Source: Candidatus Methanosuratincola sp.
GTDB lineage: Archaea > Thermoproteota > Methanomethylicia > Methanomethylicales > Methanomethylicaceae
NCBI GenBank assembly: GCA_014361455.1
Contig: JACIVP010000007.1
Location: 1-64,000 of the forward strand
Reading direction: 5' to 3'
DNA: 64,000 nt
Shown here: piece after piece, positions 1-64,000 of the stretch
Layout: every line of letters begins with the position of its first letter
How positions within the stretch are numbered: the first letter of the stretch is position 1
Position numbers and translations under genes: made by a program
Notes under the pieces: generated by a model
What the model saw: the letters and a program-made list of their open reading frames with translations, nothing else
What the model was told of the DNA's origin: nothing
The model's database searches: none

Positions 1-173
1 CAGTAGCAGATCTCAGGAAAGAGTATGGGGATTTCGGATCCGGCTATCCAAGCGATCCGAAGACAAGATCATTTCTTAGGATGACTCTTGAGGCTGGCAA
101 ATCCCCGCCGATAATCAGGTTCTCTTGGAAGACAGTGGCAGGGATGAGGAAGATCAGTTCTCCTGATCCGTGA
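1..173 (+). CDS. rnhB: Ribonuclease HII, C-terminal end (partial)
   Basis: An open frame enters from the left edge (codons in phase with base 3) and stops at TGA 171-173. It encodes about 56 residues with the segment GSGYPSDPKT followed by SFLR and later RFSWKTV. This is the characteristic C-terminal stretch of archaeal/bacterial RNase HII, the endonuclease that removes RNA from RNA-DNA hybrids. The catalytic acidic residues lie outside the window. Its 3' end overlaps by 20 bases the convergent regulator gene that ends at 154. The call rests on this short but very typical tail. Confidence 0.75.
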   Translation, partial: VADLRKEYGDFGSGYPSDPKTRSFLRMTLEAGKSPPIIRFSWKTVAGMRKISSPDP

Positions 174-1104
174 TCTCGACGCCAAGGAGCTTGGCTAACT
201 CCCCAAGGTGCTCGACCCGATTGATTTCGTTTATCTTGACGACAAGGATATCCTTGTTTGGCGGGGCCTTCTCATCGGTTACGAGTATGGGGGGTGACCC
301 GAAAACCTTGCCCACCTCGATCGCGTTCTCGATTTTGTTCTCCAGCCGATCCTCGTTCATGCGCTCTTCGAAGGTGAGAAAGCTGACCCCAACGTTCTTA
401 ACATAGATGTCGATGGGCGCATAGCTGAAGCCCAGAGCCTTGCATCCTATCTTTTTCAGCTTCGCATGGAGCTGCCTCGCCACGACCCCTGCTGGATTCT
501 TATCGGGGGCCTCGCCCTCTAAGTGCCAATCAAATACATTTATGCCAGCCACTACGCTTCTCCCAAGGATCCTCTCGAGACGCTCAACAGTCTGGATTGT
601 GGCACCCATCTGATCCCGCTCGTATTCGTAGACTGCCTTCCTGCTCACGCCTATCATGGTCGCGAGCTGGCCTAGAGAGAGTCCCTTCTTTTCTCGGCAC
701 ATCTTCAAAGTCCGACCATCGATCCTGAAATACAAGCCGCCCCTCTTTGAGTAAACTGGAGGGAGTCTCTTCTTCAGCGCAGCATCCCTGAAGGCTCTCG
801 GGTGAATCACATTCACCCCGAACCGCTCGTAGAGCGTGTCTTCCTCAATCACCCCCTTCTGCATTCTCAACCCGATTATGAATGGTGAGGCGCCGAAGGC
901 AACTGCAAGCGACTTTAGGTCTTCGGCGGAATCGCGCCTTTCAGAATCAACATTCTCGGAGGTCTTGATCAGTAGCTTAGTGTTGTCCTTCTTGGCCACA
1001 ATCTGGAGGCAATATTCCTGGGATGTGATCTCGGAAGCGACAAAGCTGGCTTCCTCGAGAGCCCTCAGGACGCTCCCGACAAGACCCGCAGGCTGCTGCC
1101 TCAT
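154..1104 (-). CDS. Archaeal HTH (XRE-type) transcriptional regulator
   Basis: A 316-residue protein of the conserved archaeal family usually annotated as putative HTH-type transcriptional regulatory protein. The N-terminal ~115 residues form an alpha/beta sensor-like region (LLIKTSENVD, AFGASPFIIG). A clear Cro/C1-type helix-turn-helix follows at about residues 130-185 (LKMCREKKGLSLGQLATMIG then SRKAVYEYER). The C-terminal ~120 residues form another alpha/beta domain (FGSPPILVTD). The start is the ATG at 1104 (MRQQPAGLV). It converges on rnhB with a 20-bp overlap. Its targets are unknown, and nothing in the sequence links it to a neighbour. Confidence 0.85.
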   Translation of the reverse strand: MRQQPAGLVGSVLRALEEASFVASEITSQEYCLQIVAKKDNTKLLIKTSENVDSERRDSAEDLKSLAVAFGASPFIIGLRMQKGVIEEDTLYERFGVNVIHPRAFRDAALKKRLPPVYSKRGGLYFRIDGRTLKMCREKKGLSLGQLATMIGVSRKAVYEYERDQMGATIQTVERLERILGRSVVAGINVFDWHLEGEAPDKNPAGVVARQLHAKLKKIGCKALGFSYAPIDIYVKNVGVSFLTFEERMNEDRLENKIENAIEVGKVFGSPPILVTDEKAPPNKDILVVKINEINRVEHLGELAKLLGVEITDQEN

Positions 1105-1192
1105 AAGTATTCAAATTAGTCTATCATTGAAGAAGGATATAAAGTTGAGCGGTTATGGGACCATCGCCTTATGTGACACAGAGCAGTGGCAC

Positions 1193-1609
1193 CTAGATCA
1201 CAAAGCCAAACGCGACAATTGAAGGGAACTTCCTTGCCAGCTCCAAAACCTCGGGCCGGAATAGGTATTTGTTGTTGTATGGAGGGCGCTCGAGGAGACG
1301 GTTGACAGCTTCGACTTCATACTCGTTTCCATCTATCATGTACGTCCCCCGTTTCATGGACGAGTCCCTGAAGATCACGATCGGGAGGCGCACAATGCTC
1401 GAATGGTCCTTCGGGACGGCACTGGCGAACTCACTCAGCTCGAGTTTATTGAAAAAGATCGTCTCGTCCGCGAGGTTTTTGTACGCAGGCGTTCGCTCTT
1501 TCAAGAGATCGGAGACGGCCCTCCTCTCCTTAGGCAAGGACTCGTTAAGCTTCTTAAGCTCGACTTCCCAGAAGATCCTGTCCGCCCGATCCCCTTCTTC
1601 GCTCATCAT
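1193..1609 (-). CDS. DUF61 / UPF0216 family protein
   Basis: A 138-residue protein of unknown function that matches the archaeal DUF61 (UPF0216) family. It shows an N-terminal helix with LNESLPKERRAVSDLL, a central KDHSSIVRLPIVIFRD strand-rich segment and RGTYMIDGNEYE. Its ATG overlaps the TGA of the fibrillarin gene (TGATG), so the two are probably translationally coupled. It is the third gene of a leftward Nop5-fibrillarin-DUF61 operon. The linkage with box C/D RNP proteins suggests an RNA-related role, but that is inference; no catalytic motif is visible. Confidence 0.8.
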   Translation of the reverse strand: MMSEEGDRADRIFWEVELKKLNESLPKERRAVSDLLKERTPAYKNLADETIFFNKLELSEFASAVPKDHSSIVRLPIVIFRDSSMKRGTYMIDGNEYEVEAVNRLLERPPYNNKYLFRPEVLELARKFPSIVAFGFVI

Positions 1610-2295
1610 CAGAGCTGCTCTCCAAGCACCATTGCATGATCCTTTTCAAAGGGTTCAAGATGCTTCAGGTCGAGTATCTTAAATGATCTGTCTTCGAGTA
1701 TCTTCACTTCCTGCCTAAAGACCTGGGATGGATCCATCGTGACATCGACGCTCCTAGCCTTGATCGCGATCATTATCTTGCCTCCTTTCTTGAGGTAATA
1801 GTCCGAATTATCCGCCAGCAGTTTAGCCTGCTCCGGCTGCGCGACATCGCAGTATATTACATCGACAAGCTCAAGGAAGAAACGGTAGGAAGAAGGATCC
1901 CTTGCATCGCCAAGGATCGGCACCATGTTTTCTCTTCTTGCGGTGACTTCCAGAAGCTCGCGTATCACCCTGGGCGCAAATTCCACACAATAGACTCTTC
2001 CCTTTTTGCCAACGATGTCAGACACGTGGCTTGGAGTGGTGCCACTGGCTGCTCCCAGATACAGAACCTTTGATCCCTTCTTTATAGGGACGGACTTGAT
2101 CCCCTTTTCTATGGCTGCCCCGAGTTTGCTTCTATAAGGGCTCCAGATCCGATATTCAGTTTCCCTGATCTGGTAGAGATCCTCGCCATAGACCTTGAAT
2201 CCAGGAGTGAGGTTCTCCGTGGCCAGCTGCTTGCCTTCATCTGTCTCTACGTAGAAAACCCCCTTGAATTGCGGGTGTTCTACCACGCTTACCAT
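1609..2295 (-). CDS. flpA: Fibrillarin-like rRNA/tRNA 2'-O-methyltransferase
   Basis: A 228-residue fibrillarin, the catalytic subunit of box C/D sRNPs that 2'-O-methylates rRNA and tRNA with SAM under guide-RNA direction. The SAM-binding motif I region reads VLYLGAASGTTPSHVSDIVG (about residues 75-95). VYCVEFAPRV, GDARDP and VDVIYCDVAQPEQA follow, and MIAIKARSVDVT lies near residue 175. Length and motif order match archaeal fibrillarins. It overlaps the Nop5 stop region by 7 bases and the DUF61 start by one base, so all three genes are one transcription unit. The N-terminus (MVSVVEHPQFKGVFYVE) is complete. Confidence 0.97.
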   Translation of the reverse strand: MVSVVEHPQFKGVFYVETDEGKQLATENLTPGFKVYGEDLYQIRETEYRIWSPYRSKLGAAIEKGIKSVPIKKGSKVLYLGAASGTTPSHVSDIVGKKGRVYCVEFAPRVIRELLEVTARRENMVPILGDARDPSSYRFFLELVDVIYCDVAQPEQAKLLADNSDYYLKKGGKIMIAIKARSVDVTMDPSQVFRQEVKILEDRSFKILDLKHLEPFEKDHAMVLGEQL

Positions 2296-3506
2296 CGCTT
2301 ATTCCTCCTCTTCTCCCTTCGGAACTTCCTGAATGTTTTTTCTTGCTTCACAGGCTTTACAGGTGGCTTGGCATACTTCTTCTTTATCTCGGCGATCCGT
2401 TTCTCCACTAGAGATTTGAGCTTGTCAGCAATGAACTCCCCGCCGAAGGCGTCGACGCGCGCGGCGATCGAGATCTTTCCGGCGAGCGCCCTCGCGATCT
2501 TGCCCCTCTGCCACCGCTCAGCGCTGTGCAGGTACTGGTGCTGAAAGATTATCCCGTGTTTTGGCGGCCTCGCGCCTGTCTTCAGTGATCTGAAGAGGGC
2601 CTTCTCTGCTCCGAGGACTTGGATGGTGCTTGCTGGTTTCTTAGCAAGGTTCTCCAGGCTCCCTGTGAGCGCGATCAGCCTGGCCCCAAGAGTGGCGCCG
2701 ACCAGTTCCCGCACATTTGGCGCTATCTCCTTCATGACCTCGTCGATGTACTTCTCCATCGAGTCCCTCGACTCATACGTCTTGAGATTTATTTCAGCCA
2801 GGTCAACGATCTGCTTTAGGTCGTAGTCATTCACATTAGCTCCCATGGACTTCATTGCCGCCTCGTAGATAGCCTTCCCTTTGTTTTCAGCCTGGACGAC
2901 TCTAGAAACAGAGTCTGGGTCTATGTTGCTGCGTCTGCCAAAGTTCTTCACTATCAGCATGTACTGCCGGTGATCTGGGACCAGGCTGTCCAGCTCCGGG
3001 AAGTGGAGCCCATACCACTCCCTGACCCTCGAGACTGTGATATTCACATTCTTGTCGATCTCGTCGAGCGCAGAAACAGCCTGCGCCACGAGCCTGTCGC
3101 GTTTTTCGGACGCAACCCTTATCTTTGTCCTCACGATCGACTCAGAAGTCTCACGAAGCAGATGATCAACGAAGACCTGCTTCTTCCCCGCTGACAGAAA
3201 AGCACTCAAAGGAGAGGCCCTGAATGCCATCCCAGCGGGGCTGGGGGACTCCGAACGGGACGTCACTCCAAATCGCGTCCTTATCGCCTTTGCTTCCAGC
3301 TCGTCTTCGAAGACAAGTTCGTCGTAACCCATCTCGACAAGATCATGGACAAGGACCTCGAGATCCTTCGAGAATCCCCTGTTCTCCAGGTCAAGTATCT
3401 GTGATGATGCCTCGCTGGAGCTTTCGAAGATCCTTGAGGTAATGAGCTTCAGGTCCTCATCATATGCAAAGAACCCGCCGAAGCTGTCGACGATATAGCA
3501 CTTCAA
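2289..3506 (-). CDS. nop5: Nop5/Nop56-like box C/D sRNP core protein
   Basis: A 405-residue Nop5 homologue, the scaffold that joins fibrillarin and L7Ae on box C/D guide RNAs. The N-terminal domain (residues 1-110) would bind fibrillarin, a long coiled coil occupies roughly 120-230, and the Nop domain follows. That domain contains GARLIALTGSLENLAKKPAS and VLGAEKALFRSLKTG, then PKHGIIFQHQYLHSAERWQR and GKIARALAGKISIAARVDAF. The last ~35 residues are Lys/Arg-rich (KKKYAKPP to RREKRRNKRW). The start is a TTG at 3506, preceded by a good TATA box, and it heads the operon with fibrillarin and DUF61. Confidence 0.96.
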   Translation of the reverse strand: MKCYIVDSFGGFFAYDEDLKLITSRIFESSSEASSQILDLENRGFSKDLEVLVHDLVEMGYDELVFEDELEAKAIRTRFGVTSRSESPSPAGMAFRASPLSAFLSAGKKQVFVDHLLRETSESIVRTKIRVASEKRDRLVAQAVSALDEIDKNVNITVSRVREWYGLHFPELDSLVPDHRQYMLIVKNFGRRSNIDPDSVSRVVQAENKGKAIYEAAMKSMGANVNDYDLKQIVDLAEINLKTYESRDSMEKYIDEVMKEIAPNVRELVGATLGARLIALTGSLENLAKKPASTIQVLGAEKALFRSLKTGARPPKHGIIFQHQYLHSAERWQRGKIARALAGKISIAARVDAFGGEFIADKLKSLVEKRIAEIKKKYAKPPVKPVKQEKTFRKFRREKRRNKRW

Positions 3507-3540
3507 AATGCGCGCACCAGACTCATCTTTATCAATGCCT

Positions 3541-3549
3541 ATTTATAAA
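3541..3549 (-). promoter_or_regulatory. TATA box for the nop5-flpA-DUF61 operon
   Basis: Read on the minus strand, the sequence is CTTTATAAATAGG. It lies about 35 bases upstream of the nop5 TTG start, which fits an archaeal TATA element with a short leader. No clear BRE purine tract can be asserted. Confidence 0.5.
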
Positions 3550-3625
3550 GCCCAACTGTTGGTGCACCAGCTCAGAAGAATCCGGCTCATGAAGGAAAGG
3601 GTGGGAGACAAACAAGAAAGGAAGA

Positions 3626-4237
3626 TCATTGTATGCTTCCTCTGAAACCATGGCAGACCAAGTAGACCTCCGAGCTCGAGTCCCTAGAGGCGCTCGGCTT
3701 AAAGATCTTCACGCCTGAGAAGCGGGACTTCACTTCCTTCCTGAAAGGCTCAAAATCCGATCCCATCAGAACCTTGATGACCATCTTCCCGCCAGGTCTT
3801 AGGAGCTTATCGGCCAGTTCGAGAGCGACAGCTGCAAGCACTATCTGCCTACCATGGTCAACATCGTGTATTCCTGTGAACTTGGGTGCCATGTCTGAGG
3901 TTATTACATCAACCATCCCGCCAGATATGCTTCTTAAGCTCTCCTGCAGATCGAGCGATCTCGCATCCCCGCGCAGTAGCACGGTATTCTTGTAAGGCAG
4001 GGGCTCGATCTCGCTTAGGTCAACGCCGATTACGAGACCCTCCTCGCCCACAAGATGGCTGGCGACCTGAAGCCAGCCCCCCGGAGCAGCGCCAAGGTCT
4101 AACACAATGTCACCGCGCTTCATCACCCTGAACTTGTGGCATATCTCTAACAGCTTGAGGGCAGACCGCGAACGGTAGCCCTGTCTCTTGGCTTCCCTGT
4201 AATAGAAGTCACCTAAGACAGAGTCCTTGCCAGGCAT
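3626..4237 (-). CDS. rlmE: 23S rRNA (uridine-2'-O-)-methyltransferase RlmE/FtsJ
   Basis: A 203-residue RrmJ/FtsJ-family methyltransferase for 2'-O-methylation of rRNA uridine in the A-loop. The SAM site is DIVLDLGAAPGGWLQVASHL (about residues 42-61). The K-D-K-E catalytic set is visible: Lys in SRSALKLLEI, Asp in VITSDMAPKFTG, Lys in GGKMVIKVL and Glu in SSSEVYLVCHGF. The length is typical of the single-domain archaeal form. Its ATG sits one base from the TGA of the upstream TFE-beta-like gene, so it is the last gene of the Gar1-TFB-TFEbeta-rlmE operon. Confidence 0.95.
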   Translation of the reverse strand: MPGKDSVLGDFYYREAKRQGYRSRSALKLLEICHKFRVMKRGDIVLDLGAAPGGWLQVASHLVGEEGLVIGVDLSEIEPLPYKNTVLLRGDARSLDLQESLRSISGGMVDVITSDMAPKFTGIHDVDHGRQIVLAAVALELADKLLRPGGKMVIKVLMGSDFEPFRKEVKSRFSGVKIFKPSASRDSSSEVYLVCHGFRGSIQ

Positions 4238-4238
4238 C

Positions 4239-4652
4239 TCATTCTTTCTCCGAGGAACTAGCCATCTTGATCTCCTCAGACCGTTTGTACTTCATGAGCT
4301 CGCTCCTGAGCGACATCGTAAGCTTCGTGCAGTTCACCGGGGATATGGGCTGACCCGGTCCACATCTGGAAAGATCGTGGCATGTGAAACATGCACACCA
4401 GACGACATCAGATATCTGCACCTTATGTTCTTTCTTGATAAGTGTGACCCGGTAGGTCTTGCGGCGCTCTCCGGTGAACGGCTCCCGCTTGACTATGCCT
4501 TTCTTTTCCATCCTCGCCAGGGCTCTGGAGACCTCCCTGCTGCTCGAGCTTGTGCTCTTCCAGAGGTCGCTCTGGAGCAGACTTTGACCAGCAGAATTCT
4601 GTAATGCCTTGATAAGCCTCTCTTCCAGTTCTTCCACAAATTGCACTTCCAA
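4239..4652 (-). CDS. TFE-beta-like transcription factor (RPC34/RPC39 family, Fe-S)
   Basis: A 137-residue protein with an N-terminal winged helix (about residues 8-72: LIKALQNSAGQSLLQSDLW, SREVSRALARMEKKGIVKRE). A cysteine-rich C-terminal module follows (CACFTCHDLSRCGPG then QPISPVNCTKL). The winged helix plus this spaced cysteine set ending in ISPxNC resembles archaeal TFE-beta and eukaryotic RPC39. In those proteins the cysteines hold a cubane [4Fe-4S] cluster and the protein acts with TFE-alpha in promoter opening. It lies directly downstream of TFB and one base upstream of rlmE. A generic metal-binding HTH regulator is the alternative. The TFB linkage supports the basal-factor reading. 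Confidence 0.75.
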   Translation of the reverse strand: MEVQFVEELEERLIKALQNSAGQSLLQSDLWKSTSSSSREVSRALARMEKKGIVKREPFTGERRKTYRVTLIKKEHKVQISDVVWCACFTCHDLSRCGPGQPISPVNCTKLTMSLRSELMKYKRSEEIKMASSSEKE

Positions 4653-4682
4653 GGTTGCACATGTAAAAAGATGACAACTAGG

Positions 4683-5621
4683 CTATAAATAGATCTCAAG
4701 CGTGAGCCTGTCGATAAGCTCCTTGTACCGGTTCCTGACAGTGACTTCAGTCACATTTGCGGCGCTCGCAATGTCCCTCTGAGTCCTCTTCACCCCCATG
4801 AGGACGCTGGATATGTAGACCGCGGCCGCTGCAACTCCGGTTGGGCCCCTCCCTGAGGTGAGACCCTCACTGCTCGCAAAACGGATTAGCTCAACTGCCT
4901 TCTGCTGGACTCCCCCGTCTAGGTTCAGCTTGGAAACCAGCCTAGGTACGTAATTAACCGGATCCGTAGGAAGAACTTTGATCGTGAGTTCGTTCGAAAC
5001 GAACCGGTAGCTTCTTGCGATCTCCTTCTTGTTCGCCCTTGAGACAGAGGAGATCTCGTCAAGGGTCAGGGGGATGCTATACTTCCTGCAGGACGCGTAC
5101 AGTGCAGCCCCAGTCATACTCTCGATCGACCGCCCCCTGATAAGCTGGCTCTCCACGGCTCGCCTGTACAGAAGCGCGGAGGCCTCCCTGATGTTTCTGG
5201 AGAGGCCAAGCTGCGAGGCCATCCTCTCCAGTTCCGAGAGGGCGAAAGCCAGGTTCCTCTCGGATGCGTCGGAGACCCTTATCCTCCTCTGCCACTTTCT
5301 CATCCGGTAGATCTGCGCCCTCTTCTTTGAGGTGATCGACTTGCCGTAACTGTCCTTGTCTCTCCAGTCTATCATTGTTGAGAGGCCCTTGTCGTGTATG
5401 GTCAAGGTTATTGGCGCCCCAGCACGCGATCGCTTGTCCCTCTGGTCGCTGTCGAATGCTCGCCATTCTGGTCCAGGGTCCAGGAGCTTGTCGCTGAGAA
5501 CCAGACCGCATACCCTGCAGGTGACCTCGGCCCTTTCGTAATCTCTAACCGGCGTCCTTGCCCCACATTCCGGACACACCATTTCATCAACTTCGCGAAT
5601 ATCTGTTAGATTTTTTTCCAT
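4683..5621 (-). CDS. tfb: Transcription initiation factor B (TFB)
   Basis: TFB recruits RNA polymerase to TATA-bound TBP. From the ATG at 5621 ([10 protein letters not shown]) it is 312 residues. It has an N-terminal zinc ribbon ([16 protein letters not shown]), a B-reader/linker containing [19 protein letters not shown], and two cyclin-like repeats (about 115-205 and 215-305). The second repeat ends with a typical [13 protein letters not shown] helix-turn-helix. A longer frame begins at 5687, but its extra residues do not match TFB N-termini. The gene overlaps the 3' end of Gar1 by 35 bases, a linkage seen in many archaea. Confidence 0.96.
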
Positions 5622-5880
5622 GGTTCCTTGAACTCCTCCTTGCCTTTCTTCGATGAGGTTCCTCCGAGAAGAAGTCCGATCCATCAACCTCAGCGACGGG
5701 TTTCCTGGAGAGCTTCACCGAGACGTAAGGGTTGCCAACAGGACCGAAGACGTCGATCACTACCCCAACAACACCAAATTCCTTGATAATGACGGCAGAC
5801 CCGATTCTTGGGGGGGTTTTCGCTCTTATCGTTAGAAGGCCGCTTTTGCCGATGTGAATCCCGACCCCCAAGTAGTTCAA
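5587..5880 (-). CDS. gar1: H/ACA RNP protein Gar1
   Basis: A Gar1 homologue, the small beta-barrel subunit of H/ACA pseudouridylation RNPs that binds Cbf5 and aids product release. The core reads [18 protein letters not shown] then [19 protein letters not shown] and [14 protein letters not shown]. The tail is basic and serine-rich ([14 protein letters not shown]). The frame is open from 5922. I prefer the TTG at 5880 (MNYLGVGI; 97 residues) because a TATA box at about 5927-5936 would place the transcript start near 5907, and GGGG lies about 9 bases before this TTG. It is first in the operon with TFB, TFE-beta and RlmE. Confidence 0.88.
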
Positions 5881-5926
5881 AATGCCAACCCCAATACTAA
5901 GGCGTTCATGAGTATATGCCAATAGT

Positions 5927-5936
5927 CTTTTATATC
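5927..5936 (-). promoter_or_regulatory. TATA box for the gar1-tfb-TFEbeta-rlmE operon
   Basis: The minus strand reads GGATATAAAAGAC here. With the usual ~25-base spacing, transcription would begin near 5907 and give a short leader before the proposed TTG start at 5880. Confidence 0.5.
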
Positions 5937-5939
5937 CTT

Positions 5940-6200
5940 TACTTGGATTATTACTTGGTTTTTAAATAACTTAAACATTTTATAAGAAGATAGCAGGAAG
6001 ACCACTCTACTTATAGAGTGGATGAATTGCATGAAGTCTTTTTTCTGTTTCGCAACATACCTGCATTGTTTCCGGTGAAACATGCCCTGCTGTTCCAACA
6101 CATTAGCTTGGGAAGTTTTCTTTTCCAGTATGCGTTTCTTAGCTCCGGTAAGCCTTGGCAAGGAAGCGGGAAGCCAACCATTTTTAATGAATGGAGGAGG
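5940..6200. other. Intergenic region with an 8-bp hairpin, no convincing gene
   Basis: About 260 bases between the SRP19 stop and the Gar1 promoter. It contains a perfect inverted repeat at 6002-6021 (CCACTCTA, 4-base loop, TAGAGTGG) and AT-rich runs at 5940-5985. An open minus-strand frame of 94 codons crosses it, but it looks like no known family, runs into the Gar1 promoter and has no good ribosome-binding site. The hairpin could be a terminator for SRP19 or part of a small RNA. I cannot decide between these. Confidence 0.35.
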
Positions 6201-6515
6201 TCACAACTTCTTTTTCAGAGATCTTCTTCTGGATATCAATCCAGATATTCGGATCAACAGTTCGCCCTTCTTTGCATTGCCCTTTCTGCTAACAAGGACC
6301 CTGCCCGTTCTCTCCCACCAGGCTGAAGGAAACTTCTTGTCGCTCTCAATCTGGGCAGCGCATGACAGTTCCTTGCAGGCTTCAAGGATCTCCTCCGCGG
6401 TCGGCGAGTCTACTGCCTTCTCTTTCGGGATCATCCGCCCCCTAGACCGTGACTTCGAGGAGTCTATGTATTGAGGCCAGACTATGAACTGCCCCTCTCT
6501 CTTTCCCAATTTCAT
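6201..6515 (-). CDS. srp19: Signal recognition particle 19 kDa protein (SRP19)
   Basis: A 104-residue SRP19 homologue that binds 7S RNA helices 6 and 8 and promotes SRP54 loading. The family signature is clear: FIVWPQYIDSSKSRSRGRMI near the N-terminus, then KAVDSPTAEEILEACKEL and GRVLVSRKGNAKKGELL. The basic tail is RRRSLKKKL. The start is ATG 6515. It is divergent from hypA, with about 50 bases between them serving both promoters. It appears monocistronic. Confidence 0.95.
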   Translation of the reverse strand: MKLGKREGQFIVWPQYIDSSKSRSRGRMIPKEKAVDSPTAEEILEACKELSCAAQIESDKKFPSAWWERTGRVLVSRKGNAKKGELLIRISGLISRRRSLKKKL

Positions 6516-6566
6516 ACCACCGAGACAACGATATTAGGATGCATATTTTTAATAAAGTTGATCCCA

Positions 6567-6959
6567 ATGCATGAGTTCTCCCTAGCGACCAGTCTTATAG
6601 ACTACGTCTCGGAAGTCGCGAAGAAGAACGGGATCGCAAAGGTCAGGGAGCTGCACCTCGAAGTCGGGGATATGACGCATATAGACCCGAGGCAGTTGAG
6701 GTTTTGCATCAAGATAGCAGGCCAGAACACGGTCGCCCAAGGTAGCCGCGTCTATATAAAAAGGAGGTCGCCCGTGCTGAAGTGCCTCGGGTGCGGTGCC
6801 TCCAGTAAGCTGAAGAGGGGAAAGAGCATCTCCGACTACAGCATGACATGCCCTGCTTGCGGAAGCGAGGATGTGGAGCTGGAGGGGGGAAGAGAGCTCC
6901 TCCTGAAGAGGATAAAGGGCGTCAAGAAAGAGGATCCGGGAGAAAAATTCACTTCGTGA
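6567..6959 (+). CDS. hypA: Hydrogenase nickel incorporation protein HypA
   Basis: A 130-residue HypA, the nickel metallochaperone for [NiFe]-hydrogenase maturation. The invariant MHEFSLA N-terminus carries the nickel-binding His2, which fixes the ATG at 6567 even though the frame is open from 6471. The zinc site is two CxxC pairs (CLGCG and CPACG, about residues 73-110), separated by slightly more than usual. AT-rich sequence at about 6541-6556 is a plausible TATA region. hypE lies 450 bases downstream beyond a convergent ribosomal-protein gene, so the cell probably makes a [NiFe] hydrogenase encoded elsewhere. Confidence 0.96.
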   Translation: MHEFSLATSLIDYVSEVAKKNGIAKVRELHLEVGDMTHIDPRQLRFCIKIAGQNTVAQGSRVYIKRRSPVLKCLGCGASSKLKRGKSISDYSMTCPACGSEDVELEGGRELLLKRIKGVKKEDPGEKFTS

Positions 6960-7335
6960 GGATAGCGTTCAGTAGACCGTCCTGCCCCGGCCTCGACGAG
7001 ACTTTGGCCTCACCCAGCTCGGTCTCGATTATCGCGCCTTTTGTGATTACGCCCCTGCGCGAGTAGTCCACATTCGAAGGGTTGGACTTCACTTTTGTTA
7101 TCTTGACCTTCTTGGTCGTGTTCGTCTTCAGGTCTGTAACGTTTGCATAGACCACCTCGTCCAGCCTCAACTTGGCATTCCCGCCGTAGCTCCTCGAGAT
7201 CTTCTTAACATCCTCGTCCGCACCGAGAGTGGTCTCGGTCGGAGCGGCACCCAGCTCGTACTTCCGCTTCTCTCTATAGCGGTGAATAATCCCGCCTGTC
7301 GGCTTTCGCCTATCCCGACCTTGGTAGTAGCTCAT
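6949..7335 (-). CDS. rps8e: Small-subunit ribosomal protein eS8
   Basis: A 128-residue archaeal S8e. The N-terminus (MSYYQGRDRRKPTGG) and RYREKRKYELGAAPTETTLG are diagnostic. VRGGNAK-like KISRSYGGNAKLRL and YSRRGVITKGAIIETELG complete the family pattern. Its 3' end overlaps the end of hypA by 11 bases (convergent). It is divergent from hypE, with a 75-base intergenic stretch containing AAATATAAG near 7378-7386. Confidence 0.95.
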   Translation of the reverse strand: MSYYQGRDRRKPTGGIIHRYREKRKYELGAAPTETTLGADEDVKKISRSYGGNAKLRLDEVVYANVTDLKTNTTKKVKITKVKSNPSNVDYSRRGVITKGAIIETELGEAKVSSRPGQDGLLNAILTK

Positions 7336-7420
7336 CGATATCCCTCATCCTTAAGACACCTTTACCAGAAGGGCATACAAATATAAGTTTTTTGAAGCCA
7401 ATCCAAGAGGGGTGATCGTT

Positions 7421-8440
7421 TTGAAAGACCGGATACAGCTGAGCCATGGTGCCGGTGGGAAGCTCATGGACGAACTGATAAAGGATGTGATCATACGCAA
7501 CATCAGTAACAGGAAGGTGGGAGGGGGCGTAGGGCTCGACGAGTTCGACGACGGGGCGACCATACCCTATGGGGGAGTCCAGATCGCGGTCTCGTCCGAC
7601 GGGCACATAGTTGATCCTCCGTTCTTCCCTGGGGGGGACATCGGAAAGCTAGCGGTCTGCGGTGCGATAAACGACCTAGCAATGATAGGTGCGAGACCAA
7701 TTGCGTTGACCGACACTATGGTAGTGGAAGAGGGCTATCCGGTCGAAGACCTCTCGAGGATAGTAAGGTCGATGAGCGATACCGCAGACCATGTCGGCGC
7801 AGCGATAGTCCATGGGGATTTCAAGGTCATGCCGAAAGGAAAGCTCGATAAGATCGTGATCTCGACCACGGGGGTTGGGATAGTCGAAGCACATCCAATA
7901 TTGGACTCGGGACTCAGGGATGGGGATGTCATCATAGTCACCGGTCCGATAGGGGATCATGGGATCGCAATAGCCTCGCTCAGGAGCGGGCTCAGCTTTA
8001 GCACATCGGTGATCTCGGATGTCGCCCCCCTTTGGGATGTGATGCATGTAGCCATCTCATCCGGAAGGGTGACAGCGGCAAAGGATCCGACGAGGGGGGG
8101 CGTGGCGATGGCGCTCAACGAGATGGCGGAGAGATCTGGGGTCAGCATCTGGGTGAGTGAGGACGACATTCCGATAAGGCAGGAGGTCGTGGGTGCCTGC
8201 GAGATGCTCGGTCTTGATCCGCTGGAGCTCACATGTGAGGGGAGGGCCGTCATTGGCGTTGGTAGTGAAAATGCGGAAGGCGTGCTAGAGGCAATAAGGA
8301 AAGTCCCGGAGGGGAGGGGTGCCAGGATCATAGGGATCGTGCGCGGCGAGAGACCAGGATATGTGATCATGGAGACATCGGCAGGGGGAAAGAGGGTAAT
8401 AAACCCGCCCTTGGGCGAACCTACCCCAAGGATCTGCTGA
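7421..8440 (+). CDS. hypE: Hydrogenase maturation protein HypE
   Basis: HypE dehydrates the thiocarboxamide on its C-terminal cysteine to thiocyanate, supplying cyanide ligands for the [NiFe] site. The protein is about 339 residues. It has an N-terminal IQLSHGAGGKLM, the AIRS/PurM-type ATP-binding segment (SSDGHIVDPPFFPGGDIGKL, CGAINDLAMIGARP), DPTRGGVAMALNEMAERSG, and the essential C-terminal PRIC. The frame opens at GTG 7412. I favour the TTG at 7421 (MKDRIQL) because GAGGGG lies about 8 bases before it. It works with HypF and with HypC/D, which are not in this window. Confidence 0.95.
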   Translation: MKDRIQLSHGAGGKLMDELIKDVIIRNISNRKVGGGVGLDEFDDGATIPYGGVQIAVSSDGHIVDPPFFPGGDIGKLAVCGAINDLAMIGARPIALTDTMVVEEGYPVEDLSRIVRSMSDTADHVGAAIVHGDFKVMPKGKLDKIVISTTGVGIVEAHPILDSGLRDGDVIIVTGPIGDHGIAIASLRSGLSFSTSVISDVAPLWDVMHVAISSGRVTAAKDPTRGGVAMALNEMAERSGVSIWVSEDDIPIRQEVVGACEMLGLDPLELTCEGRAVIGVGSENAEGVLEAIRKVPEGRGARIIGIVRGERPGYVIMETSAGGKRVINPPLGEPTPRIC

Positions 8441-8462
8441 TTCGCATTCATAGAAAACAGGA

Positions 8463-9050
8463 CTATTCCGGCTGGGAGAAGTAGACGCCCCAGTTCAGTC
8501 TTGGGATCATAGCCATGAGCACCGCAAGCTCTGAAAGCCTGACTCGATCCATGGCGCCTTTTGAGAAGTAACCTATTGCCCCCTGCTTCCTACCAAGCCC
8601 CTCAATTCCGGTGATCGCTTCCATCACAATCCCAACCTCACATCTCCTTGAGATGACCTGCTTTATGACCGCTGGAGGGTATTCGAAGGCGGGTCCTCCG
8701 CCAATGGTGACTTTCCCTGACCTGTCGACTATAGCAGCATACTGCTGATCCATCCATCCGGATATTGAATGCGGCACCTCGATTATCCCCGCCTCGATCC
8801 CGACGCCCATTTCCGCACTACCTTCCTTGTTGAGCGCCCCTTTTGCCCTCCCAATCGCGCCGCGGACAATCTCGTCAAGTCCCATTGGTTGTGGCGGTAC
8901 AACGGAAGCAACCTCCCTCATGACAACTTCAACGCCGGGGAAGAACTGGGAGAATACATTCCTCACTGCATGAACCTTGACAGGGTTTGAGGTCCCCACT
9001 GCTACTATCAACTTCACTGGGTTGGTTTGAGGTCTCTGCGACACTTTCAA
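8463..9050 (-). CDS. Inosine/xanthosine triphosphatase (YjjX/DUF84 family)
   Basis: A 195-residue NTPase of the YjjX/DUF84 family, which hydrolyses non-canonical ITP/XTP. The N-terminal nucleotide-binding segment is LIVAVGTSNPVKVHAVRNVF (about residues 13-32). VVPPQPMGLDEIVRGAIGRA and GVGIEAGI follow, and GGGPAFEYP lies near residue 115. The length fits the family. It is convergent with hypE (22 bases apart) and divergent from the M24 peptidase. The assignment is from family resemblance; substrate preference cannot be read from sequence. Confidence 0.88.
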   Translation of the reverse strand: MKVSQRPQTNPVKLIVAVGTSNPVKVHAVRNVFSQFFPGVEVVMREVASVVPPQPMGLDEIVRGAIGRAKGALNKEGSAEMGVGIEAGIIEVPHSISGWMDQQYAAIVDRSGKVTIGGGPAFEYPPAVIKQVISRRCEVGIVMEAITGIEGLGRKQGAIGYFSKGAMDRVRLSELAVLMAMIPRLNWGVYFSQPE

Positions 9051-9150
9051 TCATCTCAGAGAAGCCCCATTTCTTCAGGGATGGGGCAACTGACCACTGG
9101 AGATAATCATAAAAAGGAACAGATAAGAATGCTTCTAGCGGTGCTGACAA

Positions 9151-10230
9151 GTGGATCATAAGCAAAGGATCGCCGGCCTGGTTTCGGGCATCGAAGAGAG
9201 GGGGATCGACGGGGCCATAATCACTGGTCCCGAGAATATCCACTATTTGACTGGGGCACCTTTTGTAAGGGGAAGCTATGGCAAGATCCTGTTTGTCGGG
9301 ATTGGAGGGACTGCCTCGCTGATAGTGAGCGACCTGGACTACCAGGAGGTCATAGGCACGGTAGACTCGGCAGAGATCGTCAAGACGGATTTCATGGAGA
9401 AGCCCCTGGACAGGCTGAAGAAGATCGTGAAGGGCACCCCAAGGCTTGGCTTTGAGGAAGACCTGGTCAGCGCCGCATTGAAGGAAAGGATCAGTGCCGA
9501 GTTCAGGGTGGAGCCACTCCGGGGGATTCTCGAGAGGATGAGAGAGAGAAAGGACCCCGAGGAGATCGCGGTGATCGAGATGGCCCAGTTCATAAACGAC
9601 AGGGCGATCGAAAAGGCGCTAGGAAACCTGAAGGCAGGGATGAGCGAGCTGGAGATTGCGGCGGAGCTCGAATACAACCTGAGAATGAAAGGGGCGGAGA
9701 CTTTCGCGTTTGAGACAATAGTTGCCTCGGGGCCCAGGGGAGTCTATCCACACGGTATGCCTGGAACTAGGAGGGCATCGAGTGGAGATGCGGTCGTAAT
9801 AGACTTTGGCGCAAGGTACGGGGGATACTGTTCGGACATGACGAGGACTTTATTCTTTGGGGATCCCAGCGCCGAGGTAAAGAGGGCTTATGAAGCCGTT
9901 AAGGAGGCACAGGAGAGGGCTGTGGAGAGTGTTAAGGGCGGGGTCACGGGTCGGAAGGTCGATGCGGTAGCGCGGGGCATACTCGAGGGCAGGGATCTCG
10001 GGAAGTTCTTCGTCCACGGGCTAGGCCACGGCGTCGGGATCGAGGTCCATGAGTTCCCGGTGGTCGGGCCGTCGAACGGGAGCCCGCTGGCGCCTGGCAA
10101 TGTGATCACGATTGAGCCTGGAGTCTACGTCCCTGGCAGGTACGGCATAAGGATTGAGGACCTTGTGGTTGTGGAGAAGGACGGAAGGAGAACTCTGACC
10201 AAGTTCACCCGGGAAATGGTAGTTATATGA
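9151..10230 (+). CDS. M24 family Xaa-Pro peptidase (aminopeptidase P/prolidase type)
   Basis: A 359-residue two-domain metallopeptidase. Residues 1-125 form the creatinase-like N-domain (GAIITGPENIHYLTGAPF). Residues 130-355 form the pita-bread catalytic domain with the five metal ligands in place: Asp in VVIDFGARYGGYCSDMTRT (both aspartates), His in FVHGLGHGVGIEVHEFP, Glu in TIEPGVYV and Glu in YGIRIEDLVVV. It releases N-terminal residues before proline or cleaves Xaa-Pro dipeptides. The start is GTG 9151 (MDHKQRIAGL). Its TGA overlaps the next gene's ATG (ATGA), implying cotranscription with the cis-prenyltransferase. Confidence 0.93.
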   Translation: MDHKQRIAGLVSGIEERGIDGAIITGPENIHYLTGAPFVRGSYGKILFVGIGGTASLIVSDLDYQEVIGTVDSAEIVKTDFMEKPLDRLKKIVKGTPRLGFEEDLVSAALKERISAEFRVEPLRGILERMRERKDPEEIAVIEMAQFINDRAIEKALGNLKAGMSELEIAAELEYNLRMKGAETFAFETIVASGPRGVYPHGMPGTRRASSGDAVVIDFGARYGGYCSDMTRTLFFGDPSAEVKRAYEAVKEAQERAVESVKGGVTGRKVDAVARGILEGRDLGKFFVHGLGHGVGIEVHEFPVVGPSNGSPLAPGNVITIEPGVYVPGRYGIRIEDLVVVEKDGRRTLTKFTREMVVI

Positions 10231-11123
10231 TGGCTTTAACTGCGATCAAAGAAGGAACGGTGCGGAAACAAAATAAATGGAATGTGACAATAAATTCCGC
10301 GTCAGAACCAGTAGAGAGTGCCCGCAGCATGAGATCGAATTTAGTCAACTCGATCAGGGGATGGGTGCTCAGCTGGGTCTACAAATACTATGAGAAGAAG
10401 CTCTCGAACAGCGTGAAGAACGGGCAGATCCCCAGGCACGTGGGTCTCATACTCGACGGCAACAGGCGCTGGGCGATGGAGCTTGGGCTAGATCCCTCGC
10501 AGGGGCACCACTACGGATTCGAGAAGCTGAAGGAGGTGCTCCAGTGGTGCTGGGAGATAGGGATAAAGACTGTCACGGTCTATGCGCTCTCGACCGAGAA
10601 CCTGAACAGACCAAGGGAGGAGGTCGAAGCACTTATCGGGCTGGCAGAGAAGGCCTTCAACGAAGTGATCACAAGCAAAGAGATCCACGAGAGGAAGGTG
10701 AAGATCAGGGCCCTCGGGAGGCTCTACTTGCTCAATGAGTCGCTGAGGGAGGCGATCAAGAAAGCAGAGGAGAGCACTAAGGACTACAATGACCGCAGGC
10801 TGAACATCGCGATAGCCTATGGCGGGAGGGCTGAGATACTCGATGCTGCGAAGAAGATACTGGCGGATGCCATAAACGGGGACCTCGAGGTGAACGAGAT
10901 AAATGAGGAGGCGTTCGCGAGGTACCTCTACACTGCCGAGGATCCGGATCCGGACCTGATAATCAGGACCTCCGGCGAGGAGAGGCTGAGCGGATTCCTC
11001 CTGTGGCAGAGCGCGTACTCTGAGTTCTACTTCATGGACGTTTACTGGCCCGAGATTAGGAAGATAGATCTCTTGAGGGCAATAAGGACCTACCAGAGGA
11101 GGAAGAGGAGGTTCGGCGCCTGA
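10227..11123 (+). CDS. uppS: cis-Prenyltransferase (undecaprenyl/polyprenyl diphosphate synthase)
   Basis: Makes the long cis-polyprenyl diphosphate that becomes the lipid carrier for glycan assembly. Catalytic features are LILDGNRRWAMELGL (Asp of the P-loop, Trp), TVYALSTENLNRPREEVEAL, NIAIAYGGRAEI and the C-terminal DPDLIIRTSGEERLSGFLLW followed by SEFYFMDVYWPEI. The frame starts at ATG 10227, overlapping the peptidase stop. The first ~34 residues do not resemble the family, and the ATG at 10329 (MRSNLVNSIRG) is a reasonable alternative start. Membrane-associated, and probably serves dolichol-type phosphate synthesis. Confidence 0.93.
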   Translation: MMALTAIKEGTVRKQNKWNVTINSASEPVESARSMRSNLVNSIRGWVLSWVYKYYEKKLSNSVKNGQIPRHVGLILDGNRRWAMELGLDPSQGHHYGFEKLKEVLQWCWEIGIKTVTVYALSTENLNRPREEVEALIGLAEKAFNEVITSKEIHERKVKIRALGRLYLLNESLREAIKKAEESTKDYNDRRLNIAIAYGGRAEILDAAKKILADAINGDLEVNEINEEAFARYLYTAEDPDPDLIIRTSGEERLSGFLLWQSAYSEFYFMDVYWPEIRKIDLLRAIRTYQRRKRRFGA

Positions 11124-11776
11124 TCGTTCAGGTCAAAAACAACGCGAGTTGCAGAGATAGATTGAAGAGGCGCATTACCTGCATGCAGTGGTCAAATCTG
11201 ATCCACCGGAAATTTAGTTGGGTGTGATTGTTTAGAACTGCCAGTAAAAATATTCAACGCTAAGTTAAGTTGGTCTACCCTTTTCCGGAGATTGCCAGCA
11301 CTCTTGCACCGACCAGGATTGGAGAAAGTCAAAATTCTAAGCTGCCGATAGGACAAAGCAAGCCAGGAACTTGATACCCATTGCCGTTCTTCTCTCACAG
11401 GAAATCGGTTAAGCGCGCCGATCCTCGCTAAAAAGTTAAGATGGAGTCAAGTCTCCAAAAAGTATTGACTATGGGTTCTCCAGCACAGTGATCAGCAGCT
11501 TCGCCTGATCCATCAGTATAGTGGTTCCAGACGGACATAGGAATTGACTAAAATAACCTCCTGACCCGTTACTTTGAGGCGCCCGAGAACCGCAGAACAG
11601 CATAAGGGCACAGACAACCGCGACATGATCGCAAACTATCCTTTCCTTCAACTTGAGACCATGATCAGAAAACCCAAGTTCTCGATCAGTTCCGATCCAG
11701 TGTACCGTACCATCAACCATGAATTCTGTTAGAATAATTCTTTTTGTCAAGCTTTCCTTCAGAATAAAAGGTTCAA
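11124..11776. other. Intergenic region, nothing convincing
   Basis: About 650 bases between the prenyltransferase and tRNA-Phe. Two minus-strand open frames (68 and 93 codons) cross it but resemble no family, show no clear ribosome-binding site and are interrupted relative to each other. I see no repeat array or recognisable relic. Confidence 0.4.
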
Positions 11777-11853
11777 TGGTGCCCGAGGCCGGATTTGAAC
11801 CAGCGACACTCCGGTCTTCAGCCGGATGCTCTCCCAGGCTGAGCTACTCGGGC
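11777..11853 (-). tRNA. tRNA-Phe (GAA)
   Basis: On the minus strand the acceptor GCCCGAG pairs with CTCGGGC, followed by discriminator A and an encoded CCA. The anticodon loop CTGAAGA gives GAA, and the T arm contains GTTCAAATC. No intron is seen. A TTATTAAA motif about 25 bases upstream (near 11871-11880) is a plausible TATA element. The 3' trailer begins TTGAAC, shared with two other minus-strand tRNA loci in the window. Confidence 0.93.
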
Positions 11854-12071
11854 ATCGCTCGATTATTTAGGGCTGGGTTTAATAAGCCTTTTCGGGGGTC
11901 AGATTTTTATTTCCTTGCAGCCCTCCTTATCATGGGGCAATGATCGCTCAGAGTTAATTTGACCGCCAGGGATGAAATGAAGGCGTTTGCGATAGCCCCT
12001 CTGGTAATTTTCCACCGCATCTTCAATCTCCGAAAAGTTAAATATCCCCTATGCAAGATGTTCACAAAGTT

Positions 12072-12168
12072 GCGGCCGTAGTCTAGCCTGGTCTAGGACG
12101 TTAGCCTGCCAAAGGCTAATGCCTGTAGAACGCTAAGGACCCGGGTTCAAATCCCGGCGGCCGCACCA
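12072..12168 (+). tRNA. tRNA-Gly (GCC) with 19-nt intron
   Basis: Acceptor GCGGCCG pairs with CGGCCGC, with discriminator A and encoded CCA. The T arm is CCGGG-TTCAAAT-CCCGG. The anticodon stem TTAGC pairs with GCTAA only if 19 bases after the loop's CTGCCA are removed (roughly 12112-12130). That leaves a 75-base mature body with anticodon GCC and an intron at the canonical 37/38 position. AAATATCCC near 12037-12046 is a suitable TATA element. Splicing would need the archaeal endonuclease, which is not in the window. Confidence 0.9.
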
Positions 12169-12180
12169 TGTTTTTACTTT

Positions 12181-13431
12181 TTATCTCTTCTGTGCCGCGA
12201 CAGAATCGTAGAGTTCGGATGTCCTTCTCGACACCATGTCCATTGTGAAGCTCTCAAGAACCCTAGCGCGTGCGTTCTTGCCGTAAAGACTAATCTTGCC
12301 GGGATCGCCGAGCAGGTTGTTAACTCCCCATGCAATGTCTACGGGGTCGTATGGATTTATGTGGTATCCGCATTGGCGATCTCCATAGTTGATGACGATC
12401 TCCCTCATGCCGCTCACGCCCCTGGCCCCAACGACCACGGGCTTCTCCATCGCCATTGCCTCCAGCGCTACAATGCCGAACGGCTCGTAGATGCTCGGGA
12501 AGATAGCGATGTCCGAGGCCGCATACACCCTTATTCTCTCATCCTCAGGCATCATCCTAAAGTCGAAAGCGACTTTGTCTCTGATCCCCAAGTTCTCGGA
12601 GAGGCACAGGAGTTCGTCTTGAAGGTCCCCCTTGCCGATCACTACGAGTTTCGTGTTAGGGAACCTCTGAAGTATGTGGGGCATTGCCATGAGAAGCCTG
12701 TCCACGCCTTTTACTGCGGTCAGCCGCCCGAGGAAGAGCAGCATCCAATCCCCATCTGAGACGCCGTAATGGGAGCGGATCCCCTGTATCTCTTCCATCT
12801 TCACCCTGCCTGGGGAGTACTTCGATGTGTCGACCCCGTTCCAGACAACATCTATCTTATCCTGAGGGAAGCCGCAGGCGATGAGCTCGTCGCGCATGAC
12901 ATAGGAAACAGTAATTACCCTGTCGGCGAAGTTGGCGGCCTTCTTTTCGAGATCGTATATTATGGAAGACCCCCTCCCGAGGCTCCGCCCCCTCTCGGTC
13001 GAGTGTATGTGGAATACCATCGGAATTCCGGTCGCCTTTTTCAGGGTTATCCCAGCCATCGCAGATAGCCAGTCGTGCACTGAGAGCAGGTCAAAAGACC
13101 TCCCTTCGTTTGGGATCAGATCATTCACTATCTTCGTGCTCACGAGGAGGTTGTATACCAGAACCCTCGAGAAGAACTTGGCAGCAGTCCCGGATCGCCT
13201 TATCTCCTCGGATTCGAACTCAGGAATGGTCTCGGAAAAGTCGATCAGCTTCGGTCGGTGGACCTCGATACCATCAATCGCCTCCCTCGTCTTCAGTTTG
13301 CCGTCGTTCATCGTGAAGACAGTAACATCGTGCCCCAGGCGCCTGAGTCCGATCGAGAGCTCATATGTAAATGTCCCGAGCCCCCCGACGATCATCGGGG
13401 GAAACTCCCAGGTAAAGACCGCAATCTTCAA
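12181..13431 (-). CDS. GT-B glycosyltransferase, glycogen-synthase-like (GT4/GT5)
   Basis: About 416 residues with two Rossmann-like domains. The N-domain has FTWEFPPMIVGGLGTFTYEL, whose GGLG would bind the sugar nucleotide, and SVHDWLSAMAG. The C-domain has LLFLGRLTAVKGVDRLL and the retaining GT motif SIYEPFGIVALEAMAMEKPVV, with the E-x7-E pair. This architecture is typical of archaeal glycogen/starch synthases and related GT4 enzymes. The frame opens at GTG 13440, but the TTG at 13431 (MKIAVFTWEFPP) fits the family N-terminus. It resembles the protein at 21002. Its donor (ADP- or UDP-glucose) cannot be told from sequence. Confidence 0.88.
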   Translation of the reverse strand: MKIAVFTWEFPPMIVGGLGTFTYELSIGLRRLGHDVTVFTMNDGKLKTREAIDGIEVHRPKLIDFSETIPEFESEEIRRSGTAAKFFSRVLVYNLLVSTKIVNDLIPNEGRSFDLLSVHDWLSAMAGITLKKATGIPMVFHIHSTERGRSLGRGSSIIYDLEKKAANFADRVITVSYVMRDELIACGFPQDKIDVVWNGVDTSKYSPGRVKMEEIQGIRSHYGVSDGDWMLLFLGRLTAVKGVDRLLMAMPHILQRFPNTKLVVIGKGDLQDELLCLSENLGIRDKVAFDFRMMPEDERIRVYAASDIAIFPSIYEPFGIVALEAMAMEKPVVVGARGVSGMREIVINYGDRQCGYHINPYDPVDIAWGVNNLLGDPGKISLYGKNARARVLESFTMDMVSRRTSELYDSVAAQKR

Positions 13432-13526
13432 GCAGTACACCGCAGAGTAAACGATCTTTAATTTTTCATAATTAAGGATTTGGTCGGCTCACATCTGGAG
13501 CGGGGGTGTCGAATGCCGAAAGCATA

Positions 13527-13943
13527 TCAATTCCTTGCGATCTCATAGCTCCACGTGACTTCAGCGACATTGCTTAGCATCGCAGCTATGGGACAGACCT
13601 TAGTCATTGTGAGCCTAATTACGTGGTCTACCACATTGTCGTCCAAGTTCCCCTTCAGGATGAACCGCAGTACTATCTTCTTGAAGAACCGTGGGTGCTC
13701 GTCCCTGCGCTCCCCGTCTATGATCACTTCATAGGCCTCGAGTTCCTGCTTTCTGGCTTCGAGCATGGTCACGATGTCGATGCCAGCGCATCCGCCCAGG
13801 GCGATGAGGAACAAGTCCATCGGCGTCGTGCCCTCCCCTAGCCCGCCGTAGTTCTTGTGTGCCTCCATGATAGTCAAATGCCCCAGACTGTCCATCCCTT
13901 CGAACTTCAAGCCTCCGGTCCATCTGATGGTGGCATGGGGCAA
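13527..13943 (-). CDS. OsmC/Ohr family protein
   Basis: A 138-residue OsmC-like protein. It shows FEGMDSLGHLTIMEAH at the N-terminus, GEGTTPMDLFLIALGGCAGIDIVTML with the conserved catalytic-type cysteine, and a second cysteine in TKVCPIAAMLSN. The two cysteines act in thiol peroxidase chemistry in characterised OsmC/Ohr proteins. It has no operon partner; the Lsm-HTH gene 180 bases upstream on the same strand is not closely coupled. The role in peroxide or electrophile detoxification is inferred from the family. Confidence 0.9.
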   Translation of the reverse strand: MPHATIRWTGGLKFEGMDSLGHLTIMEAHKNYGGLGEGTTPMDLFLIALGGCAGIDIVTMLEARKQELEAYEVIIDGERRDEHPRFFKKIVLRFILKGNLDDNVVDHVIRLTMTKVCPIAAMLSNVAEVTWSYEIARN

Positions 13944-14129
13944 GGTCGGTCACTGCCAAGAAGCATAAGACGTTTACTTTTATCTTTTATTGAAGGGGCA
14001 ACGCGTTTCCGGAAAAATCATCTGGGCAGGCATCATGCACTCAAGATCCAAATCATTCAAAGGTCATCGGGACAATTCATCATAGCCCGCCCAATAACCT
14101 GATCGCAGATTGGGATAAAAACCTGATCT

Positions 14130-14510
14130 TCAACCTTGGCGGAGGTTCTTCCTGGCACCCGGGAGCATGCCGTTCCTCTTAAGCCGCCTCAGTGCGGAGC
14201 TGACGCTGCTTGGCTTTGCGTTTAGGATCTTTGCTATCTCGTTCACGGTCATTTCACCGTTCTTCGAGATCAGATCGTAGATTTTGTCGTCGAGCGACAT
14301 GTATGCCGGAAGCGAGACTATGTTGATGTGGGATATGGACGCTCCCATGATTACCGCCGCAGGTGAAACCTTTCCGGAGATGTCCGTGCATTCCTCCAGG
14401 AATATGTTGAGTAGATCTTCATCTACTTGCACGAGTCTTCCTGTGATGATCTGCTCATCCATAAGGTGGACTTCGACTATGCTGTTGATGTACCCCTTGA
14501 GGCGTTCCAC
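14130..14510 (-). CDS. Sm-like (Lsm) domain fused to a winged-helix/HTH domain
   Basis: A 126-residue protein. Residues 1-68 look like an Sm fold: LKGYINSIVEVHLMDEQIITGRLVQVDEDLLNIFLEEC, then AAVIMGASISHINIV, equivalent to Sm1 and Sm2 motifs. Residues 72-120 form a helix-turn-helix (DDKIYDLISKNGEMTVNEIA, ILNAKPSSVSSALRRLKRNG). Sm proteins form rings that bind U-rich RNA. Joining one to a DNA-binding-type module suggests an RNA-linked regulator. The start is ATG 14510. No operon partner is evident. Confidence 0.75.
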   Translation of the reverse strand: MERLKGYINSIVEVHLMDEQIITGRLVQVDEDLLNIFLEECTDISGKVSPAAVIMGASISHINIVSLPAYMSLDDKIYDLISKNGEMTVNEIAKILNAKPSSVSSALRRLKRNGMLPGARKNLRQG

Positions 14511-15001
14511 AACGGAAACTTTATCCTTTGTCTGCAGTCTGATCCCCCAATCAGGCTATTAGTGATCAGGTAGGTTAAAAAATTAGCGATCTCGCGATCT
14601 GGTTGCGCCGTCTGGGCGGAATCCAAATTATTTATTTTTACCGACCTCCTGCAAGGAACCCACGCGTAAGCACAGGGATGGAAAAACAACAGCCCTTAAA
14701 AATATGTTTCTAACTACTTAAAACCAATGAGGTTGGCTATCCAGGCATGTATCGTGAAATTGACCTGAAGGGAGAAGGGAATCTTGATAGTGAATGTTCT
14801 GACCTCCGGCATCTTCGAGGGGGTGAAGATGACCCATTGCATTCATCCAACAAACAGCAAACCCTTCGCTACAAGAAGATCGAAGCGAGATTCTCCCACA
14901 GCCTGAAGACATGGACTTCGTTTCCTTTCTTCTGCTCCCTCATCGCCTCTGCAGAGTTAAACAATGGGTACACCATCAGCTTGAGAAATGAATTAATAAA
15001 C

Positions 15002-15130
15002 TGTGGGGAGTGCAATGCTGACCTGAACGGAGATGCTAACATCGGTAAGAGATTTGAGAGACCTTTGGGCTATATGCATTTAGAGGGGACTTCCTGTGAA
15101 CAAGCCCTTAACCAGTCTGCGCTGGAAGGC
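15002..15130 (+). pseudogene. TnpB (IS200/IS605 OrfB) C-terminal relic
   Basis: A stretch encoding CGECNADLNGDANIGKRF, then RPLGYMHLEG and SCEQALN, is the familiar end of archaeal TnpB proteins: the second half of the zinc ribbon followed by NADLNGxxNIxKR. Upstream in any frame there is no RuvC-like or N-terminal TnpB sequence, and only one CxxC is left, so the gene is dead. It sits right before the GH57 gene at 15199 and may have disturbed its original promoter. Confidence 0.55.
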
Positions 15131-15198
15131 CCTTGTGAGATAGGGGTAGCCCATATCTACAAATGGAAAAAGTGATTCAGGTACACTGGTGTTACAAT

Positions 15199-17622
15199 TT
15201 GGAGCGGTTCGTCTGCATCCACGGGCACTTTTACCAGCCGCCGCGGGAGAACCCATGGCTGGAAGAGGTTGAAGTCCAAGATTCTGCCTACCCGTACCAC
15301 GACTGGAACCAGAAGGTGACTGCAGAGTGCTATGCGCCCAACACAGCATCGAGGATCATCGGTTCCGACCGCAGGATAGTCGAGATAGTCAACAACTACT
15401 CGAGCATCAGCTTCAACTTCGGACCGACGTTGCTAGCATGGATGGAGAGGCATGCGCAAAACACGTACGAGGCGATTATTGCGGCCGATGTGAGGAGCAG
15501 GAAGGAGTTCTCCGGGCACGGATCAGCGATCGCCCAGGCGTACAGCCATATAATAATGCCCCTTGCGAGCCAGATGGACAAGGTCACCCAGGTCAGGTGG
15601 GGCATAGAGGATTTCGAGGCGAGATTCGGGAGGTACCCGGAGGGGATGTGGATCCCCGAGACCGCGGTCGATACCCCTACTCTAGAGGCGCTTGCCCAGG
15701 AGAGGATCAAGTTCACGATCCTCGCCCCGCACCAGGCGAAGAGAGTTAGGAGAATCGGATCAGGTAGCTGGACAGAGTCGCACAACAACGCAATCTACAT
15801 CAACCGCCCCTACCTATGCAGGCTCCCATCTGGAAATTCCATCAACATCTTCTTCTATAACGATGCAATCTCGAAAGAGCTGGCGTTCGGCGGGCTTCTC
15901 AACGACGGCGAGGTGTTTGCAAAGAGGATACTCTCCGGATTTACCGAGGTGAAAGAGAACCAGTTAGTAAGCGTTGCGAATGACGGAGAGACGTATGGCC
16001 ACCACCACAAGTTTGGTGAGATGGCACTCTCGTACTGCTTGCATTACATAAGGTCAAACAGGCTTGCAAGGATAACCAACTTCGGCGAGTTCCTCGATGT
16101 GAGCCCCCCAGAGTACGAAGTCGAGATCGCGGAGGGAACCTCCTGGAGCTGTGAACATGGCGTTGGGCGCTGGATGGACGACTGCGGCTGCAATACTGGG
16201 GTCTGCCCGATGCAGAAGTGGAGGAGGCCGCTTAGGGACGCAATAAACTGGCTCAGGGACCAGGCTGTGGAAGCATACGAGATCGAGATGAGAAAGTATT
16301 CGGAAGATCCATGGGGACTGAGGGAGAGATACATAGCCGTGGTACTCGACCGGTCTGAGGAGAATGTCGACTGCTTCTTCAAGAGGAACTTCGGTGCAGA
16401 ACTAGGAAAGGACGAGAAGGTCAAAATCCTGAAACTGCTCGAGGCGCAGCGGCATTCAATGCTGATGCAGACCAGCTGCGGGTGGTTCTTCGACGATATA
16501 TCGGGCATAGAGACGATCCAGATCATGAGGCATGCGGCTAGGGTGATCCAGCTCCTAAGGGAGGTCACGGGCAGGGATCTCGAGCATAGTTATCTGGAAA
16601 GGCTCCGTTTGGCTAAGAGCAACTACAGCAGATTCGGGGATGGGGCGAAGATATATGAAAGCTTCGTAATGCCCTCCAAGGTCGAACTTCAGCGGGTCGG
16701 GATACATCATGCGATCTCATCGATATTCAACGGGGAGGGCGACGGACCCCACAAGGTGTACTGCTATCTCGTCGAGGACAGGGTTTACGACCGGCAGAAG
16801 CTGGGGAATAAAGTCATTGTGATGGGCAACTCAAGGGTGACCTCGGAGGTCACCCAAGAAGAAGGCGAGATCTGGTATGCGACCCTTTGGCTAGGGGACC
16901 ACAACATATTCGGGGGCGTCAGGAGGCGGATGGATTATCGTGAGTTTTCTGCGGCCCAAAGAGACATCCACTCCGCGATCCAATTGGGCGACACTCAGAA
17001 GGCGATCAGCCTGATCGGGCTCAATTTCGGGGTGGAAGGATGTTCATGTTCGCTGACTGACCTCTTCAAGGACAGGCAGATCGAGGTGCTCGAGAGGATC
17101 CTGGAAGGCTCGGTGGGCAGAGCCAGGTCGCATTTCCAGGAGGTCTACGATGACAATCTCGCAGTCATGACCTTCATGAGAGGGCTGTCACTCAAGGTTC
17201 CTCCTCCGCTCATGGCGGCAGCAGAAGTGGTCTTGACCTACAACCTTATTGATGCCCTTAAGGCAGAGGAACTGGACCTTGGGGTCTTCGGGAAACTTGT
17301 AGAGGATGCATTGAAGCTTCAGACCGAACTCGACAAGGACCTGATCGGGCTGGAGGCGAAGAAGTGCATAGAGCTCGGGCTGGAGCGGTTGACGGAGACG
17401 CCAGAGGACCTGAACAGGATGGAGAGACTGGAGCAGCTCCTCAAGGCAGCCGAGAGGCTGCAGCTTGGGATCAACTACTGGTTGGCACAGAACATGCTAT
17501 TCAGGATCATCTCGAAGTGGCAGGGGCACATGAAGAGCAGGGAGGCTTCTGGTGATCCCGACGCCAGAAGGTGGATCGAGAAGACCAAGGCTCTTGCGGA
17601 GCTATTGGGGATCAAGGCTTGA
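15199..17622 (+). CDS. Large glycoside hydrolase family 57 protein (DUF3536-containing)
   Basis: About 807 residues. The N-terminal ~300 residues are a GH57 barrel (FVCIHGHFYQPPRENPW, NFGPTLLAW, PEGMWIPETAVDTPTLEAL, VANDGETYGHHHKFGEMAL). The last includes the acidic residue expected near the active site. The remaining ~500 residues are helical and correspond to the DUF3536-type extension, with a cysteine cluster SCEHGVGRWMDDCGCN followed by GVCPMQKW. GH57 enzymes hydrolyse or transfer alpha-glucans. The TTG at 15199 (MERFVCIHGHF) is a better start than 15163. Its stop overlaps the MalQ start (TTGA), so the two are coupled. Confidence 0.88.
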   Translation: MERFVCIHGHFYQPPRENPWLEEVEVQDSAYPYHDWNQKVTAECYAPNTASRIIGSDRRIVEIVNNYSSISFNFGPTLLAWMERHAQNTYEAIIAADVRSRKEFSGHGSAIAQAYSHIIMPLASQMDKVTQVRWGIEDFEARFGRYPEGMWIPETAVDTPTLEALAQERIKFTILAPHQAKRVRRIGSGSWTESHNNAIYINRPYLCRLPSGNSINIFFYNDAISKELAFGGLLNDGEVFAKRILSGFTEVKENQLVSVANDGETYGHHHKFGEMALSYCLHYIRSNRLARITNFGEFLDVSPPEYEVEIAEGTSWSCEHGVGRWMDDCGCNTGVCPMQKWRRPLRDAINWLRDQAVEAYEIEMRKYSEDPWGLRERYIAVVLDRSEENVDCFFKRNFGAELGKDEKVKILKLLEAQRHSMLMQTSCGWFFDDISGIETIQIMRHAARVIQLLREVTGRDLEHSYLERLRLAKSNYSRFGDGAKIYESFVMPSKVELQRVGIHHAISSIFNGEGDGPHKVYCYLVEDRVYDRQKLGNKVIVMGNSRVTSEVTQEEGEIWYATLWLGDHNIFGGVRRRMDYREFSAAQRDIHSAIQLGDTQKAISLIGLNFGVEGCSCSLTDLFKDRQIEVLERILEGSVGRARSHFQEVYDDNLAVMTFMRGLSLKVPPPLMAAAEVVLTYNLIDALKAEELDLGVFGKLVEDALKLQTELDKDLIGLEAKKCIELGLERLTETPEDLNRMERLEQLLKAAERLQLGINYWLAQNMLFRIISKWQGHMKSREASGDPDARRWIEKTKALAELLGIKA

Positions 17623-19151
17623 CGGAGCGGACGAGGTTGGAACCTGCCTTTGGGATCCGGGCGAGCGGAATACTGCTGCACCCCACTTGCCTTCCTTCTG
17701 AATACGGGATAGGGGACCTCGGACCGCAGTCATACCGTTTCGTCGACCTGCTAGCCGAGACCGGGCAGAGCTACTGGCAGCTGCTGCCACTCAATCCCAC
17801 AAGTCCGGAGTACGGAAACTCGCCTTACACATCTAGCTCAGGCTTTGCGCTGAACCCGCTACTGATAAGCCCCGACATGCTAGCAGCCGAGGGGCTCCTC
17901 GGCGTGGGAGTGCTGAATGGAATCAGAGTCCCTGAAAGCGAGAGGATCGAGTACAGGTCGGTTCAGCCCGCAAAGTACGATGTATTGAAAAGAGCCTATA
18001 TCGAGTTCTCTAGGAGGAGGAAAGACTACTCTGATGAGTACGAGTGCTTCTGCGCTCGGAATGCGCCCTGGCTCGAGGACTACTCGGTCTTCGCGGCTAT
18101 CAAGGAGGAGACCGGACTGCCTTGGTACCTCTGGCCTGAGGGGCTTAGGAGAAGGGATCCAAGAGAGCTCGCATCGATCAGGAGGAGGCTAGGATCGGTC
18201 GAATTCATAAAGTTCGTGCAGTTTATTGCGTACAGGCAATGGTCGCATCTGAAAGACTACTGCAAGGATAAGGGCATCAGGATCTTCGGGGACCTCCCTT
18301 TTTATGTAAGCCATGATAGTGTCGATGTCTGGGCTAACCCAGGGCTGTTTAAGCTCGACAGCAGAGGGATGGCGGTCTACGTCAGCGGCGTCCCCCCTGA
18401 CTACTTCAGCGATACAGGGCAGCTATGGGGGCACCCTGTTTATGACTGGGAGAGGCTGAAGGAGACTGGATTCGAGTGGTGGATGCGGAGGGTGGAGCAC
18501 AACCTCGAAATGTTCGACCTCCTCAGGATCGATCACTTCAGGGGTCTCTTGGCATACTGGGAGATCCCCGCGTCCGAGAAGACTGCGATCAACGGCAGGT
18601 GGATCAAAGTTCCCTCAGAGGAGTTCTTTAGCGAACTGAGGAGGCAGTTCCCCACATTGCCATTTGTGGCTGAAGACTTAGGGGTGATCACGGATGACGT
18701 GAAGAAAGCGATCAGGGATCTAGGGATCCCAGGCATGAAAATACTGATCTTTGCGTTTGACGGAAAACCCGATAACCAGTATCTACCAGAAAACCACGAG
18801 GTCAATTCAGTTTCTTATACGGGAACCCATGACACAAACACCGTGAGGGGCTGGTTCAACGAGGAGGCGACGCATGAGGTGAAGGAGAACCTATTCAGGT
18901 ACCTAGGCAAGAGGATCAGGGAGGATGAAGTGAGCATCGAAATGATAAAATTGGCAATGGGGTCAAGGTCTAGGCTCTGCATAGTCCCGGTGCAGGATGT
19001 TCTGAACCTCGGAAGCGAGGCAAGGTTGAACATACCTTCTTCTCCCATTAACAACTACCTTTGGAAGATGAGGGGGCATCTCCTCATGAAGGAGAGTTTT
19101 GCAGAGTTTTCCCGGATCTCCCAAGAGACTGGAAGGTCTAAACTGGGATGA
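17619..19151 (+). CDS. malQ: 4-alpha-glucanotransferase (MalQ, GH77)
   Basis: A 510-residue GH77 disproportionating enzyme that transfers alpha-1,4-glucan segments. Landmarks are GILLHPTCLPSEYGIGDLG and YWQLLPLNPTSPEYGNSPY at the N-terminus, IFGDLPFYVSHDSVDVW, DLLRIDHFRG (catalytic Asp region), LPFVAEDLGVITDDV (acid/base Glu region) and VSYTGTHDTNTVRGWF. The TTG at 17619 overlaps the GH57 stop as TTGA and gives the expected N-terminus. The pair likely act together on glycogen or maltodextrin. The length matches the short-type MalQ. Confidence 0.96.
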   Translation: MTERTRLEPAFGIRASGILLHPTCLPSEYGIGDLGPQSYRFVDLLAETGQSYWQLLPLNPTSPEYGNSPYTSSSGFALNPLLISPDMLAAEGLLGVGVLNGIRVPESERIEYRSVQPAKYDVLKRAYIEFSRRRKDYSDEYECFCARNAPWLEDYSVFAAIKEETGLPWYLWPEGLRRRDPRELASIRRRLGSVEFIKFVQFIAYRQWSHLKDYCKDKGIRIFGDLPFYVSHDSVDVWANPGLFKLDSRGMAVYVSGVPPDYFSDTGQLWGHPVYDWERLKETGFEWWMRRVEHNLEMFDLLRIDHFRGLLAYWEIPASEKTAINGRWIKVPSEEFFSELRRQFPTLPFVAEDLGVITDDVKKAIRDLGIPGMKILIFAFDGKPDNQYLPENHEVNSVSYTGTHDTNTVRGWFNEEATHEVKENLFRYLGKRIREDEVSIEMIKLAMGSRSRLCIVPVQDVLNLGSEARLNIPSSPINNYLWKMRGHLLMKESFAEFSRISQETGRSKLG

Positions 19152-19162
19152 TTGAGACAGGA

Positions 19163-19822
19163 TCATCCAGGCAGGATCTCTTTCAGCCGATCTTTCAGGA
19201 GCCAGCCAACCACAATGCCTGCAGAGACCCCTACGAATATGGCGATCCCCCACGCGAGCGCCTGGGCGAATATGTTCAGAATCGTCACGTCGATCCCGAG
19301 CTCCGCCAGCGAAATGGTGATCACCACAAAATAGAGCACCAGCTTCAACAGGTTCCCTAGCAGATCCGTGTAGAAGGCGGGAGCACCTTCGTGGGAAAAG
19401 CTCTTCTTCACGAGCTCGCTAGCCCAGTCTGAGAGCGCACCACCAAAGATGAATATGACCAGCGCAACTATCAACTTTGGTATGAAGTTAAGGACGGCGT
19501 CGATTGGACCCCCCAGATATGGAATGTTAAGGCTCTCGAGCGCGAAGAGTATGCTGACTACGTATATCGCCCATTTGCTGACGGATTTAATCAGCTCTGA
19601 AGCGGTGAAGCCGGATTTCAGGACCGCCCTGCCGATTGCCGTCTTCCTCATGGTGGAATCGAGACCAAACCTACCAACAAACTTCCCTACGATCTCGCCG
19701 ACGAGTCTCCCAACCACGTACCCTAGGAGTATGATAGCTGCGAAAATGGCTACATGATACCCGACGAGCTTGAGCTGCTCCAAGAACCAGCCGTAGTCGA
19801 TTGTCTGGGATGCAACGATCAA
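19163..19822 (-). CDS. Membrane protein with conserved TM-helix repeats (MscS-related family)
   Basis: A 219-residue integral membrane protein with about five hydrophobic helices (VAIFAAIILLGYVVG, WAIYVVSILFAL, LIVALVIFIFGGAL, LVLYFVVITISLAEL, ALAWGIAIFVGVSAGIVVGW). The repeated pattern of TM helix followed by amphipathic L-x3-G-x3-L matches the conserved TM helix family found beside MscS-like proteins. It lacks the MscS beta domain, so channel activity is uncertain. It is convergent with malQ, 11 bases apart. The start is probably ATG/TTG at 19822. Confidence 0.6.
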   Translation of the reverse strand: MIVASQTIDYGWFLEQLKLVGYHVAIFAAIILLGYVVGRLVGEIVGKFVGRFGLDSTMRKTAIGRAVLKSGFTASELIKSVSKWAIYVVSILFALESLNIPYLGGPIDAVLNFIPKLIVALVIFIFGGALSDWASELVKKSFSHEGAPAFYTDLLGNLLKLVLYFVVITISLAELGIDVTILNIFAQALAWGIAIFVGVSAGIVVGWLLKDRLKEILPG

Positions 19823-20152
19823 CAGCAGAAAGCACCACGATAGGTTTTGATTTTCATGTTATTTAAAGCTAATTCAGGTATTGGGCTTGCGTTGCAGTTC
19901 TGAGGTTCTTAGGCGTCAGAGTGGCTTGGATCAGGATTGATGAATGAATAACTTAAAGGCGCCACAGCAAGGCGTATACGCAAGGAGTATCCCCAAACTG
20001 AAACAAAGAGATTGTAGGGCGATCCCTTCTGTTCCGGCTCATCTTCTGGCAAGCAATGGTCAAGTCAGCCTTGGCGTGCTTAAGTGCGTGGAGGGGCAGC
20101 AGTGGGAAGAGAATCAAAACTTATTTTAGAGCGACCCTCTTGATTATTTATT
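19823..20152. other. Intergenic region, no assigned gene
   Basis: About 330 bases with an AT-rich promoter-like part near 19850-19870 (for the membrane protein) and one near 20120-20150 (for the small wHTH gene). A 61-codon plus-strand frame at 19944 shows weak similarity at most to a TnpB tail (GVYAR), which is not enough for a call. Confidence 0.35.
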
Positions 20153-20395
20153 ATGAATGACATCTATGAATTGGCTCCTTCAATGAGGCTCTTGATAGCG
20201 ATGCATAACATCTCCTCCGTGGACCCGACGAGTGCAATGAGCCTCGACGATCTGAAGATCGCCTCGGGTATGTCGGATCCTGAGCTCCAGAGCGCGATCA
20301 GAGAGCTCCTCTCCTACGGCTATGTAGAGTCGAAGGGAACTGCATATTATCTGAGCAGGCTCGGGATATGCATCATAAGGAGCGTCTACACTTAG
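20153..20395 (+). CDS. Small winged-helix protein
   Basis: An 80-residue protein predicted to be a single winged helix: LLIAMHNISSVDPTSAMSLD, DLKIASGMSDPELQSAIREL, LSYGYVESKGTAYYLSRLG. It has no other domain. The start is ATG 20153, preceded by TTTATT. It lies 22 bases upstream of the glycosyltransferase cluster in the same direction and might regulate it. That is inference from position only. Confidence 0.6.
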   Translation: MNDIYELAPSMRLLIAMHNISSVDPTSAMSLDDLKIASGMSDPELQSAIRELLSYGYVESKGTAYYLSRLGICIIRSVYT

Positions 20396-20417
20396 CGTCC
20401 ATACTTAGGTAATCCAG

Positions 20418-21005
20418 ATGAGGACGGTAATGCACATAAGCTGGGAATACCCGCCTTGGGTCGTCGGGGGCCTTTCTCAGGAACTGAAGTCAATCCTTCC
20501 GGAGCTCGCCAAGAAGGTAAGAACCATACTGGTCGTCAGGGGCGATAGGGACGAGGTGGCTGAGATCGACGGCATGCGGCTATTCAAATCAGCATCCTCG
20601 ATCAAGTGCAGTCCCCACATACTTGCGTACATACATGCCCTGAACGTCGACCTGGTGAGGGGGGCTTCGACAGCCATCCATGAAGAGGGCGAGGTGCCGG
20701 TGGTGCACACGCACGACTGGGTGAGCTGCCTCGCTGGGGTCTACCTGAAGACCTGCTTCGGAGCCCCTTTGGTGACCTCAGTGTACACGACTGAGTTGAC
20801 CAGATCAAAGGCCTTGGACTCGCTGCTGAACATGGGCATCTTCGACATCGAGAGGCATTGCTTCAGAAAGTCTGACCTCGTCGTTGTTAAGTCTCACGAA
20901 ATGCAGGTGCACCTGATTGAAGATTTTGGGCTGGATAAAGAGAAGATAGCTTACGCTAGGAATGCGGATGACCTGATCAGTGCCTACAGGAGGCTACAGG
21001 GCTGA
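20418..21005 (+). CDS. Stand-alone N-terminal GT-B domain of a glycogen-synthase-like glycosyltransferase
   Basis: A 195-residue protein covering only the N-terminal Rossmann domain of a GT4/GT5 enzyme: ISWEYPPWVVGGLSQELKSI (GGL donor loop), VVHTHDWVSCLAGVYLKTCF and KSDLVVVKSHEMQVHLIEDF. It ends where the linker to the C-domain would begin (KIAYARNADDLISAY). The donor-binding C-domain with E-x7-E is absent. The next gene, a complete paralogue, begins within its stop codon. It could be a decayed paralogue or a non-catalytic partner. Codons and frame are intact with no sign of frameshift. Confidence 0.75.
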   Translation: MRTVMHISWEYPPWVVGGLSQELKSILPELAKKVRTILVVRGDRDEVAEIDGMRLFKSASSIKCSPHILAYIHALNVDLVRGASTAIHEEGEVPVVHTHDWVSCLAGVYLKTCFGAPLVTSVYTTELTRSKALDSLLNMGIFDIERHCFRKSDLVVVKSHEMQVHLIEDFGLDKEKIAYARNADDLISAYRRLQG

Positions 21006-22165
21006 GGATCCTGACAATAACCTGGGAGTATCCGCCCCACATCGTCGGGGGGCTCGGGAGGCACGTCCACAACCTGTCGATCCACTTGGCATCTAAGGGG
21101 GTCGAGGTGACGGTGCTAAGCTTCACGGATGGGACCTCAGAGGAGCATGAAAGAATGGACGGAGTGGATGTCGTCAGGGTGAACCCATACGTAATGCGGT
21201 ATCCTGACTTCATCTCCTGGATAGAGGGGCTCAACATGCTGATGGTCGAGAGGGGCGCCAGCCTAGGCAGTTTTGACCTTATACACGTGCATGACTGGTT
21301 GACAGCATACTCGGGCATCGCACTCAAGCACATATGGAGGCGCCCCCTCGTGGCCACAATACACGCGACCGAACTCGGAAGGCGGAAGGTGCTGACAAAC
21401 AACAGCGAGAGGCACGTGCACGAGATGGAGTGGTGGCTCACCTACGAGGCTTGGAAGGTCATATGCTGCAGCAGGTACATGATGAATGAGGTGCACTCGA
21501 ATTTTTGGTGCCCGACCGATAAGATCTCCGTGATCTACAATGGGTATGACCCGAAGATGGTAAAAACAAGGAGTGCTGGTCAGACGCGTAAGGACGGGAA
21601 GACTGTGCTCTTTGTCGGGCGCCTGGTCTACGAGAAAGGTCCGCACCTGTTGATAGAGGCGGCAAGCCTCCTCAAGGAGAGGGACCTCAGAGTCATTATA
21701 GTCGGGGAAGGCGCGATGAGGCCTTACCTGGAGGGGCTCGCGAGGAAGCTCGATGTAAGCAAAAAGGTGACCTTTATGGGGCGTGTTAATGATGAGACCC
21801 TGCTCTCGATCTATGAAGAGGCTTCAGTCCTGGTCATACCGAGTCTCTACGAGCCGTTCGGCATTGTCGCGCTGGAGGCAATGTCCCTTGGGGTCCCAGT
21901 GATCGTCTCGAACACTGGAGGGCTCGATGAAATAGTCAGGGACGAGCATGAAGGGCTAAAGTTTCAAACAGGCTCATCAGAGGCGCTTGCCAAAGCGATT
22001 GCTAGGATCCTCGATGACGAAGGGCTAAGGAAACGGCTGATAGGAAATGCCAGGATCAGGGCCAAGGAGTTCGCATGGGAGACGACTACGGATCAGACTT
22101 TTGACGTATACAGGAAGGTTTTGGAGGAGTACAACTCCAACAATTGGAAGCCGAAGGCGGATTAG
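21002..22165 (+). CDS. Glycogen-synthase-like glycosyltransferase (GT4/GT5), apparent CTG start
   Basis: About 387 residues, a complete GT-B enzyme: ITWEYPPHIVGGLGRHVHNL at the N-terminus, HVHDWLTAYSGIALKH, VLFVGRLVYEKGPHLLIEA and SLYEPFGIVALEAMSLGVPV with the E-x7-E pair. The only reading that includes the essential GGLG loop starts at CTG 21002, overlapping the upstream TGA (CTGA). The next ordinary in-frame start, TTG 21086, would remove that loop, and upstream the frame is closed at 20969 with no ATG/GTG/TTG. It likely elongates alpha-glucan and is immediately followed by a sugar kinase. Confidence 0.85.
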   Translation: MRILTITWEYPPHIVGGLGRHVHNLSIHLASKGVEVTVLSFTDGTSEEHERMDGVDVVRVNPYVMRYPDFISWIEGLNMLMVERGASLGSFDLIHVHDWLTAYSGIALKHIWRRPLVATIHATELGRRKVLTNNSERHVHEMEWWLTYEAWKVICCSRYMMNEVHSNFWCPTDKISVIYNGYDPKMVKTRSAGQTRKDGKTVLFVGRLVYEKGPHLLIEAASLLKERDLRVIIVGEGAMRPYLEGLARKLDVSKKVTFMGRVNDETLLSIYEEASVLVIPSLYEPFGIVALEAMSLGVPVIVSNTGGLDEIVRDEHEGLKFQTGSSEALAKAIARILDDEGLRKRLIGNARIRAKEFAWETTTDQTFDVYRKVLEEYNSNNWKPKAD

Positions 22166-23134
22166 ATGGGATATGCAGTAGGACTGGACATAGGCGGAAG
22201 CTGGATCAGGGCAGCCCTAGGGGACAAGGAAGGGAAGATATTGAGGAAGTCGGTCCGCAGGGTTGCGTCCGGGAGCGAAGACCAGTTCATTTCGCAGGTG
22301 ATCGAGATGGTCAGGGAGGTCTGCAGAGGGGATCCGGGCGAGGTGGAAGGCGTGGGAGTCGGTGCGGCAGGAAGGCTTGACATTAGGAGGGGATCGATCG
22401 AGTTCTCCCCGCACACCACGCTAAGTAGGATCCCGCTGAAGGAGACGATAGAGGCAGAGTTCCGGAGACCGGCGGTGGTGCTCAACGACTGTGTGGCAGC
22501 AGTCATGGCAGAGAGGATGGTCGGGGCAGGGAGGGGGGTAGAAAACCTAGTTTACATAGGGATCGGGACTGGGATCGGCGCGGGAATTATCGTGGACGGC
22601 AGGGTCATTCTCGGGAAGGATGGCAATGCCCACGAGGTAGGGCACATGATCGTAGACCTGGATGGGAGGATCGCGTGCAGCTGCGGCGGGATCGGGCACT
22701 GGGAGGCATACACATCAGGGAGCGGGATACCCAAGTATGCGAGGTACCTGTCCGGCGGATTCGCCGGCGCGGGCGGGTTGATCGAGAGGATAAGATCGTG
22801 CGGAGAGAAGGTCTTGGCGAAGGAAGTCTTCAGCGCAGCTTACGATGGCGACCCCTTCGCGAGGTTCGTGATCGAGGAGGCTGCGGAGATCAACTCGAAG
22901 GCATTAGCGAACGTCGTTAATCTTTACGACCCACAGACGGTCACGATCGGGGGAGGACTAACCCTAAAGAATCCGTCATTGACGGTCGATCCCATAATAA
23001 GAAAGATGCCGCCACTATGCTTCAACGTGCCGCCCAGCGTGTCAGTAACGCCCCTTGGCGAGGAAGCCCCGCTACTTGGCGCGCTGCTCTCTGCGTTTGG
23101 CTCTGTCCGTTCCAGGCTGATACCCCAACTGTGA
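22166..23134 (+). CDS. ROK-family sugar kinase (probable glucokinase)
   Basis: A 322-residue ROK kinase. The ATP-binding phosphate-1 motif is AVGLDIGGSWIRAALGD. The sugar-binding and catalytic region is VVLNDCVAAVMAE and YIGIGTGIGAGIIVDGRV, with catalytic Asp in LNDC. The ROK zinc/signature segment is NAHEVGHMIVDLDGRIACSC, with one cysteine pair plus His. The ATG at 22166 follows the glycosyltransferase stop directly. In this context it probably phosphorylates glucose released from glucan, though mannose or other hexoses are possible for ROK enzymes. Confidence 0.9.
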   Translation: MGYAVGLDIGGSWIRAALGDKEGKILRKSVRRVASGSEDQFISQVIEMVREVCRGDPGEVEGVGVGAAGRLDIRRGSIEFSPHTTLSRIPLKETIEAEFRRPAVVLNDCVAAVMAERMVGAGRGVENLVYIGIGTGIGAGIIVDGRVILGKDGNAHEVGHMIVDLDGRIACSCGGIGHWEAYTSGSGIPKYARYLSGGFAGAGGLIERIRSCGEKVLAKEVFSAAYDGDPFARFVIEEAAEINSKALANVVNLYDPQTVTIGGGLTLKNPSLTVDPIIRKMPPLCFNVPPSVSVTPLGEEAPLLGALLSAFGSVRSRLIPQL

Positions 23135-23139
23135 TGATC

Positions 23140-24141
23140 TCAGAAGAAACCCCTTATCGCCGCAGCGTACTCCTCAGGGAAATCAGTCAGCCCCACCTCC
23201 CAGCCGTAGAGCTCAAGGAATGCCCTGTCGCAGCCGATGCGCCTGGATCTGGCCATGATCCTCACGTGTAGCCTGAAGGCACCCTCCCCAGACCTCGGGG
23301 GTAGGGAGTAGACCCCCATTGTGACTGCCCTCAGCCCCATGCTCCAGTACCCTTTCAGGACTCTGGAGATGCCATCTGCAAGACCAAAGACCTGATCGGT
23401 TTCAAGTTCCAAGATCGAGGAGAACTGCCCGTCGGACACGCCGATGACTTCGCATGCCCCCATTGGGGCCCACGGGGCTATCCATGAGAACCCATTGGTC
23501 CTCCCGACATACCTCGGAGAATTGACCTCCGCCTCAAGAAATTCTTCCCAGAAGCATCTGCCCTCCCTCACGCGGTACGCCATGGAGGAGGCGAGACATT
23601 CCCTTATGGAGGAGACGGGAGACTCGCCTGCGATCGCCTGGAAGTGTGGGTGCAGTATTGAGGCGCCAGCCTGACTGAGGTGATTCCATCCAAGGAAGTG
23701 GAATGGGCGCCCCCTCTCGGATGCCAGGCGGATGAAAGAGGCGGATGCCAGAATCCCTTCGGCAATCTCCTCCTTGGTGAATGTTTGAATTTCCAGTCTA
23801 TGTTCTGGTGTGAAGACTACGACAACATGGAGGGAAGAGAGCGGGTACATATTTGGGAACACCACTGCTCTGCCTTCCCTGATCCTCCCTTTGGGATAGA
23901 AATCCTTGGGGAATGTCGGGGTGGCGCTTTCCAGGTTCCCCGGGCAGAATGGGCAGCCGTTCGCGTGCTCGGGCGGAGACGCACTCTCTTGCTGCTTCGG
24001 TCTACCCCGCCGGGCCCGGTTAATCCTGGTTGCGGTTCCACTCATGGGGTCTATCCGGATCTCGATCTCGCAGGACGCGGCAGCCCCTGTCCCAGGCAGA
24101 ATATACTCTGCACGTTCAGTGTAGCGATCCAGCCTTAGCAA
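23140..24141 (-). CDS. GalT-like hexose-1-phosphate uridylyl/nucleotidyltransferase
   Basis: About 333 residues of the HIT-superfamily GalT family. It has RIDPMSGTATRINRARRGRP near the N-terminus, a CPFC zinc half-site (GCPFCPGNLE), VVFPNMYPLSSLHVVVV and the active-site HPH in AGASILHPHFQAI. It would exchange nucleotide and hexose-1-phosphate, as GalT or archaeal ADP-glucose phosphorylase-type enzymes do. I favour the TTG at 24141, because GGAGGTG lies 6 bases before it, giving a 26-base overlap with the upstream GH57 gene. The frame is open from ATG 24177. Confidence 0.85.
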   Translation of the reverse strand: MLRLDRYTERAEYILPGTGAAASCEIEIRIDPMSGTATRINRARRGRPKQQESASPPEHANGCPFCPGNLESATPTFPKDFYPKGRIREGRAVVFPNMYPLSSLHVVVVFTPEHRLEIQTFTKEEIAEGILASASFIRLASERGRPFHFLGWNHLSQAGASILHPHFQAIAGESPVSSIRECLASSMAYRVREGRCFWEEFLEAEVNSPRYVGRTNGFSWIAPWAPMGACEVIGVSDGQFSSILELETDQVFGLADGISRVLKGYWSMGLRAVTMGVYSLPPRSGEGAFRLHVRIMARSRRIGCDRAFLELYGWEVGLTDFPEEYAAAIRGFF

Positions 24142-25681
24142 CTTTGGCACCTCCAGACTGGAGCTGAGAATTTGCATCTTCTATTGCCGAGGCGATCGCC
24201 TGAACCAGCGCCTCCCTCGGATCATCTGCCCCCGCACAGCCCTCAAGCCGCCTTATCTCCTCTGCAAGCTGCTGGTTTCCGAGGACTTCGCCGACCCACC
24301 TCTTCAGGTCCCCCCTCGAGAGGTGGAAACGCAGAACCGCCACATCGACAGCCTGGACCGCTGCCTTCAGGGAGATCAGGTTGGCAGCCTTCACCCCTAC
24401 TGGCCTGCCCATTCCGGCATGGAAGTGGAAAGCATGCGCATCTGGGAGGTCCCCATAGAGCATCCTGTAAGACCCTGCCTTCCCGCCAAGCCTGGCGTAT
24501 ATCTTGGATCTGAAGTCTGTGAGGGTCCACAGGAAGGTTGAGAATGCCTCCACCGGGCTGCTGAAGTGCGAGAAGTAGGAGTGTATCTCGCCGTCAACGC
24601 CCCCCTTCAGGCTCATGTAAAGGAAGTTGTCGCTCTGTCCCAGGAGCCGCCACATCCGCAGATCCTCCGCGGACTTTACTAGGTGGTGAAGGTAGCGCAG
24701 GTTTTCAAGGCAGTACCGCTGAAGTTCGTTCCCAGTCCATGCGGAGAGGTCCTTTTCCGAGTCTGCCGCAGAGGAGTAGTCCTTGGCATCTATGACCCCC
24801 ATTGGCTCGAGGGTTTTGGCTGCCTGACCTGGCGTCCCCCAGCACACCTCAGGCCTCTTTTGTGCCTCTTCGGGCAGAGACTCGAGGAACCCCATTATCC
24901 CGCTCTCCTTCCCAAAGTACTCCCCGAATGCCTCTAGATTGAGGTCCAGGAGGACGAAATCACCCTTCTGGGAGAGGACGAGGTCCATGTAATAGCCAGG
25001 CTGGAGAGGACCACCGTCAGGACCTGCCTCAGTAAACCTGAAGTTCACCATGTCGGACAGGAAGTAGTTCCTCGGGATGAGCCTTAGCACATCGCTTCCC
25101 GAGTTCCCCGAGTTTAAGTTTCCCGAAGCATAGAGGAAGTTCGGGGACCTGAAGCCTAGCAGCCTCCCCGTTCCTTCTATGATAGCCGAGTTGAATCCAA
25201 GAGCCCGCATAACCTTCCAGACGTCATCCCTCGAGATCAGACCAGTATTCTTTGCTGTTTTCGAAGCCTGGTTGAAGAGCTTTTTAGTAGCCATCTGCTG
25301 CATATCCAGCTGGCTGGCAAGGTCCTCAGAGGATAATAGGCATGAGAGCGAGTTGTAGTACGGCTGGGCGATCAGCTCGCAGTAGCTAGTATCGACAATC
25401 TTCTTTATCTTGTAGACAAGCTCAGGGCTCCATGCTGCTGCCTGCTCGAGGAGGGTGCCGGACATGCACAGGGCACACCTAAAGTCCCCATCTTCCAAGG
25501 GCTTGAGTATCAAGTCCAGCGCTGGCAGGTAAGCGTCCCTCGAGACGCGCAGAAAGGTCTCCCTGTTGAGATCGTCGTCAAAGAAGCTTTCAGGCTTTGT
25601 TCCAAGCTGAAGCGCTCTGCCGAACTGCCTCTTCAGGCGCCTTGGCTGATGCAATTCGAATACGGGCAGGATCAAAACCAT
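24116..25681 (-). CDS. Glycoside hydrolase family 57 (alpha-amylase-type)
   Basis: A 521-residue GH57 enzyme. Region 1 is LPVFELHQPRRLKRQFG, ELIAQPYYNSLSCLL follows near residue 120, and a TEGTGRLLG-like segment (AIIEGTGRLLG) lies near 195. The catalytic Asp region is VLLDLNLEAFGEYFGK (about 270). The C-terminal third is helical. It probably hydrolyses alpha-1,4-glucans. The start is ATG 25681. It overlaps the downstream GalT-like gene, so both form one leftward operon converging on the ROK kinase. Together with MalQ and the synthases this makes a glucan turnover block. Confidence 0.9.
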   Translation of the reverse strand: MVLILPVFELHQPRRLKRQFGRALQLGTKPESFFDDDLNRETFLRVSRDAYLPALDLILKPLEDGDFRCALCMSGTLLEQAAAWSPELVYKIKKIVDTSYCELIAQPYYNSLSCLLSSEDLASQLDMQQMATKKLFNQASKTAKNTGLISRDDVWKVMRALGFNSAIIEGTGRLLGFRSPNFLYASGNLNSGNSGSDVLRLIPRNYFLSDMVNFRFTEAGPDGGPLQPGYYMDLVLSQKGDFVLLDLNLEAFGEYFGKESGIMGFLESLPEEAQKRPEVCWGTPGQAAKTLEPMGVIDAKDYSSAADSEKDLSAWTGNELQRYCLENLRYLHHLVKSAEDLRMWRLLGQSDNFLYMSLKGGVDGEIHSYFSHFSSPVEAFSTFLWTLTDFRSKIYARLGGKAGSYRMLYGDLPDAHAFHFHAGMGRPVGVKAANLISLKAAVQAVDVAVLRFHLSRGDLKRWVGEVLGNQQLAEEIRRLEGCAGADDPREALVQAIASAIEDANSQLQSGGAKVAKAGSLH

Positions 25682-25781
25682 GCCAATACCATCAGTAAAT
25701 AATCTGTTGAGGTATTATTTCAACTTTGGCAGAGGACGGATAGCTTTTTAATGAGCCATACTGTAAGTATCGGCGATCGTT

Positions 25782-26819
25782 ATGAGGTTTGATGTCGCGT
25801 TCATTGGTTTCGGGACGGTCGGCAGAGGTTTTGCGGATCTACTCCTAGAGAAGCAGAAGTATCTGAAGGAAGCACTCGGAATCGAATGGAGGGTCGTTGC
25901 CATCTCGGACATAAGGGCGGGATCCGTGACGAGCTCGACTGGGATCGACTTGAGGGATGCTTTGAGGCTTGCAGACGCAGGGAAGAGCGTGGAAGGCATT
26001 GAAGCGGAGAAGAGGGGGCTGAGCGCGCTCGAGACGATAAGGGAGAGCGGCGCGAACCTCATCATAGAGGTCACTTGGACTAATATAAAGGATGGGGAGC
26101 CAGGCTATACGCACATCAAGAATGCGCTAGGGATGGGCAAGCATGTCGCCACCACCAACAAGGGACCGATCGCGCTCCACTACAGGGAATTGATGAGGAT
26201 CTCGTCAGAGGTGGGTGGAAGGCTGAGGTTCGAGGGAACAGTGCTGAGCGGCACGCCTGTGTTCAACTTGTTCGAAGGATCGCTCGCAGCCAGCGACGTC
26301 TCATCCATCAGAGGGATAGTAAACGGCACGACCAACCTCATACTCTCTGAAATGGAGAAGGGGAGAACCTACGCCGAAGTCTTGAAGGAGGCGCAGAGGA
26401 TGGGGTATGCGGAAGCTGATCCAACGATGGACGTCGAAGGCTGGGACGCGGCGGCCAAGGCGGCCATACTCGCAAACCACTTCTTTGGGGCTGACATAAG
26501 ACCAGACATGGTATCTAGGAATGGCATAACCGGGATAACATTAGAGGAAGTAACAGGAGCGATCAAAAAGGGCGGGCGAATCAAGCTGCTGGCAAGGGCA
26601 TGGAAGGACGACAGCGGCGAGGTAAGGGCTGAGGTATCGCCGACCTGGCTCCAGGAGGCGGACCCGCTGGCGAATATCGGAGGCGTTACCAACGCGCTGA
26701 CCTTTAACACAGATACGCTGGGTGAGATCACAATCGTTGGGCCAGGCGCAGGGAGGAGGGCCACTGGTTACGCACTCTTGGCTGACCTGATAAGCATTGC
26801 AAAGAGCTTGCTTAGTTAG
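25782..26819 (+). CDS. hom: Homoserine dehydrogenase
   Basis: A 345-residue single-domain homoserine dehydrogenase (no ACT domain) for threonine/methionine synthesis. The NAD(P) site is VAFIGFGTVGRGFADLLLEK. The TNKGPIALHYRELM, LSGTPVFNLFEGSLAASDVS, GIVNGTTNLILSEMEKG and ADPTMDVEGWDAAAKAAILA segments are all family signatures, including the catalytic Lys/Asp region. The start is ATG 25782. It is divergent from the GH57 operon across about 100 bases. No other pathway gene is adjacent. Confidence 0.95.
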   Translation: MRFDVAFIGFGTVGRGFADLLLEKQKYLKEALGIEWRVVAISDIRAGSVTSSTGIDLRDALRLADAGKSVEGIEAEKRGLSALETIRESGANLIIEVTWTNIKDGEPGYTHIKNALGMGKHVATTNKGPIALHYRELMRISSEVGGRLRFEGTVLSGTPVFNLFEGSLAASDVSSIRGIVNGTTNLILSEMEKGRTYAEVLKEAQRMGYAEADPTMDVEGWDAAAKAAILANHFFGADIRPDMVSRNGITGITLEEVTGAIKKGGRIKLLARAWKDDSGEVRAEVSPTWLQEADPLANIGGVTNALTFNTDTLGEITIVGPGAGRRATGYALLADLISIAKSLLS

Positions 26820-26921
26820 CGCGCACTGCGGGCTTCCATCTTTTCAGGTTCAATCAACCAAGCATCTCGCTGTAAGACGCGAAATAAATAAAAATACCGT
26901 CGGACTTCCAGCATACGGAAA

Positions 26922-26996
26922 GGGCTGGTAGATTAGCGGCAGATCACCTGCCTTGCACGCAGGGGGTCGTGGGTTCAAATCCCACCCAGTCCACCA
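26922..26996 (+). tRNA. tRNA-Ala (TGC)
   Basis: Acceptor GGGCTGG pairs with CCAGTCC, including the G3:U70 identity pair of alanine tRNAs. The anticodon arm is CCTGC-CTTGCAC-GCAGG, giving TGC. The T arm is GTGGG-TTCAAAT-CCCAC, then discriminator A and an encoded CCA. No intron. AAATAAATAAAAATA about 26-40 bases upstream is a good TATA region. Confidence 0.95.
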
Positions 26997-26998
26997 AC

Positions 26999-27022
26999 CT
27001 TTTTGCCCTTGAAGGCAAAAAG
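26999..27022. terminator. Inverted repeat after tRNA-Ala
   Basis: A perfect 9-bp stem (CTTTTTGCC / GGCAAAAAG, 6-base loop) starts two bases after the CCA end. It partly overlaps a second AT-rich inverted repeat (AAAAGTTT / AAACTTTT) to about 27040. It may terminate the tRNA transcript or insulate the restriction gene that follows. Confidence 0.45.
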
Positions 27023-27100
27023 TTTGATAAAAAACTTTTGGAATTTAATCATTTATATAAATCGTATTTATTAAATACCATATATCCACTATATTATGCC

Positions 27101-27763
27101 ATGTCCCGCCTCGGAGAGCTCTTCGACGACCCCCTGATGGTCTATAAGGTCAAGCGGAAGCTCCCCCTCCTCTTCCAGATGGCCGAGCTTGAGAGTGCCA
27201 GGGCGGGGAAGATGGGGATGGAAGTCGGGTCGCTCCGGGAGCGGATCCTGGTAGCGCTCCTCATCCACAAGTTCGGGAAGGACGCTGTGGACACAGACAT
27301 ACCGATCACCGAGACTCAGGTTGACGTCAGGCTCTTCGGCGCCCCCGTCTCTGTTAAGACAATCACAGGCAGCGGAGGGATCAAAGCCGTGTGGACCGTC
27401 GACGCCGCGAGCGCAGCCTACTTCATCAAGAACTACGAGCCAGAATGCGACGTGCTCCTGGCGCAGATCAGGTGGGGCTGCACCCACGCCCAAGAAGCAA
27501 TACCGGGAAGCCCGCACCACCCGGGAGGACTCTTCCTGATCCCGCTCGATGTGCAGCAGAAAGTGTTCTCGGAAATGGGAAGGGAAGGGTACCTGAAAAT
27601 GCCAAAGCCTGGCACTAACCCGAGGGGCGTCGAGTTCTCAAGAGATGCCATAGCGAAGCTACTTCGGGATCCCGGGACCAGATGCATTACTGTCGCCTGG
27701 AAGAAGACTTCGATCCAGTACGATCCCTACCATAGGTGGGTCGATCTATGGGCAAGTGATTAA
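27101..27763 (+). CDS. Type II restriction endonuclease, probably ThaI-like
   Basis: A 220-residue protein: RLGELFDDPLMVYKVKRKLP, AGKMGMEVGSLRERILVALL, then a PD-(D/E)xK-like core DIPITETQVDVRLFGAPVSVKTITG (E, D and VK as candidate ligands). RWVDLWASD ends the protein. The overall pattern recalls the ThaI family, whose founder cuts CGCG. That identification is from memory and tentative. The ATG at 27101 is preferred to the longer frame, and an AT-rich promoter lies at about 27040-27075. It converges on a DNA methyltransferase gene with a 4-base overlap of ends, the standard layout of a restriction-modification pair. Confidence 0.7.
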   Translation: MSRLGELFDDPLMVYKVKRKLPLLFQMAELESARAGKMGMEVGSLRERILVALLIHKFGKDAVDTDIPITETQVDVRLFGAPVSVKTITGSGGIKAVWTVDAASAAYFIKNYEPECDVLLAQIRWGCTHAQEAIPGSPHHPGGLFLIPLDVQQKVFSEMGREGYLKMPKPGTNPRGVEFSRDAIAKLLRDPGTRCITVAWKKTSIQYDPYHRWVDLWASD

Positions 27764-28668
27764 CCGGTGTACGAAAAGAGTTTCTTCTGATTCACGATCT
27801 CAGAGACTCTCTTCTTCGCCTTCTTGACGTACTCCTCCTCGATGTCCACGCAGATGAAATGCCTACCGGCCTTCAGTGCCGCCACTGCAGTGGTCCCGAC
27901 TCCGCAGAACGGGTCGAAGACGACCTCGCCATTGAAGGTGTAGAGTTGGATGCACCTGTAGGGCAGCTCGACTGGGAACGGTGCCGGATGACCGACCCTC
28001 TCGGCGGACTCCGGCATAAACCTCCAGACGCTCTTGGTAAACTCGAGAAACTCGTCCCTCGTAATGGTGTCCTCTTTTCCTTTTTTCCTCCTCGAAAACT
28101 TCCCCTTCGAGAATACGAGGATGTACTCGTGGGTATCCCTCAGCGTTGGATTCGAGGCAGACTGCCAGCTGCCCCAGGCGGTAGATACACCAGCGCCTGC
28201 CCCCTTGTCCCAGATTATCTCGCCGCGCATAAGAAAACCAACTTCAAGCATACAGTCAATTACGAACTTGTGGTAGGGGATATATGGCTTCCTTCCCACA
28301 TTGGCTATATTGACGCAGGCGCGGCCTCCTGGGACCAGAACGCGGTAGGTCTCTGCGAAGACCTTCTTAAGCAGGTCCAGGTAGGCAGGTAGGTCTAGGT
28401 CCTCGTCGTACTCCTTCCCGACATTGTATGGGGGCGAGGTGACCATCAGGTGGACGCTCGAATCGGGAATTATCGAGAGCGACCTGCTATCTGCCAAGAT
28501 GATCATGTCGAGCACATCGGACGGCACGGGGTTCTCTACCTCGGGGGCTTTTTCGTTAAAGTTGGATCCGGAATAGAGCGACCTGGCGTAGAACTCCGAT
28601 GAATCGTGGTTTTCCCTCTTCGAAACCCCGAACCCTTTAGTCTTGGTTCCATTCCGCATATCTCTCAA
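27760..28668 (-). CDS. DNA methyltransferase (beta-class, N4-cytosine or N6-adenine)
   Basis: A 302-residue modification enzyme. Motif IV TSPPYNVGKEYDED (about residue 88) precedes motif I VVFDPFCGVGTTAVAALKAG (about 255), the order of beta-class amino-methyltransferases. The SPPY tetrad favours N4-cytosine methylation, which would suit a GC-only recognition site. The N-terminal ~70 residues are less conserved. The start is ATG 28668. It is the likely partner of the endonuclease with which it converges. Next to a tRNA gene and a transposon relic, the pair looks like a small acquired island. Confidence 0.9.
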   Translation of the reverse strand: MRDMRNGTKTKGFGVSKRENHDSSEFYARSLYSGSNFNEKAPEVENPVPSDVLDMIILADSRSLSIIPDSSVHLMVTSPPYNVGKEYDEDLDLPAYLDLLKKVFAETYRVLVPGGRACVNIANVGRKPYIPYHKFVIDCMLEVGFLMRGEIIWDKGAGAGVSTAWGSWQSASNPTLRDTHEYILVFSKGKFSRRKKGKEDTITRDEFLEFTKSVWRFMPESAERVGHPAPFPVELPYRCIQLYTFNGEVVFDPFCGVGTTAVAALKAGRHFICVDIEEEYVKKAKKRVSEIVNQKKLFSYTG

Positions 28669-29181
28669 TACAATTGGGGAGTGTATAAATTAATACCTGT
28701 TGTTGAATTGGTGTTCAATCTACAAACCGCCGCTTCGAACACGCTGGGCGCACATTTACTATTATGGGATGGGTATACTGAGGGGTTATCATCAAAGCCT
28801 GTCATTGACCTAGGTTCACGACCTGATCCCAAACCTCAGAGATAACATTTCCTGTAGTGTTCTTCAAAGCTGTGAGGTTTGGCTGGCTTTTTATAGTATG
28901 AATTATTCTCGAGTTGCAAAGTTCGAATATTTCATCAGGTATATGTGAAGGCTGTTGAGAAGTGAACTACCACCTAACAAAACAGCGGCCCGGGAGGGGA
29001 GGTTAAAAATATTCAGCAGCTTAACAAATTATTTAAGTTAGCTAATCGTAGAAGTTATTGGTGGTTAAACCACTGGAACTCCGCCCCAAAGGATGATGCC
29101 CGTGGATGCGGGATGGGACGAAGGGGAGGATCACCATCTTTTTACAAAACTATTCTAAGCGGCTTAAATATATACCTAATT
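28669..29181. other. Intergenic region before TnpB relic
   Basis: About 510 bases, AT-rich in places (28670-28700, 29005-29045). It holds the methyltransferase promoter, and possible left-end sequences of the TnpB element with a TGGTTAAACCA palindrome near 29062-29072. No gene is supported. Confidence 0.35.
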
Positions 29182-29590
29182 ATGCTTAAGGCGTTCTGCT
29201 ACAGGCTCTACCAGACCAAGGCACAACAGAAAGCTCAGCAAGACGTTGGAGTCGCTGAGGTGGGTCTACAACGAAACATTAGCAACCCGAAGGAACAGCT
29301 ATGAGAAAGATAAGAAAAGTGTCTCGCTGTTCGAAACAAATAAGTTGCTGACCCAGTGGAAAAAAGACCGCCCAGAACTTAACAGTGTTTTCAGTCAGGT
29401 CTCGTAGGATGCACAATTCAGAGTAGACCTTGCGTTCAAAGCATTTTTCCGCGAGTCAAAGCAGGCGAAAAAAGGGTCGGCTATCCGCGTTTCAAGGGGG
29501 AGAGGACGATACGATTCATTAACCTATACGCAGTTCGGCTTCAAGCTTGAAGGCAACAAGTTAACTCTTGCAAAAATAGGCACAATTGGA
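29182..29590 (+). pseudogene. Frameshifted TnpB (IS200/IS605 OrfB), N-terminal part
   Basis: The ATG at 29182 begins MLKAFCYRLYQTKAQQKA, the usual TnpB opening. The reading then jumps frame to SLRWVYNETLATRRNSYEKD and TNKLLTQWKKDRPEL. After an in-frame stop it continues as DAQFRVDLAFKAFFR and YTQFGFKLEGNKLTLAKIG. The RuvC-like catalytic half and zinc ribbon are missing. At least two frameshifts and a stop show it is dead. Confidence 0.75.
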
Positions 29591-29598
29591 GTGAACCT

Positions 29599-29800
29599 TC
29601 ATCGTCCAATACACCTTTCCTTGACCAGAGCCAGGATATCCGCCACGTCTCCCCTGCATTCGCCTGCCGTCCTGCACCTGCGCATCTTCAGCAGCGCGAG
29701 CTCCAGTACGTCCTCGCACTCCCTCGCGCTCACGGTTCACACCCTCCTTCCCGTGGAACTTGCCCCAGTGGACCACGAGCCCCTGCTGGTCGAGATGCAC
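29599..29800 (-). pseudogene. Small protein gene broken by a one-base frameshift
   Basis: On the minus strand, GTG 29800 opens VHLDQQGLVVHWGKFHGKEG. If one base is skipped near codon 23, the reading continues SARECEDVLELALLKMRR and AGECRGDVADILALVKERC to TGA at 29599. The joined product of about 66 residues looks like a real small helical protein. The downstream part alone also has GTG with GGAGG about 9 bases before it and could be a 44-residue gene. No function is recognised. The frameshift could be genuine decay or a sequencing error. Confidence 0.4.
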
Positions 29801-29975
29801 CCTGCAACATGGCGTGGGAGGGGCAGGCAAAGAGGAAGAAAGGGGGATGGGTGACATCGAGGCGCTGGTCGAGGAAAGGGATAGCTAGATTGTCAAGAAA
29901 GATAAGAATAAGAATGCAAAGTTGACCAGCTACCCCAAACGTCGAAAGGAAAGGTAATGAAAAAGTATAGGCCAC

Positions 29976-30320
29976 TCACTTGTCAAGGATTTCCGTGGGC
30001 TGCTTCTGCCTAGGGACCTTAACCACGAGGAACCTGAAGATCCCTTCACCAGTGTTGCGCAATATATGTGGGACGTCCTTGGGGCTCTCTACGAGCATAT
30101 CCTTCTTAACTTCCTGCTTCTCGTCACCTATCTCGACGACTCCCTTTCCTTCGAGTATGTAGAAGAAGACGTCCACAGGCGTGACGTGTTTCTTTAGGGA
30201 CTGCCCGGGCGCCAGAGCCATGTGGATCACCTCGGCGTTCTCGGTGTCATAGATCTTCTTCGCCTCGACGCCGTGGACATTCTGGAAGGTGCCTGCGGCT
30301 GCTACATTGGTTACCTTCAT
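29976..30320 (-). CDS. Cupin-domain protein
   Basis: A single-domain cupin of 114 residues from ATG 30320 (MKVTNVAAAG); the frame is open further upstream. The beta-barrel motifs are ALAPGQSLKKHVTPVDVFFY (motif 1, with one His where two are usual) and DMLVESPKDVPHILRNTGEG (motif 2, His present). The reduced metal ligands make enzymatic activity uncertain. It is on the same strand as the reductase operon but separated from it by a small gene and loose spacing, so a link is only possible. Confidence 0.8.
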   Translation of the reverse strand: MKVTNVAAAGTFQNVHGVEAKKIYDTENAEVIHMALAPGQSLKKHVTPVDVFFYILEGKGVVEIGDEKQEVKKDMLVESPKDVPHILRNTGEGIFRFLVVKVPRQKQPTEILDK

Positions 30321-30417
30321 TGAAACCACTGATCCGCTGGGGGCAGCAGATCTATTTAGAGGTTTTCCTTTGTCAGGTCCGGATCTTGGCAAGACAGTGA
30401 AGCCGCAAGCGGCTTAC

Positions 30418-30678
30418 TCACTTATTTAACTTCGTCCAGGCATTGTTAGAGAATTCTATCGCCTCAATCACCCTCACGCCCAGCTCATCATCGGTGCATC
30501 CCTGACAGTACATAACGAATCCGTCGAAGGCAAAGAAATGGACATTCTTGACCTTGTATATCCGCTGCGGCTGGGCTATCCTGACAAGCTCGAGGAACTG
30601 GTCCCTCCTGAACTTCACCCTGTATGAGCTAGATTTTTGCGCTTCGGATGCGCCTCCATACATTATATGCATCACCAT
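30418..30678 (-). CDS. Small uncharacterised protein downstream of mcrG
   Basis: An 86-residue protein I do not recognise. The middle reads KFRRDQFLELVRIAQPQRIY then KVKNVHFFAFDGFVMYCQGC, with a CxxC-like pair in YCQGCTDDE. The acidic/aliphatic C-terminal helix is LGVRVIEAIEFSNNAW. It looks like a compact alpha/beta domain and a genuine gene by composition. It starts 114 bases after the mcrG stop in the same direction, so it may be part of the same transcript. Confidence 0.6.
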   Translation of the reverse strand: MVMHIMYGGASEAQKSSSYRVKFRRDQFLELVRIAQPQRIYKVKNVHFFAFDGFVMYCQGCTDDELGVRVIEAIEFSNNAWTKLNK

Positions 30679-30792
30679 CTAAGAGATGCCCACCACCTGC
30701 ATAAGAAATTAACTAATCTGCGGTCAAAGCGCTCTGCATAGCACAGTCAGCTTACCAGAAGTTCTTCATAGAAAAGGGAAAATAAAATTAAA

Positions 30793-31614
30793 TTAGGCTT
30801 TCAGTGCTTTCGGCAGGCTCTTCCCCCAGCCACCCTTGACCCTGTTTTCGTAGACATTGGCGATCACTCTGTGGAACTCCTCTGCGTCTTCCTCGAAGTC
30901 TATGTTGTCCGTACGGTAGGCGCAAGTCCTGCGTTTAAGCTCCTCCTCCAGAGCCCTCTGGCCGAAATTTATCGGCATGTCCAAGGTCTTGCCCCACTGG
31001 TCCTTTATGTAGTAGATGCAATTGTCCTTCTCATTGTACCAAGTCCTCCTCTTGGCATCGAACATGAGGCCGTTCTCGTCCAGGCGGAGGGAGTGCCCAT
31101 GGACGGTAATGGCCCTCACCGCGTTTACGGCAGGGTCGAAGATCTCGGTCTCGAGCAACTCCTTAGCGACCGCCTCAAGATCGCGCTCTCTCATCTCCAG
31201 AGGTATCCTGCCGGAGAGAGCGCCGACATCGCAGCCACGGTAACGCCAGTGGTATAGCCTTGCCCTTATGGTTGACATTATCGGTGCGAAGTAGATCGAA
31301 TCAGTAAACTGGATAAACTTGATCGCATCTCCAGCCTTTGCGCCTGCAGTTGGTTCGACGAGCTGCCTTATCGGGCAGTCTGGCTCGCCGATCTCGTCCA
31401 ATGGAGGGTGGATAGAGAGGTATCTCTCGCCTGGCGACCTAAAGCCCAGAAGTCTGGTGAGCTCCTCTTCCGTTAATGATCTTATCTTCTTAAGCTTGTT
31501 ATCTGGGTTGAGGTATCTCCGGCGGTTTTCAGCCACGGTAGTTTTTCCAGGGCAGAACTGTGGAGTATACTTTTTACTGTTTTGCTCTTTCTGGACGCTT
31601 CTCTTCCCAGCCAT
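30793..31614 (-). CDS. mcrG: Methyl/alkyl-coenzyme M reductase gamma subunit
   Basis: A 273-residue McrG. After a ~16-residue N-terminal extension, it follows the canonical chain closely: YTPQFCPGKTTVAENRRRYL, DAIKFIQFTDSIYFAPIMST, HWRYRGCDVGALSGR, MRERDLEAVAKELLETEIFD and VHGHSLRLDENGLMFD. Arg136 of LSGR aligns with Arg-gamma120 of the Methanothermobacter enzyme, which salt-bridges the CoM sulfonate. The gene begins one base after mcrB ends. This subunit is far more conserved than McrA, arguing that the holoenzyme is functional. Confidence 0.95.
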   Translation of the reverse strand: MAGKRSVQKEQNSKKYTPQFCPGKTTVAENRRRYLNPDNKLKKIRSLTEEELTRLLGFRSPGERYLSIHPPLDEIGEPDCPIRQLVEPTAGAKAGDAIKFIQFTDSIYFAPIMSTIRARLYHWRYRGCDVGALSGRIPLEMRERDLEAVAKELLETEIFDPAVNAVRAITVHGHSLRLDENGLMFDAKRRTWYNEKDNCIYYIKDQWGKTLDMPINFGQRALEEELKRRTCAYRTDNIDFEEDAEEFHRVIANVYENRVKGGWGKSLPKALKA

Positions 31615-31615
31615 C

Positions 31616-32968
31616 TCACTTCCTCCTTAAATTTGATTTCAAAGCAGCCTCCGCAATGCTCTCAAATGGGTTCTTGAACTCTGGAACCTCTTTGAATATC
31701 TGGGAGAATATCCCAGAGCTCTTCTCCGGCGGGTATGTGAGAGTGCCGGCGTCGAGTGCAGTGGCCGCGCAGACGCATGGCATGGCAAAGAGCTTGGTTG
31801 TCTTCAGGTTAGGGTGGTTTGCGTTCATCAGACCAACCTCTCCTCCGCCATAGAGGGCATGTGTCAGGAAGTCTAGGAGCAGACCGGTCCCCATGGCCCT
31901 TCCGAACTCCACGTCAGGAAGCCCGCTCTCATTGAGAAGCATCTCGTTATAGTTCACCATCACGCTTGAGACGCTATGAGCACACCTCGCCGCGCCGCAG
32001 TTGACCATCGAGGCCGCAAGCATGCCACTCGCCGCGTATGCGTTCCACAGATCGAGGTCTGCAGGCTCATAGATGGTAAATCCGGATGGTAGTTTCTCTT
32101 TCACCTTGACCACGCCCCTCTCCAAGGCCCTCTCGATTATCTCGCATATGACCCTCCCGGTGGTACCTTTTTTGCCCAAGACTCTCACCGTGTCGTAGAC
32201 CAGGTTTTCAGCATTCAAGCATTCGTATGCGAAGCCCAAAAGGTAGAGGCGCCTGTACCTTCCCACGAGATTCCCAGCGTTCACAAGATAGCTCATCTCG
32301 AAGCAGCCTGAAAGTGCGGCGGATTTCATTGCGTTCTTGTTTGCGATCGAAACAATCACATTCGAGGAGATGGTCCTCCACCCGTATCCCAGATGCTCGA
32401 GCCTCAGCGGAACCCCCAGAGCGGAGGTTATCGCACCACCCTTGAAGTCGATCGTGCTCGGGTATCTACCAAAGATTGCCGTCGAGCAGGCCTGCGCCTT
32501 GAGCGGATCGACTTCAAACTCGTCGACTATCGCCTGTGCGGTTGCAGATCCGCCTACGAGTGCCGGAGCAGTGTAGTCTGCGGAGACCTCCATTATGCTC
32601 TTTGGAAGCTGTATGAGCAGCCTCTTGCCCTTGTCGAACAGCTCCACCCTAGTGTCGTCGTGGTTGGATACCCTGATGAATCCTTCGACGCGCTCGCGTA
32701 TGTGTTCGGCTTTATCCAGTATTGCGATGTCAGGAATGGCATAGTGCGGCAGCTTGCAGTATTCCCCGCCGATCTCACCGGTTCGCAACGACCTCTGGAT
32801 TTTATCGAGGTCGATCACAATGGTCCGCTTCATCTCATATAGTATCTTTACGATTGCGCTGTTTCTTGAAGGGTCAAGACCCTCAACCGGAACCTTTTCG
32901 GCAGCTAATTTACCCGTGTCGTTGTAGATGTTAACGTATTCGGATCCAAGTGTTGCATCATTCGTCAT
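31616..32968 (-). CDS. mcrB: Methyl/alkyl-coenzyme M reductase beta subunit
   Basis: A 450-residue McrB. Conserved stretches include GLDPSRNSAIVKILYEMKRT, KRLLIQLPKSIMEVSADYTA, GRYPSTIDFKGG, LWNAYAASGMLAASMVNCGA and MPCVCAATALDAGT. Aligned by eye to the Methanothermobacter subunit, Phe367, Tyr373 and His385 match Phe361, Tyr367 (catalytic) and His379 (CoB phosphate) in FLTHALYGGG and NANH. The following canonical TRHS stretch is LKTT here. The gene lies 12 bases after mcrA in a tight operon. Confidence 0.95.
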   Translation of the reverse strand: MTNDATLGSEYVNIYNDTGKLAAEKVPVEGLDPSRNSAIVKILYEMKRTIVIDLDKIQRSLRTGEIGGEYCKLPHYAIPDIAILDKAEHIRERVEGFIRVSNHDDTRVELFDKGKRLLIQLPKSIMEVSADYTAPALVGGSATAQAIVDEFEVDPLKAQACSTAIFGRYPSTIDFKGGAITSALGVPLRLEHLGYGWRTISSNVIVSIANKNAMKSAALSGCFEMSYLVNAGNLVGRYRRLYLLGFAYECLNAENLVYDTVRVLGKKGTTGRVICEIIERALERGVVKVKEKLPSGFTIYEPADLDLWNAYAASGMLAASMVNCGAARCAHSVSSVMVNYNEMLLNESGLPDVEFGRAMGTGLLLDFLTHALYGGGEVGLMNANHPNLKTTKLFAMPCVCAATALDAGTLTYPPEKSSGIFSQIFKEVPEFKNPFESIAEAALKSNLRRK

Positions 32969-32980
32969 TTTGGGTCACCT

Positions 32981-34666
32981 CTAGTGTGGAGGTATCACGG
33001 GATCCCTCTCTCCCTCTGGCATGAATTCGCGTAGCGCACCTTTCACAAGCGTTCTCCTGATGTTTCCAAAGTCGAAGCCCGAAAGGTTCTCAGAGAAGGC
33101 TATCTTAACCAGCGGGTTGCACGCGTATGCACCTCCGCGCGCAATATAGGCGCCAGCTATCGCGGACGGGAATGTGGTTAAATTAGCCACGACATTGTAG
33201 TCGGGGTAGCTTGCATTACGCATCTCCATCACCTGGGACTGGTCCGTGAGCAGGGTCCAGTCGTTCGCGTGGCCTTGGTTATGGAACTGGTCCTGTGCGA
33301 AGAAACCTAGCCTGCCCGTCCGCTCCTTTCTTATCATCTGGCTTAGGTGGGCGGCTTCGACGCCTATCATCGGGTGGCCCGAGGCGAGCCCGCCGATGAT
33401 TGCAGTTGAATAGGCCATAACCCGAGATCTGAGGGAACCGCCAAAGAGCATCTCGCAGACCAGTGGTGAGGAATCGTAGATGTCTTGGCAGTACTTCGCC
33501 ACCACCTTCGCGACTTCTTCAATCGTGGAGATCGTCCAAGGTGCTTTTCCGTAGCCGCCGTATTTTTCCTTGACCCAATCCGCCATATGCTCAACGATGT
33601 TGTCAAAAACATCGTTGCTCATGAGGAATAGTACCCTGATCGGGGCCCCAAGTCCCCCTGAGAGCATCTGCTGTAGCCAGCCCGCATCGAGCATTATCGA
33701 AGAGATCTCGGCGACGTCAAGAAGGTACTTCACCGGATCATCAGGATAGACTCGGTCGGTCTGGACAATGTCGCAGATGTATCCAAAGGGGATCCCTCCT
33801 GGCGAGTTCTCGCCCCTCCCGTACCGGACTGCGATCGTGTCGCCTATCCCGATTATCGTTCGGTGTTTGAGTGTGTATACGAGGGTGTTGATTGCAGTCT
33901 CCCCTGAGATTCCGTAAACGTTGGCGAACGCGGAGAGGCAGGTTGTTGATACCCAGCGCTTGGTCATTGCCGACCCGTAGTTCCTGACCGCGATTGTTGG
34001 TATTCTCGCCAGAGCGAAGATCTTGTCACCCAACTCTTTCTTCAGGAAAGTGGCCTTCTCAGGAGAAAACAGGCGGTTGATGTCGAGAACTATCCTCTTG
34101 TCCAAGAGGTCAGTAACCCTGTCGTCACCGCAGAAGAGCTTCACATAGCCGTCCTTGACCAAGAGCGGGTTTATCTCAAACATGTGTTCCTGGACGGCTG
34201 CTGCGCCTCCTATGGTGTGGTTCCAGACCTCCATCACACGGTTCAGCGTCTCAGGGGTGACCGCCTTCCCAAGTCTCTTCTGGAGTATCTCGTGCACTGG
34301 GGTTAGGTCCATGATCGCAGTTCTCGCAATGTCGTCAAACAGCTGCATGATGGCAGCATTGTTGCATATGTGCATGTCCTCTCCTTCGACGAGGACATTC
34401 TCCTTGCTTATCAAGTATGGAGCGATCTTCCTCTGTCCGAGCGGGATCCCCAGATCGGGGTTATATCTCGGAATCCCCATCGTATTCTCGAGCTTCCTGG
34501 CGTACTCGTAAAACTCCCTTTTCCTCTTCGACTGCCTCCAAGCACCGTAGCAGTAGAAAGCCGTGCGGCGCTCCTTGTTGGACTCTTGGAAGACCTTCTC
34601 CAGTGATTTTATGTAGCTCGGAGTGGTTTCCTTTTTACCATTGCTTTTAACCAAAATGCTCACCAA
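32981..34666 (-). CDS. mcrA: Divergent methyl/alkyl-coenzyme M reductase alpha subunit
   Basis: A 561-residue McrA (TTG 34666; GTG 34663 equally possible). Fold-defining segments are clear: GGAAAVQEHMFEINPLLV, GRGENSPGGIPFGYICDI, CNPLVKIAFSENLSGFDFG and KGALREFMPEGER. By ungapped eye alignment, Gln159 (F430 axial ligand), His268 (methyl-His), Lys267 and Arg281 (CoB phosphate) are kept. The canonical Arg271, Phe330, Tyr333, Gln400, Gly445 (thioglycine) and Cys452 correspond to Tyr282, Ala341, Arg344, Leu412, Ala457 and Gln464. This points to an alkyl-CoM reductase-like enzyme rather than a methanogenic one. The start overlaps the zinc-ribbon gene by 20 bases. Confidence 0.93.
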   Translation of the reverse strand: MVSILVKSNGKKETTPSYIKSLEKVFQESNKERRTAFYCYGAWRQSKRKREFYEYARKLENTMGIPRYNPDLGIPLGQRKIAPYLISKENVLVEGEDMHICNNAAIMQLFDDIARTAIMDLTPVHEILQKRLGKAVTPETLNRVMEVWNHTIGGAAAVQEHMFEINPLLVKDGYVKLFCGDDRVTDLLDKRIVLDINRLFSPEKATFLKKELGDKIFALARIPTIAVRNYGSAMTKRWVSTTCLSAFANVYGISGETAINTLVYTLKHRTIIGIGDTIAVRYGRGENSPGGIPFGYICDIVQTDRVYPDDPVKYLLDVAEISSIMLDAGWLQQMLSGGLGAPIRVLFLMSNDVFDNIVEHMADWVKEKYGGYGKAPWTISTIEEVAKVVAKYCQDIYDSSPLVCEMLFGGSLRSRVMAYSTAIIGGLASGHPMIGVEAAHLSQMIRKERTGRLGFFAQDQFHNQGHANDWTLLTDQSQVMEMRNASYPDYNVVANLTTFPSAIAGAYIARGGAYACNPLVKIAFSENLSGFDFGNIRRTLVKGALREFMPEGERDPVIPPH

Positions 34667-34937
34667 AATGTTTCATGTCTTTTCTTATAAATGAGGAAAG
34701 ATTTTTTATGAGTATCGCACCGTCTGTGTCGGACTTTCCTTGACTCATCCTGAACTCGAAGTCGCACCTTGGGCAGCGGAGGTTCGGGCAGTTGAGAACA
34801 GACTCCCTGCACCCCACGCATGCTATACCCCTCGACTGGAAGATCGAGAAATGGTAGTGGCAGTGCGGGCACTCGTATATCTCTGCCGTTGCTTTTGATA
34901 CGTTTCTTACCAGTATCTCTTCCCAAGGTTCAGTCAT
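34647..34937 (-). CDS. Small double zinc-ribbon protein preceding mcrA
   Basis: A 96-residue protein with eight cysteines in CxxC-type arrangements: YECPHCHYHFSIF, GIACVGCRESVLNC and NLRCPRCDFEFRM, i.e. two ribbon-like knuckles in residues 22-62. The rest is helical (AILIKNLSSFIRKDMKHFGE). It is sandwiched between the CoM methyltransferase gene (34 bases upstream) and mcrA, with which it overlaps, so it is probably translationally coupled to the reductase. I know of no characterised homologue. A role in assembling, activating or regulating the reductase is conjecture. Confidence 0.8.
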   Translation of the reverse strand: MTEPWEEILVRNVSKATAEIYECPHCHYHFSIFQSRGIACVGCRESVLNCPNLRCPRCDFEFRMSQGKSDTDGAILIKNLSSFIRKDMKHFGEHFG

Positions 34938-34971
34938 TGTACCTCTCCTTTTTTATTAAAAAATGGCAGGA

Positions 34972-36066
34972 TTACTTTGGCCTGTACTTCTTCGCGGAGA
35001 TTACGAACGCCTCGATGTTCTCAAGCGGTGTAGCCGGCGGTATGCAGCAGTCCGCTACGTGAACATACTTACCGCCAGGGTAGCATGTTTCTAGCAGCCG
35101 GTTGACCTCTGCTTCTATCTCGCTCGGGGACCAGTATGCCAACTGATCCGATGCGCGGAATGTTCCACCCACAGCAACGCAAGGAGAGAACTCCGCAAAG
35201 AGCTTCTTCTTCTGCGCCATCGTCGCTGCATCCTTGTAGTAGCCCCATACCAGAGTGGGCATCTCGTCAAGACCGAACCTTGTCATGTCATCCACGACTA
35301 GGTCAGCGCTAGGACCGGAGCAGATGTGCCGAGAGTAGCTGAGGAAGCCCATCTTCTTGGCCGACTGCAGGTACTGCCTTTCGTATGGGACGCAGAACTG
35401 CCTGAAGTGCTCAGGGCTGAGGACGGTCTCGCTGCCTGCACCTGATGTAAAGCCTGTAGCTCCAGCAGACTGCCAACCTTCGATGATATTTATGCAGGCA
35501 TCCGTTGCAAATTTGAGGAGGTCGTGGACAAACCATGGTCGGCGCATTATGTCGAAGGATATGTCCCAGAGCCCCCTGATCCTGGCAGCTACTGAGAACG
35601 GCCCGACTGTCCCTGCACTGATCGGAGCGTAGTTTCCGAAATCACGTACCACTTTACGAAGTGCATTGTATATACAAGGGAGATCGCCATCAACCCTCGG
35701 ATCAGGTATGTGTACCCTGTCGAGATCCTCCGGAGACTTGATGACATATTCTACGGGAGCGGGCAGCTGATCCTTGAAGTACTTATCCTTTGTGCCTATA
35801 GCCACTGCCTCGACGGTTGTATAAGTAGTGACAGTAATGATATCTGGCTTGAACTTCTCGGTGAGTGCTTTGATCCCCTTGTACAGCAGAATCCCGTTCT
35901 TATCTCTCACAACGTCCGCGACGGTCACCTGTGGCAGACCGAGCCCTGTCTCCTTACGGCCAAGCCATCCTATGCATATCCTATCGGTTGGTTCGCCCTT
36001 TAAGGTCGCAGAAACCCGGTCGAACGTGCTCATCTCATCCTTTGTAAATTCAGACATTCTAGGCAC
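34972..36066 (-). CDS. UroD-family methylcorrinoid:CoM methyltransferase (MtaA/MtbA-like), copy 1
   Basis: A 364-residue TIM-barrel protein of the uroporphyrinogen-decarboxylase-like methyltransferase family. The zinc site expected in MtaA/MtbA is present: HxC in LSYSRHICSGPSADL and the distal Cys in HVADCCIPPATPLENIEAF. MtaA/MtbA/MtsA move methyl groups between corrinoid proteins and CoM thiol. It overlaps the upstream corrinoid-protein gene by 8 bases and sits in the operon leading to mcrABG. The partner reaction is therefore probably transfer between the corrinoid and the alkyl/methyl-CoM used or made by the reductase. Direction and alkyl group are unknown. Confidence 0.88.
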   Translation of the reverse strand: MPRMSEFTKDEMSTFDRVSATLKGEPTDRICIGWLGRKETGLGLPQVTVADVVRDKNGILLYKGIKALTEKFKPDIITVTTYTTVEAVAIGTKDKYFKDQLPAPVEYVIKSPEDLDRVHIPDPRVDGDLPCIYNALRKVVRDFGNYAPISAGTVGPFSVAARIRGLWDISFDIMRRPWFVHDLLKFATDACINIIEGWQSAGATGFTSGAGSETVLSPEHFRQFCVPYERQYLQSAKKMGFLSYSRHICSGPSADLVVDDMTRFGLDEMPTLVWGYYKDAATMAQKKKLFAEFSPCVAVGGTFRASDQLAYWSPSEIEAEVNRLLETCYPGGKYVHVADCCIPPATPLENIEAFVISAKKYRPK

Positions 36067-36715
36067 CTCCCCTATTTACAAAATCGTGTATCTTGTTAAC
36101 AGCATCTATGGCGTCTTTCGCGTACATGATGTTCAACTCTTCGGCAAGGGCAGGGCTGGTCGCGTAGCCTCCAATAATGAAATTGGTCCTATCCCCTCTG
36201 ACCTGCCTCACCCGCTCTACCGTCTTCCTAAGCGACATTAACCCAGGAGAGACTAGTGCGGACATTCCTACGATGTCGGCGTCGAATTCTTGTGCTTTTG
36301 CTGCGAAAACATCGGCAGGTATATCTACGCCAAGGTCATATACGTCGTGTCCTGAGACCTCCAGCATGGTCTTCACTAGGTTTTTGCCGATGTTGTGGAT
36401 GTCGCCTTCCACAGTGCCTATGACTATCCTGAGCGGCTTGCCTGCCTTCGGTTCCGACTTGAGCTTTGTCTCGATCAATGCCAAGCCTTTTTTGAAGGCG
36501 TCAATCGTCACAACAAGCTCCGGCAGAAATGCTTCCTTGTTTGAAAGTTGCTCCCCCATGTGGAGCACGCCTGTCGAAATAATGTCGAAGATTTTCCTTG
36601 CACTTAAGCCCATCTCTAGCAGTTTATTGACGCAACTCTCCGTGGCTTTGACGTCACCCTTAATAACGTTCTGCTTCAAAACTTCAGCGAGTTGGGTTTC
36701 TTCGGACACTACCAA
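36059..36715 (-). CDS. Corrinoid (B12-binding) methyltransferase protein, copy 1
   Basis: A 218-residue two-domain corrinoid protein like MtmC/MtbC/MttC. The N-terminal helical cap is residues 1-88 (NKLLEMGLSARKIFDIIS, LHMGEQLSNKEAFLPELVV). The Rossmann domain has the lower-ligand motif VEGDIHNIGKNLVKTML (DxHxxG) and later DIVGMSALVSPGLMSLR and FIIGGYATSPALAEEL. Starts are TTG 36715 or GTG 36709. It is the first gene of the leftward operon and overlaps the UroD-type partner. No substrate-specific partner such as MtmB, MtbB or MtaB is adjacent. Confidence 0.93.
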   Translation of the reverse strand: MVVSEETQLAEVLKQNVIKGDVKATESCVNKLLEMGLSARKIFDIISTGVLHMGEQLSNKEAFLPELVVTIDAFKKGLALIETKLKSEPKAGKPLRIVIGTVEGDIHNIGKNLVKTMLEVSGHDVYDLGVDIPADVFAAKAQEFDADIVGMSALVSPGLMSLRKTVERVRQVRGDRTNFIIGGYATSPALAEELNIMYAKDAIDAVNKIHDFVNRGGA

Positions 36716-37328
36716 AATAGACCACCATTTATGTTTATGAAGTTATATTAAATATAAATAATTTTTTTTAGATGGCTTATAAACTTTCCTATAAACTTCT
36801 GCATCATGACAAGGCTTAAAGATCAAAAAGAAAGTGCTATGGATCATTCAGACTCCTTCGATTTGAGTGTGCCATGATGAATGCTTATTACAATGAGTAT
36901 TTGAAGGCCGACAGGCTTGCTTTGAGCCTGTGTCCATAATGGATGGGAGCGACCCAGACCCATAATTAGCACTGTCCTACAACAACCTGACCGAGATGGG
37001 TAGAGGCGGGGTACAGGCATAGATCTCGACGAGGGCAGGAAATGATGGAGAACAGAGGCAAAAGAAAGGATGAAAATGACGGCGCCTAGCATAGGGACGC
37101 CCTAAGATGGGAGAGAACAAAGATGTGCTGGCAAAGGTTAAGTTTTTCGAACTAAACATTAGCAATCAAAATGAACTTGTACATTTATTATCATTTTTTG
37201 TATACTTTGTAATACTTTGTAATATAATTGCTTGAAAATAAATCGAAAGGTTATAATATATTTGATCATTAGAATTACTGAAAATTTGGGATCAATAACT
37301 TTTTAAAATCATCGCTTCCAAATATTAG
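36716..37328. other. Divergent promoter region between the two methyltransferase operons
   Basis: About 610 bases without a convincing gene, clearly more AT-rich than its surroundings at both ends. Near 36735-36775 a run of AT with TTATATTAAATATAA could drive the leftward reductase operon. Near 37295-37310 CTTTTTAAAATC could drive the rightward pair. The centre (36840-37150) is richer in GC and may be a decayed gene, but I could not identify it in any frame. Confidence 0.45.
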
Positions 37329-38387
37329 TTGGCGAAAAAAATGTCTCAGAGAGAAGAGATGACACCATACGAACGGCTAATGATCGCCTTTGAATTGAAA
37401 AAGCCAGACAGGGTGCCAGTGACCCCATTTGTCCGCGAATGGTGCGTAAGACAGGCGGGGTATAAGTTCTCTGAAGTAATGAGCAACACGGAGAAGTATG
37501 TCTATTCCCAGCTGTACTCGATAAGAAAATATGGCTACGACATGGTCTTAGACTTGCTTGCAGTGCATGCTGAATCTGAAGCAATGGGAAGCGTGCTGAA
37601 AATTCCAGAGGATGCGCCTCCCTCGGTGGACATACCAGCAGTAAATGACTATTCGAAGGACCTCCCCAAACTCAGGATACCACACCCGAGAAAAGACGGG
37701 CGACTGCCGCTGATATTGAAGGGAACTAAAAGACTGAAGGAGGCCGTAGGCGACACAATACCTGTGATGGGCTACGTTCAAGCCTGTTGGAGGCACACAT
37801 GTATGATGAGGGGGACTGAGAGGGCGCTTCTTGATATGAAGAAAAATCCGGACGCGCTAAAGGAGCTGTTGGACATAGCCACTGAAAGCTGCATCGTCTA
37901 TGGGGAAGCTGTGGTCGAGGCGGGCGCAGATCTGATATGGGTATCGGATCCAACATCCTCAGGGGACATGATTTCCAAGAAGGCTTTCGAAGAGTTTGTC
38001 TACCCGTTCCTCCGCAGGCAAATAAAGGCCTTCAAGCGCATGGGAACCAAGGTCTTCCTTCACATATGTGGCAATGTGAACGACAGGCTAGAATCGATGG
38101 CGAATACGGGCGCAGACGCGATAAGCGTCGACGAGAAGGTGGATCTCGCGAAGGCCAAGACATTGATCGGAAACAGGGTCTGCATCATGGGCAACATCAG
38201 CCCTGGCGTGACGCTCCTCCAGAAGACGCCCCAGGATGTGGAACAGGAGTGCAAGGTGGCGATTGAGAAGGCGATGGAAGGGGGAGGTTTCGTACTCGCC
38301 CCAGGGTGCATCATACCAGCCGCAACTCCAGGAGAAAATATTGCAGCAATGGTGAATTCAGTGAAGAAGTATGGTGTCTATCAGTAA
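37329..38387 (+). CDS. UroD-family methylcorrinoid:CoM methyltransferase (MtaA/MtbA-like), copy 2
   Basis: A 352-residue MtaA/MtbA-type methyltransferase. EEMTPYERLMIAFELKKPDR is the usual family opening. The zinc ligands appear as HxC in VFLHICGNVNDRL and Cys in VLAPGCIIPAATPGENIAAM, closer to the canonical MtbA pattern than copy 1. Starts are TTG 37329 or ATG 37341. It overlaps its corrinoid-protein partner by 17 bases and is divergent from the reductase operon. Expected to transfer methyl or alkyl groups between a corrinoid protein and coenzyme M. Confidence 0.9.
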   Translation: MAKKMSQREEMTPYERLMIAFELKKPDRVPVTPFVREWCVRQAGYKFSEVMSNTEKYVYSQLYSIRKYGYDMVLDLLAVHAESEAMGSVLKIPEDAPPSVDIPAVNDYSKDLPKLRIPHPRKDGRLPLILKGTKRLKEAVGDTIPVMGYVQACWRHTCMMRGTERALLDMKKNPDALKELLDIATESCIVYGEAVVEAGADLIWVSDPTSSGDMISKKAFEEFVYPFLRRQIKAFKRMGTKVFLHICGNVNDRLESMANTGADAISVDEKVDLAKAKTLIGNRVCIMGNISPGVTLLQKTPQDVEQECKVAIEKAMEGGGFVLAPGCIIPAATPGENIAAMVNSVKKYGVYQ

Positions 38388-39048
38388 GGGGGTATTGAAA
38401 ATTACAGAAAAAACAGAACTTTTCGAAAAACTGGCTAAATGCGTAGTGGACGGCGACGAAGAAGGAGCCAAGCAACTGGCGGAAGAAGCGATCAAGAACG
38501 GCATCGACGCATATGAAGCGATAATGCAGGGTCTAGCAGTTGGAATGAACAAGGTAAGTGAGCTCTATGAGAAAGGCGAGTACTATGTTCCGGAGGTTCT
38601 CCTGTCCGCGAGTGCCATGAATATGGCGGTGGAGATTCTGAAACCACATATAAAGATAGATAAGACTACAAAACCGATTGCGGTGGTACTCGGAGTTGTT
38701 GAAGGGGATATACACGACATTGGCAAGAACTTGGTTAAGATAATGCTGGACGCCGCCGGGTATAAGGTAATAGACCTAGGGAAGGACGTGCCAATCGGGG
38801 AGTTCGTCAAGGCTGCGAAGGAGAATGGCGCAGACGTGATAGGGATGTCTGCCCTGATGACCACAACGATGCCAGGGATGAAGAAGGTCGTGGAACAGCT
38901 CGTTGCAGCAAACTATAGGGAGAAAGTCAAGGTGATGATCGGAGGCGCGCCAACTACCATGGAGTATGCAGAAACCATAGGAGCAGACATGTGGGGCAAG
39001 GATGCTTCATCGGCGGTGGGCATTGTCAAGCGCCTTACCGCACACTAA
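38371..39048 (+). CDS. Corrinoid (B12-binding) methyltransferase protein, copy 2
   Basis: A 225-residue corrinoid protein with an N-terminal helical cap (residues 1-90, KGEYYVPEVLLSASAMNMAV) and a B12 domain carrying VEGDIHDIGKNLVKIML (DxHxxG). DVIGMSALMTTTMPGMKK and KVMIGGAPTTMEYAETIGAD follow. Compared with copy 1 the gene order relative to the UroD-type partner is reversed, so the two modules did not simply arise by duplicating one unit in place. The ABC ATPase frame begins within its last codons. Confidence 0.94.
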   Translation: MVSISKGVLKITEKTELFEKLAKCVVDGDEEGAKQLAEEAIKNGIDAYEAIMQGLAVGMNKVSELYEKGEYYVPEVLLSASAMNMAVEILKPHIKIDKTTKPIAVVLGVVEGDIHDIGKNLVKIMLDAAGYKVIDLGKDVPIGEFVKAAKENGADVIGMSALMTTTMPGMKKVVEQLVAANYREKVKVMIGGAPTTMEYAETIGADMWGKDASSAVGIVKRLTAH

Positions 39049-39742
39049 CTTTATTTGGGGTGCGCTTATTCCCGAGGTATATCTTGACAAGGTCTCCAAG
39101 AAGTACAGGATAGGACGCAGAGAGGTCGCTGCCATCGACGGTGTGACGCTGCAGCTGCCTGAGAGCGGCATTGTAATCATCTCCGGCCCTTCGGGCGCCG
39201 GGAAGAGCACCCTGATCCGGATTATTGCAGGTCTTGAAACTCCAACCTCAGGATCCGTCTACGTGGAGGGGGTCGACCTCACACGTCTTGGCGCATATGA
39301 GCTGGCCTGGTTCAGGCGGAAGAAGTTCGGATTCAAGCCACAGGATCCCAAGCTGATACCGCATCTGACTATCTTGGAGAATGTCGCCGTCCCACTGATG
39401 TTCAATTTTGTGGAAAGGGAAAGAGCGCTCTCCATTGCCAAGAAGTTGATTGAAGAAGTCAACCTTAGAGAGAGAATAGACCATAAGCCGGAAGAGATAA
39501 GCGGCGGCGAGTATGAGAGGGTGAGCCTTGCCCAGACAATAATAGGCTCCCCGCCAATCGTAATACTCGATGAGCCGACCGCGCATCTCGACCCAGACAA
39601 CTCCAAGAGGATAGCAGACCTGATAAAGATGAAGCAGAAGGAGTCGAACTCGTTGTACATAGTGACGACGCTTGATTATTCGATTATACAAGAGGCTGAC
39701 AGGGTGGTCTCAATTTATAAAGGCAAGATAATAGAGTGCTGA
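39002..39742 (+). CDS. ABC transporter ATP-binding protein (LolD/MacB-like)
   Basis: An ATPase of the LolD/MacB exporter type. It has Walker A ISGPSGAGKSTLIRIIAG, Q-loop GFKPQDPKLIPHLT, signature EISGGEYERVSLAQTI and Walker B VILDEPTAHLDPD. The only standard in-frame start before the catalytic core is ATG 39002, deep inside the corrinoid gene (47-base overlap). Family N-termini suggest the protein begins near PEVYLDKVSKKYRIG, where the nearest candidate is a non-standard ATT at 39068 after TTTGGGGTG. The start is therefore uncertain. A FtsX-type permease is encoded convergently 40 bases downstream and may be its partner. Confidence 0.88.
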   Translation: MLHRRWALSSALPHTNFIWGALIPEVYLDKVSKKYRIGRREVAAIDGVTLQLPESGIVIISGPSGAGKSTLIRIIAGLETPTSGSVYVEGVDLTRLGAYELAWFRRKKFGFKPQDPKLIPHLTILENVAVPLMFNFVERERALSIAKKLIEEVNLRERIDHKPEEISGGEYERVSLAQTIIGSPPIVILDEPTAHLDPDNSKRIADLIKMKQKESNSLYIVTTLDYSIIQEADRVVSIYKGKIIEC

Positions 39743-39781
39743 TCCCTTATTTGCCCTCATTTTTTTAGACTTAGCAATGAG

Positions 39782-40711
39782 CTAGTCGAGCTTATCTGCC
39801 CGCCTCCTGCCCTTGTATACCTTATACTCGATCACGAGCTGCTTTATCAGTGTGCCAAAACTGAGGGCGACAAAGGTATTCTCGACATTTTTATCCCTTT
39901 TCCTCTCCCAGCAGTTTAGAGAAGGGCATTTGCCTTCCCTAAATCTGAGCCTTGCAGTCACGAGTGGTAGCGTCTCATCTTCGCGGAAGACCTTGACCGG
40001 ATCAAGCCCAGTCGAAGCAATGAATGCTGCCGATTCCCTTCCGGCCACTCCTAGGTATCTGCACACCAACAACAGCTCTGCCTCTTCATCCACACTTGCC
40101 GAAGTGCTTACGACTACAAGCTCAGAATGGTCATTCAAGACATCATCCATGAATTCCTTCAATTCATAAATCTCCGACGGGGATATAATCGATGGAATTT
40201 CTGTTTCAGAAAGCGGTCTGAAGGCGCGCCTTCCAAGAAGGCTTACGTTAAGTGATTTGAAGGCGGAATACAAGGGAGGTACCACCCCGAAGAGTATGCT
40301 GAGAAGAAAAGTGTAGAAGACCTTTACATTCAAGACCTGCCCTATCGGGATGATCAATGCAAAAGCCAGCCCGATGAAATATCCTATCAATGACAACGTC
40401 AGAACCCTTAAGATCCCAAGCTTGAATATATCTGAGGGCGAGACGCCCAAGTAGACAAGCACATCGAGCTCATCTTTTGTGTCGTATTCCAGTGCCAATG
40501 AGGTGGTTATAGTCAGCAGCGCAGTTATCAGGAGCAGCAGCCAGAGGGTCTGACCTGCTGCGAAGGTCTCGCTGAATATCAGTGTGTAAGTAAGAACAGA
40601 TATGCTAATTGCCATACAGATGCTCAGCGGCGCCCTTTGAATCGCCTTAGTGAGAGCAAGTCGCAGTATTATTGATGTTTTTGGATCCAGAAAAGATCTG
40701 AAGTTTACCAT
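39782..40711 (-). CDS. FtsX/MacB-type ABC permease-like membrane protein
   Basis: A 309-residue membrane protein with about four TM helices in residues 25-170. It carries an FtsX-like motif ELDVLVYLGVSPSDIFKLGI followed by VLTLSLIGYFIGLAFAL. The C-terminal ~130 residues are soluble and contain a CPSLNC pair. It lacks the large extracytoplasmic MacB domain. It probably pairs with the ABC ATPase at 39002-39742. It follows the MFS-like gene by one base on the same strand. The transported compound is unknown. Confidence 0.65.
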   Translation of the reverse strand: MVNFRSFLDPKTSIILRLALTKAIQRAPLSICMAISISVLTYTLIFSETFAAGQTLWLLLLITALLTITTSLALEYDTKDELDVLVYLGVSPSDIFKLGILRVLTLSLIGYFIGLAFALIIPIGQVLNVKVFYTFLLSILFGVVPPLYSAFKSLNVSLLGRRAFRPLSETEIPSIISPSEIYELKEFMDDVLNDHSELVVVSTSASVDEEAELLLVCRYLGVAGRESAAFIASTGLDPVKVFREDETLPLVTARLRFREGKCPSLNCWERKRDKNVENTFVALSFGTLIKQLVIEYKVYKGRRRADKLD

Positions 40712-40712
40712 G

Positions 40713-41768
40713 CTAACCCTTCCCCTTCAGCAGAGTGCGGAGGGAAAAGACACTTACCAATATCAGCAGGGCGGCAAATAAGAACATCGTCTGGAAAGAT
40801 CCTGCCGCCCAGATTACGACCGCGAGGATAGGACCAATGGCAGACACCAATGAGGAGAACAGGCTGAAATTCTGTTCATCGCATTGCTTCAGTGCGTTTA
40901 CGGTAGCCATAATGAAGGTGGTGTATGCGCTGAGATCGATGAGGGTGACGAGCCACAATAAAAGGAAAACTTCAGGGGTACTGGAGACTGCCAAGAAGAA
41001 AAGTACCAAAAAAAGTGAGAACCCGACGGTTGTCACCATAGTCTTGTGGAGGAACTTATGCGCGATCAACAGCCTACCCATCATGTTGGTTATTATCAGA
41101 GATGCGGTTATGAGCCCACCCACCAGAATGGGACTGACCTCATACTGCACCACTGTCAATATGGGTACCAGTGCAGTCCCCACAGATCCCCCCAGCGCCG
41201 TCCCTGTGGCAAGCAGGGCATACCTAACGGGGATTCTAAGGCTGAACTTTTGGCTGCCGACAGGCTTTGGAACCACGATCTTGAGCGACGCGAAGAGAAC
41301 CCCTGCCCCAATCAATGCGATAAGTGCTGACATTACAAGTGGGGAGTCTTCCCCGAAAATCACAATTAGGGCGGCCCCAATCAGAGGGAATAGCGAGAAC
41401 AGCGAGGCTCTTGCGGGCGTCATTATTTTCGAAACCGGCAGTGAGAGAAGCCCTCCGCAGGTCACGCCAACGAGGGCTGTGAAGAATATCGCAAAGTATT
41501 CATAACCGAACCCCGCCAGCACTATTGTTGTCACAACGTGGGAGGAGAGGAGGAGGCCTGCAACCCTCGATAAGGTTGAGGAGGACCTGTAGACGTAAAT
41601 GAACCCTAAAGTGAAGCCCATGAGGTATGCTGATAGCGAGATTGCCACTATGAGCAGGTCTAGAGTTTTATACCATAAGATGAGGGCAATAAGGTAGTGG
41701 CAAGTCATTGCTGAAGGGAACGAAGTTAAGAGTGCCAGCTTAAAAAGCGATAAGTAATTGATTGGCAC
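40713..41768 (-). CDS. MFS-like integral membrane transporter
   Basis: A 351-residue polytopic protein with about ten to eleven hydrophobic helices (for example LIVAISLSAYLMGFTLGFIY, VVTTIVLAGFGYEYFAIFF, LVMSALIALIGAGVLFASL, FLLLWLVTLIDLSAYTTFI). The layout is consistent with a major-facilitator half-repeat structure, and a basic loop lies near the middle (KIVVPKPVGSQK). No substrate motif is recognised. It is cotranscribed with the FtsX-like permease, within the transporter block beside the methyltransferase modules. Confidence 0.65.
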   Translation of the reverse strand: MPINYLSLFKLALLTSFPSAMTCHYLIALILWYKTLDLLIVAISLSAYLMGFTLGFIYVYRSSSTLSRVAGLLLSSHVVTTIVLAGFGYEYFAIFFTALVGVTCGGLLSLPVSKIMTPARASLFSLFPLIGAALIVIFGEDSPLVMSALIALIGAGVLFASLKIVVPKPVGSQKFSLRIPVRYALLATGTALGGSVGTALVPILTVVQYEVSPILVGGLITASLIITNMMGRLLIAHKFLHKTMVTTVGFSLFLVLFFLAVSSTPEVFLLLWLVTLIDLSAYTTFIMATVNALKQCDEQNFSLFSSLVSAIGPILAVVIWAAGSFQTMFLFAALLILVSVFSLRTLLKGKG

Positions 41769-41835
41769 TCACCCCTAATCCTAAACAAAAAAAATTTTAA
41801 TATCAGCCATATATATAATACTTCGGGTCGCAGAT

Positions 41836-42162
41836 ATGGAAAAAAAGAAATTCACTGTAATGCAAGAACTGATATTCGAAGGCATTCTTCGTAAAGTCTC
41901 AGATATGAACAAACTTGAAAACACTGAAGTGAGCAGCGGGGATATTTTAGGATTCATTGCTAGTGAAATGACAAAAAAGAAGGACACGGGTATAAAGGGC
42001 GCGGTAGCTGGAACCAAAGGCTGGGCAGACATGTTCCGTCTTGCACTGAAGGACCTTGTGCAGATGGGCTACGTGAAGGAGAAGAAGGGTCTGATCAGCT
42101 CAAAAATTACGATGACGAAGGCAGGCCTGGAAGCTTACGAGGAGTACAAGAAACAGACATGA
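41836..42162 (+). CDS. Small winged-helix-like protein
   Basis: A 108-residue protein, probably a winged helix: FTVMQELIFEGILRKVSDMN, then DMFRLALKDLVQMGYVKEKK and SSKITMTKAGLEAYEEY. It carries a lysine-rich middle (TKKKDTGIKG). A TATA-like ATATATATAATAC lies about 20-30 bases upstream (41806-41820). Its TGA overlaps the ATG of the M50 protease gene, so the two are coupled. It may regulate the neighbouring transporters, but this is only positional inference. Confidence 0.6.
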   Translation: MEKKKFTVMQELIFEGILRKVSDMNKLENTEVSSGDILGFIASEMTKKKDTGIKGAVAGTKGWADMFRLALKDLVQMGYVKEKKGLISSKITMTKAGLEAYEEYKKQT

Positions 42163-42830
42163 ATAAAAAAGGGGGAAAACATAGGGGGCTGAGCGACTCC
42201 CTAATCAATGTTATATTCAATTCGGTGGCTGTAAACCATCGATTCTTCCGCGGGTATGAGTCTGTTGTTAACATACTTGGTTCGCTCTCGGTAGTCTTTA
42301 CTCTATCTTTTCTGACATTTTTTTTTGCCTCCGGATACATCCCGCCGACCCTTGCGCCGAATATTTCCAGCCCCTTTGAGTTCGCACTGCTAATTGTAGG
42401 GGCATGCGTTTCCCTGATCCTCCATGAGGTTTCACATGTCATCATTCTTGCCAACCATGGCATAAGGGCCAAGTCAATGGGGATCTCGGTCACCGGGATC
42501 TTTGGGGCTTATGTCCAGGCAGACATGGACCTTGAGACTTACAGGAAGGTCAAATTGCCGTTCTACTCTTGCGGCGTAGGATCTAATCTCCTCATCTTTC
42601 TCATACTGTTCGTCTTGAGTGACACAATAATGCCCGCAATCACGCCAGCGGCAGCCGTGAGCTGCTGGTTCCTGATCCTCAATTCAATCCCAGCCCCACT
42701 CATGGATGGAGGAAAAATCTTCGAGTCTCAGCTGGAGTCGATGCGGATAGAGAGGTACACGACTCTTATCTCGGTTTCGATTCTCATGGTCTGGCTTTTG
42801 GCTGTTGTATACAGATTTGCTATTTTGTAA
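42159..42830 (+). CDS. M50-family (site-2 protease-like) membrane metalloprotease
   Basis: A 223-residue integral membrane protein with an HEVSH (HExxH) zinc motif in SLILHEVSHVIILANHG (about residue 90). The third-ligand motif is NSIPAPLMDGGKIFE (NxxPxxxxDG, about 180). About five hydrophobic helices surround these. These two motifs define intramembrane S2P-type peptidases. It is coupled to the preceding small winged-helix gene and could process a membrane-bound regulator. The partner is unknown. Confidence 0.85.
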   Translation: MNKKGGKHRGLSDSLINVIFNSVAVNHRFFRGYESVVNILGSLSVVFTLSFLTFFFASGYIPPTLAPNISSPFEFALLIVGACVSLILHEVSHVIILANHGIRAKSMGISVTGIFGAYVQADMDLETYRKVKLPFYSCGVGSNLLIFLILFVLSDTIMPAITPAAAVSCWFLILNSIPAPLMDGGKIFESQLESMRIERYTTLISVSILMVWLLAVVYRFAIL

Positions 42831-42913
42831 TTTAATGTATACAAAAATCTGTTTGTAATATATTTGTACCTTAATTTAAGGTAAAGCATTACCAATCTAT
42901 GGTCTTAAATATA

Positions 42914-42924
42914 TTATATAAAAT
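42914..42924 (+). promoter_or_regulatory. TATA box for cstA
   Basis: TTATATAAAAT lies about 62-72 bases upstream of the cstA ATG within a strongly AT-rich 150-base spacer, so the transcript would have a ~40-base leader. Confidence 0.45.
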
Positions 42925-42985
42925 TTTTCCAAACGCTTAAATATTTCCAATAGAGAATTCAATACAAAATAAAGAGGTATTTTGA

Positions 42986-44659
42986 ATGGAAATGACAACT
43001 GCCTATCTTATCATCATTGGCCTTGCGTTCTGGCTCTTCGGAATATTCGTCATTTCAACACGCCTTGAAAAGAGCTATTTCACCCCAGATCCCAACAGAA
43101 AGACGCCGGCGTGCGCATTCAGGGACGACTTTGACTTCTACCCTGCCAACCCGTACTCCCTATTTGGGGACCACTGGGCTGCCACCGCAGGCGGAGCTCC
43201 TCTCTCTGGAGGAGTGGCAATCGCCCAATGGGGTTGGGCGTCAGGATTACTGTATGTGCTGCCCGTTAACATACTGCTAGGTTCTGTACACGATTATGCT
43301 TCAGGATTCGTAATGATGCGGCAACGCGGGCAGACTGCCAGTGAGATCTCATACAAGTGGATCACGCCCTTTTCAGGACTCTTGTTCTCCCTGCTCGGCT
43401 ACCTCGCAATTCTGAGCTTCTGCACATCATTCGCCAAGCTCGTAATCTCCGGTGCCACAAGCACTCCAGCTCTGTTTATACCCATAATGCTTCTTGCGGT
43501 TATTGGACCTCCTTCGGGGTATCTATTGTACCGGAAGGGGTGGCCGATCTGGCTTGTAGGTGTCATTCAGTTCATAATTTTCTTGGCAGCGCTCTGGGTA
43601 GGCATGATGTACCCAGTACTTATGCCAACGGAATTCTGGTATGTATTCCTTGTGATTGTTGGTGTTCTAGCAGCTTGTCTCCCCAACTGGCTCTACTCTG
43701 AACCAACAAACTTCATGATGTTCCTTTACATGGCAGTCGGAGTTGCACTGGTCTTCGTAGGTGGACTTGTGTCGAACATTCCTATAACGGACTTCCCTGC
43801 ACTGATATTCTACGACCCAGCACTCACGCCGAGCGGATGGTTCTACCCCGGCATCGCAATGATGGTGTCCTGCGGCGCACTCACAGGAATGCACGTTTTT
43901 TGGATCGGTTCATATACCTGCAAGCGGTTCCCTGAGGAAAAATGGGTCAGAATAATCGGATACGGCGGAGAAATCCTTGAGAGCGTAGGGCTTTGGACAG
44001 CTTTCATTGCAATGTTAGTGCTTCCAGTTTCGGTATACCTACCTGCCTTGAAAGCAGGATGGACTCAAGCCTATGGCTTAGGATTCGCAAAGATAGTCGG
44101 GGCGATTGCGCCTGGAATCGATTCTAGCACATTGGTGCTCCTTGGAATGTGGGTCGCAATAGTATTCATCATGAGCACATTCTACTCTGGCTTTAGGAAC
44201 ATGCGAGTCCTAGGGCTAGAATTCGTGCAGCTCGCGACAAAACGCCAAATAACCAAGCATGTGAATGCTTCCAGGTGGCTTGCAGCAATAATCACAGGTA
44301 TCTTGATGGTCGCGCTGGCACTCACCGGCGCTTACTTGCAGATTTGGGCCCTCTTCCCGATCCTGTCCACATCACTAGCAGTGTTCTCATTCATAGTTGT
44401 GGGCGAATGGTGCGTCCTACACGACAAGAGCCCGACAATATGGCGTGTAGCCGCGTTCGTCACATTGTTTTTAATCTCGATGCCAGCATCGGTGTACGGT
44501 GCATGGTGGAACTTCCAAGCAGGTGCAATAGTTCCTGGGCTCGTTTCCCTACTTGCAGTGGCAGTGACACTGCTCTTCGTTGAGGAGTGGCTGAGGCGCA
44601 GAAGGCGCGGCTATACGCCAGAAGAGAAGGAAAAGTTCGTGAAATTCGAAGAGTTCTAA
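42986..44659 (+). CDS. cstA: CstA-family carbon starvation/pyruvate transporter
   Basis: A 557-residue polytopic protein with about 14 to 16 hydrophobic helices. CstA family landmarks are PANPYSLFGDHWAATAGGAP then LSGGVAIAQWGWASGLLYVL, NILLGSVHDYASGFVMMRQR and TGMHVFWIGSYTCKRF. CstA/BtsT proteins are proton-linked importers of pyruvate or peptides. The C-terminus is basic (EEWLRRRRRGYTPEEKEK). It has its own promoter. Pyruvate import would feed carbon to an acetyl-CoA/C1 metabolism like that suggested by MetV/MetF next door. Confidence 0.92.
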   Translation: MEMTTAYLIIIGLAFWLFGIFVISTRLEKSYFTPDPNRKTPACAFRDDFDFYPANPYSLFGDHWAATAGGAPLSGGVAIAQWGWASGLLYVLPVNILLGSVHDYASGFVMMRQRGQTASEISYKWITPFSGLLFSLLGYLAILSFCTSFAKLVISGATSTPALFIPIMLLAVIGPPSGYLLYRKGWPIWLVGVIQFIIFLAALWVGMMYPVLMPTEFWYVFLVIVGVLAACLPNWLYSEPTNFMMFLYMAVGVALVFVGGLVSNIPITDFPALIFYDPALTPSGWFYPGIAMMVSCGALTGMHVFWIGSYTCKRFPEEKWVRIIGYGGEILESVGLWTAFIAMLVLPVSVYLPALKAGWTQAYGLGFAKIVGAIAPGIDSSTLVLLGMWVAIVFIMSTFYSGFRNMRVLGLEFVQLATKRQITKHVNASRWLAAIITGILMVALALTGAYLQIWALFPILSTSLAVFSFIVVGEWCVLHDKSPTIWRVAAFVTLFLISMPASVYGAWWNFQAGAIVPGLVSLLAVAVTLLFVEEWLRRRRRGYTPEEKEKFVKFEEF

Positions 44660-44789
44660 TAACCATTCTATCTTTTTTTACTAGGACATGATATGACATT
44701 AAAGGACGGTATCTACAAAGTAAGTCAAGTCGTATCAGGGAGAAGGTAGACAGTCCGCCAGTATTTTCTGCCGCCCACGTGAACTTCAC

Positions 44790-45420
44790 GACCAGCAGTG
44801 AGACATCGGACATCGGAGTGGGCTCGACTTTACATACAAACTTCGTCGAGATAGAAAGAGGCTGAGCGTGGACTCTGCCTTCGAGAGATCCTCACCCGTG
44901 TTTATGTTGAGGAAGGTCCAAGGGGGTATCAAGGCTTCTTCCATGCTGACCAGCACCGGATCCATCGCCCCACAGAGGCTACGCATGTTGTTGAGCCCCT
45001 GTGCCTCTGGCAGTCGCGAGATCGAGTGGAGCTGCAAGGGGTTCGATGTAGCCGTTCTGCCACGCTGGAACCGCTGCCCCGTGGTCTCCGATCCTAGAGG
45101 CTAGTACAGAAGGGAGGTGCGGATCTAGGAATGGCATATCGCAGGTGATGAGAAAAACCAATTCGCCCGGGATTTTCCGGAGACTATGCTATCCGATCCG
45201 GGAATCTGCTACGTTCGGAGTCTAGGATTATTCTAGGAACACGTCCGGCCTTGGAACCGGCGTTTGAGAACTGCCCCGGATCTCTGCCAAGCAGGTACAC
45301 CTCGTCGCTCAGCCCGAAGGCGTACTCCAAAGAATATTCAAGGAGGGGGCGCCCCCCAAGTTCGCGAAAGGCTTTAGTGACCCGAGGCGGCGCGAGGGTC
45401 CCCCAGCAGCTATTGTTAGT
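44790..45420 (-). pseudogene. mobA: Decayed MobA-like molybdopterin guanylyltransferase
   Basis: Fragments in different minus-strand frames join into a MobA-like protein. They are TKAFRELGGRPLLEYSLEYA (about 45380-45320), LSDEVYLLGRDPGQFSNAG, VFLITCDMPFLDPHLPSVLA (about 45165-45100), GAAVPAWQNGYIEPLAAP, and a C-terminal part around 44990-44850 in a further frame. The N-terminal LxGGxSxRMG loop is missing or unrecognisable. Several frameshifts and a stop separate the pieces, so the gene is not functional as written. MobA attaches GMP to molybdopterin. Confidence 0.65.
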
Positions 45421-45424
45421 CTAC

Positions 45425-45793
45425 TCAAAATGGCATTCCCACGGGCTTGATCTCTAGAGGGAACTGCTCCTTCAGGGTGAAGCGGTGGGTCGGAGGGATC
45501 GACTTTTCATAGTGTATGAAGCTGCCTTCCTTCCCCTCAAAGAGCCCCTTTATCTCCTCGAGGGTTGTATTCTTTGTCAATGAGTCTATTCCCCCGTGGA
45601 GATCAGTATAGTCGTCGTTGAGCCGCGGGCGCTCGGCCTCAACTATCTGGACTATCCTGCCTTTACCGTTCAGGTGCGATTCGTCCCACTCGGTCTCGTC
45701 GACCAGTACTTTAAAGGTGCCCGAGGCATAGGATTTCCTCCACATTATGTACTCGTAGGTCACCATCTCTGTGAATATGTGCTCTCGGATCAT
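45425..45793 (-). CDS. Uncharacterised protein
   Basis: A 122-residue soluble protein from ATG 45793, which has a strong GGAGGGGGGAG a few bases upstream. The frame is open slightly further. It reads TYEYIMWRKSYASGTFKVLV, DETEWDESHLNGKGRIVQIV and IKGLFEGKEGSFIHYEKSIP, and looks like a compact alpha/beta protein. I do not recognise a family. It lies directly upstream of the mobA relic on the same strand and is divergent from metV. Confidence 0.6.
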   Translation of the reverse strand: MIREHIFTEMVTYEYIMWRKSYASGTFKVLVDETEWDESHLNGKGRIVQIVEAERPRLNDDYTDLHGGIDSLTKNTTLEEIKGLFEGKEGSFIHYEKSIPPTHRFTLKEQFPLEIKPVGMPF

Positions 45794-45894
45794 AAACTCC
45801 CCCCTCCGAATGATCGTCAATTAGAGATAAAAAGATGATCCACAGCACCAGGCTCGCTCAAATATGCGATATGTTGATATTTGTGAGAGAAGTA

Positions 45895-46548
45895 ATGACT
45901 CCGTGGCAAGCCAAGATGATAATCACCAAGAAAAAACCCTTTGAGTCGCTCAATGAGAGCCTCAAGCCCTTCAAGAGGGTCTTCATCATTGGGTGCGGCA
46001 CATGCTCCACGGTGTGCCAGACAGGCGGGGAAGCCCAGGTGAAGGAGATGGCAGAGAGGATAAGCGAGAAGTGCGCTGGCTACACGGTCGTGGAGAGCCC
46101 ATGCGACATGAGGGTTCTGAGGAGGGATTTGGCTCCGAAGAGGGCTGAGGTGAACTCGGCAGATGCAATACTTTCCCTCTGCTGCGGGGCCGGAGCGCAA
46201 TCAGCGGCGGACTTCACGGGTAAGGCAATAGTGCCAGGCCTGGACACGCTGTTCATCGGGAAGATAGAGAGGATTGGCAACTTCTACGAGAGGTGTAGGG
46301 CGTGCACCGACTGTATAATCCTCGAGACCGGAGGGATCTGCCCCTACTCGAGGTGTGCCAAGGGGTTGCTCAACGGCCCCTGCGGGGGGCAGGTCCAAGG
46401 GAAATGCGAAGTGGGAGGGTACACGAGGGAGTGCGCATGGGTGCTGGCATACAATGCGCTCAAGCAGCAAGGGAGGCTCGAAGTTTTCCGGAAGTACAGG
46501 CCTCCGGCAGACAAGTCAAAGAAGCCCCAGGAGATCATTACCAAGTAG
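45895..46548 (+). CDS. metV: MetV-like Fe-S/zinc partner of methylenetetrahydrofolate reductase
   Basis: About 217 residues from ATG 45895 (MTPWQAKMI); the frame opens earlier. The N-terminal domain has VFIIGCGTCSTVCQTGGEAQ and VESPCDMRVLRRDL. The C-terminal cysteine-rich domain reads CRACTDCIILETGGICPYSR then CAKGLLNGPCGG, KCEVGG and CAWVLAYNAL. This matches the MetV/MTHFR C-terminal family, in which the cysteines hold Fe-S clusters. It is followed 9 bases later by metF, the classic MetVF arrangement of methylene-tetrahydropterin reduction in acetyl-CoA pathway organisms. Confidence 0.9.
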   Translation: MTPWQAKMIITKKKPFESLNESLKPFKRVFIIGCGTCSTVCQTGGEAQVKEMAERISEKCAGYTVVESPCDMRVLRRDLAPKRAEVNSADAILSLCCGAGAQSAADFTGKAIVPGLDTLFIGKIERIGNFYERCRACTDCIILETGGICPYSRCAKGLLNGPCGGQVQGKCEVGGYTRECAWVLAYNALKQQGRLEVFRKYRPPADKSKKPQEIITK

Positions 46549-46557
46549 GCGGAGTAT

Positions 46558-47514
46558 ATGAACCGTGTCTTCAGCAAGCTGATGTCAGAAATTCAATCGG
46601 GAAAGTTCGTCTACACCGGAGAGATCTCGCCGGGCAAGACCACAAGGATCGAGGGGCTGATCAGGTCCGCAGGTGTGCTCGGGAAACACGTAACAGCATG
46701 CAATGTCACCGACAACCCGAGGGCAAGGGCAAACATGAGCAGCCTGGCTGCATCCATCGCGATCCAGGAAAAGGCCGGCGTGGAGGTCATATGCCAGATG
46801 ACTGCAAGGGACAGGAACCGCATTGCGCTGACATCGGACCTGCTTGGCGCTGCAGCGTTGGGAGTAAGGAACGTGTTGGTGATGAGCGGGGACCACCCTT
46901 CGCTGGGCGACAACCCGTTGGCGATGCCCGTATACGATCTTGACTCCGCACATATGGTTGAGCTGGTGAGGAGGATGGTCGACGAGGGGACCGACCTAGT
47001 AGGGAATAGGATAGACGGGGAGGTCAGGCTCCATGTGGGAGTCGTTGGGAATCCGAATGCGGATCCCATAGAGGTCGAAATCGCAAAGCTCGAAAGGAAG
47101 GCAGAGATCGGCGCGGAGTTCATCCAGACGCAGGCCGTCTTCGACATCGAGGTGGCGGAGAGGTTCCTCGACAGCGTGGAGGGGATCGGCGTCCCAGTCC
47201 TCATCGGGATCATGCCGTGCAGGTCGTTCCGTACGGCGGAGCAGATCGAAAAGAATGTTCCCGGGATCAGGATCCCGCAGGAATATTTGGAGAGGCTGAG
47301 AGGCGCGGAGGAGCTCCCCGACCTTGCATCCAAGGAGGAGAGGGCTGACTTCATAAACGAGGAGTACTTCTCCAGCATGATCTCAGACTTGAGGAGGACT
47401 GGCAGACTGGCGGGCGCCCACATCATGGGGGTCTCGTACAACCAGATCGTGGGCAGGATAGTCGAAGCTGTTCAGAAGAGGGAGGGGGGAAAAAGAAGTA
47501 AAAGAAAGGGATAG
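46558..47514 (+). CDS. metF: Methylenetetrahydrofolate reductase (MetF)
   Basis: A 318-residue MetF TIM barrel. Landmarks are FVYTGEISPGKTTRIEGLIR (catalytic Glu in GEISP), HVTACNVTDNPRARANMSSL, VEVICQMTARDRNRIALTSD, GVRNVLVMSGDHPSLGD and KAEIGAEFIQTQAVFDIEVA. It converts methylene- to methyl-tetrahydropterin with MetV. This supplies or consumes methyl groups that the nearby corrinoid proteins could exchange. Its presence suggests a folate-type (or MetF-adapted) C1 branch. The tail is basic (KREGGKRSKRKG), and the last base overlaps the next start. Confidence 0.93.
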   Translation: MNRVFSKLMSEIQSGKFVYTGEISPGKTTRIEGLIRSAGVLGKHVTACNVTDNPRARANMSSLAASIAIQEKAGVEVICQMTARDRNRIALTSDLLGAAALGVRNVLVMSGDHPSLGDNPLAMPVYDLDSAHMVELVRRMVDEGTDLVGNRIDGEVRLHVGVVGNPNADPIEVEIAKLERKAEIGAEFIQTQAVFDIEVAERFLDSVEGIGVPVLIGIMPCRSFRTAEQIEKNVPGIRIPQEYLERLRGAEELPDLASKEERADFINEEYFSSMISDLRRTGRLAGAHIMGVSYNQIVGRIVEAVQKREGGKRSKRKG

Positions 47515-48500
47515 TGAGGGGTATGGGGAACCTGAACGTCGCGGTCTTGGGGAGGGAAGGATTTGGCGCCAGGCTGGGGAAGAAGGGGACTTCGAGCGAC
47601 ATTACGTTCTACAACCTGAAGAGGGGCGAGGACACGGTCACATTCGTCGAGCCAACCAAGTATCCAGAGAGGCTTGCTCCGCTTTTCTTCGCGGTCTCGA
47701 TTGCTAAAATGGCGGTGGTTGTAGTAGACCAGATAGGCCCGAGTTTTGGTGAGATGGCACTGATGCTCCATTCTGCGGGTATTGAGAGGGGATACATCTT
47801 CCTCTCAGGGGTGCAGAGAGATAAGGTTGCACAGCTGGTTAAAGGAACTCTCTTAGAGGCATACGAGATCTTCGATGGCGACGTGAACAGCTTGAGGGAG
47901 ACGATGATCAGCCATGCCTCGCATGGAATGGAAGCGGCGGCGGCGGGCGGAGGGGCTGGAGGGTGCGTCGCAGTGGACCATGCCTTCAATGTCAAGGGGA
48001 CGGGGACGGTCGTGCTCGGGACAGTCATGTGTGGGACGGTCAGGAGGCATGATGAGATGAGGGTGCTACCGGGCGAAAAGATGGCGCAGGTCAGGTCAAT
48101 ACAGAAGCACGATGACGACTTTGACTCTGCATCAGAGGGGGACAGGGTCGGGCTTGCTCTGAGGGGTATTCAGCCTGAAGATCTTGGCCGCGGGAATTTG
48201 CTGACAAGCTGTAGTTCATTCGAGACAGCGCACAGGCTTGAGGCGCAGGCTGAGTTACTGAGGTACTGGCCCGGACCGATGGATGCTGGGACGGTTGTCC
48301 ACGTAGGGCACTGGATGCAGTTCGTGCAGGGGAAGATCGAAGAGGTCGGCGCAGAGAGAGACTGGCACAGACCCGCCTTAAAGGTCTCGCTTGGAAAGGC
48401 GATCGCGTATCTGCCAGGAGCGCATGGTGTGCTGATGCAGCTGGACGGCAAGAAGCTGAGGGTTGCAGGAAGAATCCAGCTATCTGCCCCGAGGAAGTAG
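47514..48500 (+). CDS. SelB/EF-Tu-like protein with degenerate GTPase domain
   Basis: A 328-residue protein with translation-factor layout. Residues 1-130 are G-domain-like, but the P-loop is LGREGFGARLGKKGTSSD instead of GHVDHGKT. The DxPGH element is replaced by FVEPTKYPE, and no NKxD is seen. Domain 2 (about 145-235) is intact: CVAVDHAFNVKGTGTVVLGT, PGEKMAQVRSIQKHDDD, GDRVGLALRGIQPEDLGRGN. A third barrel follows. Archaeal SelB-like pseudo-GTPases of this sort are known but poorly understood. The start may be GTG 47514 or ATG 47523. It is translationally linked to metF. Confidence 0.75.
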   Translation: MRGMGNLNVAVLGREGFGARLGKKGTSSDITFYNLKRGEDTVTFVEPTKYPERLAPLFFAVSIAKMAVVVVDQIGPSFGEMALMLHSAGIERGYIFLSGVQRDKVAQLVKGTLLEAYEIFDGDVNSLRETMISHASHGMEAAAAGGGAGGCVAVDHAFNVKGTGTVVLGTVMCGTVRRHDEMRVLPGEKMAQVRSIQKHDDDFDSASEGDRVGLALRGIQPEDLGRGNLLTSCSSFETAHRLEAQAELLRYWPGPMDAGTVVHVGHWMQFVQGKIEEVGAERDWHRPALKVSLGKAIAYLPGAHGVLMQLDGKKLRVAGRIQLSAPRK

Positions 48501-48812
48501 GGCAGTCCACGCCGTCAGAAAAAAAGAAAAGGAAAGCTATAATCCGTGGGCAAAAGCACATGGTGCACTGAACATTTTTATAACTGGGATTTTATTTTTG
48601 TAGGCATGAAGCCAAGGGGTATGCCAATAATTCCCAGACCGTTCAGTCGCCCCGGCCCACCACCGTTGGGCTCAGAGCAGTCATGAAAATGCCAAGGCAA
48701 ACAGAATTCGCAGAGGCGTCCTGGACGTTGTGAACCGGAACGGCATCAGCGAATCGCTCTGAATCAGAGATCTGGTGAGGCTGCTCTGAAACATGCAAAG
48801 AAGGTTCAATGA
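48501..48812. other. Intergenic region before tRNA-Val
   Basis: About 310 bases holding no supported gene. TTTTTATAACTGGGATTTTA near 48574-48596 resembles a promoter, and a short open stretch after 48605 (ATGAAGCCAAGGGG) is too brief and unsupported to call. Confidence 0.35.
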
Positions 48813-48905
48813 TGGGCCCGCCCGGACTCGAACCGGGGACCTTCGCCGTGTGAAGGCGACTTTAGGCCTTTTTCAGGTGTCCTAACCAGACTAGACTACG
48901 GGCCC
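48813..48905 (-). tRNA. tRNA-Val (CAC) with an 18-nt non-canonical intron
   Basis: On the minus strand the acceptor GGGCCCG pairs with CGGGCCC plus discriminator A. The D arm is GTCTAGTCTGGTTAGGAC, the anticodon arm is TCGCC-TTCACAC-GGCGA (anticodon CAC) and the T arm is CCCGG-TTCGAGT-CCGGG. Eighteen extra bases lie between the D arm and the anticodon stem, so the intron is at about position 26/27. Removing them gives a 75-base tRNA. CCA is not encoded, unlike the other tRNAs here. The bulge-helix-bulge fold was not verified. Confidence 0.88.
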
Positions 48906-48939
48906 ACAGAACGCAGCATTTGAAAAAACATACGCATGC

Positions 48940-49101
48940 TTAGCGCTTCAGCTCGCGCCGCTTTGGTCTCAGTTCCTTGCTCCGGCACCTTCGGCATTTA
49001 TCTGCAGATATCGGGTTCCTCGCACCACACTTCCTGCATATCTTGAGATAGAGCAGGTGCTTCTGCGCCAGTTGCTGCTTATCGGGATCTTGGACAGGCA
49101 T
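48940..49101 (-). CDS. rpl40e: Large-subunit ribosomal protein eL40
   Basis: A 53-residue ribosomal protein. MPVQDPDKQQLAQKHLLYLK is followed by a zinc-binding CRKCGARNPISADKCRRC (two CxxC pairs) and a basic end (RPKRRELKR). This is the complete archaeal L40e. The ATG at 49101 is clear. It lies 34 bases upstream of tRNA-Val on the same strand, and the Lrp-type regulator gene ends 39 bases upstream of it. Confidence 0.95.
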   Translation of the reverse strand: MPVQDPDKQQLAQKHLLYLKICRKCGARNPISADKCRRCRSKELRPKRRELKR

Positions 49102-49140
49102 TGATGACCACCGTTTTTAATCCATACACAGGCATCTCAA

Positions 49141-49668
49141 TTATAAATTTTTCCACGGGCGCTTGAGCGATGAGATCGCTATGTGGGAAGAGGTTGAGAT
49201 CACCCCATCGACCCCCGATACTTCTTCGAGGAAGCGATCCAGCTGTGCCTGGGGAACGATCGCCACCAAGTCGATCTCACCTGTGACCCTGTAGATGTCG
49301 AGCGCCGGGAGGTTTCGGATCTTTTCGTAGACTTCTTCCCTCTTCGGAGGGTGGATCTTCAGGAAGACGAATGCCTCTGCAGTGCCCACGCCCAGGACTT
49401 TAAGCGCAGCTTCCGTCAGATCGATAAATCCTCTGCCGGTCCTGATCAGCCCAGCGTCCCTGAGCTTCCGTAGGTGGATGTTAAGCGCCTGCCTAGTCAG
49501 GTCCAGCCCCTCTGCAAGGTCGATCTGCTTTTTCTTTATGGTAAAGACGATTGTCTGCTCGCTCATCTCGAAGAGCACCTTGAGTATTTGCAGTTGTCTG
49601 TCTGTCAGGAAAGGCTCTTCATTTTTTGTCAAAGTGAACCCCTTGGCTTTACATTTGAAAGCAAGCAT
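49141..49668 (-). CDS. Lrp/AsnC-like transcriptional regulator
   Basis: A 175-residue regulator. The HTH is at residues 22-85 (LTDRQLQILKVLFEMSEQTI, LTRQALNIHLRKLRDAGLIR). A C-terminal alpha/beta ligand domain follows (FVFLKIHPPKREEVYEKIRN, IYRVTGEIDLVAIVPQAQLD, FLEEVSGVDGVISTSSHIAI), matching the RAM/AsnC fold. The HTH is somewhat longer than in typical Lrp. The start is ATG 49668. It is divergent from alba, and the shared AT-rich spacer could carry its own operator. Confidence 0.85.
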   Translation of the reverse strand: MLAFKCKAKGFTLTKNEEPFLTDRQLQILKVLFEMSEQTIVFTIKKKQIDLAEGLDLTRQALNIHLRKLRDAGLIRTGRGFIDLTEAALKVLGVGTAEAFVFLKIHPPKREEVYEKIRNLPALDIYRVTGEIDLVAIVPQAQLDRFLEEVSGVDGVISTSSHIAISSLKRPWKNL

Positions 49669-49696
49669 TTAATAAACCTTAGGTGTTAACTGACCA

Positions 49697-49709
49697 AAAT
49701 ATATTTATT
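49697..49709 (+). promoter_or_regulatory. TATA box for alba
   Basis: AAATATATTTATT lies about 53-65 bases before the preferred alba start. The expected transcript start is near 49730. Confidence 0.45.
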
Positions 49710-49761
49710 TAAGAAACAAATAAACCCATTAGTCATTTTGATCAACGCTGGGGGAAACCAG

Positions 49762-50040
49762 TTGTCACAGGAGAACGCGATACTGATCGGTAAGAAGCCA
49801 CCGATGAACTACGTCTTGGCTTGCCTCACAGCCTTCCACGAGGGGGCAGACGAGGTTGTGATCAAGGCACGCGGGAGACCGATCAGCACCGCTGTCGATG
49901 TCGCGGAGATGGTCAGGAGAAAATTCATGCCATCAGCTGTGATCAGCGAAGTCACCATCGGGACGGAAGAGATCCAGCTTAAGGAGGGAGGGGTCAAGAG
50001 AACCAGCTCCATCATGATCAGGATGAGGAGGAGAAAGTGA
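49762..50040 (+). CDS. albA: Chromatin/RNA-binding protein Alba
   Basis: About 92 residues. Alba coats DNA and binds RNA in archaea. The family core NAILIGKKPPMNYVLACLTA carries the lysine pair that is acetylated and contacts DNA. EVVIKARGRPISTAVDVAEM and IMIRMRRRK complete the IF3-C-like fold. The frame opens at TTG 49738. I prefer TTG 49762 (MSQENAIL) because GGGGGA lies about 7 bases before it. It is followed 10 bases later by the KH-domain gene, suggesting a common transcript. Confidence 0.94.
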   Translation: MSQENAILIGKKPPMNYVLACLTAFHEGADEVVIKARGRPISTAVDVAEMVRRKFMPSAVISEVTIGTEEIQLKEGGVKRTSSIMIRMRRRK

Positions 50041-50050
50041 GGCGTTTCTT

Positions 50051-50548
50051 TTGAAGACCCCCATCTGTTATTTCTGCGCGAAGAGCGGAGTTCTGTGCCC
50101 CAGGTGCCAGGAAAAGCTGGACAAAGGGGAGATCACACAGGCCGACGTTGAGGTTTCGAAGTGGTTTATCGACTATGAGGCGAAGAACCCCCAGCTCAAG
50201 GATTACGCGATCCTGAGGACGGTCAAGCTCCCAAACATGGTAATAGTGATGGTCAGCGGAGGGGGCAACAAGGCACTGCTCTCGAAAGTGAGCAAGCAGC
50301 TGAGCGACGAGAAGAAGACCAGCGTCAGGATCGTTGAAAAGACCTCGAGCATAAAGAGGCTTTTGGAACAAATTGTGACGCCTGCAAGGGTCATGGGTGC
50401 GAACACAGTGTGGCTCCCGGACGGGAGCTGGGAGAGCACTATAAAGATGCCCAGATCGGACATGAGGAAGATGCCGATCGACCCAAGGTCGGCCGAAGAA
50501 GCCATCAGGATCCTGACCGGAGAGGTAGTTCACATCGTCTTCGAGTGA
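50051..50548 (+). CDS. Zinc-finger plus KH-domain protein (archaeal NusA-like)
   Basis: A 165-residue protein. The N-terminal zinc finger is ICYFCAKSGVLCPRCQEKL (CxxC...CxxC). A KH-like RNA-binding region follows (about 95-160: KKTSVRIVEKTSSIKRLLEQ, VTPARVMGANTVWLPDGSWE, AEEAIRILTG). It belongs to the archaeal family sometimes annotated as NusA-like transcription elongation or RNA-binding protein. The start is TTG 50051. It is cotranscribed with alba and upstream of aspS. A role in transcription or RNA metabolism is by family analogy. Confidence 0.8.
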   Translation: MKTPICYFCAKSGVLCPRCQEKLDKGEITQADVEVSKWFIDYEAKNPQLKDYAILRTVKLPNMVIVMVSGGGNKALLSKVSKQLSDEKKTSVRIVEKTSSIKRLLEQIVTPARVMGANTVWLPDGSWESTIKMPRSDMRKMPIDPRSAEEAIRILTGEVVHIVFE

Positions 50549-50610
50549 TTGGCAGCATTAAGCTTTTTACACCCCTGATTTAATTCGTTTTGAGGCGCGG
50601 TTCCTTGTCA

Positions 50611-51924
50611 ATGAGGACTCATTACACATCTCAGGTCATGCCAGAGGACGAAGGGAGAGAGGTCACCATTGCAGGATGGGTTTATAAGATCAGGGATCTC
50701 GGGAAGCTCAAGTTCATAGTGCTGAGGGACGGCATGGGCATAATCCAAGTCACACTCAAAAAAGGGAGCGTAAATGAGAGCCTGATCTCGTTTGCTGAGG
50801 ATCTGAGGGAGGAAGATGTGGTCCTCATCACAGGGGCTGTCAAGGCAACCAAAATAGCCCCTGGAGGGAGGGAACTGGTGCCCTCTAAGATTGAGGTTCT
50901 CTCAAAGACCCTTGGTCCTGTCCCGGTTTCCGTGTCTGGCAACATAGAGTCGAACCTAGACACCAGATTTGACCACAGGGTGCTAGATCTGCGCCGCCCG
51001 GAGGTCGCGGCAGTATTCAGGGTGCAGTCAAAGCTCCTGGAAGGGATGCAGGAATACCTTTGGAAGGAAGGATTCCAGCAGGTATTTACCCCATGCCTGA
51101 TGGGCGCAGCCTCCGAGAGCGGGGCGGAGGCCTTCCCTGTCGTCTACTTCAACAAGAGTGCATTCCTGAGGCAGGACCCGCAGCTCCACAGGCAGCTCGT
51201 GGTGATCTCCGGCATGGACCGGATATACGACTTGGGGCCAAGCTGGAGGGCTGAGTTGAGCCACACCCCTAGGCACTTGTGCGAGCACAGAGGTTGCGCG
51301 GTTGAGTTGGGGTTCATCAGGGACGAATACGATGTGATGAAGGTTGAGGAAGAGCTGGTGAGGAGCGGTGTTGCGAAGGTCGTAAGCAACTGCAAGGAGG
51401 AGCTTGAGCTGATCGGAGTCGAGGTGGTCGTCCCCCAAGTTCCATTCCCGGAGGTCAAGTTCCCAGACGTTTATTCAATACTCGAGGAGTATGGGAAGAA
51501 GATCCCCTATGAGGAGGACTATGACCGGGAGTCGGAAACCATTCTTGCTAAGCATGTGAAGGAAAAGTACAAGTCTGACTTCTTCTTCGTCAACCGCTTC
51601 CCATTCAGGGTTAAGCCGTTCTATGTGATGAAGGTAGACGGGGACCAGACGTGGGCCAGGAGCGTTGACCTGGTCTGCAAGGGCCTGGAGCTGAGCTCAG
51701 GGGGACAGAGGGAGCACAGGTACGACAAGATAATCGGGCAGATAAGGAAGAAGGGCATGAGTACGGTCGGGCTCAAGTGGTTCACCGAGTTCTTTAGGTA
51801 TGGGGCCCCGCCCCACGGCGGCTTTAATATAGGGATAGAGCGGCTCACGATGCAGCTGCTCGACCTGCAGAATGTGCAGGAGGCTGCGCTCTTTCCGAGG
51901 ACACCCGAGAGGCTGCTGCCTTGA
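50611..51924 (+). CDS. aspS: Aspartyl-tRNA synthetase
   Basis: A 437-residue archaeal class IIb AspRS. The N-terminal OB-fold (EVTIAGWVYKIRDLGKLKFI, VLRDGMGIIQVT) binds the anticodon. Class II motif 1 lies near RFDHRVLDLRRPEVAAVFRV. Motif 2 is YDLGPSWRAELSHTPRHLCE and motif 3 is HGGFNIGIERLTMQLLDL. FLRQDPQLHRQLVVISGMDR is the flipping-loop region. ATG 50611 (MRTHYTSQVM) matches family starts better than the frame's first codon at 50590. Whether it also charges tRNA-Asn cannot be judged here. Confidence 0.97.
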   Translation: MRTHYTSQVMPEDEGREVTIAGWVYKIRDLGKLKFIVLRDGMGIIQVTLKKGSVNESLISFAEDLREEDVVLITGAVKATKIAPGGRELVPSKIEVLSKTLGPVPVSVSGNIESNLDTRFDHRVLDLRRPEVAAVFRVQSKLLEGMQEYLWKEGFQQVFTPCLMGAASESGAEAFPVVYFNKSAFLRQDPQLHRQLVVISGMDRIYDLGPSWRAELSHTPRHLCEHRGCAVELGFIRDEYDVMKVEEELVRSGVAKVVSNCKEELELIGVEVVVPQVPFPEVKFPDVYSILEEYGKKIPYEEDYDRESETILAKHVKEKYKSDFFFVNRFPFRVKPFYVMKVDGDQTWARSVDLVCKGLELSSGGQREHRYDKIIGQIRKKGMSTVGLKWFTEFFRYGAPPHGGFNIGIERLTMQLLDLQNVQEAALFPRTPERLLP

Positions 51925-51930
51925 TCATGA

Positions 51931-53244
51931 TCAGAAACCCGCAGTAGCAGGGTCCTCAGGCTTCATGAGCTCCCTCAGCACTACCGTGGCAAAGCACCCC
52001 TTCGAGAGGTCCATCCTCAGCACGATCCTGAATAGCCCCGGGTTCAATTCATCGATCTGCGGTTCGCATGAGCCGAAGCCCCTCGGCCAGAAGATGGCAG
52101 GGCGCACTGTTCCCTCGAACTTTGCCCCCTGGACCCACGTGAAGTCTGATGGTGATGTACCCTCCTCTGAGAGTATTTCATTGTAGATCTTTGCGTCGAT
52201 GCCGCTCAAATGCGTCCTGAGCCCGGGGATGTGCACCATAGGCACCGCCTTCCTTGATGCAACCCAACGCTGCAGCCTCACGAGATTCGAGCTTTCGCAC
52301 TTGATCGGTCTTGAGGGCAAATTCGACCTGTCCAGCGGGGAGGCTAGGTCCCCTTCGGAAATAGCAAATGGGCCTACGATCTCGAGCCTGCGCGACAACG
52401 CGAGGTTGAAGAGGTATGACTGGTAGGCATTCACAAAGAGCCGCCTCAGGTCGATCGGGAGGGCTGTCATTGCGCCTTCGTAGTCACAGGGGTGTTCTAG
52501 CAGCCTCCTAATGACTGCCCTTTCGAGATGGAGGGACTTTGGGAATGATGACTCCGCCCTCCGCAAATCCCAGGTCTCCCTCAACTCTTTTCTTGCAAAG
52601 TACGCCTCTTCCGGCTCTCCGTGGTAAGGCGAGGCTAGGAACTCTCTGATCGCCCCCTCAAAGTCTCTTTTCAGCAGCAGTTTTCCTACCTTGTGCGTGT
52701 TCGGCCTGCTGACCCCGAATCGCTGGTGCCCGAAGTAGTTAGGCACCCATTCCGGCACCTGGACTGCCCCGTGTGGAAGGCTGGCGAGTGCCCTGACCGT
52801 AATGGTGAAAAGGTTTCCAGAGAGATCCCCCGGCATCACCGGCCATCTTGCAGGGCCGACCGCCCTGATCTCTACGCCTTTGATCTCCGAGGGCGGGGAC
52901 CAGGTGCCATAGGGGAGGGCGACGGATATGAGCTGCGAGGTCACGGCGTTTTTGTCCTTTATGCCTGCATACCCAACCCTTGCCCCCAGCCTCCGTTCCA
53001 ATAGGGAGATCAGCGGGATCAGGTCCCTCGATCGCTTCTTCAGGACTGCAAGGGTGAAAGCGCCCACGCCGCGATCGAGATGCTCCAGAGTCGAGTTGAC
53101 TAGAAGGCCCTCGGGCGAGATCTCCTCCACTATGAAGTCATCGGGGGTCTGCCGCAGCCTGCCGCCTATCGGCGGCGCCTCTGTTGCGTAGTATAGCATG
53201 CCGAGACTGGACTCGAGGCGGGATCTTGTCTTGGTCAGCGGCAT
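51931..53244 (-). CDS. truD: tRNA pseudouridine synthase TruD
   Basis: A 437-residue TruD, which makes pseudouridine at position 13 of tRNA. Motifs are GRLRQTPDDFIVEEISPEGL at the N-terminus, VGYAGIKDKNAVTSQLISV with the catalytic Asp in GIKDKNA, PNYFGHQRFGVSRPNTHKVG, LFVNAYQSYLFNLALSRRLE and FWPRGF near the C-terminus. The start is ATG/TTG 53244. It lies 10 bases after pth2 in the same direction and converges with aspS at 6 bases. Confidence 0.96.
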   Translation of the reverse strand: MPLTKTRSRLESSLGMLYYATEAPPIGGRLRQTPDDFIVEEISPEGLLVNSTLEHLDRGVGAFTLAVLKKRSRDLIPLISLLERRLGARVGYAGIKDKNAVTSQLISVALPYGTWSPPSEIKGVEIRAVGPARWPVMPGDLSGNLFTITVRALASLPHGAVQVPEWVPNYFGHQRFGVSRPNTHKVGKLLLKRDFEGAIREFLASPYHGEPEEAYFARKELRETWDLRRAESSFPKSLHLERAVIRRLLEHPCDYEGAMTALPIDLRRLFVNAYQSYLFNLALSRRLEIVGPFAISEGDLASPLDRSNLPSRPIKCESSNLVRLQRWVASRKAVPMVHIPGLRTHLSGIDAKIYNEILSEEGTSPSDFTWVQGAKFEGTVRPAIFWPRGFGSCEPQIDELNPGLFRIVLRMDLSKGCFATVVLRELMKPEDPATAGF

Positions 53245-53254
53245 CTTTCGATCC

Positions 53255-53614
53255 TCAGAGGAGCTTCAGTCTTCCAGTTATTCGGTCTATGGCATCAGAA
53301 GGGGCCGGACCTATCCCAAGGCAGGTGACAGTACCCGGATCGAGTTCAGTGAGGCCGGCGTCCTGGATCAGTGCATTTGGGATCCCTTCCCTCTCGGCCC
53401 TCCCCTTGAGCTCGATCATGTCTGCGAGCGAGGGGGCCTTCAGTACGACCTTCTTCTGGCCTTCCTCAAGCCATGCCTCGGTCCATCGTGGCTTGGCACG
53501 CGCCGTGGCGATGTAGGATGATATTGAGGCGTGTGCAACCTGGGCAGCAGTCTTGCCCTTGCTCATCCTGAGGTCCTGCCGAACCACGATAGCCTGCTTG
53601 AAGTTAAAGCTCAT
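53255..53614 (-). CDS. pth2: Peptidyl-tRNA hydrolase Pth2
   Basis: A 119-residue Pth2-type peptidyl-tRNA hydrolase: [20 protein letters not shown] and [15 protein letters not shown] at the N-terminus, then [40 protein letters not shown] and [20 protein letters not shown]. It releases tRNA from prematurely dropped peptidyl-tRNA. Length and motifs match the archaeal/eukaryotic family. It heads a two-gene unit with truD. The start is ATG 53614, with AT-rich sequence just upstream. Confidence 0.97.
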
Positions 53615-53671
53615 ATCGACGCACTAGTTTTTTAAAATAAACGAGTGTAAAAAGGATATCGAGGGTGCAAG

Positions 53672-54769
53672 TTGAAGGATCTCCTAGTTGTCGGCGGGGG
53701 ACCTGCCGGGCTCTCGGCTGCGATCGAGGCTGCCAGGCTTGGCTTGGAAGTGGAGGTTGTGGAGGAGCATGCCGAGGTGGGGATCCCGGAGCACTGCACC
53801 GGACTGGTCAGCCTCATGGGGATGCATGAGATCCTGGGCACGGGGGCACCGATCATCAGGGAGGTAAAGGGCTTCAGGGTATACTCGCCATCGGGCAAGG
53901 CATACACCGTCAGGGGGGCTGAGGCAAAGGCCGCGGTGATAGACAGACCAGCTTTCGAGAGGGAGCTGCTTCGGAGGGCAGAGACGAACGGAGCGCTAGT
54001 GACGCTCGGTGCTCGATTTGATGGGGATGGGGGGTTCAAGACCCTGATCAATGCTGAGGGCACAGCAAGCAGGATTTCCAGAAGGTTTGGGTTTGAGATC
54101 CCAAAGGCAATCCCAGCAGCGCAGGTAGATCTGGAAACGAGAGACTTCGAAGAAGACCTCGTCGAGATCTACTTGGGCAGCTATGCGCCAGGTTTCTTCG
54201 CCTGGACAGTGCCCAGGAGAGAGGGTGTGAGGGTCGGACTGGCGTGCCAGGAAGGCATCCCGCTGAAGAAGGTTGAGACGATGCTGGAGAAGTTCGAACC
54301 GTGGAGAAGGTTCGCTGGCGCGAGAAGGTCGAGACCTTTTTTTGGAAAGGTCGTAACTGGAGGGCCGCTGAAGAGAACGCAGAGGGGGAGGGTTATCGCC
54401 GTCGGAGATGCCGGCGGGTTTGTGAAGCCGACCACGGGGGGCGGCGTGGTGCTCGGCTGCTTTACTGCAAGGCTGGCGGCTAGGGTGGCATACAGATTCC
54501 TGTCCGAGGGGGAGAGAATCGATGCCTTCGGGACTGGCTGGAGGCGGCTCTATGGCCGGGAGTTCAAATTGATGAAACTCGCAAGAAAGGTCTATGACAG
54601 GATGGAATGCGAAGAGGTCGACCGAGTGCTCGAAGCACTTTACACGAGCGGGGCGCTGACGGACGCGATCAGGTATGACATGGACCTGCAGGGGAAAGCG
54701 CTCTGGAGGCTGCTGGAGTCGAGGGCAATCTTCAGCCTTGTGCCCTCGGTGCTGAGGGCGATTTTTTGA
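53672..54769 (+). CDS. Geranylgeranyl reductase-family flavoprotein
   Basis: A 365-residue FAD-dependent oxidoreductase of the archaeal geranylgeranyl reductase family, which saturates isoprenoid lipid chains. The dinucleotide site is LLVVGGGPAGLSAAIEAARL. The PEHCTGLVS segment carries the family's conserved cysteine. Substrate-region PGFFAWTVPRREGVRVGLAC and FAD motif VIAVGDAGGFVKPTTGGGVV follow. The TTG at 53672 has GAGGGTG upstream. It is divergent from pth2. It might reduce membrane lipids or quinone tails; the specific substrate is not evident. Confidence 0.9.
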   Translation: MKDLLVVGGGPAGLSAAIEAARLGLEVEVVEEHAEVGIPEHCTGLVSLMGMHEILGTGAPIIREVKGFRVYSPSGKAYTVRGAEAKAAVIDRPAFERELLRRAETNGALVTLGARFDGDGGFKTLINAEGTASRISRRFGFEIPKAIPAAQVDLETRDFEEDLVEIYLGSYAPGFFAWTVPRREGVRVGLACQEGIPLKKVETMLEKFEPWRRFAGARRSRPFFGKVVTGGPLKRTQRGRVIAVGDAGGFVKPTTGGGVVLGCFTARLAARVAYRFLSEGERIDAFGTGWRRLYGREFKLMKLARKVYDRMECEEVDRVLEALYTSGALTDAIRYDMDLQGKALWRLLESRAIFSLVPSVLRAIF

Positions 54770-54857
54770 CCCTATGTGGTGCAACACTGGGGTGTGCCCT
54801 GTTGGAAATACTTTATATATGAGCGGACTTCTTAACCTCTTACTCCGGTGAAGATCA

Positions 54858-55034
54858 ATGAGCGAGCTCGAGTTGCCGACCTGTCTCTCCTGCAAAGATC
54901 CTATCCTTCCGGATCAGAAGGGAGTGAAGCTGCCTTGCCCGAACTGTGGTGAGGTAGTCTTCTGGAGGTGCAGGAGATGCAGGGACTTGGTAAACAACTA
55001 CAGGTGCCCAAAGTGCGGTTTCCAAGGACCATAG
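54858..55034 (+). CDS. Small zinc-finger protein (HVO_2753-like) upstream of EF-1beta
   Basis: A 58-residue protein with four CxxC knuckles: TCLSCKDPI, PCPNCGE, RCRRCRDL and RCPKCGFQGP. The pattern and the CGFxGP ending match the archaeal small zinc-finger family typified by Haloferax HVO_2753, which also lies next to the EF-1B gene. The ATG at 54858 follows a GGTGAAGATC leader, and TTTATATATG at about 54811-54820 is a likely TATA box. It is 12 bases upstream of EF-1beta and so cotranscribed. Function is unresolved. Confidence 0.88.
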   Translation: MSELELPTCLSCKDPILPDQKGVKLPCPNCGEVVFWRCRRCRDLVNNYRCPKCGFQGP

Positions 55035-55046
55035 GGAGGTTTTGGG

Positions 55047-55331
55047 ATGTCAAAATTACTTGCAGTCGTCAAGATTCTTCCAGAGGACGATTCTGTGAGC
55101 TTAGAGAAGCTTAAGGACGACCTAAAGGCAGCCCTCCCAAAGGGGGAGAAAGACCTATATGTGCACAAGTACCAGGAAGAGGAGATAGCCTTTGGGCTGA
55201 AGGCATTGAAGGTATTTGTGATCATGCCTGGAGACTACCCGGGAGGCACGCAGCCCGTCGAAGACGCCTTCGCCACGGTCAAGGGAGTTGGGCAGGTAGA
55301 TGTTGAGATAGTCCAGACGCTGCCCGGCTAA
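55047..55331 (+). CDS. ef1b: Elongation factor 1-beta (aEF1B)
   Basis: A 94-residue aEF1B, the GDP/GTP exchange factor for aEF1A. KLLAVVKILPEDDSVSLEKL, EEEIAFGLKALKVFVIMPGD and VKGVGQVDVEIVQTLPG match the compact archaeal family. The ATG at 55047 has GGGAGG about 8 bases before it. It is downstream of the zinc-finger gene in the same transcript and ends about 100 bases before the cdc48 start. Confidence 0.95.
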   Translation: MSKLLAVVKILPEDDSVSLEKLKDDLKAALPKGEKDLYVHKYQEEEIAFGLKALKVFVIMPGDYPGGTQPVEDAFATVKGVGQVDVEIVQTLPG

Positions 55332-55429
55332 TGCTTTTTTGCAAAAAAGATTTAATCATATTTGCCTCAAGCCTAAATAGGTAGGCAATCGGTCATCAGA
55401 CTCAAGTTTTAAAAGAAGTGGTGCACAGC

Positions 55430-57613
55430 ATGGAAGGATCTAAAGAGGTTGTACTCAGAGTAGCTGAATCAAAACAGAGGGACGTTGGCAGGGGGAAGGT
55501 TAGGATTGATGCTGATGCCATGAAGAAGATAGGCGTCAGCGTAGGCGATGTCATAGAGATAGAAGGGAAGAGGAAGACTGCTGCGATAGTCTGGCCCGCC
55601 TACACCGAGGACCAAGGCATGGACATAATAAGGATGGACGGGCTGATCCGAAAGAATGCAGGGGTCGGAATAGGAGAGAAGATCACAGTAAGGAAGGCCG
55701 AATCGAAGCCCGCCACCCTCGTCAAGCTCGCACCCCTCTCATTCACGATAAGCGTCGATTCAGGGTTCGTCAGTTTCGTGAAGAGGAGGCTTGCTGACAC
55801 CCCAGTGGTCGAGGGAGACAATGTCCTGATACCTGTTCTCGGGCAGGCAATACCGTTCGCGGTAGTCTCAACCAAGCCATCCGGGATAGTCATGGTTACA
55901 GAGGAGACCACGCTCACGATCCTTGAGAAGCCCGCGGAGGCTGCGAAGGTCCCACGTGTGACCTATGAGGATGTGGGAGGGCTTAGGGACGCCATCGAGA
56001 AGGTAAGGGAGATGGTAGAGCTGCCACTGAAGCACCCTGAGCTCTTCAAGAGGCTCGGTATAGACCCACCGAAGGGAGTGCTGCTGTACGGACCGCCGGG
56101 ATGCGGAAAGACGCTGCTCGCGAAGGCGGTCGCGAACGAGACCGAGTCGTACTTCATCGCGATAAACGGCCCAGAGATCATGAGCAAGTTCTACGGCGAG
56201 TCGGAGCAGAAGCTCAGGGAGTTCTTCGACGAGGCGAAGCAGCATGCGCCTGCGATAATATTCATAGACGAGCTCGATGCGATAGCACCGAAGAGAGAAG
56301 AAGTCACTGGAGAGGTGGAGAAGAGGGTAGTGGCGCAGCTGCTTGCGCTGCTCGACGGCCTCGAGACCCGCGGCGATGTAATTGTGATCGGGGCAACAAA
56401 CAGGCAGAATGCGATAGACCCTGCCCTGAGGAGACCCGGCAGGTTCGACCGCGAGATCGAGATCGGGGTGCCAGACGTCAAGGGTAGATACGAGATCCTG
56501 CAGATACACACCAGGAACATGCCGCTGGCGAAAGACGTGGATCTGAACAGGCTAGCAAGCCTGACGCATGGGTTCGTAGGGGCTGACCTGGCTGCGCTCG
56601 CAAGGGAGGCCGCAATGAAGGCACTCAGGAGATACCTGCCGGAGATAGACATCCAGCAGGAGAGAGTTCCGCAGGAGATCCTCGAGAAACTTGAGATCAC
56701 AATGGAGGATTTCATGAACGCGTTTAGGGAGGTCACCCCAACCGAGCTCAGGGAGGTCTATGTCGAGATACCCAACGTAAGGTGGAGCGATATAGGAGAC
56801 CTCGACTCAATAAAGCAGGAACTGATAGAGGCGATCGAGTGGCCGCTGAAGTACCCTGAGAGATTCAAGAGGATTGGAATAAAGCCACCGAAGGGAGTGC
56901 TGCTGTACGGACCGCCGGGATGCGGAAAGACGCTGCTCGCGAAGGCGGTCGCGAACGAGTCGGAGGCGAACTTCATCACCGTAAAGGGGCCAGAGATCTT
57001 CAGTAAGTGGGTTGGTGAGTCGGAACGGGCAATAAGGGAGGTGTTCCGCAAGGCGAGGACGGCAGCACCCGTGGTCATATTCTTCGACGAGATCGACTCA
57101 ATCGCGCCAATTCGGGGCAGTTCGAGCGACTCGATGGTCACGGAGAGGGTCATCAGCCAGCTATTGACCGAGATGGATGGCCTGGTAGGGCTCTTCAACG
57201 TCATCATAATAGGCGCGACCAACAGGCCAGACATCATCGATCCGGCATTGCTTCGTCCTGGGAGGTTCGACAAACTGCTGTATATCCCAGAGCCGGACAA
57301 TGAGACGAGGATGCAGATCTTTAGGATACACACGAAGGACATGCCGCTGGCGAAAGACGTGGACTTCGACAGGCTCGTGGCGATGACCATAAATTATGCG
57401 GGATCGGACATTGAAGCGCTGTGCAGGGAGGCTGGGATGATGGCGCTGAGGGAGGATCCAGAAATCAAGGAGGTCCAGATGAAGCACTTCCTGAAGGCAA
57501 AGGAGAAGATAAGGCCGACGATAACTGAGGAGATGCTCAAGTACTACAAGGCCTGGGAAGAGAAGAGCAAGCAGTCGCTCAGGGGCAAGCCACCGCTTAT
57601 CAATTTCATATGA
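55430..57613 (+). CDS. cdc48: CDC48/VCP-like AAA+ ATPase
   Basis: A 727-residue unfoldase/segregase. An N-domain (residues 1-190, double-psi barrel [20 protein letters not shown]) is followed by two AAA modules. D1 has [17 protein letters not shown], Walker [16 protein letters not shown] and sensor [21 protein letters not shown]2 has the same Walker [13 protein letters not shown] and [20 protein letters not shown]. The frame starts at GTG 55418; ATG 55430 (MEGSKEV) is my choice. A 75-base stretch around Walker A is identical in D1 and D2. A short winged-helix gene and fen1 follow in the same direction. Confidence 0.97.
56066..56140 (+). repeat. 75-nt perfect direct repeat within cdc48 (D1 copy)
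   Basis: Bases 56066-56140 ([16 protein letters not shown] region and beyond to ANE) are identical base for base to 56885-56959 in the D2 module, including all synonymous positions. A further 25-base identity covers the MPLAKDVD segment (about 56519 and 57340). Confidence 0.9.
56885..56959 (+). repeat. 75-nt perfect direct repeat within cdc48 (D2 copy)
   Basis: Second copy of the repeat described at 56066-56140. The flanking sequence diverges immediately on both sides at synonymous and non-synonymous sites, so the identity is bounded, as expected of a conversion tract. Confidence 0.9.
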
Positions 57614-57664
57614 TGCAGACGGGATAAGAAAAAGAAAGATGATGGGAGACGGGAGAGAGAGTGG

Positions 57665-57916
57665 TTGGTGCTGCAGTTGACGGAAGATAGGATCAGGTGG
57701 AGGACTGAGTCGCCGGAGCTGATAGTGCTCGACTTGCTTGCGAAGAGGCAAGGAACGCTCAAGGAGGAGGAACTCGTAGGGATGCTCAAGGCGATGATGA
57801 AGGACATCTCGATGCTCGAGATAAACAAGATACTGATGAACCTCGAGCTGCGGGGCAAGATAACGGTCTCTCATATCAAGAAGGGCAGGGTGATCACGCT
57901 TCTTCAGCCTAAGTAG
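57665..57916 (+). CDS. Small winged-helix protein between cdc48 and fen1
   Basis: An 83-residue protein, probably a winged helix: ESPELIVLDLLAKRQGTLKE, EELVGMLKAMMKDISMLEIN and MNLELRGKITVSHIKKGRVI. It has TTG/GTG-type starts at 57665 after GAGAGAGAG. I do not recognise the family. Its stop lies 13 bases before the fen1 CTG, within the same GGAGGGG region that would act as the fen1 ribosome-binding site. The genomic position suggests a housekeeping role with cdc48 or fen1. Confidence 0.7.
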   Translation: MVLQLTEDRIRWRTESPELIVLDLLAKRQGTLKEEELVGMLKAMMKDISMLEINKILMNLELRGKITVSHIKKGRVITLLQPK

Positions 57917-57929
57917 GAGGGGATAGTCC

Positions 57930-58964
57930 CTGGGGGTAAACCTGAAGGACATTGTCAAGCACACCCCGGTATCCCTTGAGGGGCTCGGGGGACGCACGCT
58001 CGCGATCGACGGCTACAATGCACTTTATCAGTTCCTGGCAATAATCAGGCAGCCCGACGGGACGCCACTGAAGGACTCGAAGGGGAGGGTGACAAGCCAC
58101 CTGAGCGGTATCTTTTACAGGACGATCAACCTCCTAGAGGTGGGAATAAAGCCTGTCTACACCTTCGATGGTAAGCCGCCAGAGATGAAGGCGGAGGAGA
58201 TCGCCCGGAGGGTGGAGACGAAGGAGAGGGCAAGGGAGGAGTACAGGAAGGCGATAGAGAGAGGAGACCTGAAGGCAGCCAAGAAACACGCACAGGCGAC
58301 CTCAAAGCTTTCATCGGAAATGGTGGAACAGTCGAAGATGCTGCTCAGCCTCCTCGGAGTGCCTTGGGTACAGGCACCCTCAGAGGGCGAGGCCCAGGCA
58401 GCTTACATGGCAATGAAGGGGGACGCATGGGCGGTGGCGAGCCAAGACTACGACTCGTTGCTTTTTGGAGCGCCCAGACTCGTCAGGAACCTGACGGTAT
58501 CAGGGAGGAGAAAACTGCCGAACAAGCCAGTCTACGTCAGCATTGAGCCCGAGCTGGTGGAGCTCATGGAAGTACTGAGGGAGAACGGCCTGACCAGGGA
58601 GATGCTCGTCGACTTGGGGATACTCATCGGCACGGATTTCAACCCCGAGGGTTTCAAAGGCGTTGGCCCCAAAAAGGCGCTGAAGATACTGAAGGAGGCG
58701 GGATCCATAGAGGCAGCCATTGCCCAAGGGCTGATAGAGGGCGATCAGGGCGTGGATTATAGGTCAATTAAAGAGATCTTTCTTAATCCAACCGTAAGGG
58801 GCGACTACAGCCTTGCATGGAGAGAAGTCAACATAGAGGGGCTGTTGAAGTACCTCTGCGATGAGTTCGAATTCTCTCCCGAGAGGATAAGGGCTGCGCT
58901 GAAAAGGTTCGAGGAGAAGGGCAAGGAGAAGAGGCGTCAGCCGGATCTCATGCGTTGGTTCTAG
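57930..58964 (+). CDS. fen1: Flap endonuclease 1, apparent CTG start
   Basis: A 344-residue FEN1. From CTG 57930 the protein opens GVNLKDIVKHTPVSLEGLGG and RTLAIDGYNALYQF, giving the conserved N-terminus and catalytic Asp. Other metal ligands lie in VYTFDGKPPEMK, APSEGEAQAAYMAM, SQDYDSLLFGAPR and GTDFNPEGFKGVGPKKALK. The C-terminal QPDLMRWF is a PCNA-binding (PIP) box. The next usual start, GTG 58089, would delete 53 residues including the first catalytic Asp. GGAGGGG sits 8 bases before the CTG, and an in-frame stop lies at 57924. FEN1 removes flaps in Okazaki-fragment maturation. Confidence 0.93.
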   Translation: MGVNLKDIVKHTPVSLEGLGGRTLAIDGYNALYQFLAIIRQPDGTPLKDSKGRVTSHLSGIFYRTINLLEVGIKPVYTFDGKPPEMKAEEIARRVETKERAREEYRKAIERGDLKAAKKHAQATSKLSSEMVEQSKMLLSLLGVPWVQAPSEGEAQAAYMAMKGDAWAVASQDYDSLLFGAPRLVRNLTVSGRRKLPNKPVYVSIEPELVELMEVLRENGLTREMLVDLGILIGTDFNPEGFKGVGPKKALKILKEAGSIEAAIAQGLIEGDQGVDYRSIKEIFLNPTVRGDYSLAWREVNIEGLLKYLCDEFEFSPERIRAALKRFEEKGKEKRRQPDLMRWF

Positions 58965-58977
58965 TTTATTTTTTATT

Positions 58978-59652
58978 TTAAGGGCTCCAGCCGTACCTGC
59001 CGCAGAGGGGGACAAAGACGCATCCCCCGTATGTCCACTCCCTGAAGTCATTTCCGGACCGCTCTACAACTATCAGGTCCTGGATTGAGTATGCCTCACC
59101 GACAGGGATGACCATCCGTCCACCGTCCTTGAGCTGCGCCTTCAGTGGTGGGGGGATCCGCGGCGCTGCAGCGGTGACTAGGATCCGGTCATAAGGGGCG
59201 GCATCCAGATATCCAAGTGTCCCGTCCCCTTCGATCACAGTCACCCTGTCAGAGTAGCCGCAGCGAGCAAGGTTCGACCTCGCGAATTCGGCCAGCGACC
59301 TGATCCGCTCGATGGCGAATACATGCCCGTCTTTAATCCCATGTTGCCTAGGGGCTACGATCTCTGCGCATACGGCGGCATGGTATCCTGTACCTGCACC
59401 GACTTCGAGGACGATTTGCCCGGGCTTGAGCGAAAGAAGCTGGCACATGATAGCAACCATGTGGGGGGCGGAGATCGTCTGTCCTTCGAGTGAGGGTAGT
59501 GGGGTGTCCATGTATGCCTGCTCGCAGAGGTCGGGGATCACAAATTCCTCCCTGGGCACCTTCGAGATCGCCCTTATGACCTCAGGCTGGCTCAGTACGC
59601 CTTCCTCGATGAGGCGCCTCACCAGCTGCTCCCTTTTCTCAGACATCCCCAA
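58978..59652 (-). CDS. pcm: Protein-L-isoaspartate O-methyltransferase
   Basis: A 224-residue PCMT that repairs isoaspartyl residues with SAM. Signatures are REQLVRRLIEEGVLSQPEVI and REEFVIPDLCEQAYMDTPLP, then LEGQTISAPHMVAIMCQLLS, the SAM motif ILEVGAGTGYHAAVCAEIV, RILVTAAAPRIPPPLKAQL and MVIPVGEAYSIQDLIVV. The length is slightly over the common archaeal size. It converges with fen1, 13 bases apart. The start is ATG 59652 (MGMSEKREQ). Confidence 0.95.
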   Translation of the reverse strand: MGMSEKREQLVRRLIEEGVLSQPEVIRAISKVPREEFVIPDLCEQAYMDTPLPSLEGQTISAPHMVAIMCQLLSLKPGQIVLEVGAGTGYHAAVCAEIVAPRQHGIKDGHVFAIERIRSLAEFARSNLARCGYSDRVTVIEGDGTLGYLDAAPYDRILVTAAAPRIPPPLKAQLKDGGRMVIPVGEAYSIQDLIVVERSGNDFREWTYGGCVFVPLCGRYGWSP

Positions 59653-59707
59653 CCTGAGACACTTCTAAAGATTTATAGAAGCTAGGCTTAAAAAAGCCTT
59701 GGTTACC

Positions 59708-60139
59708 ATGCCGAGACTGACATTCCTTGCAGAGGGGGACTGCAAGATCACTGCGAAGCACCAAACTACCTTGGAGATAACGAGAGAAGAATTAAGGACC
59801 AAAAAGGGGGACTGCATAATCGCAACAAGGTCGGCTATCGGTCTCGCGGATCTGCCTGAGGACATGAAGCGGGCATTGAGGACGGACGGCGCAAAAGTCA
59901 CGCTGTGGATCGAGGCAGGGGGGATATCAGATGCCGTCAAGGGTAGAGGGAGCTCCAAGCTGACGCTGGAGAGCGAAACCGATATGGTCGCTAGGAAGAG
60001 CGCGTATGTCTGCGGACGAACTCTGATGGTCAATTCAGACAAGTCTGCCTCAGAGATCAGGAGGGATCTAGTGAGGCTGATCGCAAAGGATGGCGCAGAG
60101 ATCAAGCTGACAATCGAGGTTAAGATCTCGGGGACATAG
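59708..60139 (+). CDS. DUF371 family protein
   Basis: A 143-residue archaeal DUF371 protein of unknown function. It has FLAEGDCKITAKHQTTLEIT (the GHxNITxxHxTT-like N-terminus), KKGDCIIATRSAIGLADLPE and RDLVRLIAKDGAEIKLTIEV. ATG 59708 (MPRLTFL) is preferred over 59699. It is divergent from pcm across about 45 bases. No operon partner is seen, and no function can be assigned. Confidence 0.85.
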   Translation: MPRLTFLAEGDCKITAKHQTTLEITREELRTKKGDCIIATRSAIGLADLPEDMKRALRTDGAKVTLWIEAGGISDAVKGRGSSKLTLESETDMVARKSAYVCGRTLMVNSDKSASEIRRDLVRLIAKDGAEIKLTIEVKISGT

Positions 60140-60150
60140 GCGCTGTCTGG

Positions 60151-60427
60151 TCATTTCTTTCGGCCGATTTTCTTTCTAGGGTTCTCGAGCTTCTTGAGGA
60201 CATAGTCAAGGATCAGGTCTGCCCCAGGGCAAAAGATTAGGCGGATTTTTCGCTCTAAGAGGGACGGATCCGTTATCGACTCGGTGCCGCCTAGGTGGAA
60301 TATCACGGAGGAGGCGAGGGGCTCTCCGAAGATGTCCTTAAGCGCACTCCGGACTATGCTCGAAGTCCTTGTTGTTGATGTAGAGTGCTGCCCTTGACGC
60401 GAACTCTGTTGCCATCACCACATCCAT
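60151..60427 (-). pseudogene. Frameshifted gene downstream of the response regulator
   Basis: ATG 60427 opens MDVVMATEFASRAALYINNK and DFEHS, then hits a stop. A +1 shift near codon 25 continues VRSALKDIFGEPLASSVIFH, LGGTESITDPSLLERKIRLI and CPGADLILDYVLKKLEN to TGA at 60151. Both parts look coding, and the joined product would be about 92 residues. It follows the response regulator by 18 bases on the same strand. This may be a real broken gene or a single-base assembly error. No family is recognised. Confidence 0.5.
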
Positions 60428-60445
60428 CCCACTGGATAGTCCCTT

Positions 60446-60970
60446 TCAACTGCTCTTTTTCTCCTCTGGCCCCTCGAGCATTTTTATCCTCGTCTCGATA
60501 AAAGACGCCATCTTCTCCTGCGTCAGCCTCTCATCATCTTCCTGCCACTTGAGCTGGTCTTGGATCATCCTCAACAACTCGGGCGGGGAGACAGGCTTTA
60601 TCAGGTACCCGTCTGCACCCATGTTCACCGCTCTGACTGCGTTCTCAAGCGAGGCGTGCCCCGTGACCATTATCTTGCGCATGCGGGGCGTGGTAGGCTT
60701 CAGCTTTACAAGGAGCTGCGTCCCCTCCATGTCCGGAAGCATCACGTCCAGCAGGGCGAGATTGTAAGGGGTCATCTCAGACATCTGGATCGCCATCGCC
60801 CCGTTCTTTGCTGTATCCACGATGTAGCCCTTCTTGGTCAGGAGTGACTTCAGGGTCTCCAGAATGTCCTCGTCATCATCAACAACAAGTATCCGTTTTT
60901 TTTTTTTGATTGTGACATTCAGCAAACACCTTAAGGGACCGTGAATTGTTAGTAGATATTTAGATGGCAC
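60446..60970 (-). CDS. Single-domain response regulator (CheY-like receiver)
   Basis: A receiver domain protein: RILVVDDDEDILETLKSLLT (acidic pocket), phospho-acceptor Asp in YNLALLDVMLPDMEGTQLLV, Thr in MRKIMVTGHASLENA and Lys in DGYLIKPVSPPELLRM. A ~45-residue helical, charged tail follows, with no output domain. The frame opens at ATG 60970, but TTG 60925 (after AAGGTG) is more plausible. A 12-base run of A encodes the lysines just before the first strand. No histidine kinase is adjacent. Confidence 0.88.
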   Translation of the reverse strand: MPSKYLLTIHGPLRCLLNVTIKKKKRILVVDDDEDILETLKSLLTKKGYIVDTAKNGAMAIQMSEMTPYNLALLDVMLPDMEGTQLLVKLKPTTPRMRKIMVTGHASLENAVRAVNMGADGYLIKPVSPPELLRMIQDQLKWQEDDERLTQEKMASFIETRIKMLEGPEEKKSS

Positions 60971-61017
60971 TTTAAGATTATTTGTCCTTTCTGAATTACA
61001 GGCAGACGCTTTCTCGG

Positions 61018-62082
61018 TCAGGAAGGAGCAAAACGGACATCAAGAGAGACGATCCATTCCCTAGGCGCTGTGGGCTTTACCACCCTGCTACTGATTATCT
61101 CAAAGCCCCCCAATGGCAATGCACTCTCAACGAATTTATTTACGGCAGAGTCGATCGGGGGCGGACCGGAAAAAAGGTACACGTGTGCGAACCCGCCGCT
61201 TCGCTTCATGAATTTCCGCGCGGCCGGCAGGAAGGTCAAAGATTGGGCAGGAAGGTTCATGATTATCCGGTCAGCTGTGTTTTGCATCTTGGAAGATAGT
61301 TCGAGGGCATCATTACAGATTGGGTAGACTTCTCCCTTGAGCCGGTTGATCCTTAGGTTATACCGCATCATCCTGACTGCCTCCGGATTTATGTCGATTG
61401 CATAGACCATGGATCGGTGCCTCCTCGCGATCATTATGGCAAAGGGGCCCACACCCGCGAACATGTCTACCACAGTCTCGCCGTCGCTGACAAGGGAGGC
61501 CACCCGGCTCCGCTCGTAGCCAAGCCTGGGGGAGAAGTAAGCTTTGGAGAGGTCAACCATCAGCCTGATCCCATACTCGGAATGGACAGTCTCGCGCCTG
61601 TCCTCGCCCGCAAGGTGCTCAAGAAGAGGTATCCGATAAGGCCCGTCGACCTTCCCGGTCTTGAGCAGGACCGTCTTTGCGTGCCTGTGCAGCACTAGCA
61701 GTGCTTCGGCGATCTCCCTGCGGTACTCATGCGCCTCTGAAGAGAGGCGCTCGATGACGATTATGTCCCCGACGATGTCGTAAGACCTAGGTATGGACTT
61801 CAGAGCGCTCTGGGGAACTTTTCCAGAAAGGAGTGCATTTAGGCTCTTTGGAGAGGGCAAAGAGGCGCCAGGGAGGCGCTTCAATTCAACAGTTACTTCA
61901 CCCGTCTTGGAGAGAGCACCTATCTCATTCTGATCGGGCAGTCTTGTAATCGGGAAGTATATGAAATCTCCCTGTAAGACTATTCTTTTTGCCCTGTCCA
62001 AAAGACCGAGAGATACAATTGCATGCTTTACGCGCTCTCCTGATTCCCTCCTAGATCTGATGCAGAGATCGTCCTCCATCAA
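61018..62082 (-). CDS. trm5: tRNA (guanine37-N1)-methyltransferase, Trm5 family
   Basis: A 354-residue class I methyltransferase of the Trm5/Tyw2 group. It has SYDIVGDIIVIERLSSEAHE, TVHSEYGIRLMVDLSKAYFS, PRLGYERSRVASLVSDGETV, SAM motif VDMFAGVGPFAIMIARRH, VYAIDINPEAVRMMRYNLRI and the NLPAQS motif typical of Trm5. It methylates G37 next to the anticodon. A Tyw2-like transferase is the main alternative. The start is ATG 62082 or 62079. Confidence 0.92.
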   Translation of the reverse strand: MMEDDLCIRSRRESGERVKHAIVSLGLLDRAKRIVLQGDFIYFPITRLPDQNEIGALSKTGEVTVELKRLPGASLPSPKSLNALLSGKVPQSALKSIPRSYDIVGDIIVIERLSSEAHEYRREIAEALLVLHRHAKTVLLKTGKVDGPYRIPLLEHLAGEDRRETVHSEYGIRLMVDLSKAYFSPRLGYERSRVASLVSDGETVVDMFAGVGPFAIMIARRHRSMVYAIDINPEAVRMMRYNLRINRLKGEVYPICNDALELSSKMQNTADRIIMNLPAQSLTFLPAARKFMKRSGGFAHVYLFSGPPPIDSAVNKFVESALPLGGFEIISSRVVKPTAPREWIVSLDVRFAPS

Positions 62083-62403
62083 ATTCGACCCTTTTCAGAA
62101 CGGTATTTGAAGAGGGGGATATATATCGTTCACATGGCTGTTGCCAGAACGCGCCGACTGCCGCGACTGAAGGCAGTGTCTTGGATTTCACACTGCTGTG
62201 TATCCGTATGGGTTGCTGACAGATGCCCCCGAGACTCAATATGCCTAAAGCAAGCACTACCCTCTTCGATCGAGAAGCGCAGACCGGCTCAAGCCGTCTA
62301 GCGGCACGATACCCATTGGCCTTCAGCATAGTACCTGTTTCGCGGCTGGTTGAAAGGCGCCTTCCTTGGTGAAGCTTCTTTGACGCGGGCAATGAATGTT
62401 CAA

Positions 62404-62432
62404 TGGTGGGGCCGTCGGGATTTGAATCTCCA
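62404..62432 (-). other. tRNA 3'-end-like fragment
   Basis: Read on the minus strand, TTCAAAT-CCCGA-CGGCCCC-A-CCA looks exactly like the T loop, T-stem 3' strand, acceptor 3' strand, discriminator and CCA of a tRNA. It is followed by TTGAAC, as after tRNA-Phe. The upstream half does not pair: the expected TCGGG is replaced by GGAGA, and no GGGGCCG acceptor 5' strand is found nearby. It may be a tRNA relic, an integration-site fragment, or a heavily interrupted tRNA. Confidence 0.4.
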
Positions 62433-62547
62433 GAGGCGCATTTGTACCAGCACGCCTCCCGCAAAACCCACTTTTTTATGCCGCTCCTGAATCGGGGCCT
62501 CAGGCAGCTCCTTCCTTGTCATGTTTATCTTCTAGGATCAGCCAAGA

Positions 62548-63084
62548 TTATATTGAACGGATCAAGACGACCTCAGAGGATTCCTTCAGCCTTCTCGCGT
62601 CATTCGGATAGTTGTGCCAGCCACCCCTCTTAAGCATGCGTTGCCCATAGTCGGCGAGGTGCTTATCCTCTGCCACCATCAACGCATCCAGAAGCTTTAG
62701 GCTGAGAAGGGCATATTCTCGAAGCACCTTATCATACCTTTGAGCCAACTTCGCTAATCCTTCAGCTAATCCTCCTAAGCCTTGATATCGATGCATGGTT
62801 CTCTTGATGAGCTTGCAAAGCTTAATTATACGGGGGTCGCGCTCCCATAGAGTGTAAATCAACCAACGAAGAATACCGTCCCTACCCGTCTCATAAATCA
62901 CTTTCATCCCTGCCTGTCTCCTTTCAACCGCTCCAATTTCGGCTAAAAGCTTCAACGAACTGCTGACAGCGTTTCTGTTACATCCGGTGGAGGGCATAAC
63001 TTTGTTAAAGTGCATCGAGCCCTCTAAATCGATTGTACGTAACACCAGTTCCTGAATCCTGAAGCTGGACCCTTTCGGTCTTCC
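62548..63084 (-). CDS. Winged-helix transcriptional regulator
   Basis: About 178 residues from ATG 63084 (MGRPKGSSF); the frame opens earlier. The N-terminal winged helix is RIQELVLRTIDLEGSMHFNK, NRNAVSSSLKLLAEIGAVER and GMKVIYETGRDGI. The C-terminal ~110 residues are helical and basic (KLCKLIKRTMHRYQGLGGLA, KLAQRYDKVLREYALLSLKL). No ligand domain is identified. It is divergent from the membrane protein gene at 63333. It resembles MarR/ArsR-type regulators only in its fold. Confidence 0.65.
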   Translation of the reverse strand, partial: GRPKGSSFRIQELVLRTIDLEGSMHFNKVMPSTGCNRNAVSSSLKLLAEIGAVERRQAGMKVIYETGRDGILRWLIYTLWERDPRIIKLCKLIKRTMHRYQGLGGLAEGLAKLAQRYDKVLREYALLSLKLLDALMVAEDKHLADYGQRMLKRGGWHNYPNDARRLKESSEVVLIRSI

Positions 63085-63332
63085 CATCTGCAGCGTGACG
63101 AACCTGACTCTGAGCTGGGCTGTCACCCAGGGAAACGTGGACAAGACATACATGATGGTGGTGGTTCTCCTCGTGAAATCTATGCTTCTTGGAGTGTTTC
63201 CTAATGAGGCAGGCTTAGACAACGGCTACCCCTCACCTTGGAGCTACGCCCTTCTGGGGTTGACAAACATTAAAGGCTTCATTAGGTTCCGGAAGAACGC
63301 GACAGTCAGGAGACACAACGGGGCAATCTTTC

Positions 63333-64000
63333 TTGACCACGAGTGCTCCGGTTCTCTTTGTACTGAGCGGTTTGTTCCTCGCGAACACCGTCATTAATCC
63401 TGCTGAAAGCCTCCTCTACATCGTTAGAAAGGCACTTTGCTTCGCCGTTGCTACTGCGCTTCTGTCCTCCGGCATCGTCATTTTTTGGGTGGCTCCCCAC
63501 GAGAAGAAAATCGTTCAGCCACAACAACCTCCTGCACCACGTCCTAAAAAAGAGCATCAACCATACTCTCGTTCCAGACTACTTTTCCAGAGAATTGTAG
63601 GTCTAGCTTTCGCCAGTATACTACTTGCGCTGCCATTCATTTTGGGGGATTCGAAGAAGAATCGCTTATTTTCCTCGCCGTCGTGTTTTTTACTCCTCCC
63701 TTCTGTGTTTTTTCCATACCATACATGATCGCGGCTCTTTACTTGGTGTTCAACAAGAAAAGGCGAGTCATCGACATACCCGCAATAGTCGTGTGCCAGG
63801 TGATGCTGCTATTTTTATTTACACCGAGCTTAGCGACAATGGCGATATTCTTTCTCCCGTTCATCTTGTTCTCCACACCCTTCGGCCTCATCGCCCTTGC
63901 GCTGGTTCTGGCGATTATTTTAATAATCATTCTTGTAAGAAGAAGGAAGAAGCGCTCAAGGAGATCATCCGAGCATGGTGCCTCAACCCCGAGCAGATTC
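63333..64000 (+). CDS. Membrane protein, frameshifted at a G run and running off the window
   Basis: From ATG 63333 (MTTSAPVLFVLSGLFLANTV) the frame encodes two TM helices, a proline-rich linker (QPQQPPAPRPKKEHQPYS) and a third helix (IVGLAFASILLALPFILG). At the GGGGG run 63647-63651 the hydrophobic coding character moves to another frame: GFEEESLIFLAVVFFTPPFC, then MIAALYLVFNKKRRVI, TMAIFFLPFILFSTPFGLIA and a basic end, still open at 64000. One extra G would join them. The family is unknown. It may be a sequence error, a phase-variable tract or a decayed gene. Confidence 0.5.

What the first reader, a model, noticed from the sequence alone, without database searches (positions are those of the whole stretch)
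32981..34666. McrA that has lost four of five modified-residue positions and the catalytic tyrosine
Ungapped eye alignment around each motif to Methanothermobacter McrA gives Arg271 to Tyr282, Gln400 to Leu412, Gly445 (thioglycine) to Ala457, Cys452 to Gln464, Tyr333 to Arg344 and Phe330 to Ala341. His257 is kept as His268, and the F430 axial Gln147 as Gln159. The gene is intact, in an operon with well-conserved McrB and McrG. Alkyl-CoM reductases are known to be divergent. An enzyme with Ala at the thioglycine site and Arg at Tyr333 would have an unusual active site, perhaps for a bulky or charged CoM thioether.
Basis: partly seen in the sequence, partly recalled or inferred. Interest (0 to 1): 0.92.

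Follow-up and report, generated by a model that had tools for sequence, protein, structure and literature searches.

The report
Second, altered methane-enzyme in a methanogen
A methane-making archaeon carries, beside its normal methane-forming enzyme, a second strongly altered copy with a rebuilt reaction pocket, encoded together with its own methyl/alkyl-transfer proteins, so it probably acts on something other than methane; such second copies were already reported, but I found no description of the changed active site or the gene partners.

Summary
In an intact 561-aa McrA, Arg271, Phe330, Tyr333, Gln400, Gly445 and Cys452 are Tyr, Ala, Arg, Leu, Ala and Gln; His257 and the nickel ligand Gln147 are kept. 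This is a second copy: the same Methanomethylicia genome has a canonical McrA with every site intact. The variant ("McrA2") has orthologues in three more species of the family, all six changes invariant, dN/dS near 0.03, so it is maintained. The anchors for CoM sulfonate and CoB phosphate, beta-Tyr367 and beta-His379 are kept. McrA2 also has a one-residue loop deletion reported for alkyl-CoM reductases of bulky alkanes. It is co-encoded with McrB2, McrG2, a Zn-ribbon protein, a corrinoid protein and an MtaA-superfamily methyltransferase whose orthologues occur only in McrA2 genomes. Acyl-CoA dehydrogenase and CdhC were not found, so complete alkane oxidation is unsupported. Best reading: an alkyl-CoM-reductase-type enzyme that reductively cleaves a CoM thioether bulkier than methyl, supplied by its own corrinoid system (about 45%). 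The substrate is unknown. Second, ethane-type McrAs in Methanomethylicia are published (PMC10033731, PMC10766756); in what I could read I found no account of the active-site losses or the operon.

The parts
32981..34666 (-). McrA2, divergent alpha subunit, 561 aa
31616..32968 (-). McrB2, divergent beta subunit; keeps Phe361, Tyr367, His379 equivalents
30793..31614 (-). McrG2, gamma subunit; keeps the LSGR motif with Arg120
34647..34937 (-). 96-aa Zn-ribbon-like protein overlapping the start of mcrA2; conserved upstream of all four mcrA2
34972..36066 (-). MT1, MtaA/CmuA/HemE-superfamily methyltransferase with HxC...C zinc-ligand pattern; orthologues only in McrA2 genomes
36059..36715 (-). Corr1, corrinoid protein with DxHxxG B12 motif
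37329..38387 (+). MT2, MtaA/CmuA-family methyltransferase; adjacent block, also in relatives without McrA2
38371..39048 (+). Corr2, methyltransferase-cognate corrinoid protein; adjacent block
42986..44659 (+). CstA-family transporter of the adjacent block; directly next to mcr2 in G017

Best explanation
McrA2B2G2 is the second MCR-superfamily enzyme of a Methanomethylicia methanogen: a catalytically competent, alkyl-CoM-reductase-type complex using F430, CoM and CoB. Proposed route: an alkyl (or substituted methyl) group is loaded on the corrinoid protein Corr1 and moved to the thiol of CoM by MT1 (an MtaA-type zinc alkyltransferase); [quoted passage not shown] Shown: intact, conserved genes; the changed residues; kept CoM and CoB anchors; the gene linkage; absence of two marker enzymes of alkyl-group oxidation. 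Inferred: the reductive direction, the size and polarity of R, and that the enzyme binds F430.
For: Intact ABG set, dN/dS 0.031 for the closest pair. Changes invariant in four species. Nickel ligand Gln147, CoB-phosphate residues Arg225, Lys256, His257, Arg270, beta-His379, sulfonate-binding gamma-Arg120, beta-Tyr367 and beta-Phe361 kept while the wall next to the thioether (Phe330, Tyr333) is changed. One-residue deletion in loop 239-246 as in ACRs of bulky alkanes. Large-to-small change at Phe330 fits the proposal for ACR cavities (PMC9635834). Operon with Corr1 and MT1; MT1 orthologues only in McrA2 genomes. Canonical MCR also present, so a redundant methane role is unnecessary. No acyl-CoA dehydrogenase or CdhC.
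Against: No substrate, activity or structure. The losses are not enriched at the active site compared with other conserved columns (p = 0.12). Alkyl-CoM reductases are so far known as alkane oxidisers. No ACR sequence outside this clade could be aligned here. The AlphaFold monomer model was too poor to use.
Confidence: 0.45

Rival explanations
1. Ethyl-CoM-reductase-like enzyme in the oxidative direction: it activates ethane or another short alkane to alkyl-CoM, the alkyl group is passed through MT1 and Corr1, and it ends as acetate.
For: Published trees place the second McrA of LCB019-004 and FUM_bin.40 with ethane oxidisers, and acetate formation was inferred for FUM_bin.40 (PMC10033731; PMC10766756).
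Against: The modified residues that the ethane enzyme keeps are lost (PMC9081873). McrA2 scores lower against ECR (388 bits) than against methanogenic MCR (504 bits) and has no ECR-like insertions. No CdhC or acyl-CoA dehydrogenase. The neighbouring transporters are for solutes.
Confidence: 0.2
2. A methyl-CoM reductase isoenzyme that still makes methane, dedicated to methyl groups arriving through MT1/Corr1 or to special conditions.
For: Methylotrophic-type partners Corr1 and MT1; methanogens often carry MCR isoenzymes (general knowledge); thioglycine and methyl-Arg are dispensable in genetics (PMC9118554).
Against: 41% identity to the canonical copy, against about 69% between canonical Methanomethylicia and Euryarchaeota McrA; Phe330->Ala and Tyr333->Arg at the methyl pocket.
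Confidence: 0.17
3. A non-catalytic or regulatory MCR-like complex, for example a coenzyme-binding sensor or carrier.
For: One active-site tyrosine and several modified positions are gone.
Against: Nickel ligand, coenzyme anchors, beta-Tyr367 and all three subunits are kept under strong purifying selection, with a co-occurring alkyltransferase.
Confidence: 0.1
4. Sequencing, binning or alignment artefact, or a decaying pseudogene.
For: The bin has 4.6% estimated contamination; the first alignment was by eye.
Against: Orthologues with the same residues in three other assemblies; dN/dS 0.03; the neighbouring block is syntenic with Methanomethylicia relatives.
Confidence: 0.01

Closest known systems
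Second, ACR/ECR-type McrA of Methanomethylicia MAG LCB019-004 (PMC10033731) and of FUM_bin.40 'Ca. Methanosuratus' (PMC10766756)
   Same: LCB019-004 is the genome of the 82% orthologue found here, so this is the same gene family. FUM_bin.40 likewise has canonical plus divergent MCR in a Methanomethylicales genome; whether it is an orthologue was not tested.
   Different: In the passages read the papers report tree position and a proposed ethane metabolism, not the active-site residues, loop deletion or operon partners.
Ethyl-CoM reductase of Ca. Ethanoperedens thermophilum (7b1s)
   Same: MCR superfamily; divergent alpha subunit with changed CoM surroundings.
   Different: ECR keeps thioglycine, methyl-Arg, methyl-Gln and methyl-Cys, has Met as nickel ligand and ethanotroph-specific insertions; McrA2 has Gln as ligand, no such insertions and none of these four residues.
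ACRs of Syntrophoarchaeum, Methanoliparum and Helarchaeota
   Same: Single-residue deletion in loop 239-246; variable position 400; substitutions near the coenzymes (PMC9118554).
   Different: Their hosts oxidise, or are proposed to oxidise, alkanes; here acyl-CoA dehydrogenase and CdhC were not found. Their residues at 333 and 445 could not be compared.
ANME-1 MCR (3sqg)
   Same: Small hydrophobic residue at position 400 and no methyl-Arg; in ANME-1 the residue at 400 goes with methylthio-F430 (PMC9118554).
   Different: Thioglycine is present in part of the ANME-1 population (PMC9081873); ANME-1 MCR is the lowest-scoring structure against McrA2.
Canonical McrA of the same genome (G000:C1:252427-254085)
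   Same: Homologous alpha subunit of about the same length in an ABG set.
   Different: Keeps all five modified positions, Phe330 and Tyr333; 42% identity to McrA2.

Membership tests
MCR/ACR superfamily | Homologous alpha, beta and gamma subunits | tested here: met
   TIGR03256, TIGR03257, TIGR03259 and PDB matches; alpha and beta are below their equivalog cut-offs, gamma above
MCR/ACR superfamily | F430 nickel ligand and CoM/CoB anchor residues | tested here: met
   Gln147, Arg225, Lys256, His257, Arg270, beta-Tyr367, beta-His379 and gamma-Arg120 kept; Asn481 deleted
MCR/ACR superfamily | Bound F430 and turnover of a CoM thioether | not testable with these tools
   needs purified protein
Canonical methanogenic MCR | Residues for thioglycine (445) and methyl-Arg (271) | tested here: not met
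   Ala and Tyr in all four McrA2
Canonical methanogenic MCR | Phe330 and Tyr333 | tested here: not met
   Ala and Arg in all four
Ethyl-CoM reductase (ethanotroph ECR) | Ethanotroph-specific insertions forming the channel entry | tested here: not met
   McrA2 aligns to canonical McrA without long internal insertions; the insertions are described in PMC9118554
Ethyl-CoM reductase (ethanotroph ECR) | Tree position inside the ethane clade | not tested
   reported for the LCB019-004 gene; no ACR/ECR sequences available here; bit scores favour methanogenic MCR
Mid/long-chain ACR (Syntrophoarchaeum/Methanoliparum type) | Single-residue deletion in loop 239-246 | tested here: met
   VYGI-SGET against AYKQAAGEA; definition
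Mid/long-chain ACR (Syntrophoarchaeum/Methanoliparum type) | Host with beta-oxidation and acetyl-CoA decarbonylase | tested here: not met
   PF00441 and PF03598 absent in six genomes, controls positive; only these two markers were tested

The most novel reading that the evidence does not exclude
McrA2B2G2 is an F430 enzyme for a polar, non-alkane CoM thioether: Arg at the Tyr333 position holds a charged group of R (for example a carboxylate), R is imported as a solute and loaded through the dedicated Corr1/MT1 system, and the product is not an alkane. This would be a new substrate class for the MCR superfamily, in a natural member without the thioglycine, methyl-Arg, methyl-Gln and methyl-Cys sites.
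Probability: 0.18. Interest if true: 0.88.

Novelty: new variant of a known kind. Interest (0 to 1): 0.62.

Why it matters
MCR and its relatives make nearly all biological methane and open alkanes anaerobically, and the roles of their modified residues and of Tyr333 are debated. A natural, selectively maintained variant that has lost four of the five classical modified positions and one of the two active-site tyrosines is a ready-made test of which are needed for catalysis. Its dedicated corrinoid/CoM alkyltransferase offers a handle on the substrate, and with oxidation markers missing it is a candidate for natural non-methane alkyl-CoM reduction (alkanogenesis).

Tried and rejected
Artefact or pseudogene: rejected (orthologues, dN/dS). 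Recent duplication of the host's own MCR: not supported; McrA2 is about equally far from canonical Methanomethylicia and Euryarchaeota McrA (39-43%) and forms one long branch. Enrichment of losses at the active site: tested, not significant (p = 0.12). Transporter CstA as an obligate partner: rejected, it also occurs in relatives without McrA2. Zn-ribbon as an McrA2-specific partner: only in part; G012 has a 70% homologue beside a corrinoid gene with no mcr genes, and weaker homologues occur in other methyltransferase clusters. AlphaFold monomer from a 20-sequence alignment: pLDDT 50.5, not used, so no fold search was made. ACR sequences from other phyla could not be reached: the genome-contig scan returned only this clade and two draws of the phylum found no McrA match outside this class. 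The ECR chain ranked too low in PDB searches for its alignment to be printed. The papers proposing ethanogenesis (Wang 2021) and comparing ACR residues (Borrel 2019) are not held.

Full report
WHAT IS THERE. The window lies on contig C112 of a 1.52-Mb genome. PF02249 finds two McrA genes in it: a canonical one on contig C1 (222 bits) and the one in the window (76 bits). The organism is taken to be a Methanomethylicia (Verstraetearchaeota-type) archaeon, from orthologues in records titled Candidatus Methanomethylicota, Methanomethylicia and Methanomethyliaceae and from synteny with same-family genomes. The ORF 32981-34666 (-) is intact, 561 aa.

RESIDUES. Using M. wolfeii MCR I in M. marburgensis numbering as ruler: Arg271->Tyr282, Phe330->Ala341, Tyr333->Arg344, Gln400->Leu412, Gly445->Ala457, Cys452->Gln464; also Gln230->Thr, Tyr444->Phe, Asp450->His, Trp427->Ala/Gly, and Asn481 deleted. 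Kept: Gln147, Arg225, Lys256 (Lys or Arg), His257, Arg270, Phe443, beta-Phe361, beta-Tyr367, beta-His379 and the gamma LSGR motif with Arg120. (In one search my typed beta reference lacked one Gly, so beta positions after 370 print one too low; beta-His379 is the row printed as 378.) The roles of these residues as CoM, CoB or nickel contacts are from established knowledge of MCR structures, not tested here. The canonical copy of the same genome and all other class McrAs that cover the sites have the usual residues.

MORE THAN CHANCE? McrA2 has orthologues in three other species, G007 (91%), G014 (82%) and G017 (79%), so it spans three genera of the family, with every listed substitution invariant. 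dN/dS for the closest pair is 0.031; wider pairs have saturated synonymous sites with pN of 0.12-0.15. It is therefore maintained. The losses are not concentrated in the active site: 89 of 238 canonical-invariant columns are replaced in all four, 15 of 31 at listed sites and 74 of 207 elsewhere, one-sided p = 0.12. The protein has diverged as a whole while the coenzyme anchors stayed. Its branch is about 1.04 substitutions per site long, and its internal topology (G000+G007, then G014, then G017) agrees by eye with the grouping of the canonical genes by genus, consistent with descent in the family and repeated loss. G012 has a partial corrinoid gene and a Zn-ribbon gene (62-70% identical) with no mcr genes beside them, as if the mcr2 cluster was lost there or never inserted.

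LOOP DELETION. McrA2 lacks one residue in loop 239-246 (VYGI-SGET against AYKQAAGEA). A structural review reports a single deletion in this same loop for some ACRs of Syntrophoarchaeum, Methanoliparum and Helarchaeota, with a modelled cleft from the solvent to the CoM site, and itself urges scepticism about the models (PMC9118554). Replacement of large aromatics by small residues has been proposed to make room for longer alkyls (PMC9635834); Phe330->Ala fits. Leu at position 400 recalls the small hydrophobic residue that goes with methylthio-F430 in ANME-1, so a modified F430 is possible (inference).

OPERON. Reading the minus strand: Corr1 (36715-36059), MT1 (36066-34972), Zn-ribbon (34937-34647), McrA2 (34666-32981), McrB2 (32968-31616), McrG2 (31614-30793), with overlaps or gaps of at most about 35 bases. 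Corr1 has the B12 motif DxHxxG. MT1 belongs to the MtaA/CmuA/HemE superfamily, below the equivalog cut-offs, and keeps HxC...C at the positions of the MtaA zinc ligands (the ligand role is from general knowledge), so it is plausibly a CoM alkyltransferase (inference). Among 40 genomes of the class, MT1 orthologues (73-100%) occur only in G000, G007 and G014, all McrA2 genomes; G017's contig ends before that position; the 36 genomes without McrA2 have only matches of 28% or less. By my own arithmetic, three of four against none of 36 has a chance of about 4 in 10,000 if genomes were independent, but shared ancestry makes that optimistic.

NEIGHBOURHOOD. Relatives without McrA2 (G011, G013, G015, G016) share a block of MT2, Corr2, ABC-transporter genes, CstA and an MtaA, next to an aldehyde ferredoxin oxidoreductase, a ThiS/MoaD-like protein, a CCG-domain iron-sulfur protein, an arginase-family protein and, in three of them within the stretch read, a FAD-linked oxidase. 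In G000 and G007 the mcr2 operon lies beside MT2; in G017 it lies beside CstA and MtaA of the same block. Two different junctions with one block suggest a functional link. In G014 a sodium:solute symporter lies upstream of Corr1. Solute transporters argue mildly for a soluble substrate. CstA itself is not specific to McrA2 genomes.

DIRECTION. Acyl-CoA dehydrogenase (PF00441) and CdhC (PF03598) have no match in six genomes including all four with McrA2, while controls were positive. Two of the four McrA2 genomes are only 77-78% complete, but the other two are over 93%. Complete oxidation of an alkyl group through acyl-CoA and CODH/ACS is therefore unsupported; oxidation of ethane to acetate, as proposed for a similar MAG (PMC10766756), is not excluded. 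YcaO, the thioglycine enzyme, is present near the canonical mcr genes (only a fragment in G014), so what McrA2 lacks is the target residue, not the machinery. The arginine methylase Mmp10 had no match above its cut-off in any of six genomes.

WHAT IS KNOWN. A second McrA in LCB019-004, the genome whose record holds the 82% orthologue, was reported in 2023 to cluster with ethane-type McrAs (PMC10033731), citing Wang et al. 2021 for a similar 'Ca. Methanosuratus' MAG with a proposal of ethanogenesis or ethane oxidation; that paper is not held. PMC10766756 reports another Methanomethylicales MAG with canonical plus divergent MCR. So the existence of the gene is known. In the passages read I found no mention of the active-site losses, the loop deletion in this clade or the MT1/Corr1/Zn-ribbon linkage. 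Supplementary files could not be read, so priority cannot be claimed. The ethane enzyme keeps the modified residues that are lost here (PMC9081873), and the McrA2 profile scores lower against ECR (388 bits) than against methanogenic MCR (504 bits), so 'ethane-type' by tree should not be read as 'ethane enzyme'. Whether other uncharacterised ACRs share Arg333 or Ala445 could not be checked: I had no ACR sequences, and the review notes even more drastic substitutions in Helarchaeota and Lokiarchaeota enzymes.

VERDICT. Confirmed observation; a real, conserved, divergent MCR-superfamily enzyme coupled to its own alkyl-transfer module. Most likely an alkyl-CoM-reductase-type enzyme working in the reductive direction on a thioether other than methyl-CoM (0.45); ethane-type oxidation 0.2; methane isoenzyme 0.17; non-catalytic 0.1; the rest other or unknown.

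Noticed in passing
G000, G004, G007, G013, G014, G017: The arginine methylase Mmp10 (TIGR03278) has no match above its cut-off in six Methanomethylicia genomes, two of them 96% complete, although their canonical McrA keeps Arg271; either it is unmethylated or another enzyme acts.
   Followed up: no
L089:1-1538 (G012:C12): Partial corrinoid gene and Zn-ribbon gene, arranged as in G017, but without mcrA2B2G2: a possible loss scar or pre-insertion state.
   Followed up: partly
L114, L115, L116, L117: Conserved block in relatives: FAD-linked oxidase, CCG iron-sulfur protein, arginase-family protein, aldehyde ferredoxin oxidoreductase, ThiS/MoaD-like protein, MT2, Corr2, ABC genes, CstA, MtaA; looks like an undescribed methyl or alkyl utilisation locus.
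   Followed up: partly
window 26922-28668: ThaI-type restriction endonuclease and an N4/N6 DNA methylase directly beside, and overlapping, a tRNA-Ala gene; possibly a mobile restriction-modification unit.
   Followed up: no
window 29059-29136 (+): Match to the DUF3800-X RNA family (RF02984, 49.6 bits, gathering score 38.2) between the DNA methylase gene and the mcr2 operon.
   Followed up: no
window 45835-47514 (+): MetV-like (DUF5981) and MetF-like methylene-tetrahydrofolate reductase genes downstream of CstA.
   Followed up: no
window 48811-48906 (-): ARAGORN calls a tRNA-Pro with anticodon AGG, unusual for an archaeon; perhaps an intron-placement error.
   Followed up: no
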